In this document: in pieces, positions 1-36,415 of the stretch
How positions within the stretch are numbered: the stretch's first letter is position 1
How the letters are laid out: each line of letters opens with the position of its first letter
NCBI GenBank assembly: GCA_007135125.1
Contig: SLJK01000145.1
Location: 1-36,415 of the forward strand
Origin: Syntrophomonadaceae bacterium
Lineage (GTDB): Bacteria > Bacillota > Dethiobacteria > DTU022 > UBA8154
Direction: 5' to 3'
DNA length: 36,415 bases
Notes under the pieces: model-generated
The model's input: only the letters and a program-made list of their open reading frames with translations
Database searches by the model: none
Told to the model about the DNA's origin: nothing
Made by a program: the position numbers and the translations under genes

Positions 1-69
1 AAAATAAATTTTTTAATATTTTTTTATATTTAGGGAGGATTTTTTAAAAAAGGGGTTGAATATATTAAA

Positions 70-99
70 AAAGTGGTGTAAAGTGGTGTAAAGTGGTAT
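70..99 (+). promoter_or_regulatory. Three tandem 10-bp MraZ-box-like repeats (AAAGTGGTGT AAAGTGGTGT AAAGTGGTAT) upstream of mraZ
   Basis: Exact 10-bp periodic direct repeats about 40 bp upstream of mraZ; they resemble known MraZ operator repeats (GTGG/TGGG core, 10-bp spacing). Confidence 0.8.
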
Positions 100-137
100 A
101 AGATAAAAAGATCTAAGAAGTGAGTGGGGTAAAGAAT

Positions 138-569
138 ATGCTCATCGGAGAATACTTTCATACCCTCGATAAAAAGGGGCGGGTAATTGTACCGGCCCGC
201 TTCAGGGACGAACTGGGTGATGAGTTTATTATTACCCGTGGGCTGGATAACTGTCTTTTCTTATACCACACTCGGGAATGGGCCAAATTGGAAAGTAAGC
301 TTAAAGCGCTTCCCTTTACGAAGGCAGAAGCTCGTGCTTTCATGCGACTGTTTTTTTCCGGCGCCTCAGAGGTAGAAGTGGATAAGCAGGGTCGTATTCT
401 TATCCCTCCTTCCCTAAGGGAACATGCAGGCCTTATAAAAGACACAGTTTTTATCGGTGTTTCCAGTAGAGCGGAGATTTGGAGTCTGGAAAATTGGGAA
501 AAATATAGTAAGAGTTCTGACCTGTCTTTTGAACAGGTAGCAGAGAAAATGATGGACTTTAATTTTTAG
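138..569 (+). CDS. mraZ: Transcriptional regulator MraZ
   Basis: ORF (track start 120); [27 protein letters not shown] and [19 protein letters not shown] are typical MraZ/AbrB-fold repeats; first gene of a dcw cluster. Start at ATG 138 preferred. Confidence 0.95.
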
Positions 570-582
570 TGACAGGAGAAAA

Positions 583-1575
583 ATGGGTTACTCAGTGACG
601 GATGCAAACCATGGTCATATCCCTGTGATGGTGCAAGAGACTTTAAAATTTTTGCAACCGGCGCCAGGCAAAATTATTGTTGATGCTACACTGGGAGCGG
701 GTGGGCATGCTGAAATGTTACTAAAAAAAATGACTTCAAAAGGAATGGTTATAGGTATTGACTGCGATAGCCATGCCTTGGAAACAGCGAAAAAGCGTCT
801 TGCTTTATGGGGTGATAATTTCAGGGCTATTCATGGCAATTTTCAAGCCCTGGAAAAGTTGCTTGGTAGGCATGGGATTAAAAAGATAGATGGATTGCTC
901 TTTGATTTGGGAGTTTCCTCCATGCAGCTAGATTCTCCACAGCGTGGATTTACCTATAGAGATGATGCACCTCTTGATATGCGCATGGACCAAACTCTTT
1001 CCCAGACAGCGCTCCAAGTGTTAAAGGAAATGCCTCGCCGCGAACTCTCTCGTATTTTTAAGGAGTACGGGGAAGAACGATGGGCGGCAAAGATAGCTTA
1101 TCTTATTGACAGGCATCGTCGTACAAAGGGAGATATTCAAAGTAGCGGCCAGCTTGTAGAGCTCATAAAAGAAGCCATTCCTCCCGGAGCCAGGCATGGC
1201 AGAGGACATCCGGCCAAACGAGTTTTCCAAGCTCTTCGAATTAAGGTTAACAAGGAACTTGAGAGCCTGGAAAGGGCGCTGGTACAGGGAACACAGATTC
1301 TTAAACCGGGCGGAAGGATCGTTGTCATATCCTATCATTCACTGGAAGACAGAATTGTTAAAAAGTACTTTAAAGAGGTTTCGAGGGAATGTATATGTCC
1401 CCCCAAAATACCGGTCTGTTGCTGCGGATGGACGCCTTTGCTTAAGGTTCTTACCGGGAGGCCTTTAAGGCCTGCAAGCGATGAGATTGAGCGCAATCCA
1501 CGAGCTGCCAGTGCGCGTTTTAGAGCAGCAGAAAGAACTCACCGTCTTATCAGTTCAAACAACTATGGTAGGTGA
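583..1575 (+). CDS. rsmH: 16S rRNA (cytosine(1402)-N(4))-methyltransferase RsmH (MraW)
   Basis: HIPVMVQETLKFL, DATLGAGGHAE, GLLFDLGVSSMQLD, RVFQALRIKVNKEL, ISYHSLEDRIVK motifs. Confidence 0.97.
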   Translation: MGYSVTDANHGHIPVMVQETLKFLQPAPGKIIVDATLGAGGHAEMLLKKMTSKGMVIGIDCDSHALETAKKRLALWGDNFRAIHGNFQALEKLLGRHGIKKIDGLLFDLGVSSMQLDSPQRGFTYRDDAPLDMRMDQTLSQTALQVLKEMPRRELSRIFKEYGEERWAAKIAYLIDRHRRTKGDIQSSGQLVELIKEAIPPGARHGRGHPAKRVFQALRIKVNKELESLERALVQGTQILKPGGRIVVISYHSLEDRIVKKYFKEVSRECICPPKIPVCCCGWTPLLKVLTGRPLRPASDEIERNPRAASARFRAAERTHRLISSNNYGR

Positions 1576-1580
1576 ATTAA

Positions 1581-1970
1581 TTGTTAGCCCACAAAGAAAA
1601 ACCAAGATTGGATTATTTCAAAGACGGACGTTCGGTAAAAAAACAAACCTCCAGTATAGTTCATCCTACTTCAAGTACTAGACGATTATACAATCAAAAG
1701 GAAAGTCTATTGCTTGTCTGCTTGATTTTTTGTTTAATAGTGATTGGTGTTGGCTTAATCAGTCAGTACAGCCAGGTAGTAGCGATAAACTACCAGATTC
1801 AGCAAACCACAAGAGAGATAAATGAACTACATATAGAGAGACAGCACCTGGAAATAAAGGTAAATAGGCTGAGTTCACTGGAAAGAATAGAAAATATTGC
1901 TAAAAATGATCTAGGTTTGCAATACCCCGAAAATAGACAGTGGCTTCTTATCTCTGCAGTTAAGGATTAA
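1581..1970 (+). CDS. ftsL: Cell division protein FtsL-like
   Basis: Small protein with one TM segment (LLLVCLIFCLIVIGVGLI) and a coiled-coil; position between rsmH and ftsI; TTG start. Confidence 0.8.
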   Translation: MLAHKEKPRLDYFKDGRSVKKQTSSIVHPTSSTRRLYNQKESLLLVCLIFCLIVIGVGLISQYSQVVAINYQIQQTTREINELHIERQHLEIKVNRLSSLERIENIAKNDLGLQYPENRQWLLISAVKD

Positions 1971-1997
1971 GTCGCAGGATAAAAGGAGGGCGGCATA

Positions 1998-3728
1998 ATG
2001 TCTAGAGATCCGGTTTCAATTTTACATATTAGGAAAAGAATCCTAGCTATTTTTTTTATAACAACACTTTTTTTGGCTGCCCTACTTTCTAGGTTGGGGT
2101 GGATTCAATTTGTGATGGCCGACGAATTGCAGCAAAGGGCCTGGGCACAGTGGAATCGGAGTGTCCCGGCCCTTTCTTCCAGGGGGAATATTTTTGACCG
2201 TAACGAGAACCTGTTGGCCGGCAGCGCTATGGCGGAAACTGTAGTAGCTCTTCCTTTACAAATAGAAGATCATTTTTTAACGGCCAGAGCGCTTGCCCCT
2301 CTTTTGGAAATAAGCGAAGAGCGTATCCTGGAACTAATTACTCAAGAACGTGCAGCAGTGTATTTAGAAAGAAGAGTTGATGATGAAATAGTACGTGAAA
2401 TTGAGCTGTTGGATTTGCCGGGCATTATTTTTAGACAAGAACCCAAGCGATATTATCCCAACGATAACCTTCTGTCTCAGGTATTGGGTTTTGTGGGGAC
2501 GGACCAGGGTTGGAGTGGCTTGGAAATTTATTTCGAAGAAGAGCTTAAAGGGTTGGACGGCAATCTGGTATTTCCTACCGACAACAAAGGACGGGAAATT
2601 CCTGGGGTACGCAGTTTTATTCCAGCCAGGGAAGGGTTGGATCTCTATTTGACGATAGATGAAACTATTCAATTTATTGTAGAAAGGCAACTTTCGCAGG
2701 CTATGAATGAGTATTCGCCTCAGAAAGCTATGGCGTTGGCTGTCGATCCCCAGACCGGCCAAATATTGGCTGCTGCCTCAAAGCCAGATTTTAACCCAAA
2801 TAATTTTAGCGAATATGAAAATGAACATTGGCCGCTACTTCCTGTAACAGATACTTTTGAACCTGGATCGACCTTTAAAATTATCCCTCTTGCTGCTGCT
2901 ATCGAAGAAGGGCTGTATAATAGAGAAGAAAAGATCACTTGCGAAGGTTCTGTCCAAATCTCAGGTCATACTGTTCGCTGTTGGACTTCTTCTAAGGGAG
3001 GGCACGGGGAGATTGATTTTTTTGAGGCGGTGCTGCATTCCTGTAATCCTGCTTTTATAGAAATAGGAGAAAAGCTTGGTCCCCAAAAAATGTTTGATTA
3101 TGTGCGAGCTTTCGGATTTGGTTCACGAACAGGGGTTGATTATCCAGGTGAGGGAAGTGGTCTACTTTTCAGACCCGAGCAAGTACGGAGCTTAGAGCTT
3201 GCCACCTCTTCTTTTGGGCAGGGAATTTCTGTTACTCCTATCCAGCAGGTGATGGCTATTTCTACTATAGCCAATGGCGGCAAACTTATGCAACCTTATA
3301 TTGTAGGGGAAATACGGGACTCTGAAGGGGAAACCACTACTAAAAGGGAACCCGAGTTGGTCCGCCAGGTTGTTTCAGAGTATACAGCAGCGGAAGTTGC
3401 TCTTATTATGGAAAAAGTAGTAAAAGAGGGCAGTGGTGTAAACGCTTATATTGACGGTTACCGTATAGCAGGTAAAACGGGAACAGCTCAAAAAGTTGGT
3501 TCCGATGGCACTTATATACCTGGTGAATATATTCTTTCTTTCATTGGTTTTGCGCCCATCGAAGATCCCCAGTTCCTTCTATATGTTGCCGTCGATGGTG
3601 CCAAAAGAGGTCCCCAATGGGGTTCCCAGATAAGTGCTCCTCTTTTTGGGAATATTATGAAGGATGTGCTTTCTTACCTGGAGATCCCCCCCCAAGAAGT
3701 TCTTTCGGAAGGCGAAGATCCTGAATAA
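1998..3728 (+). CDS. ftsI: Class B penicillin-binding protein (FtsI/PBP2 family), no C-terminal PASTA domain visible
   Basis: SRGNIFDRN, EPGSTFKI (SxxK), SCN (HSCNPAFIEIG), KTGTAQK motifs; ends soon after the transpeptidase domain. Confidence 0.93.
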   Translation: MSRDPVSILHIRKRILAIFFITTLFLAALLSRLGWIQFVMADELQQRAWAQWNRSVPALSSRGNIFDRNENLLAGSAMAETVVALPLQIEDHFLTARALAPLLEISEERILELITQERAAVYLERRVDDEIVREIELLDLPGIIFRQEPKRYYPNDNLLSQVLGFVGTDQGWSGLEIYFEEELKGLDGNLVFPTDNKGREIPGVRSFIPAREGLDLYLTIDETIQFIVERQLSQAMNEYSPQKAMALAVDPQTGQILAAASKPDFNPNNFSEYENEHWPLLPVTDTFEPGSTFKIIPLAAAIEEGLYNREEKITCEGSVQISGHTVRCWTSSKGGHGEIDFFEAVLHSCNPAFIEIGEKLGPQKMFDYVRAFGFGSRTGVDYPGEGSGLLFRPEQVRSLELATSSFGQGISVTPIQQVMAISTIANGGKLMQPYIVGEIRDSEGETTTKREPELVRQVVSEYTAAEVALIMEKVVKEGSGVNAYIDGYRIAGKTGTAQKVGSDGTYIPGEYILSFIGFAPIEDPQFLLYVAVDGAKRGPQWGSQISAPLFGNIMKDVLSYLEIPPQEVLSEGEDPE

Positions 3729-3889
3729 AAGCGGCTGGTTCATAGTCATTAATGTTTATGAAGATAAAGCAGGGGATTTCTCAAAATACTTCAATATGTT
3801 AAGCAGACATGTGCATAATGTGCATAAGAAGATAGTTGTTATGTTCCTGGTTTTACTGAGCAGGATCAAGCTAGCTTGCTGCAGGCAAC

Positions 3890-3928
3890 CTACTGAAAAG
3901 TCTGCTGAAAAGGTACTTTTCAGTAGAC
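3890..3928. repeat. Inverted repeat with two alternative left arms (CTACTGAAAAG / GTCTGCTGAAAAG) and a single right arm (CTTTTCAGTAGAC)
   Basis: CTACTGAAAAG (3890-3900) is an exact reverse complement of CTTTTCAGTAG (3916-3926); GTCTGCTGAAAAG (3900-3912) pairs with CTTTTCAGTAGAC (3916-3928) with one mismatch. Confidence 0.75.
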
Positions 3929-3945
3929 TTGGATTAAGGTATAAT
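3917..3945 (+). promoter_or_regulatory. Candidate sigma-A promoter upstream of murE (TTTTCA - 17 bp - TATAAT)
   Basis: Perfect -10 TATAAT at 3940-3945; 4/6 -35 at 3917-3922 with a 17-bp spacer. Confidence 0.55.
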
Positions 3946-4044
3946 AATCAAGACCACTTTCCCTTATAAATAAGCCTTTTCTTAATGGAGCAGCATATAC
4001 TACTGGTTTGCCACCACCCGGAAAGAACAAGCTAATTTAAAATT

Positions 4045-5583
4045 ATGAACGGAGAGAAGACAGTGGAAAAAATTACAGAACTGGAACGTTTACTGGAAAC
4101 TCTCCATTATATTGACGTTGAAGGGCAAACAAAAATTTCAATCCGTGGTCTGGAGTGTCGTTCAGAAAAGGTTAAACCAGGTTATATCTTTTTTTGTCTG
4201 GAAGGCGGTAGAGCAGATGGTCACGATTTTATACCTCAGGCAATTGAAGCCGGTGCTGTGGCGGTAGTGTTGGAAAAGGAAAGAGAAGTTCAAGGCGCCT
4301 CAAAAATCCTTGTCCCTAACGTTCGTATGGCGATGGCGGTGATGGCTGAATTATTTTGGGGTTCACCTTCCCAGGAGCTTTGTCTTATTGGTGTTACAGG
4401 GACTAATGGGAAAACGACTACCACTCATCTTATTGAAGCAGCTTTGCGTGATCAATCGTACAGGACAGCTCTTTTAGGAACAATAAAATATCGAATTGGA
4501 GATGAGATCTTGCCGGTGTTAGCGACAACCCCGGAAGCTGTGGACTTACAAAAAATATTGTATCACATGGTGCAAAAACGAGTAGAGTATGCCGTTATGG
4601 AGGTTTCTTCCCATGCATTGGAGTTGAACCGGGTATCAGGGTGTGATTTTGATATAGCTGTTTATACTAATATCACAGAAGATCACCTGGATTTTCACAA
4701 AAATTTTGAACGTTACCGTGCTGCTAAAGGTAAGTTGTTTTCACAGCAGGGGGGCAGCGTTTTGAAAGGTAATGCTCCGCGTTTTGCTGTTTTGAACCGT
4801 GATGATAGGCATTACAACTTTTTTTTGCGGCAGACGACAGTTCAAGCCGTGTCCTACGGAATTGAAAAAAAGGCCGATGTGCAGGCAGAAAATATCTATA
4901 TCAGCGGTCACGGAGTATCTTACTTGTTGCGTACGCCCTGGGGAACGGAAAATTTTTCGCTGAAGTTAACAGGAAAATTTAGTGTGTATAATGCCCTGGC
5001 AGCAACAACTGTTGCACTTTTAAAGGGAGTCCCTATTTCAGCGATAAAAAATTCTTTAGAATCAGTTGGTGGTATTTCTGGTCGCTTTGAACGTGTAGAT
5101 GTTGGTCAGGATTTTTTGGTCATTATTGATTATGCTCATACACCTGATGGATTGGAGAATATTTTGCAAGCAGCCAAGCATTTTGTGGAGGGGAATATTA
5201 TTACCATTTTTGGTTGCGGTGGAGAGCGTGATAAAGGTAAAAGGCCGGTTATGGGCCGTATCGCTGGAAAATACAGTAATTATTGTATAATTACCTCTGA
5301 CAACCCCAGGGGAGAGGATCCCGGGCGCATAATTGAAGAAATAGAGATCGGTTTGCGGGAGAATAAAGATTTTGGCAGTGGTTACGCGGTGCAGAGTGAT
5401 AGGTTTGAAGCTATTAAACTGGGGATAGAACTTGCCCGTTCTGGGGACATGGTGATCATTGCCGGTAAAGGACACGAAAGTTACCAGGTGTTTAGCGATT
5501 GTACTATCCCCTTTAATGATCGTGAGATTGCGGCAGAACTTTTGGCAAAAAGGATACAAAGCAAAACAAGGGAGAAAAGTTAA
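4045..5583 (+). CDS. murE: UDP-N-acetylmuramyl-tripeptide synthetase MurE
   Basis: GVTGTNGKTTTTHLIE, EVSSHALELNRV, NITEDHLDFH, DYAHTPDGLENIL, TSDNPRGEDP motifs (DNPR suggests meso-DAP specificity). Confidence 0.97.
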   Translation: MNGEKTVEKITELERLLETLHYIDVEGQTKISIRGLECRSEKVKPGYIFFCLEGGRADGHDFIPQAIEAGAVAVVLEKEREVQGASKILVPNVRMAMAVMAELFWGSPSQELCLIGVTGTNGKTTTTHLIEAALRDQSYRTALLGTIKYRIGDEILPVLATTPEAVDLQKILYHMVQKRVEYAVMEVSSHALELNRVSGCDFDIAVYTNITEDHLDFHKNFERYRAAKGKLFSQQGGSVLKGNAPRFAVLNRDDRHYNFFLRQTTVQAVSYGIEKKADVQAENIYISGHGVSYLLRTPWGTENFSLKLTGKFSVYNALAATTVALLKGVPISAIKNSLESVGGISGRFERVDVGQDFLVIIDYAHTPDGLENILQAAKHFVEGNIITIFGCGGERDKGKRPVMGRIAGKYSNYCIITSDNPRGEDPGRIIEEIEIGLRENKDFGSGYAVQSDRFEAIKLGIELARSGDMVIIAGKGHESYQVFSDCTIPFNDREIAAELLAKRIQSKTREKS

Positions 5584-6986
5584 TGTTTTTTTCAGTAGAA
5601 AACATTATAAATATCACTAAAGGAGAGCTTTGGGCAGGTAAGCTTGAAGGAAGGTTTGAAACTGCCATCATAGATTCTCGCGAAGCCTGCAGTGGTGCGC
5701 TTTTTTTCCCCTTAGAAGGAGAAAAGGATGATGGGCATAACTTTATAGTTGATGCTCTGGAAAGAGGGGCTGCCGGTTCCCTCATAGCCAGGGAGTGGTT
5801 AGACAGATTCAAAGATAAATGTATCCCTAAGAAAAAGAACATTATCATTGTAGATAATGTTTTGGATGCTTTGCATAAATTGGCTTTGAACCATCGTAAT
5901 CGGTTTTCCATACCGGTTGTAGCTGTGACAGGCAGTAATGGAAAGACCACTACCAAAGATCTTATAGCTGCTGTGCTTTCCAGCAGCTTTTGTGTATTGA
6001 AAACAGAAGGAAATTATAATAACCATCTGGGTCTACCACTTACCCTTCTTAAATTGAACGAGACACATCAAATAATGGTGCTGGAGTTGGGGATGAGAGG
6101 AGCGGGTGAGATAGCGCAGCTAACTTCTCTTTGCAGGCCTACTGTGGGAGTGATCACCAACATTGGCGAAGCACACCTGGAGATGTTGGGGACCAAGGAA
6201 AATATTGCCTGCGCCAAGGGGGAACTGCTTAAAGGAATGGAAGCAGGGGGAAAGGCTATTTTAAATGGTGATGATCCACATTTAAGGACTCTTGGAGATT
6301 ATTTTCGGGGGAAGGTATGTTACTATGGTTTCCAGAAGTCGCTAGATTTACAGGCGCTTGATTGTTATCTGGAGCAGGAAGGCTATTCTTTCAATGCCGT
6401 TCTGCCTGACGGTTGTATTAAAAAATTTTGGATTCCTCGGCCGGGTAAGCATAACGTTTACAATGCACTAGCTGCAATAGCAGTAGGAATAACTGCACAT
6501 TTAGAACCGGGTATAATTGAGCAAGGTTTGGCAAGTGCAAATTTTTCGAAGATGCGAACAGAAAATATTTGGCTTGATAACAACTGTTGTATTATTAACG
6601 ATGCCTATAATGCTAACCCTACTTCTATGAAATACGCTTTAGGGGTTTTGGAAGAATGGAATAATAAGTTTACTAAGATCGCTGTCCTGGGTGATATGCT
6701 CGAATTGGGGAGTGCAGCAGAAGAGGGGCATTTAGAAGTAGGACGCTTCCTGGCTGGGTTAAATATTGATTATTTGATTACTGTAGGTGAGAAGGCTCTG
6801 GCGATTGCCAGGGGTGCTTTGGAAAAAGGTTTTCCTGCTGAGCGTGTATTTAAAGTTGAAAACTGCGAGAACGTCATGCCAGTTTTGGAATCCATAAACT
6901 TAAGTGAAGCATATCTCCTTGTCAAAGGTTCACGCGGGATGGAGATGGAAAGCGTGGTTGAGGAGTTGATCGGAAAATATAACTAA
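5583..6986 (+). CDS. murF: UDP-N-acetylmuramoyl-tripeptide--D-alanyl-D-alanine ligase MurF
   Basis: VTGSNGKTTTKDLIA, LKTEGNYNNHLGLPLTLL, NDAYNANPTSMK; overlaps the murE stop (TAATG). Confidence 0.97.
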   Translation: MFFSVENIINITKGELWAGKLEGRFETAIIDSREACSGALFFPLEGEKDDGHNFIVDALERGAAGSLIAREWLDRFKDKCIPKKKNIIIVDNVLDALHKLALNHRNRFSIPVVAVTGSNGKTTTKDLIAAVLSSSFCVLKTEGNYNNHLGLPLTLLKLNETHQIMVLELGMRGAGEIAQLTSLCRPTVGVITNIGEAHLEMLGTKENIACAKGELLKGMEAGGKAILNGDDPHLRTLGDYFRGKVCYYGFQKSLDLQALDCYLEQEGYSFNAVLPDGCIKKFWIPRPGKHNVYNALAAIAVGITAHLEPGIIEQGLASANFSKMRTENIWLDNNCCIINDAYNANPTSMKYALGVLEEWNNKFTKIAVLGDMLELGSAAEEGHLEVGRFLAGLNIDYLITVGEKALAIARGALEKGFPAERVFKVENCENVMPVLESINLSEAYLLVKGSRGMEMESVVEELIGKYN

Positions 6987-7009
6987 GAGCATGAAAAGGG
7001 AGTGTTTCT

Positions 7010-7975
7010 TTGCCAACACCAGTTTACTATGTTGTAGTATTCGCTTTATTGGTAAGCCTTGCCACATGTCCACTATACATTATATTTTCTCGTCGGTTAC
7101 AATTTGGGCAGCAAATAAGACTTGATGGTCCCCAACAGCATTTGAAAAAGGCTGGAACCCCTACCATGGGCGGCATTGTTTATTTGTTCTCTTTCGTAGT
7201 TGCCCTCATCTTATTTGCACCCAAAACTCCTTTTCTGCTCATGCTTATATTAATAACTTTGGCCGGCGCTTTTTTAGGTTTTCTTGACGACTTCCAAAAA
7301 GTTATTCGAAGGCAGTCACTGGGGCTCAAAGCCAGGCAAAAACTATTAGGGCAGTTTGTTTTTACAGTGGTTTTTTATTATTTATTACAGCTTTATGGAC
7401 ATTCGACAGTAGTTGGTGTTCCTTTTTCGTCGTTACAAATAGATTTTGGTCATTTCTATTTCCTTCTGATTTTTTTGATGCTTACGGGAACTTCTAATGC
7501 TGTTAATCTTACTGATGGTATAGATGGGTTGGCTGCCGGAACGGTTATATTGGGACTTTTTACATTTCTTATGATAGCTTACTGGCAGGGAATGACCGAT
7601 GTAGTTTATTTCTGCGGTGCATTGATCGGTGCCTGTATGGGTTTCTTGGTTTTTAACATCCATCCGGCGCGCATTTTCATGGGTGATGTGGGCTCCCTCT
7701 CTTTAGGCGCTGCTTTGGCTGCCGTAGCCATTATTACCAAGTCTGAATTGTATTTGGTAATTATAGGTGGGGTGTTTGTTTTGGAAACTATGTCTGTAAT
7801 TGTACAGGTATTGTACTTTCGCTTAACCGCACGAAGAGTGTTTTTGATGAGCCCTTTACATCACCATTTTGAATTTAAAGGATGGCCCGAATGGCATGTA
7901 GTTATTGGTTTTTGGGCGCTTGGTTTATGCTTTGCTGTGCTGGGGCTTATAGTTCATACCCCCCTGATGCAGTAA
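7010..7975 (+). CDS. mraY: Phospho-N-acetylmuramoyl-pentapeptide-transferase MraY
   Basis: GTPTMGGIVYL, FLDDFQKV, NAVNLTDGIDGLAAG, MSPLHHHFE motifs; multi-TM; TTG start. Confidence 0.97.
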   Translation: MPTPVYYVVVFALLVSLATCPLYIIFSRRLQFGQQIRLDGPQQHLKKAGTPTMGGIVYLFSFVVALILFAPKTPFLLMLILITLAGAFLGFLDDFQKVIRRQSLGLKARQKLLGQFVFTVVFYYLLQLYGHSTVVGVPFSSLQIDFGHFYFLLIFLMLTGTSNAVNLTDGIDGLAAGTVILGLFTFLMIAYWQGMTDVVYFCGALIGACMGFLVFNIHPARIFMGDVGSLSLGAALAAVAIITKSELYLVIIGGVFVLETMSVIVQVLYFRLTARRVFLMSPLHHHFEFKGWPEWHVVIGFWALGLCFAVLGLIVHTPLMQ

Positions 7976-7993
7976 AAGATTGTTAGAAATGGA

Positions 7994-9379
7994 TTGTATA
8001 AAATAATGCTGGAAATGATCAGAGGCAAAAGAATTTTAGTTTTGGGACTGGCGCGGAGCGGTCGTGCTGCAGTGCGCCTTTTACTTAAGGCGGGAGCCCA
8101 AAAAGTGATTGCAAACGATATAAAAGACACATACAAGCTATTGCAGGAGATAGAGGGGGTATTGCCACCTAGTGTCCAGGTGGTTGGCGGGGGGCACCCG
8201 ACAGAGTTGCTGGAAAATGTAGATCTTATTATAAAAAGCCCAGGAGTTTTGCCTGGAATTCCTTTGTTACAGAAAGCTTTTTTGATGGGCATTCCTGTTT
8301 ATTCCGAAATAGAACTCGCCTTTCATTTTAGCCAAGTCCCTATTGTTGGTATTACTGGTACTAATGGTAAGACCACGACGGTTTCTTTGACAGGAGAGAT
8401 TTTTAGGCAGGCGAATTCCTCTGTACAGGTTGCGGGAAACATTGGTTTTCCCCTATGCGAAGCAGTCGAGTCAGCTGCGCCGCCAGGTTTTATAGTGGCC
8501 GAACTGAGCAGTTTTCAATTGGAAAATATTAATGAATTTCGAGCAGATATTGGGGCGGTGCTGAATATTTCACCCGACCATCTCGACTACCATCAGACGG
8601 AAAATAAATATTTGATGGCAAAAAGAAACATTTTGAAAAACCAGAGTGAAAAAAACTGGGCTGTACTTAACTTTGATGATCCTGAAACAAGGAAGTTTTC
8701 TGCCTATGTCAAAGGAGGTTTGTTATATTTCAGCCTCAGGGAAGAATTAGAAAGTGGCGTTTGCCTCAGGAACGGTGATATTGTGATTGTCACCGCTAAA
8801 AAACCATTAAAGGTTTGTTCCGCAGCAGAAGTACGTATTCCAGGTAAGCATAATTTAGAAAATGCCCTTGCCGCTACAGCTATTTGTTGGATTGCCGGGC
8901 TGGGGGTAGATAAGATTGCCCAGGGCTTAAAATCATTTCCCGGAGTTCCACATCGCCTCGAGCAGGTAGGTAGAGTTAACGGTGTGACTTTTTATAATGA
9001 TTCCAAGGGGACTAATCCGAACGCCACTATTAATGCCCTTTCCGCATTAAAAGGTTCCAAAATACTTGTGGCCGGAGGATTAAATAAAGGAGGAGATTTC
9101 AGTATTTTGGCCGATTCTTTAAAAGAAGAAGAGGTCAAGAAAATGGTCCTGATGGGCGAGACAGCATTAATTATTAAGAAAGCTGCGGAAGCAAGAGGGT
9201 TTTTAAATGTTGCTATCGTTGCTGATATGAAAGAGGCAGTTGCTGAAGCCTTCACCGCAGCCGAGCCAGGTGATATTGTTTTGCTTTCACCTGCCTGTGC
9301 CAGCTGGGATATGTATAAAGATTACGAAGAACGGGGTAATATTTTCAAGTCTGCCGTGTTTGCTTTACAGGGAGGGTAA
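7994..9379 (+). CDS. murD: UDP-N-acetylmuramoylalanine--D-glutamate ligase MurD
   Basis: VLGLARSGRAAVRLL, KSPGV, GTNGKTTTV, LSSFQLE, YNDSKGTNPNAT, LSPACASWDMYKDYEERG. A start at a downstream codon (ATG near 8006) is also possible. Confidence 0.96.
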   Translation: MYKIMLEMIRGKRILVLGLARSGRAAVRLLLKAGAQKVIANDIKDTYKLLQEIEGVLPPSVQVVGGGHPTELLENVDLIIKSPGVLPGIPLLQKAFLMGIPVYSEIELAFHFSQVPIVGITGTNGKTTTVSLTGEIFRQANSSVQVAGNIGFPLCEAVESAAPPGFIVAELSSFQLENINEFRADIGAVLNISPDHLDYHQTENKYLMAKRNILKNQSEKNWAVLNFDDPETRKFSAYVKGGLLYFSLREELESGVCLRNGDIVIVTAKKPLKVCSAAEVRIPGKHNLENALAATAICWIAGLGVDKIAQGLKSFPGVPHRLEQVGRVNGVTFYNDSKGTNPNATINALSALKGSKILVAGGLNKGGDFSILADSLKEEEVKKMVLMGETALIIKKAAEARGFLNVAIVADMKEAVAEAFTAAEPGDIVLLSPACASWDMYKDYEERGNIFKSAVFALQGG

Positions 9380-9382
9380 AAT

Positions 9383-10498
9383 ATGCCTAATGTCAATACT
9401 GAGCATGATCTGCGCAACCCACCTGATTTTGCAATTTTATTTACGGTGCTAATTTTAACAGGGTTTGGCCTGGTAATGATCCTCAGTGCCAGCTACATAA
9501 CTTCCCTGGAATTAAGGGGAGATGCCTTTTTTTTCCTGCGCCGGCAAGCTTTTTGGGTGCTGCTGGGCTTGTTGGGGATGATTTGTACTACAAGCATTAG
9601 TTACTGGAAATGGCGTAGAATTATCCCCTTTTTATTACTTGTTAATTTTTTCCTCTTAACTGCCGTTTTTGTGCCCGGTCTGGGGGTAGAAGTGAACGAG
9701 GCAAGGCGCTGGATCAGCGTTGGAGGAATGACCCTGCAGCCTTCGGAATTTAGCAAGTTGGCGATAGTTATTTTTTCTGCAGCATTTTTAAGTAAAAAAA
9801 ACATCAACTTGAACAGTTTTTGGGAAAGCAGTGTATTGCCCCTTGGCTTCATGGGTTTTTCCTTTTTGCTTATTATTAAACAGCCGGATCTGGGCACTGC
9901 TTTGGCTCTTGCTGGTGTGACCTTAATAATCGTTTTTGCTGCCGGGGTTCCTTTGAAGCAACTTTTCCCCCTGGTTTTGTTAATATCGCCTCTGGCAATG
10001 TACCTGACCCTTAGTGAACCATACCGTGTGCGCCGTATTTTTTCTTTTCTCGATCCCTGGTCCGACCCACTTTATTCGGGCTATCATATCATCCAATCCC
10101 TCTATGCTCTTGGGCCGGGAGGGCTGTTTGGAGTAGGTTTGGGCCACAGTAAGCAGAAGCTTTATTATCTTCCTGAACCACAAAATGACTTTATATTTGC
10201 CATTATCGGGGAGGAATTGGGCTTTTTAGGGGCGGTTACAGTCATGGTGCTATTTTTTATCTTAATATGGAGAGGTTTCAAAATTGCTTTAACTGCCCCG
10301 GATGCTTTCGGGAGTCTTTTGGCGACAGGACTGATATCAATAATTACTATTCAGGTTCTTATTAACATAGGGGTTGTTACTGGTTCTATACCTGTGACAG
10401 GTATAAACCTTCCATTTATTAGTGCCGGCGGAAGCTCCCTTTTTTTTAGCATGTGTGCCGTGGGTATCCTAATGAATATTTCTAGGTACACTCGTTAG
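9383..10498 (+). CDS. ftsW: SEDS-family glycosyltransferase FtsW/SpoVE
   Basis: Multi-TM SEDS protein; LQPSEFSKLAIV, KQPDLGTAL, GLGHSKQKLYYLPEPQNDFIFAIIGEELG, PFISAGGSSL. Confidence 0.94.
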   Translation: MPNVNTEHDLRNPPDFAILFTVLILTGFGLVMILSASYITSLELRGDAFFFLRRQAFWVLLGLLGMICTTSISYWKWRRIIPFLLLVNFFLLTAVFVPGLGVEVNEARRWISVGGMTLQPSEFSKLAIVIFSAAFLSKKNINLNSFWESSVLPLGFMGFSFLLIIKQPDLGTALALAGVTLIIVFAAGVPLKQLFPLVLLISPLAMYLTLSEPYRVRRIFSFLDPWSDPLYSGYHIIQSLYALGPGGLFGVGLGHSKQKLYYLPEPQNDFIFAIIGEELGFLGAVTVMVLFFILIWRGFKIALTAPDAFGSLLATGLISIITIQVLINIGVVTGSIPVTGINLPFISAGGSSLFFSMCAVGILMNISRYTR

Positions 10499-10514
10499 GC
10501 AGGAGGTTAATAAT

Positions 10515-11615
10515 TTGCGTGTGCTTTTAACCGGAGGGGCTACAGGGGGGCATATTTATCCTGCTCTTGCCCTGGGAAGATATATCAGAAAAGAAGATCC
10601 AACTGCCGAGCTGCAATTTGTAGGGGCCAAAGGGGGCTTGGAGGAAAAAATAATTCCACAGGCTGGTTTTATCCTGGAAACGTTGGAGGTTAAAGGTTTC
10701 CCGCGGCGTTTCACTCCAGCACTTTTTAAATCCTGTTTCTTGTTGGGTAGAGCTGCTTTGCATGCCTCTCGCATATTAAGAACCTTTAAGCCGGACGTGA
10801 TTATTGGTACGGGAGGCTTTGCCGCTGCTCCGGTAGTGATGGCAGGGTTGGTGCATCGCAAGAGAGTTATCCTTCATGAACAGAATGTCCTGCCAGGGCT
10901 AGCCAACCGTGTTTTTGCCCCTTGGGTTTACGGGGTTTGTCTTTCTTATGAGGCATCAAAGGATTATTTTCGCAGGAGTTCTAATCTTTATCTAACCGGA
11001 AACCCCAGGGCTTCTGAAATGGAAGAAGTGGAAAAAGATTCTGCCCGTAATCTTTTAGGGTTAGACCCCGAGCTGCCTTTGGTGCTGGCTGTCGGAGGCA
11101 GTGGGGGGGCTGAAAAGCTGAACCAGTGTATGCTTGACTTTCTATTTCTTTCGGCAGGAAACAAAAATCTTCAAGTTTTATATGTTACTGGTGAAAAATA
11201 TTATGAACAGGTCATCTCCAGGCTTGCCAAAGGAAAAATAATAGAAAATTACGGCGGCCGACTGCAAGTTAGAGCTTACCAGCAAGAGATACCGCTGGCC
11301 ATTTCTGCCGCAGATTTAATGATAACCAGGGCTGGTGCTACAACCCTGGCCGAGCTAACGGCACTGGGAAGGGCTGCCATAGTGGTGCCTTCTCCCAATG
11401 TGGTTCATAATCATCAGTTGCTTAATGCCCAAGAACTATTTAACCATGGAGCAGTGTCTTTGATAGAAGAAGGAGGGCTCAGTGGTCAGGTGCTGCAGGA
11501 TGAAGTATACAGGATCCTGTACAATTCTTCATTGCTGGAGCAGATGTCCCAAATAAGCAAAAGCCTGGGCTGTACTGATGCCGCAAGCAATATTTATAAA
11601 TTGTTTCTTTCTTAA
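10515..11615 (+). CDS. murG: UDP-N-acetylglucosamine--N-acetylmuramyl-(pentapeptide) pyrophosphoryl-undecaprenol N-acetylglucosamine transferase MurG
   Basis: TGGATGGHIYPALAL, GTGGFAAAPVV, HEQNVLPGLANR, TRAGATTLAEL motifs. Confidence 0.96.
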   Translation: MRVLLTGGATGGHIYPALALGRYIRKEDPTAELQFVGAKGGLEEKIIPQAGFILETLEVKGFPRRFTPALFKSCFLLGRAALHASRILRTFKPDVIIGTGGFAAAPVVMAGLVHRKRVILHEQNVLPGLANRVFAPWVYGVCLSYEASKDYFRRSSNLYLTGNPRASEMEEVEKDSARNLLGLDPELPLVLAVGGSGGAEKLNQCMLDFLFLSAGNKNLQVLYVTGEKYYEQVISRLAKGKIIENYGGRLQVRAYQQEIPLAISAADLMITRAGATTLAELTALGRAAIVVPSPNVVHNHQLLNAQELFNHGAVSLIEEGGLSGQVLQDEVYRILYNSSLLEQMSQISKSLGCTDAASNIYKLFLS

Positions 11616-11655
11616 ACGGGGCAGCAAAACAAGTTGTTTTACGAATAACTTAACA

Positions 11656-11690
11656 GAAAGCCCCCGGCTTTAGAAGTGGGAGTATGTCAA
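11656..11690 (+). mobile_element. Possible remnant IS200/IS605-family end (AGAAAGCCCCCGGCTTTAGAAGTGGGAGTATGTCAA)
   Basis: Resembles the conserved AAGCCCCC-GCTTTAG-GTGGG-(A)GT.TGTCAA right-end/omega-RNA 3' motif of IS200/IS605-type elements; no tnpA/tnpB ORF nearby. Confidence 0.5.
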
Positions 11691-11755
11691 GTACGTGTTA
11701 ATATGGAAGTATAGAAATCCGGCATTTTAAGCGTAAAAATAAAACAGCACAAACA

Positions 11756-12697
11756 GTGAGTTCAGGGGTGAGTTTGTTGAAGTGGAAGGAGAAATTGTTA
11801 AGTGTTTTATCCAGGCCTCCTGCTGTAGAAGAACCAATGTGGAAGCATACTTCTATGCGCATAGGTGGCCCGGCAGAGATAATGGCATTTCCTCAAAGTA
11901 TTAATGAGTTGCGTATTGTACTGGAACTGGCTGCTGTTAACAATGTTCCTTTATTTGTTATTGGTCAGGGAACTAATTTGTTGGTTAAAGATGGAGGAGT
12001 GAGAGGTATTGTCCTTAACCTTGTGGATATGAGCTATTATAGCTATTTTGAGAAGAGTAGTATCAGGGCGGGTGCGTCCGTTAAGCTGACTTACCTGGTA
12101 AAAGAAGCCATAAGGTTTGGCCTAAGGGGGTTGGAGTTTGCTTCAGGGATTCCTGGCAGTCTTGGAGGAGCTATTTATATGAATGCAGGGGCTTATAATA
12201 AATCTATCGGCCAGCTTGTGAGCAGGATAAAACTTATGGATTATGAGGGAAATTTTTTTGAACGCACTGGTTCGGAATTAGTGTTTGGTTATCGTTGGAG
12301 CAGTTTACAGGAAGAAAAACTTATTATTTTGGAGGGAGTGTTAGATTTAATCCCCGGAGAAAGAGAAGAAATACGTCGTTATGCAGAACAGATTCTGCAG
12401 GAACGGCAAGAAAAACATCCCAATTTCCCAAGCGCAGGTAGTTTTTTTCGAAATCCTCCAGGAAAAACAGCAGGATACTTAATTGAGAAAGCTGGGGCAA
12501 AAGGGTTTGCAGTGGGAGATGCACAGGTTTCTATGCAGCATGGTAATTTTATAATCAATAAAGGAGAAGCCACTGCTGAAGATGTATTGAACTTGATGGA
12601 GATGGTGAAGGAAAAAGTAAAAAGTGTAATGAATGTCGAGCTGGAGCCGGAGGTGCGCATAATTGGAGAAAACTGCACTAAACAGGAGAGAGACTAA
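11756..12697 (+). CDS. murB: UDP-N-acetylenolpyruvoylglucosamine reductase MurB
   Basis: HTSMRIGGPAEI, IGQGTNLLVKDGGVRG, GIPGSLGGAIYMNAGAY, FPSAGSFFRNP, GDAQVSMQHGNFIIN motifs. Confidence 0.96.
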   Translation: MSSGVSLLKWKEKLLSVLSRPPAVEEPMWKHTSMRIGGPAEIMAFPQSINELRIVLELAAVNNVPLFVIGQGTNLLVKDGGVRGIVLNLVDMSYYSYFEKSSIRAGASVKLTYLVKEAIRFGLRGLEFASGIPGSLGGAIYMNAGAYNKSIGQLVSRIKLMDYEGNFFERTGSELVFGYRWSSLQEEKLIILEGVLDLIPGEREEIRRYAEQILQERQEKHPNFPSAGSFFRNPPGKTAGYLIEKAGAKGFAVGDAQVSMQHGNFIINKGEATAEDVLNLMEMVKEKVKSVMNVELEPEVRIIGENCTKQERD

Positions 12698-12698
12698 T

Positions 12699-13979
12699 AT
12701 GGAACATTTGATCATAGAAGGCGGAAACAAGTTGAAAGGAACCTTAAAGATTAAAGGCGCAAAAAATTCCGTACTGCCTATCATGGCCGCTTCACTACTT
12801 AATGGAAGCGGAAAGGACGTAATACTGGAGAATATTCCTGATTTGATTGATATGCATGTAATGAGAAAAATCCTGCAGTCTCTGGGAATTACTGTGCATT
12901 ATGTGAATGGCAATTTGAGGATTGCTCCCGGTAATATTAGGAATTATGCGGTTCCAGATCAGTTAATGAGAGAAATGAGGTCGTCTATTTTTTTAATGGG
13001 CCCACTTTTGGCAAAGTTGGGTAAAGTGAAAATTTCATATCCCGGCGGGTGCTCTATCGGGCATCGACCCATAGATCTACATTTAAAAGGGCTTGAGTCT
13101 ATGGGCGCTAAATTTTGGGAGGAGAAGGGTTTTATTTTTGCGTCTGCGACGCAGCTTACAGGCGCTGAAATTCATCTGGACTATCCCAGTGTTGGCGCTA
13201 CAGAGAATTTAATGATGGCGGCGGCCCTGGCAAATGGTAAAACGACAATCAATAATGTGGCTAAAGAACCAGAAATAGTTGATTTGCAGAACTTTTTGAA
13301 TGCTATGGGTGCTGAGGTAAGAGGTGCGGGTACGGAAACACTTAAAATAGAAGGGGTCGAAAGACTGGAGGATTGTACATATCGTGTTATTCCAGATAGA
13401 ATTGTGGCTGGGACTTATATGATAGCTGCCGCCATAACTGGTGGAGAAGTTATTCTTACGGAAGTTATACCCGCTCATCTGGAGGGTATAATAGCCAAGT
13501 TGAGGGAAGCAGGAATTTTCGTGGAGAGCACCGAAGACACCGTGAAAATTGCATGCGGCAACTTAAAAGCGGTGAAAACTTTGCGGACTTCTCCTTATCC
13601 AGGTTTTCCAACGGATCTTCAATCCCAGATGATGGTTTTGCTGTCTCTTGCACGGGGGGAAAGTATGATTGAAGAAAGTGTTTTTGAAGCGAGATTTAAG
13701 CATGTGGTGGAATTAAAAAAAATGAATGCCTCTATAATGGTAGAAGGTTGTAGAGCACATATAAAGGGCATAGAAAAATTAAGAGGTGCAGAAGTAGAGA
13801 TAACGGATTTACGTGCCGGCGCTGCTCTTGTGCTGGCCGGCCTGGCAGCTGAGGGGACCACCATAGTGGCCGGTGTTAAGCATATTGATCGCGGTTATGA
13901 AAAAATTGAAAAAGAATTACAACTGCTTGGTGCCAATATAATCCGAGGACCCAGGGAAAACTTGCTTTACTTTTGTTAG
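12699..13979 (+). CDS. murA: UDP-N-acetylglucosamine 1-carboxyvinyltransferase MurA
   Basis: MEHLIIEGGNKLKGTLKIKGAKNSVLPIMAAS; PYPGFPTDLQSQM; LRAGAALVLAGLAAEG. Internal ATG 12699 preferred over track start 12663. Confidence 0.95.
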   Translation: MEHLIIEGGNKLKGTLKIKGAKNSVLPIMAASLLNGSGKDVILENIPDLIDMHVMRKILQSLGITVHYVNGNLRIAPGNIRNYAVPDQLMREMRSSIFLMGPLLAKLGKVKISYPGGCSIGHRPIDLHLKGLESMGAKFWEEKGFIFASATQLTGAEIHLDYPSVGATENLMMAAALANGKTTINNVAKEPEIVDLQNFLNAMGAEVRGAGTETLKIEGVERLEDCTYRVIPDRIVAGTYMIAAAITGGEVILTEVIPAHLEGIIAKLREAGIFVESTEDTVKIACGNLKAVKTLRTSPYPGFPTDLQSQMMVLLSLARGESMIEESVFEARFKHVVELKKMNASIMVEGCRAHIKGIEKLRGAEVEITDLRAGAALVLAGLAAEGTTIVAGVKHIDRGYEKIEKELQLLGANIIRGPRENLLYFC

Positions 13980-14031
13980 GATCAAATTGCCTTAATCCAA
14001 CGACTCTTACTTTTGGGCTGGTGATAAAATC

Positions 14032-14814
14032 TTGGTGAAACGGTATTTCACAGTTCATGGTGAAAAAAAAGAGGGTGTGGAAAAACGTAAAGAAAAGAGG
14101 AAAGTCAAAAATAGGATTGTTTTTGTAATTATCTTTGTTATCTCCAGCCTATCCTTGTTTTTGTTTTTACGCTCCCCCCTTTTTACTGTTACAGAAATAA
14201 CTGTAACAGGTTTGGAAATGGTTCCTCGTGAAGAATTGTTTTTGGTTATGGGGCTAAGGGATGGTATGAATATGTGGAAACTCAGCCCACCTGAAATAAG
14301 AAACCGTGCTTTGACTGTTCCACAGATAAAGGAGGTTGAAGTAGAAAGAGTATTACCTGATAAACTTTTTATAGATGTTCAAGAAAAGGATCCTCTTGCG
14401 CTTGTTCCCTATCATGGTTATTACCTGGAAGTCGCATCTGATGGAGTGATCATCGGCCTGAGAAATGATTATGAGAAGGATCTGCCCTTGATTACCGGTC
14501 TTTCTCAGGCGAATATGGATGTAGGATATAGTATTGCGAATGGAAAACGGGGGGATATAGTAGGGGAATTTTTGGAGGTTTTTTATAGTAAACCCTCACT
14601 ACCGGTGAAGGAAATTGATGTAAAAGATCCAGATCAGATTATCGTTTATTCATGGGAAGGTGTAGAAATATGGTTGGGAAAAAACGAAGAGCTTCCCAGG
14701 AAGCTGGAAGTTATGGATCATCTTTACCACCGTCTTTTAAAAACAGAAACCAATTTACTGGAGGGTTACCTGGACTTAAGAGCAGTAGAGGCACCCGTTT
14801 TTAAACCTTTCTAA
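14032..14814 (+). CDS. ftsQ: Cell division protein FtsQ/DivIB (POTRA domain)
   Basis: Basic N-terminus, one TM, then POTRA-like FTVTEITVTGLEMVPREELF...VERVLPDKLFIDVQEKDPLALV; position between murA and ftsA. Confidence 0.87.
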   Translation: MVKRYFTVHGEKKEGVEKRKEKRKVKNRIVFVIIFVISSLSLFLFLRSPLFTVTEITVTGLEMVPREELFLVMGLRDGMNMWKLSPPEIRNRALTVPQIKEVEVERVLPDKLFIDVQEKDPLALVPYHGYYLEVASDGVIIGLRNDYEKDLPLITGLSQANMDVGYSIANGKRGDIVGEFLEVFYSKPSLPVKEIDVKDPDQIIVYSWEGVEIWLGKNEELPRKLEVMDHLYHRLLKTETNLLEGYLDLRAVEAPVFKPF

Positions 14815-14904
14815 TAATTATTTTTTGTGTTGAAAGGAAAAACATTTCTTGTGTGGAATAAATTAAATAGCATGACAATGCCTGTTATCTTAGGGGGTGT
14901 AGTA

Positions 14905-16131
14905 TTGAGCAGGCGAGATGTAGTAACTGGGATCGACATTGGAACTTCCAACGTTTGCGTAATAGTAGGTGAAATTGCTTCTGACGGTTCGATAAACATT
15001 GTTGGCGTAGGGACAAGTCCTTCAGGTGGGATCAAAAAGGGAATTATTGTTGATTTAGAACGCACTGTAGAAGCTATAAATACTGCTAAATCTGAAGCTG
15101 AACGGATGATAGGGTCCAAGATATCAGAAGTAAGTGTTGGTATAGCAGGGTCTCATGTGGGTTTGATAAATAATCGTGGTGTCGTTGCTGTTTCCAGAGA
15201 TGATAAGGAGATCACGGAACAAGATGTAGAAAGGGTTCTAAATGCTGCCAGAGTAATTGCTTTGCCACAGGATAGGGAGATTATTGATGTAATTCCTCGC
15301 GAGTATATTATTGATGGTTATGATGGCATTCGTGATCCTGTGGGGATGTTAGGGGTTCGACTGGAAGTTGAGGCTATGGTTTTAACCGGATCTATGACTT
15401 CTCTACGCAACCTTTTACGTTGTGTAGAAATTGCTGACTGTGAAATTGAATCGCTGGTACTCAATTCTTTAGGTAATGGAGAAATATGTCTTTCTCGAGA
15501 TGAGAAGGAGTTAGGTGTTTTTTTAATTGATATTGGAGGCGGTACTACCGAGGTGTCTTTCTTTCAAGGAGGGGGATTAAGGGATATAACCGTTTTACCG
15601 GTGGGTGGAGATCACATCACCAATGATCTTGCTGTGGGATTGAGAACGACTTTTCAACTGGCTGAAAAATTAAAAGTGGAGCAAGGATGTGCCCTCAGAG
15701 AGATGGCTTCTGAAGAAGCAAAAATTGAGATTGAGGGTATAAGTGGAAGGGATAAGCGTGTTATTTCGCCACATGAACTTTTTTCGTATATTGAGCCTCG
15801 AATACTGGAGATCATGCAGCTTTGCAGCCAGGAGATGGCACGTATGGGATATAATACAATACCGCCAGGCGGTGTTGTGCTGACAGGCGGCGTTTCTATG
15901 ATGAAGGGGATCGCCGAGCTGGCAGAGTCTATTTTTGATGGCCCTGTTCGGATTGCTCAGCCCGAGTACCTGGGAGTTAAAAGCCCCATTTATTCAACAG
16001 CAGTGGGAATAATTCACTATTCTCTTCGTAATAACACGGTTGGAAGGCCCAAAGCAACCGACAGCAAGATGGGATTTATAGTGGCACTTTGGAAAAGGTT
16101 CAAAGCATTTATTACTGATATTTGGGAATGA
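14905..16131 (+). CDS. ftsA: Cell division protein FtsA
   Basis: VVTGIDIGTSNVCVIVGE, SVGIAGSHV, DIGGGTTEVSFF, GGVVLTGGVSMMKGI; probable TTG start at 14905 after AGGGGGTG (track start 14827). Confidence 0.93.
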   Translation: MSRRDVVTGIDIGTSNVCVIVGEIASDGSINIVGVGTSPSGGIKKGIIVDLERTVEAINTAKSEAERMIGSKISEVSVGIAGSHVGLINNRGVVAVSRDDKEITEQDVERVLNAARVIALPQDREIIDVIPREYIIDGYDGIRDPVGMLGVRLEVEAMVLTGSMTSLRNLLRCVEIADCEIESLVLNSLGNGEICLSRDEKELGVFLIDIGGGTTEVSFFQGGGLRDITVLPVGGDHITNDLAVGLRTTFQLAEKLKVEQGCALREMASEEAKIEIEGISGRDKRVISPHELFSYIEPRILEIMQLCSQEMARMGYNTIPPGGVVLTGGVSMMKGIAELAESIFDGPVRIAQPEYLGVKSPIYSTAVGIIHYSLRNNTVGRPKATDSKMGFIVALWKRFKAFITDIWE

Positions 16132-16228
16132 GAAGTATTAATATATATTTTCCCTTGTTATTTTTGTAGATGGAAGACCCGTTATTTGTATTTCTTAAAG
16201 CTGCTGCCAAGCAAAAGGGGAGGTAAAG

Positions 16229-17296
16229 ATGGGCATGATTGATTTTGAGATTGAAATGGAACTTTACGCCCAGATCAAAGTTATCGGTGTGGGTGGAGGT
16301 GGAAGCAACGCCGTAAACAGGATGATCGCTTCCGGGCTTAAGGGAGTAGATTTTATATCAGTTAACACTGATGCACAGGCCCTGGAACTGGCTAAATCTG
16401 GAACCAAGCTGCAGGTGGGTTCAAAGTTAACAAAAGGACTTGGTTCAGGGGGTAATCCTGAGATCGGACTGCAGGCAGCGGAGGAAAGCAGGGACGAGAT
16501 TGAGACTGTTCTCAAAGGTGCAGATATGGTTTTTATAACTGCAGGTATGGGTGGCGGTACTGGTACCGGCGCTGCTCCAACTATTGCAGAAACTGCTAAG
16601 AATTTGAACGCTTTAACTGTAGGCGTTGTAACACGTCCTTTTTCTTTTGAGGGGCGTCGCCGTATGAAACAGGCAGAGGATGGTATCGCTTCTCTTAAAG
16701 AAAAGGTTGATACGCTTATAGTCATTCCTAACGATAAGCTGCTCCAAGTTGTAGATAAACGCACCCCTTTAGTTGAAGCTTTCCGCATTGCGGATGATGT
16801 GTTGCGGCAGGGAGTACAGGGTATATCTGATTTAATCGCTGTGCCGGGCTTAATCAACCTTGACTTTGCTGATGTAAGAGCGATAATGGAAGAAAAAGGA
16901 ACTGCCCTTATGGGTGTGGGTATGGCAAATGGTGAGAATAGTGCTTTGGAAGCAGCGAAAGGAGCTATCTACAGCCCCTTACTAGAAACCTCTATTGATG
17001 GTGCAATGGGTGTTTTAATTAACATTACAGGAAGTAACAGTCTCAGCCTTTTCGAAATTCATGAGGCAGCGGAAGCAATTTCCGAAGCGGCTGATCCCGA
17101 TGCCAATATTATTTTCGGCGCTGTGATTGATGAGTCTTTTAACGAAGAGTGCCGGGTTACTGTAATTGCTACCGGCTTTGATAAACGAGAAATTTCCAAG
17201 CAAAAAAAAGAAATGGTTACTTCTAAAGAAGCTGATTTTGCGGAAACAGATATTGATATTCCTGCTTTTTTAAGACGCCGCCGTTCTAATGGCTAA
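16229..17296 (+). CDS. ftsZ: Cell division protein FtsZ
   Basis: [29 protein letters not shown] tubulin signature, C-terminal [12 protein letters not shown] conserved peptide. Confidence 0.98.
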
Positions 17297-17318
17297 AAAT
17301 TAAGTAGAAAATATTTTA

Positions 17319-17351
17319 TTAAGCTAACGGTGCTGAATGCTGTTAGCTTAA
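17319..17351 (+). terminator. Inverted repeat just after ftsZ (TTAAGCTAAC...GTTAGCTTAA), possible terminator or processing site
   Basis: 10-bp perfect inverted repeat with 13-nt loop, 23 bp after the ftsZ stop; only a weak T tract. Confidence 0.45.
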
Positions 17352-17411
17352 TTATTGTTATTCGTGAATTATATGTAAAAAAAGATTTCCCAGTAATAAC
17401 ACACTGAGAAG

Positions 17412-17441
17412 AAGGTATGGTTTAATATCCATGCTTTTTTT
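17412..17441 (+). terminator. Rho-independent terminator-like hairpin followed by T7
   Basis: AAGGTATGG-tttaatat-CCATGCTTT stem (with G-U pairs) leading into TTTTTTT. Confidence 0.6.
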
Positions 17442-17564
17442 GTGTCACGTTTCAAATCATTCTATTTCTGTTCGTTTTTCCGCAACTCTTCCTCTCTGAC
17501 CGCCAGCATTTACTTTGTCACTTAAGTTTTGGCTCGATTGTTGGAAAAATGGTTTAAGGTGGCT

Positions 17565-17592
17565 TTGCATGCTGAACAAAGTATAATATAAT
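17565..17592 (+). promoter_or_regulatory. Candidate sigma-A promoter for the ylmC operon (TTGCAT - 16 bp - TATAAT)
   Basis: -35 TTGCAT 17565-17570; -10 TATAAT 17587-17592 (overlapping a second TATAAT at 17582-17587). Confidence 0.55.
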
Positions 17593-17714
17593 GGAGTAAT
17601 AGAAGAACGTTTTTTCAAAATCTAACTGTTTTCTTGCTTTGCTCCTTTTAACTTCTGTAAAATGGAATTATAAATGGCTTTTTAACGGACAGCATATTAA
17701 AGGGGGAAAATACC

Positions 17715-17969
17715 ATGACTATCCGTATAGGTGATTTGCGTGACAGGGATGTGGTAAATATTAATGATGGAAAAAGGCTGGGGCTTATTAATGATATTGA
17801 ATTAGATGTAGAGAGCGGCACGATCAAAGCAATTATTATCCCGGGTGCAGCCGGTTTTATGGGGGTTCTTGGCCGAAAACAGGATTTGGTTATTTCATGG
17901 GAAAAGATAGTTAAAGTGGGAGTTGATACGATTCTTGTTGATTTTCATGTAGAGGATGACAACAGTTAA
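17715..17969 (+). CDS. ylmC: YlmC/YmxH family protein (PRC-barrel)
   Basis: 84 aa; RIGDLRDRDVVNINDGKRLGLINDIELDVESGTIKAIIIPG; usual downstream-of-ftsZ locus in Clostridia; strong AGGGGGAAA SD. Confidence 0.9.
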   Translation: MTIRIGDLRDRDVVNINDGKRLGLINDIELDVESGTIKAIIIPGAAGFMGVLGRKQDLVISWEKIVKVGVDTILVDFHVEDDNS

Positions 17970-18240
17970 ACTGGACATAAATCCGGGGTTGCTATATAAT
18001 GAAATGCATTCTGATGAGATAAAAAGAGAGCTTCGCAATGAAGGCTACCGCGAAGTTTATTCTGATATAATCGGGACTAAGATTTTGGGCAAACTATTTC
18101 AAATTGATGAAGTAGTGTATGTGCGTTTTGTTTCTGTATTTTATCGCTATCATAATATTGAAGTTTTAAAGAAGAGCAACAAAAATTATTTCATTTACGC
18201 AAGGCAGACATTCAGAAGAGCAATAATGGATTCCTTTTAA
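17956..18240 (+). pseudogene. NrdR C-terminal fragment: zinc ribbon and first half of ATP-cone missing
   Basis: DEIKRELRNEGYREVYSDIIGTKILGKLFQIDEVVYVRFVSVFYRYHNIEVLKK closely follows the NrdR C-terminal pattern (EIERELRNxGxREVPSxxIGExVMxxLKxLDEVAYVRFASVYRxFxDIxxF); overlaps ylmC by 14 nt. Could be an expressed small protein. Confidence 0.7.
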
Positions 18241-18247
18241 GAAAATA

Positions 18248-20131
18248 ATGGATTCCCTTAAAGAAGGTGAAAGTTTGGCCAAGGAGAATCTCCCATTCCT
18301 GGAGATTAAAAAGAGAGATGGTAGGGTTGTTTCGTTTGATGAAGGCAAGATTGCGCAGGCGATTTTTAAGGCTGCAAGAGCTGTGGGAGGAGAAGACTAC
18401 GCGCTTGCCGAAGAGATAACGAGAGAGGTAATAGCTTTTTTGAATAAGCAGCAGCTGCCCGGCCTGGTACCTACCGTAGAAGAAATTCAGGACGCGGTGG
18501 AAAAGGTGCTTATCGAAAGGGGACATGCGCGGACAGCGAAAGCCTATATCCTTTATCGGGACAAGCGAACACGTATCAGAGAGGCACGCTCTGAGTTAAT
18601 GGAGGTTGTAGGGGATATTTTATTGGAAGGCAACAATGGCGAAATCTCATTCCCATATTCTCCGGCGGGGAAAATGCATAGAATCGCTTTGGCTGCAAGC
18701 CAGAAATATTATCTTGATAATCTTCTCCCACCTGAAATAGCTTCAGCTCATCGAAGGGGGAGTTTTCATATTCACGGGCTTGGTTTTTATAGTAAAGGCT
18801 TGGGTTCTCTACAGGTTGGCCTGCAACAACTGCTTGAAGCAGGTTTGTCTAATGGAAGAGAGCCTCTGCCTGCAGACTTTTTTTCGGTTCTGCTAAGAAT
18901 AATTGTTTCATTACGAAAAAGCCAGGATGATTTGTATGATGAAGTATCTTTGCCTGATTTTGACATTGCACTGGGCGAAATTTTTCGTAGGGTTTCAGGT
19001 AAATCAGGAAGAGAAGAATTGAATAGATGTTTGGAAGGTTTTATATATCTACTGAATAATATTGCTTGTTATACAGAAAATAGTGCAAAATGTAGTATTC
19101 AACTAGGTTTGGCTACTGATGATGAAGGTAGAGAAATTACAAAACTCTTGTTGGAAGAAAGAAACATTAACAAAAAGAAAAATAGCTGGCCTCATCTTAT
19201 TTTTATTTTAAAAAAGGGTATAAACCTAATACCTGAAGATCCGAACTATGATCTTTTTAAAATGGCAGTGAAAACAGCAGTTTGCCAGGACAATCTTTCT
19301 TTTTCTATGCTAGATACTTCTTATAATAAACCCTTTGGACAGGATGTTTGTTATCATAGTAACGGGGTGCGTATAGCTGAGAACAGGCATGGTCCTATGA
19401 AAGGCATGGGAAGAGGTAATATTTGTTCCGTAACTATAAATCTACCGCAACTGGCACTAAACGCCAATCAGGAAGAAGGGTTATTTTTTGTGGAACTTGA
19501 TAGGCTGTTGCTGCTTGCTGTGCGTATGTTGCTGCATCGTTTCGAAGTTCTGGCAGCCTTGAAAGGAAGAGATCTGCCCAGTGTAATGGCTCAGAATCTG
19601 TATGCGGGTAGCAGCATTATTATGGATGGGGACAGCATTCATAGTTCTTTAAAGCAAGGGCTTATAACTATTGGTTTCACGGGGCTGCCCGAAGCAGTCC
19701 GTATGTTAAAGAAAGAAAGTAAGGAAGAGGTTGGAGTTCTGTATGAATTGGCTGGTAAGGTGGTTTTACATTTGTCACGCAGGGTAAAAAATTTTGCAGA
19801 TGAGTATGATCTTAATATTGGTCTTGGTGGAGCAGGAGACGATAAGGATTTTCGGCGACTATTAGAAATAGATAGAAATGATTTTGGAGTGTTGCCTGGC
19901 ATTACTGACAAGAAGATGTATAATGCTTCTTTTGTTCTCTTTCCGGAAGACGAAGGGCTGGAAAGGAAAATTGCCCTGGAAGGAAAAATACACAGGCATT
20001 GTTTAGCCGGACATTATAGCCGGTTGGTTTTGCTGCCGGATCTCGAGCCGGAAGCATTAGAAGAGATTCTGATTTATATGGCCAGGGCGGATATTGGATA
20101 TTTACAGGTTAAAAACCTTGGAGCTATCTAG
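18248..20131 (+). CDS. ATP-cone-containing class III ribonucleotide reductase (NrdD)-like protein, probably catalytically inactive
   Basis: N-terminal ATP-cone (IKKRDGRVVSFDEGKIAQAIFKAA...PTVEEIQDAVEKVLIERGHARTAKAYILYRDKR); NrdD-like body (HIHGLGFYS, EDPNYDLFKMA, GRGNICSVTINLPQLAL, GITDKKMYNASF). C-terminus stops at IGYLQVKNLGAI with no CxxC zinc motif or RxxGY glycyl-radical motif. Confidence 0.85.
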   Translation: MDSLKEGESLAKENLPFLEIKKRDGRVVSFDEGKIAQAIFKAARAVGGEDYALAEEITREVIAFLNKQQLPGLVPTVEEIQDAVEKVLIERGHARTAKAYILYRDKRTRIREARSELMEVVGDILLEGNNGEISFPYSPAGKMHRIALAASQKYYLDNLLPPEIASAHRRGSFHIHGLGFYSKGLGSLQVGLQQLLEAGLSNGREPLPADFFSVLLRIIVSLRKSQDDLYDEVSLPDFDIALGEIFRRVSGKSGREELNRCLEGFIYLLNNIACYTENSAKCSIQLGLATDDEGREITKLLLEERNINKKKNSWPHLIFILKKGINLIPEDPNYDLFKMAVKTAVCQDNLSFSMLDTSYNKPFGQDVCYHSNGVRIAENRHGPMKGMGRGNICSVTINLPQLALNANQEEGLFFVELDRLLLLAVRMLLHRFEVLAALKGRDLPSVMAQNLYAGSSIIMDGDSIHSSLKQGLITIGFTGLPEAVRMLKKESKEEVGVLYELAGKVVLHLSRRVKNFADEYDLNIGLGGAGDDKDFRRLLEIDRNDFGVLPGITDKKMYNASFVLFPEDEGLERKIALEGKIHRHCLAGHYSRLVLLPDLEPEALEEILIYMARADIGYLQVKNLGAI

Positions 20132-20149
20132 TTTAGATAATAAATTTTT

Positions 20150-20977
20150 ATGGAGTTCCGCGTGGGTGAACCTTTTCAACTGAAAAAAAATAATGGAGTT
20201 GCCTATCTTTCTTATCCACCATGGGATGAAAAAAAAATTGTAGGGCATGGATTTTCTACCCGTCAGGGTGGGGAGAGTAGAGGGCCTTTTGCTTCTCTTA
20301 ACCTTGGTACGCGGGGAGGCGATAATCCGTTTTTGGTGCGGAACAATAGGCAAAAATTTTTGGCTATTTGGGAAAAGGAAATAAAGCAGCTTGTTTATGG
20401 TGAGCAAATTCATGGTATTGAAACTGCGGCAATTGGAAAAACAGATGCTTTCACAGAAAAGCATGAATACCCTGGTGTAGATGCCCTCATAACGGCAGAA
20501 AAAGATGTTGTATTAGGGGGGTTCTGTGCAGATTGCTTGCTGGTATTTTTCCTGGAACCAGAAATTCCTGTGATAGGGTTGGCGCATGCCGGTTGGCGGG
20601 GAACCTGCGGTGGCATTTTAGAAAAAGTTGTTTTTTCTATGCAAGAAAATTATGGGGCTCGTCCCGAAAACTTACAGATTCTTTTTTCGCCTTCTATAAA
20701 AGTTGGGTGTTATGAGGTTGGGGATGAAGTACTGGAGTATTTTAAATGCACTCCAAATAAAGAAGCGGTAGTTTTACAAAAAGATAAAAAGACCAGCCGC
20801 GTTTTTCTGGATATACCAGAAACTAACAGAAATGTTCTTGTGCGAACAGGGGTAGACCCTTCCCATATTACTAGCAGTAATTACTGTACGCATTGTTATC
20901 CGGATTTATTTTATTCTTTCCGGGGTGCTGGCGGAACACTTACGGGTAGCATGATGGGTATTATTTATTTAACTTAA
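20150..20977 (+). CDS. pgeF: Polyphenol oxidase/purine nucleoside phosphorylase family (PgeF/YlmD/YfiH)
   Basis: GFSTRQGGESRGPFASLNLG, FCADCLLVFF, HAGWRGTCGGILEKVV, GCYEVGDEV, YCTHCYPDLFYSFR. Confidence 0.93.
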   Translation: MEFRVGEPFQLKKNNGVAYLSYPPWDEKKIVGHGFSTRQGGESRGPFASLNLGTRGGDNPFLVRNNRQKFLAIWEKEIKQLVYGEQIHGIETAAIGKTDAFTEKHEYPGVDALITAEKDVVLGGFCADCLLVFFLEPEIPVIGLAHAGWRGTCGGILEKVVFSMQENYGARPENLQILFSPSIKVGCYEVGDEVLEYFKCTPNKEAVVLQKDKKTSRVFLDIPETNRNVLVRTGVDPSHITSSNYCTHCYPDLFYSFRGAGGTLTGSMMGIIYLT

Positions 20978-20987
20978 AATACCGACG

Positions 20988-22133
20988 GTGGGTGTTCGGA
21001 ATATGCGTAGCAAAAATGCCAGAAAACAAAATAAAGGCTTGCGAGTAATACAGGGAGAAGCTAGGAGTAGAAGCTATGTAAGTGATTTCAAGAAAAAGAC
21101 ATTATTTTTCCTGCTTCTCTTCCTGGCTCTTTTTTTGATGGCCCAGATACTGGTGGGATGGGTGTATCGAAAAGTTACGTATGATACAATTAATACGGAG
21201 GTAGCTGTAGAGGGTATTTTGCCGTTAAGCCATTTAACTTCGGGTGTACTTACTTTTGAAGAAGAGATCATTCATGCTTCTCGGTCGGGATTTGTATATT
21301 ATAATATTGAAAACGGCAAACGAGTTCCTGTAGGCACGGAACTGGTCACTATAGCGGAATTTCCGTTGGAAGAGCTGGGACATGAAGAAGGTAGTGATTT
21401 GGAAATGTGGAATGGTGCATATCATTATAGGGACTGGCTTTCGCATGCAGAAGAACCTTATGATGGAGGTTATAGCAATTTTTCACCTTCCCATAGAAAA
21501 GAAAATATTGTTGCTCCCGTAGCAGGGATGGTTATATTACAGATAGATGGCTGGGAAAAATATGGACCAGGTTTTCAATTTCCGTATCTGGAGAATGAAG
21601 AAGAGTTTATGGAAAGTGATCCAGGTGGTAGTGCTGTTCCAGATAACGGCGAACGAGTTTTTATTTTTGAACCTCTTTTAAAGATTATCAATAATTATTA
21701 CTGGTACTATAGTACAGTGTTGCCACCATCGCTGGGCAAGGAAATTACCGAAAGTAGCCAGGTTAAGCTGCATTTTTGTTTTGACACAAATGATCACGTC
21801 AAAGGAGAAAGGGTTGAGGTTAATCAGAGAAACGATGAATACTGGGAAGTAACCTGGCGCATTCGTGAGGCTGCAGATGATTTTTTCAATCAACGTTGGT
21901 GCCAAGCTGAGATTGTTTATCAGGAATTAGAAGGCACATTAATCCCTAAAGAATCTTTATATGAACTGCATGGAGAGAGGGGAGTATATACTGTTGAACA
22001 AGGAGTTGTTACCTTTCAGGAGGCTGTTTTGCTTGGCGAGAAGGAAGATCAGTACCTGATAAAAAACTTGGAACCTTATAAGCAGGTAATAACCAACCCT
22101 TCTAAAGTGAAAGAAGGTCAACACTTTTTTTAG
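20988..22133 (+). CDS. Membrane-anchored HlyD-like (barrel-sandwich) protein
   Basis: Single N-terminal TM (LFFLLLFLALFLMAQILVGWVY) followed by two half-motif-like segments (IIHASRSGFVYYNIENGKRVPVGTELVTI and IVAPVAGMVILQIDGWE). Confidence 0.65.
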   Translation: MGVRNMRSKNARKQNKGLRVIQGEARSRSYVSDFKKKTLFFLLLFLALFLMAQILVGWVYRKVTYDTINTEVAVEGILPLSHLTSGVLTFEEEIIHASRSGFVYYNIENGKRVPVGTELVTIAEFPLEELGHEEGSDLEMWNGAYHYRDWLSHAEEPYDGGYSNFSPSHRKENIVAPVAGMVILQIDGWEKYGPGFQFPYLENEEEFMESDPGGSAVPDNGERVFIFEPLLKIINNYYWYYSTVLPPSLGKEITESSQVKLHFCFDTNDHVKGERVEVNQRNDEYWEVTWRIREAADDFFNQRWCQAEIVYQELEGTLIPKESLYELHGERGVYTVEQGVVTFQEAVLLGEKEDQYLIKNLEPYKQVITNPSKVKEGQHFF

Positions 22134-22164
22134 TGATGGCCAATGTTAAAGGGGGATTGCTTCA

Positions 22165-22842
22165 GTGCTACAAGAAAATATTGAGACAGTCCGAAAGAGA
22201 TTAAACAAGGCTGCTGCAAAAAGAGGTATTCCTGTGGAAGAGATAACTTTGGTTGCCGTAACCAAAACAATTCCTGCAGCCAGAATACAAAGTGCTCGGG
22301 AGCTTGGAATTAAGGATTTTGGGGAAAACAGGCTTCAGGAAGCCCTTCCCAAGATTAATTCCCTCTCCCCGGAGATCAATTGGCATTTTTTAGGTCATTT
22401 GCAGACAAATAAAGTAAAAGATGTACTTCCTTATTTTAAATTAATCCATTCTCTGGACCGCATGAAACTTGCCCACGTTTTGCAGAAAGAAGCTTTGAAG
22501 ATTGACAAGGTGGTTGACGTGCTGGTCCAGGTAAATATTGGCTCAGAAGAGACAAAGTACGGATTTGAACCAGAACTGGTCGAAGAAGCTTTGAAGGAGC
22601 TTGTCTCGCTGGATATGATAAAAATTCGCGGCTTAATGGCTATAGCACCCCTCCTGGAAGATCCAGAAGAGTTACGTCCTCATTTTCGCCGCCTCAACCG
22701 CATGTTCCAGAGCTTGAATATTCCTGGCACTGAGATGAAGTACCTTTCTATGGGAATGACCAATGATTTTGAAGTGGCAGTAGAAGAAGGTTCGAATATG
22801 GTCCGCATAGGGACGGCGCTTTTTGGTGAGAGGGTAAAGTGA
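22165..22842 (+). CDS. ylmE: YggS/YlmE family pyridoxal phosphate homeostasis protein
   Basis: LVAVTKTIPAARI, DFGENRLQEALPKI, WHFLGHLQTNKVK, IHSLDRMKLA, MGMTNDFEVAVEEGSNMVRIGTALFG. Confidence 0.96.
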   Translation: MLQENIETVRKRLNKAAAKRGIPVEEITLVAVTKTIPAARIQSARELGIKDFGENRLQEALPKINSLSPEINWHFLGHLQTNKVKDVLPYFKLIHSLDRMKLAHVLQKEALKIDKVVDVLVQVNIGSEETKYGFEPELVEEALKELVSLDMIKIRGLMAIAPLLEDPEELRPHFRRLNRMFQSLNIPGTEMKYLSMGMTNDFEVAVEEGSNMVRIGTALFGERVK

Positions 22843-22950
22843 GGAGGTAAATGAGTGGATTTTCGTGAATTTGGTTTTGAAAAATCGAAGTTACCGTAAG
22901 GAAATTATCGGAACTAACAATTCGATACAAGAAAAAGGAGGTAGAGAGTT

Positions 22951-23232
22951 ATTAACCTTTTTATACAGAACATTGTTTCAGCATTTTTTGATATACTGTA
23001 TTTTTTGATATTGATCCGCATTATACTCAGTTTTTTCCCGGTTAATCCATACGGTAATCCTTTACTCTTGAATGTGATTCAGTTCTTCAGGCAGGTTACC
23101 GAGCCCTTCCTTGCCCCTTTTCGAAGTGTTATTCCTCCGGTCCGTATGGGCGGTGGGTATATGGACTTTTCTCCCATCGTTGCGCTTATAGTTTTAGGAC
23201 TTATTCGTCGTATTTTAATGGGGTTGTTGTAA
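22951..23232 (+). CDS. ylmG: YggT family membrane protein (YlmG), probable ATT start (track calls TTG 23005)
   Basis: INLFIQNIVSAFFDILYFLILIRIILSFFPVNPYGNP...FLAPFRSVIPPVRMGGGYMDFSPIVALIVL; AAAGGAGG 8 nt upstream of ATT 22951; ORF from TTG 23005 would lose most of the first TM. Confidence 0.8.
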   Translation: MNLFIQNIVSAFFDILYFLILIRIILSFFPVNPYGNPLLLNVIQFFRQVTEPFLAPFRSVIPPVRMGGGYMDFSPIVALIVLGLIRRILMGLL

Positions 23233-23247
23233 AGGTGGAATGTCAGA

Positions 23248-24045
23248 ATGGGTAGATCTAATAACGAATCGTTTTCTAAATATCCAATATTTGCAGAAAA
23301 CAAGTGGGCTGATAACTTTAAGTCTATGGTAGAGAGCTCATTAGAAAAAAATAAGAAAAGCTGGACTTCTTTTACAGATCCCAGGCAGCAGCAGATTGCC
23401 AGGGATATCTTGAAAGGTTTTCAGGAAGTCAGGGCTATTTTTTTTGGTGGCTATCCAGCTGCGGAGCGGGTAAGAATTTTGATTGCTCCTGCATCTCTTC
23501 CCCCCACACACGAGGAAGATGCTGTTAGCTGTCTTTCGTTAAGTGGGTTTCCACAAGGCATATTGAATCACAGAGATTTTTTAGGGTCTGTTTTGGCGCT
23601 GGGCATAAAAAGGGAAGTGATTGGTGACATAATCCACAGTGGGGGTGAGAATGCTTTTGTTTTTTTGATTCCGGAGATAGTTTCTTATGTAAGGGATAAT
23701 TTACAGAAAATCGGTTATTATACAGTTGAGATTACAGAAGTGGAGATAGATGCTGTACAGGCAGAAATTCCTGCGAAGCGATTGAAAGAAATAAAAGGAA
23801 CGGTTCCCTCTATGAGGTTGGATGTTGTGGCCGGGTTGGGCTTTGGTTTGTCCCGCTCACGGATAGCCCCACTTATAAGAGGGGAACAGGTTAAGTTGAA
23901 CTACCAGGTTATACGCCAACCATCAAAAATGGTCAAAGTCGGAGATTTAATCTCAATAATTGGCAAAGGTAGAGTGGAAATCGCAGATTCAAAGGGAGAA
24001 ACCAGGAAAGGCCGCATCCATTTGCTGCTGCACAGGGTTATGTGA
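23248..24045 (+). CDS. ylmH: YlmH family RNA-binding protein (S4 domain)
   Basis: FTDPRQQQIARDIL, GGYPAAERVRILIAP, LGSVLALGIKREVIGDI, C-terminal S4 domain LDVVAGLGFGLSRSRIAPLIRGEQVKLNY. Confidence 0.92.
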   Translation: MGRSNNESFSKYPIFAENKWADNFKSMVESSLEKNKKSWTSFTDPRQQQIARDILKGFQEVRAIFFGGYPAAERVRILIAPASLPPTHEEDAVSCLSLSGFPQGILNHRDFLGSVLALGIKREVIGDIIHSGGENAFVFLIPEIVSYVRDNLQKIGYYTVEITEVEIDAVQAEIPAKRLKEIKGTVPSMRLDVVAGLGFGLSRSRIAPLIRGEQVKLNYQVIRQPSKMVKVGDLISIIGKGRVEIADSKGETRKGRIHLLLHRVM

Positions 24046-24160
24046 TAGGAATTTTTCCCCCGCTCTAATAATTTGAAATAATGCAGGAAAAGCTATAGAA
24101 TTGTCGAAAAAGAACTATATAAATAGCTATTTTCTGATTCTGCAAAGGGGGGCAAGAATA

Positions 24161-24655
24161 ATGGGCCTTATGCCAATTGATGTTCAGAATAAAGAATTTG
24201 CCCGTAGTTTTAGAGGTTATAATGCGGAAGAGGTGGACGAATTTCTAGATAAAGTGGCCAAGGATTATGAGCAGGCCATGAAAGACAAGTTAAGCCTGGA
24301 GGAAAATATTCAGGAGCTGCAGGAGAAACTGGAACAATATCAGAAGCTTGAAAATACTCTTCATAATGCCATTATTGTGGCCCAGGAAACGGCTGAAGAT
24401 GTAAAACGAAATGCAAATAAAGAAGCGGAATTGATACGCAAAGAGGCAGATAAAGAAGCCCAGCGCACTGTGGAAGAGGCTCATTATAAGGCAAGTCGTA
24501 TCCTTTCCGAACACGAAGAAGTTTACAAACAGGCGCAGATTTTTAAACTCAGGTTTCGTTCTTTTATTGAGGCCCAGTTGGCTTCTCTGGAGTTGGAGGG
24601 TTGGCTGCAGGTAGAAGATGAAGAATCGGAACCAGAATCACGAGATGAAGATTGA
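24161..24655 (+). CDS. divIVA: Septum site-determining protein DivIVA
   Basis: MGLMPIDVQNKEFARSFRGYNAEEVDEFLDKVAKDYE; coiled-coil; ATG 24161 preferred (GGGGGG SD) over track start 24101. Confidence 0.95.
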   Translation: MGLMPIDVQNKEFARSFRGYNAEEVDEFLDKVAKDYEQAMKDKLSLEENIQELQEKLEQYQKLENTLHNAIIVAQETAEDVKRNANKEAELIRKEADKEAQRTVEEAHYKASRILSEHEEVYKQAQIFKLRFRSFIEAQLASLELEGWLQVEDEESEPESRDED

Positions 24656-24714
24656 AAAAGCATTTGTTTCGTTTTTCCCTTTGACGGAAAGAAAAATGAG
24701 CATTATAATAGTTA

Positions 24715-24975
24715 TTACCACAGGCTAGGAACGGGAGAGTAGGCAGGGTTTTAGACTTTACAGCGAACCGGAGATGGTGCGAGACCGGTAGGGAGAACAT
24801 GCCGAAGATCACCCGGGAGCCCTTGTTCCCAAAGGGGGTTAAGATTTAATCCCTCCGGTAGTTACAAGCGTTTGGGGTGGCGTTAACACTCGAAAGAGGT
24901 TATGGAAATCCTGTAACAAAAAGGGTGGTACCGCGAGAATTGATCTCGTCCCTGTTGACGAGATTATTTTTTTGT
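24715..24975 (+). ncRNA. T-box leader, Ile specifier (ATC), upstream of ileS
   Basis: AGCGAACCGGAGATGGTGCGAGACCGG region, GAAGATCACCCGGGAGC specifier region, canonical AGGGTGGTACCGCG (24922-24935), then terminator. Confidence 0.93.
24943..24973 (+). terminator. T-box intrinsic terminator
   Basis: ATCTCGTC-cctgtt-GACGAGAT perfect 8-bp stem followed by TATTTTTTT. Confidence 0.9.
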
Positions 24976-25008
24976 CAAAACACTACATATGCAAAAGGAG
25001 GTAGAGCA

Positions 25009-25072
25009 GCCTGGTTATTTCAGAAAAAGTAAAACCTGTAGAGGTTAAAACTTTTTGCGTTAATAGCCGGGC
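25009..25072 (+). promoter_or_regulatory. Nested RNA hairpin between the T-box terminator and the ileS start
   Basis: Outer stem GCCTGGTTATT (25009-25019) / AATAGCCGGGC (25062-25072) with two G-U pairs; inner stem AAAAAGT (25024-25030)/ACTTTTT (25050-25056) and AACCT-gtag-AGGTT (25033-25046). Confidence 0.55.
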
Positions 25073-25080
25073 GGACGAAT

Positions 25081-27864
25081 ATGGATTATAGCAGTACATT
25101 GAATCTTCCTAAAACAGATTTTCCGATGAAGGCGGGACTGCCTAAGAGGGAGCCAAAACTATTAGAGGTCTGGAATAATATTGAATTATACACAAAAATG
25201 AGGGAGAAGCGTAAAGGAGCACCGGCTTTTGTACTCCACGATGGGCCTCCATATGCCAATGGAGATATACACATGGGGACTGCACTTAATAAGGTTTTAA
25301 AGGATATTATTAACAAGTTTAAGTTCATGCAGGGTTATGATGTGCCCTATGTTCCCGGGTGGGATACTCATGGACTGCCTGTTGAGCACCAGGTGATTAA
25401 ATCCAACAAGATTAATAGGGAAGAAATATCCTTTCTCGAGTTTAGACGCTTGTGCAGGGAGTATGCTTTAAAGTATTTGGATGTGCAGAGAGAACAATTT
25501 AAGAGACTGGGAGTAACAGGAGACTGGGAGAATCCATATATTACTTTAGACCCATCCTATGAAGCAGCCCAGATAGGGGTATTTGGAATTATGGCCCAAA
25601 AAGGGTTTATTTATAAGGGTTCGAAGCCTGTTTTTTGGTGTTCACAGTGCGAAACAGCTCTTGCTGAAGCTGAAGTAGAGTACCATGAAAGAAAATCACC
25701 TTCCATTTTTGTAAAATTTCCTGTAGTAGATAACCTGGGAAAGTGGTCCAGTGGTGGAAAACCATCTTCTGTGCTGATTTGGACTACAACACCCTGGACT
25801 ATTCCTGCAAACCTGGCAATTGCCCTGCATCCTAACTATAATTATGTGCTAATTGAGGCAAATAGTGAAGAACTTTATCTACTAGCCGAAGATTTAGTGG
25901 ACGATGTATTTAAAGCAATTAATAAAGAGAAAGGAAAAATTCTTAACCGTTTTAAAGGCAGCGATCTGGAAGGCGTTATCTACAAACATCCTCTTTATGA
26001 GAGAAATTCCAGGTTGTTGTTGGCCGATTACGTAACTCTAGAGCAGGGGAGCGGTTGTGTCCATACTGCGCCGGGGCATGGTCAAGAGGATTATGAAACA
26101 GGACTGGAATATAACCTTGATATTTTTGCTCCGATGGATTCAAAGGGAATTTTTTCCGCAGAGGCGGGAGAGTTCGCTGGACTTCGATATGACGAAGGCA
26201 ACAAGGCAGTTACCGGGGCATTGGAAAGAGAAAATGCTCTCTTGAGCCTTTCCTTTATCAGTCACCAATATCCTCATTGTTGGCGCTGCAAGGAAGAGGT
26301 TATTTTCCGAGCTACTGAGCAGTGGTTTGCTTCTATTGAGAACTTTCGAGAAAAAGCTCTTAGAGCTGTACAAGAGGTACACTGGTTACCTCTTTGGGGA
26401 GAAGGCAGGATGAAGAATATGATTGCTGGCCGCAGAGACTGGTGTATTTCTCGTCAGCGAGTCTGGGGAGTGCCGCTGCCAATTTTCTACTGTTTGGACT
26501 GTGACAAACCTCTTCTAACTCCTGCCAGTATTTCTGCCGTCCAGGACCTCTTTGGGAGAGAAGGCTCTGATGCATGGTATATATATGAGGCGGAGGAAAT
26601 TTTACCTGCAGAGTCCAGATGCTCTTCCTGCGGAGGAAGAGGGTTTCGCAAAGAGCAAGATATTATGGATGTATGGTTTGATTCAGGTTCCAGTCACGCT
26701 GCAGTCCTTGAGGATAGAGAAGAGCTTCGTTGGCCGTCAGACCTTTACTTAGAAGGAAGTGATCAGTTTAGAGGATGGTTTCAATCTTCTCTGCTTACTG
26801 CTGTTGCAACCAGGGGAAAGCCTCCTTACAACAGTGTTCTTAGTCATGGTTGGGTAGTAGATGGTGAGGGGAAAAAAATGTCCAAATCCCTCGGAAACGT
26901 GATTTCACCCAGTGATATTATTGAAAACTATGGTGCTGATATTTTACGCCTTTGGGTTTCGAGTGCGGATTTCACTAATGATATACATCTATCCAAAGGC
27001 ATCCTTAAACAGCTTACGGAGATCTATCGTAAAATACGTAACACATGTCGTTTTCTTCTGGGGAACTGCAGCGACTTTGACCCTTCAATTCATGCAGTCG
27101 ATTATGACAAATTGGAGGAAATGGATCGCTGGGTGTTGCACCGCCTTTATCAGTTAAAGGAGAAAACAGAAAGCGCTTATGAAAACTATGAATTTCACGG
27201 AGTTTTCCATGCCATACACAATTTCGCGGTAGTAGATATGAGCAATGTTTACCTTGATATTATTAAAGACCGTCTCTATGTGCTGGAGAAAAACTCTGCT
27301 TCCAGAAGAGCAGCGCAGACTGTGCTGACAGAGGTTCTTCAGACTATTACTTTGTTTATAACACCTATTTTATCTTTTACGGCAGAAGAAATATGGTCAA
27401 ATCTGCCCTTTCAAAACAAAGACAGCATACTGTTGGCTTCCTGGCCAGAACTTCCTCCTTATTACAAGGATGAAGCGTTGGCAGAGCGCTGGACAATTTT
27501 ATTGGAATTAAAGGAAGAGGTTAATCGTGCTCTGGAGAAAGCCAGGCGTGAAAAACTAATCGGTAATTCTTTAGAAGCTTCAGTAGACCTTTATCCTGAT
27601 GATAATCTTTATGAACACTTACAGAAATATAGTTCTTTTTTGCAAGCTCTGCTGATTGTTTCCGAATGCAAACTTCATGATCCAGCAACTATACCGGGAG
27701 TTGATTTGGAGAAAGCACAAGGGCTTTCCCTCAATATTCGGGTAAGCCCGGTTGAGGGCGAGAAATGCCAGAGATGTTGGAATTTCTCGCTTTCAGTAGG
27801 GCAGAGCGAAGAGCATCCAACTATTTGTTCGCGCTGTTTGGGGATTCTGAATAATATATTATAG
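25081..27864 (+). CDS. ileS: Isoleucyl-tRNA synthetase
   Basis: HDGPPYANGDIHMGTALNKVLKDII, GWDTHGLPVE, KMSKSLGN, C-terminal zinc CQRCWN...CSRC. Confidence 0.98.
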   Translation: MDYSSTLNLPKTDFPMKAGLPKREPKLLEVWNNIELYTKMREKRKGAPAFVLHDGPPYANGDIHMGTALNKVLKDIINKFKFMQGYDVPYVPGWDTHGLPVEHQVIKSNKINREEISFLEFRRLCREYALKYLDVQREQFKRLGVTGDWENPYITLDPSYEAAQIGVFGIMAQKGFIYKGSKPVFWCSQCETALAEAEVEYHERKSPSIFVKFPVVDNLGKWSSGGKPSSVLIWTTTPWTIPANLAIALHPNYNYVLIEANSEELYLLAEDLVDDVFKAINKEKGKILNRFKGSDLEGVIYKHPLYERNSRLLLADYVTLEQGSGCVHTAPGHGQEDYETGLEYNLDIFAPMDSKGIFSAEAGEFAGLRYDEGNKAVTGALERENALLSLSFISHQYPHCWRCKEEVIFRATEQWFASIENFREKALRAVQEVHWLPLWGEGRMKNMIAGRRDWCISRQRVWGVPLPIFYCLDCDKPLLTPASISAVQDLFGREGSDAWYIYEAEEILPAESRCSSCGGRGFRKEQDIMDVWFDSGSSHAAVLEDREELRWPSDLYLEGSDQFRGWFQSSLLTAVATRGKPPYNSVLSHGWVVDGEGKKMSKSLGNVISPSDIIENYGADILRLWVSSADFTNDIHLSKGILKQLTEIYRKIRNTCRFLLGNCSDFDPSIHAVDYDKLEEMDRWVLHRLYQLKEKTESAYENYEFHGVFHAIHNFAVVDMSNVYLDIIKDRLYVLEKNSASRRAAQTVLTEVLQTITLFITPILSFTAEEIWSNLPFQNKDSILLASWPELPPYYKDEALAERWTILLELKEEVNRALEKARREKLIGNSLEASVDLYPDDNLYEHLQKYSSFLQALLIVSECKLHDPATIPGVDLEKAQGLSLNIRVSPVEGEKCQRCWNFSLSVGQSEEHPTICSRCLGILNNIL

Positions 27865-28212
27865 TATTCACCTTTTCTCCTTAAAAACCCTGAGCTTGCA
27901 GTTGAGCCAGGGGAACTTGTGGAGATTTGAGCCTGTGGTCAGGTGTTTGTAGTATGGCAGAGGAAGAAGAGCAAAGTTTATCAGCCGGGATGGCAGAATT
28001 ATCTCAGCAGATGGATTAATAAAATCTTGCTGATTATATTAATCTCTAAAAATATTTTTAGGCGATAAAAGCTCAGAAAAGTGATATAGGGGGAGAAGAA
28101 GATACTTGAAGGGGAAGAAAATAAAGAACAAGTTGGTTGGCCGGACACATTTGTTATTGACCAAAAACCGCGAAAAGGGAAAAAGCATTTTTGGGGAGGA
28201 AGGGTTTTCTTT

Positions 28213-28656
28213 TTGGGGTTGGCAGCTATTTTGCTCACTGCAGATCAAGCTAGCAAATACTGGATAAATATCACAATGGACTACACTGAAACTTGGCCAG
28301 TGTTGGAGGGAATCTTTCACTTGACCTATGTTCGCAACTTTGGCGCTGCTTTTGGTATTTTTCCCTACCACAGGACATTTTTTATAATTGCTTCTATTTT
28401 GATGGTTTTACTAATTGTTTATGGACAAGGATACTTTCCACGCCGTTACTCCTTGATCCAGTTAGGGTTATCCTTTATGCTGGGCGGTGTGTTAGGTAAT
28501 CTTTATGATCGTATCAGCGTTGGTTATGTAATTGATTTTTTGGATTTCCGTATTTGGCCGGTTTTTAATCTGGCAGATGCGGCCATTGTAACTGGTGCGC
28601 TCCTTCTAATGTGGGGTTTAAGCAGGCATTTGCCTTCCTTTTGTATAGGGAGATAG
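28213..28656 (+). CDS. lspA: Lipoprotein signal peptidase LspA (true start uncertain)
   Basis: TADQASKYWI, YVRNFGAAFGIF, GGVLGNLYDRISVGYVIDFLDF, FNLADAAIVTG; frame open upstream to 28090. Confidence 0.93.
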   Translation: MGLAAILLTADQASKYWINITMDYTETWPVLEGIFHLTYVRNFGAAFGIFPYHRTFFIIASILMVLLIVYGQGYFPRRYSLIQLGLSFMLGGVLGNLYDRISVGYVIDFLDFRIWPVFNLADAAIVTGALLLMWGLSRHLPSFCIGR

Positions 28657-28671
28657 ATGGGTTGTTATTAT

Positions 28672-31917
<3,246 letters not shown>

Positions 31918-31943
31918 GATATTTTCCTCCCGGGTGTGCGGTT

Positions 31944-31973
31944 TTCGAAGAAAGTTGAAAAGCTTTCTTCGAA
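31944..31973. repeat. Perfect 11-bp inverted repeat TTCGAAGAAAG-ttgaaaag-CTTTCTTCGAA upstream of rqcH/fbpA
   Basis: Arms are exact reverse complements; not followed by a T tract on either strand; 26 bp upstream of the minus-strand start codon. Confidence 0.75.
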
Positions 31974-32139
31974 TTAAAGTATAACGGCTATTTATGTATT
32001 AAGCAAACAAGAAGAAAACACCTGCACTAATAAACAGCAGAATATAGACAGGTAACCTTTCAAAAAGTTTTAGAAAATACAGGATAATGCCCTTCTTAGG
32101 ACTAATTCACTGTATTTTTTAGAATTACTCCTTTTTCCC

Positions 32140-32167
32140 TTGAATATGAACAATTTTATGGTAGAAT
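32140..32167 (+). promoter_or_regulatory. Candidate sigma-A promoter for yicC (TTGAAT - 16 bp - TAGAAT)
   Basis: Hexamers 32140-32145 and 32162-32167, 40 bp upstream of the start codon. Confidence 0.5.
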
Positions 32168-32206
32168 TAATTATATAAAACGATATTTGCAGTAAGGGGT
32201 ATTAAT

Positions 32207-33088
32207 TTGGTCAAAAGTATGACAGGGTACGGTAGAGGTGAGTCAAGTGAGGGAGGGTTCGGTTTAATTGTTGAGCTTCGCGCTTTGAACCATCGTTATC
32301 TTGATCTGGTTATCAGGATGCCTAAAGAGCTCTCATCTTTTGAAGATACGGTAAGGAAGCAGATTAAAGAAGAGCTGTTTAGAGGTAGAATTGAGGTTTA
32401 TGTTACCATCCAGGAGACAGTACATACAGCCAGATCTGTAAAAATAGATGAAAATCTGGCGAAAGCCTACCTTGAAGCCTTTCAAGCACTTAGGGAATCT
32501 TTGAGCTTGGATGAGGAAAAATGGACTGCAAGCAGTTTGGCTTCCCTCCCTGATGTTTTGCAAATAAACAAAAATGAAATTGAACCGGAAAGAGTGAGCA
32601 GCGTACTTAAAAGCGGCCTGGAAGAAGCTCTTATAAGGTTGAATTTACAAAGAAAAAGGGAAGGAGAGAGGTTGGAAGTTGATATTGCCCGCAGAATTGA
32701 AATAGTAAAAGAAATGGTGCATAATATGAAAGATAAAAGTCCGCAGGTGCTAAAAGACTATCAAAAGAGGCTAGATAACCGCTTAAGGGAGCTTCATAAC
32801 TGTTCTGACTATGATAAACAGCGGTTTTTTACGGAGGTGGCCTTTTTTGCAGAAAGATCAAATATCGATGAAGAGCTTGTTCGACTTCAAAGTCATTTAC
32901 ACACTTTTAAAGAGGACCTGTCCAAGGATGATGGCTTAGGGCGCAAGCTGGATTTTCTTGCGCAGGAAATAAACAGGGAAATTAATACCATTGCTTCCAA
33001 GAGTAACGATTTGGAGATTTCTCGTATGGTTGTTGAATCAAAGAGTGAAATGGAAAAAATCCGTGAACAGATACAAAATATAGAATAA
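32207..33088 (+). CDS. yicC: YicC/YloC family endoribonuclease
   Basis: VKSMTGYGRGE, ELRALNHRYLDLVIRMP, RKLDFLAQEINREINTIASKSND. Confidence 0.95.
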   Translation: MVKSMTGYGRGESSEGGFGLIVELRALNHRYLDLVIRMPKELSSFEDTVRKQIKEELFRGRIEVYVTIQETVHTARSVKIDENLAKAYLEAFQALRESLSLDEEKWTASSLASLPDVLQINKNEIEPERVSSVLKSGLEEALIRLNLQRKREGERLEVDIARRIEIVKEMVHNMKDKSPQVLKDYQKRLDNRLRELHNCSDYDKQRFFTEVAFFAERSNIDEELVRLQSHLHTFKEDLSKDDGLGRKLDFLAQEINREINTIASKSNDLEISRMVVESKSEMEKIREQIQNIE

Positions 33089-33286
33089 GTTTAAAAATAT
33101 AATCATGCTAAAAGGAGGGAAATAAACCTTCAATAGTTGTTAACGTTTTGGAGTTGATGGAGTTAGAGAACCAAGCAGTTAAGATAGGTGATTATTCAAG
33201 GTTGTATTGTTTCGCAGCATATTTTAAGGAGGTGTCATACCTGTTTGCGGATTTTTTTGTCAGAATCCGCTCAGGAACAGTTCAAA

Positions 33287-33541
33287 ATGAATATTAAACT
33301 TATAAATATTGGATTCGGAAATATTGTTTCGGCAAATCGTATTATTGCTATTGTAAGCCCGGAATCGGCACCAATAAAAAGGATTATAGGAGAAGCAAGG
33401 GATAGAGGCATGTTAGTGGATGCCACATACGGAAGACGTACCAGGGCCGTTATTATTTCTGATAGCGGACATATTATATTATCCGCTGTACAGCCAGAAA
33501 CAGTAAAACATCGCCTGCAAACCAAAGAAGCCGTAGAATAG
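33287..33541 (+). CDS. remA: Extracellular matrix regulator RemA / DUF370
   Basis: [73 protein letters not shown]; between yicC and gmk. Confidence 0.95.
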
Positions 33542-33593
33542 GAATAACAGTTACAATTTAGATTGTTTTTTTTAATGATGCGGAGAGGAAAAT

Positions 33594-34229
33594 ATGGATA
33601 AGGGACTGTTTTTGGTTATCTCTGGGCCCTCCGGAGTCGGAAAAGGAACTGTTTGTAAAAAAGTTGTGGGGCGTAATGAAAGATTGTTACACTCCATTTC
33701 TATGACCACTAGAGCCCCACGAAAGGGAGAAAAAGAGGGAGTAGATTATAATTTTGTCAAAGAAGAGGAATTTATAGAGTTAATAGATAGTGGAGCTTTT
33801 ATGGAGTGGGCAAGGGTTTACGGCAACTATTATGGCACGCCGGCTCTTCGAGTAGAAGAAATAAGAGCTAAAGGTTTTGATGTCCTTTTGGAGATTGATG
33901 TCCAGGGGGCAAAACAGATACGCAGTAATTATGAGGGTGGTATTTTCGTGTTTCTTCTGCCTCCTTCCATGGAAGAATTGTTGAGGAGGATAAAGGAAAG
34001 GGCAACGGATAGTTCTGATAATATTGCCAAGAGATATAGTGCTGCTTATAATGAACTGCAAGAAGTATGGAAGTATGATTATTTTATTGTTAATAATGAT
34101 ATTTCTTCAGCAGTGAAAAGAATCGAAGCAATTATCTTAGCAGAAAAATGTCGCGTCAACAAAAATAATAAATTATTATATCATATTTTGGAGAAGGGTG
34201 ATTGCAGTGATACATCCGTCAACAGATGA
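33594..34229 (+). CDS. gmk: Guanylate kinase
   Basis: VISGPSGVGKGTVCKKV, TTRAPRKGEKEGVDYNFV, EIDVQGAKQI. Confidence 0.97.
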   Translation: MDKGLFLVISGPSGVGKGTVCKKVVGRNERLLHSISMTTRAPRKGEKEGVDYNFVKEEEFIELIDSGAFMEWARVYGNYYGTPALRVEEIRAKGFDVLLEIDVQGAKQIRSNYEGGIFVFLLPPSMEELLRRIKERATDSSDNIAKRYSAAYNELQEVWKYDYFIVNNDISSAVKRIEAIILAEKCRVNKNNKLLYHILEKGDCSDTSVNR

Positions 34230-34413
34230 TTTGTTAGACAAGGTAGATAGCAGGTATACTCTCGTAATTATGGCTGCTAAAAGGGCCAGGAAGCTTAGGG
34301 AGAGCCAAGTCAACAGGGATGAAGCCCATATATTTAAAGAGGTTTCTGCTGCTTTGGAGGATATTGCAGCAGGCAAAATTACTTACGAAAGAACTAAAAA
34401 TGGCATCAAGTAA
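34198..34413 (+). CDS. rpoZ: RNA polymerase omega subunit
   Basis: HPSTDDLLDKVDSRYTLVIMAAKRARKLRE...EVSAALEDIAAGKI; overlaps the gmk end by 32 nt (alternative GTG at 34207). Confidence 0.92.
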   Translation: MIAVIHPSTDDLLDKVDSRYTLVIMAAKRARKLRESQVNRDEAHIFKEVSAALEDIAAGKITYERTKNGIK

Positions 34414-34446
34414 TAATTGGCGCCTTGAAATGCGGGTGTAGAGCAG

Positions 34447-35652
34447 ATGCTTGAAGGTAAGATTGTCCTTCTGGGTATAAGTGGAGGGATAGCAGCTTAT
34501 AAAAGTGCTGAACTTGCCAGGCTTTTAGTAAAAGAAGGTTGTACTGTACAGGTGGTAATGACTGAGGCAGCTTGTGAGTTTATCAGTCCGTTAACCTTTA
34601 AAACACTTACCGGACGCCCTGTATATTGCTCTCTTTTTGAGAAAAGCCATTCCAGTGCGACAGCGCATATTGATCTGGCCCGTGAACCTCACCTAGCGCT
34701 AATTGCTCCTGCAACAGCTAATATTATCGGGAAAATAAGGGCCGGCATTGCTGACGACCTTCTTTCTACGGTTTTAATGGCTATGGATAGGGGAAGGAGT
34801 CCTGTTATTTTCTCTCCTTCTATGAATTCGACCATGTTTTCCAGTCCTGCGGTAAGGGATAATATTAAAGTACTTCGCCAAAGAGGATATTTGGTAGTCG
34901 AGCCAGGCGAAGGTTTTTTGGCTTGCGGTGAAGTAGGAGAAGGGCGCATGGTTGAACCCCCCCAGCTGGTGACATACCTTAAGAGTATTATCGCCCGCGA
35001 AGAAGGGGATTACACCGGTTTAACTGTGCTTGTAACCGCTGGACCCACCAGGGAACCCTTGGATCCTGTTCGTTATTTTGGCAATCTCTCTAGCGGAAAA
35101 ATGGGATACGCCCTGGCGCGAGCTGCCAGCGAAAGAGGGGCCAGGGTAATACTCATTAGCGGTCCAACTGCACTTGATCCCCCCGAAAAGGTTCATCTAT
35201 CACTTGTAAGTTCAGCCAGAGAAATGTATCACGCGGTCATGGAAGAATATCCTAACGTGGATATTGTCATAAAAACGGCAGCTGTTGCCGACTATCGCCC
35301 GGAAGAATGTTTTCCGGAAAAAGTTAAAAAGGGCAAAGAGATAGAAGTAAAACTTGTGCGTAATCCTGATATCTTGAAAGAGCTCGGTTTAAATAAAAAA
35401 GGACAGTTTTTGGTAGGGTTTGCCGCAGAGACAGAAGACTTATTGGACAACGCGAATAAGAAGATGAAAGAGAAAAACTTGGATATGGTGGTAGCTAATG
35501 ATCTTGGTGTGGAGGGGGCGGGTTTTGCCACCGATACTAATGTTGTACATGTGCTCTACCGAGATGGGTTTGTAGAAGAATTTCCTATTATGGACAAATA
35601 CCAGTTATCTCATTTAATTTTAGATCGGATTATTAGTCTCCGTTCCTCTTAA
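34447..35652 (+). CDS. coaBC: Bifunctional phosphopantothenoylcysteine decarboxylase/phosphopantothenate--cysteine ligase CoaBC
   Basis: GISGGIAAYKSAELARLL, SPSMNSTMF, TAGPTREPLDPVRYFGNLSSGKMGYALA, KTAAVADYRPE, GFAAETED. Confidence 0.96.
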   Translation: MLEGKIVLLGISGGIAAYKSAELARLLVKEGCTVQVVMTEAACEFISPLTFKTLTGRPVYCSLFEKSHSSATAHIDLAREPHLALIAPATANIIGKIRAGIADDLLSTVLMAMDRGRSPVIFSPSMNSTMFSSPAVRDNIKVLRQRGYLVVEPGEGFLACGEVGEGRMVEPPQLVTYLKSIIAREEGDYTGLTVLVTAGPTREPLDPVRYFGNLSSGKMGYALARAASERGARVILISGPTALDPPEKVHLSLVSSAREMYHAVMEEYPNVDIVIKTAAVADYRPEECFPEKVKKGKEIEVKLVRNPDILKELGLNKKGQFLVGFAAETEDLLDNANKKMKEKNLDMVVANDLGVEGAGFATDTNVVHVLYRDGFVEEFPIMDKYQLSHLILDRIISLRSS

Positions 35653-35706
35653 CTTGAAGGTCGCGCAGAGTAGGGAAATATTAAAGAAACCATATTGGTT
35701 CATTCG

Positions 35707-35732
35707 AAGAGGCGCTAGAGGCCTCTTTTTTA
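35707..35732. terminator. Terminator between convergent coaBC and spoIIM-like genes
   Basis: AAGAGGC-gctagag-GCCTCTT followed by TTTTT; minus strand also reads into T-rich sequence less strongly. Confidence 0.75.
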
Positions 35733-36353
35733 TAATACGAGGGATAGTAACCTGGGGGTGACCAGTATTTCTATTATGGCACCCAAAAGCAGAAGCCAAA
35801 TGACCAGGGGAAAAAGCGCCCCATACTCTTTCCAAATGAAAACGATGCTTTGTCTTCTGTTTTTTGGCAGGATAGGAAAAATCAGATGAAATCCAGTTTT
35901 TAGTCCCAGAGCGGCGCTAATAAAGAACGCAGGCAGTTCAAAAATTCCATGAGGAAGTATTCCCAGCACAACAAAAACAAATACAGGAACTTCCTCATTG
36001 CTCAGTGCTGTCATTAGGTAGCCAAGCAATGCTCCGTTACTGAACAAACCTAAAAGGGGTGGAATCCCCAGGATAATGCCTAAAAACATAACGGATAAAG
36101 AGGCAAGAAAGTTATTAAAGAAGATCAACAGTATCCCCCTTAAAGGAGGGGCCTCGAATACCTCTCTAGCCATTTCCTCTAATAATTCTTTTTGCCCTGC
36201 AGTAAGCTCTGAAACCAATAAAAATTCTTCTGTAATAAAAAGTATTGAACTAATAATGCCTATTACAAAGAAAAAAACAGTCAGCGCAAGCCAGTTTAAA
36301 TTACGCAACAAAATGCCCGTGATTTTTTTTCTATCGATCATATGCGTCCTCAA
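35730..36353 (-). CDS. Stage II sporulation protein M-like (DUF95) membrane protein
   Basis: Multi-TM; FFNNFLASLSVMFLGIILGIPPLLGLFSNGALLGYL...GILPHGIFELPAFFISAALGLKTG matches the SpoIIM/DUF95 pattern (NN...G...G...HGxxExPA). Confidence 0.8.
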   Translation of the reverse strand: MRTHMIDRKKITGILLRNLNWLALTVFFFVIGIISSILFITEEFLLVSELTAGQKELLEEMAREVFEAPPLRGILLIFFNNFLASLSVMFLGIILGIPPLLGLFSNGALLGYLMTALSNEEVPVFVFVVLGILPHGIFELPAFFISAALGLKTGFHLIFPILPKNRRQSIVFIWKEYGALFPLVIWLLLLGAIIEILVTPRLLSLVL

Positions 36354-36415
36354 ATCTTCTCAGGTTTTGGAAAGAAGGAGTATATAGACCTGTAATACCC
36401 CATATCATGTAGGTG

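Follow-up and report, generated by a model that had tools for sequence, protein, structure and literature searches.

What sustains, beside the division gene ftsZ, an intact open reading frame (ORF) for a homolog of the class III ribonucleotide reductase (RNR) NrdD that has been stripped of its active site? RNRs are the central enzymes of DNA-precursor synthesis. The locus that raises the question lies in contig SLJK01000145.1 of a Syntrophomonadaceae bacterium (GCA_007135125.1), of which the whole stretch of 36,415 nucleotides (the window) was analyzed (Table 1). An earlier note had described the product, here called pseudo-NrdD, as an NrdD-like protein with an intact ATP-cone, and Pfam bears this out, recovering an ATP-cone (PF03477, 4.7e-24) followed by an NRDD domain (residues 136–621, 7.7e-67). 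The latter match covers profile positions 6–504 of 562, and the missing last 58 positions correspond to the radical domain. The protein starts directly with the cone, and no DNA-binding domain was matched in it by Pfam or NCBIfam. The start codon proposed in Table 1 is probably the real one rather than that of the ORF, because the ribosome-binding site and start AAGGGTGRTTNT-TTG are conserved in the relatives and the family profile of pseudo-NrdD begins exactly there.

Table 1. Features of the pseudo-NrdD locus in the window
Feature	Position	Strand	Remarks
pseudo-NrdD ORF	18248..20131	+	627 aa, or about 618 aa from the likely true start, TTG 18275
ATP-cone domain	18302..18571	+	residues 19-108
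NxN substrate flap position	18623..18661	+	NAN in intact relatives; motif gone in pseudo-NrdD
HxHD...Cys1 region HIHGLGFYSKGLGSLQ	18767..18814	+	HxHD Asp replaced by Gly177, Cys by Ser187 (codon 18806-18808)
thiyl-radical loop YHSNGVRIAENR	19352..19387	+	catalytic Cys replaced by Asn372 (codon 19361-19363)
triphosphate-binding loop	19832..19846	+	AGDDK in place of the TPAEG of intact NrdD
nrdR remnant	17956..18240	+	94 aa; matches only positions 85-141 of the 147 in TIGR00244
ylmC/ymxH (PRC-barrel)	17715..17969	+	upstream neighbor
pgeF (yfiH)	20150..20977	+	downstream neighbor; slot after nrdG in relatives
ftsZ	16229..17296	+	neighbor through inherited synteny

Alignment to an intact NrdD of a sister family (L021, 698 aa) reproduced the three losses that had been read by eye: the segment around the second active-site cysteine, LNCLQ in the reference, reads LGSLQ in the window protein (S187), the thiyl-radical segment YMGCRTRV reads YHSNGVRI (N372), and the protein ends before the CxxC...CxxC...RITGY stretch, with the zinc site and the radical glycine absent. 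All 19 full-length orthologs from the family share this triple loss; the thiyl-radical cysteine (C416 in the Prevotella copri enzyme, PcNrdD) is missing from every one of them, and the position of the other cysteine is occupied by Ser or Phe in the relatives. A frameshifted or detached radical domain was considered and discarded, inasmuch as a six-frame search of the entire window genome with PF13597 matched only this locus (positions 6–504) and one complete NrdD at C104. Mapping of functional residues through the P. copri structures (PMC11226230) extends the losses beyond catalysis to the NxN flap, the HxHD aspartate, the TPAEG loop, and loop 2, which leaves unsupported the binding of substrate nucleotides that the earlier note had envisaged. 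In the cone, the PcNrdD nucleotide contacts K7, R8, D9, R11, Y83, R87, and R91 correspond to K22, R23, D24, R26, Y103, R107, and R111, all of which are kept; judged by aligned residues, the ATP-cone site is the only one that keeps its binding residues. Pseudo-NrdD is thus, on sequence grounds, a pseudoenzyme, namely a catalytically dead NrdD homolog.

The activase has gone as well. As had been remarked, no nrdG adjoins the gene, pgeF starting 18 nt past its stop codon, so that the dedicated activase of an active class III RNR is missing from its side; nrdG1 is likewise missing from the locus in 13 of 13 named family records and in a sister-family locus considered below (L035), and no strong TIGR02491 hit for NrdG1 was obtained in the genomes of families f1 (that of the window) and f4 or in genome G033. 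The NrdD barrel fold, to which the NRDD match already points, is also predicted by an AlphaFold model (mean pLDDT 86, pTM 0.79), whose best PDB matches in Foldseek are the P. copri NrdD tetramer entries 8p2c/8p28 (TM 0.79–0.81, with 0.81 to 8p2c). The P. copri ATP/CTP dimer 8p23 aligns at TM 0.71, and the better match to the dATP-state tetramer entries may reflect only how AlphaFold placed the cone, not a functional state. In pyruvate formate-lyase, YfiD/GrcA supplies the radical domain in trans. A like arrangement, or a new chemistry, would leave pseudo-NrdD catalytic and would accord with the predicted preservation of the barrel, but given the loss of both cysteines and of the substrate-binding motifs, the lack of any stand-alone radical domain in the six-frame search, and the absence of NrdG1, we consider it extremely improbable.

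The gene is present in 22 of the 23 genomes of f1 and in nine of its ten genera (g1–g10); the sole genome in which no match was found (G004) is 79% complete, and in three others (G009, G015, and G020) the gene lies in pieces at contig ends. The family loci (L022–L032, L051, and L068) belong to Dethiobacter-like Bacillota MAGs. The family copies form one clade (support 100/100), and the 19 full-length orthologs, with ORFs of about 610–640 aa, are 48–59% identical to the window protein. Pairwise dN/dS between congeners is 0.06–0.15, as against 0.06–0.12 in intact NrdDs, and pseudo-NrdD thereby combines, in the manner of conserved pseudoenzymes, the loss of catalytic residues with purifying selection. 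These low values and the intact orthologs indicate that the gene is not decaying. A non-functional relic, eroding slowly after replacement by other RNRs, might be read from the flanking nrdR, which is broken in the window and lost in most relatives, from the disappearance of nrdG1, and from the faster evolution of the active-site half relative to intact NrdD; with dN/dS so far below 1, however, this reading is already largely refuted, and it is further opposed by the intact ORFs in 19 genomes and by a cone more conserved than in working enzymes, and we give it hardly any credence. BLAST/HMM placed in-frame stops in G007 and G025, but these were rejected: both loci are intact ORFs, of 641 and 574 aa, and the stops appear because the match runs beyond the ORF end. 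In several genera pseudo-NrdD is tightly coupled to pgeF, the two genes overlapping by 4 nt or lying about 5 nt apart; at two loci (L027 and L030) pgeF is absent and pseudo-NrdD is followed directly by an HlyD-like gene.

Conservation is distributed unevenly along the protein. Mean pairwise identity in the cone is 0.79 among the family pseudo-NrdDs versus 0.76 among intact NrdDs of family f3, whereas in residues 196–365 it falls to 0.42–0.47 in the pseudo-NrdDs versus 0.77–0.83 in the intact enzymes. In the pseudo-NrdD congener pairs tested, the cone has a dN/dS of 0.00–0.11 and is usually the slowest part, while in intact NrdD pairs it evolves at least as fast as the core. The ATP-cone is therefore the slowest-evolving part of pseudo-NrdD, usually so in individual congener pairs, which is the reverse of the situation in working NrdDs. 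Of the nucleotide binding that had been proposed for the protein, the part concerning ATP/dATP at the cone fits this domain-selective conservation, although the demands of folding or of a protein interface could instead account for the conserved cone.

A survey of 98 genomes of the class found full-length ORFs devoid of the radical domain only in f1, f4, and G033; several other genomes in this survey hold NrdD only partially, at contig ends. The G033 copy (locus L035, on contig C137), from a sister family, is a 659-aa NrdD with Ser in place of Cys at both sites and no radical domain, and its locus has neither nrdG nor nrdR. It has also lost the flap, the HxHD aspartate, and the TPAEG glutamate, retains loop 2 largely, and preserves the cone. 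In the tree it pairs with the intact L033 (73% identical, support 100/98; dN/dS 0.157) and not with the f1 clade, a placement that rules out one common origin of the two and makes its loss independent of that in f1. The third carrier, G025 of f4, has a Cys-less copy of 574 aa (L112) on a very long branch, and its origin may be either shared with that of f1 or separate; compared with the intact L033, its cone is 69% identical and residues 196–365 are 27% identical.

The gene neighborhood, with ftsZ, ylmC, and divIVA as the earlier note had named them, had suggested a link to cell division, and its constancy would suit a nucleotide sensor acting on FtsZ or YlmC. In sister families, however, the same slot is filled by an ordinary metabolic cluster with intact nrdD, in the order ftsZ...ylmC-nrdR-nrdD-nrdG-(pgeF). 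Since intact nrdR-nrdD-nrdG stands there, the position beside ftsZ is ancestral, predates the change of function, and offers no clue to division; we regard the proposed link as very improbable. Pseudo-NrdD is simply the ancestral nrdD still in place, with an inherited neighborhood. In the window ylmC comes directly after ftsZ (17297–17714 separating them), and the sporulation sigma genes sigE/sigG, which lie between the two in most relatives, are missing; no match to sigma-G in the window genome exceeded the cut-off (best 129 versus 457 bits), and the window lineage has probably lost sporulation. Sporulation is thus an unlikely reason for the retention of pseudo-NrdD, because the window genome keeps the gene while having no sigma-G match.

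The fate of nrdR raises a different possibility. In the window the gene survives as a remnant without the Zn-ribbon and most of the ATP-cone, which is still an open reading frame and overlaps the end of ylmC. Genome-wide searches gave no NrdR match in about two thirds of the 23 f1 genomes, and the presence of NrdR has changed about seven times on the tree; it was lost repeatedly while the adjacent pseudo-nrdD persisted, and it was not found in G033 either, an independent case. From this pattern it might be argued that pseudo-NrdD has replaced NrdR as the nucleotide-sensing regulator of RNR expression, but pseudo-NrdD has no DNA-binding domain recognized by Pfam/NCBIfam, several genomes keep both proteins, and loss of the target operon nrdDG explains the loss of NrdR more simply. 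We therefore deem such a replacement quite improbable.

A separate RNR, whose presence the earlier note had proposed to check, does exist in the window genome. Most f1 genomes and f4 have a second NrdD, NrdD2 (PRK08270 type), together with NrdG2 (TIGR02495), which presumably serves it; in the window genome NrdD2 is complete (717 aa, L116:3773–5926) and NrdG2 is encoded at C87. Directly upstream of this NrdD2 lies a weak thymidylate synthase-family ORF (L116:3030–3731, PF00303, 29 bits), an adjacency that suggests a dNTP-synthesis pair. Class II NrdJ is present in most genomes, including those of the window and G033. The NrdJ gene of the window genome (L110, on G000:C130, 3–3173) is cut by the contig start and bears an insert from CLPGDTLILTSEG to VVHNC inside the reductase domain; it appears to contain an intein. 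Inteins are probably also the cause of the open frames of about 1200 aa of intact sister NrdDs in G027, G044, G047, G067, G075, G077–G079, and G095, in which the NRDD match is split in two near profile position 150.

In none of these genomes does an ATP-cone match fall on an NrdJ locus, and the single ATP-cone match in the whole G033 genome is that of its pseudo-NrdD. Pseudo-NrdD might accordingly act as a trans-acting a-site regulator of NrdJ, its cone being lent to the enzyme as a separate polypeptide. Displacement of cones has a parallel in class I RNRs, where they are known to have moved to the NrdB subunit (PMC5794259). However, sister genomes with an active NrdD likewise have a cone-less NrdJ, and a need for trans control of NrdJ is therefore not implied; we judge this role distinctly unlikely.

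We propose, as a fairly likely explanation, that pseudo-NrdD is a pseudoenzyme descended from NrdD1 and maintained by selection throughout the family, and that it now functions as a non-catalytic ATP/dATP-responsive protein. It would have begun as the class III NrdD1 of an ancestral nrdR-nrdD-nrdG operon, passed on by vertical descent. Once anaerobic ribonucleotide reduction had passed to NrdD2 and NrdG2, with class II NrdJ at their side, NrdD1 would have lost NrdG1, both catalytic cysteines, the glycyl-radical domain, and the motifs of the substrate and specificity sites, while its barrel scaffold persisted and its ATP-cone hardly changed. Binding of ATP or dATP at the cone may then shift the protein to another conformation or oligomeric state, and that new state may control a partner or sequester something. 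The PcNrdD cone offers a model for such a switch, the enzyme being a dimer with ATP and a tetramer with dATP (PMC11226230). Of the candidate partners, the cone-less NrdJ is the most specific. That a class III RNR gave rise on at least two occasions to a free-standing subunit that senses nucleotides and acts in trans, for instance as the missing ATP/dATP switch of NrdJ, is a bolder idea that we consider possible, if rather unlikely; if true, pseudo-NrdD would be the first regulatory pseudoenzyme among bacterial RNRs.

Pseudo-NrdD lacks the defining features of both an active class III RNR and NrdR and carries the sequence features of ATP-cone proteins and conserved pseudoenzymes. It is homologous over its whole length to the class III NrdDs with an ATP-cone (P. 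copri 8p23/8p28; Streptococcus thermophilus 9d3x), with the same predicted fold and the same cone, including every nucleotide-contact residue, but without either cysteine, the Zn/glycyl-radical domain, the flap, the HxHD aspartate, the TPAEG loop, or a partner nrdG. The ATP-cone transcriptional repressor NrdR, which works through nucleotide-dependent oligomerization (PMC12176259, PMC9110341), is likewise a non-catalytic cone protein, but it has an N-terminal Zn-ribbon DNA-binding domain where pseudo-NrdD has an RNR barrel. The class I NrdB of Leeuwenhoekiella blandensis (PMC5794259) is a precedent for a cone that acts from outside the catalytic subunit, but there the cone is fused to the radical-generating subunit, whereas in pseudo-NrdD it is joined to a catalytic barrel that is dead. 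The betaherpesvirus homologs of the RNR large subunit, viz., MCMV M45 and HCMV UL45, have also lost activity and been kept for another role (PMC5469499, PMC11772975); these are viral, of class I type, and act in host signaling, whereas pseudo-NrdD is a bacterial class III protein with an allosteric cone in its ancestral operon position. Our search of the open-licence PMC literature found no bacterial NrdD pseudoenzyme.

These observations suggest that an enzyme of DNA-precursor synthesis has been turned into a nucleotide sensor. Its allosteric module has outlived catalysis through the history of a whole bacterial family and, independently, in another lineage. This natural experiment, with the ATP-cone under selection but the enzyme that it normally regulates absent, makes it directly testable whether an RNR scaffold bearing an ATP-cone can sense nucleotides, and what such a sensor would act on.
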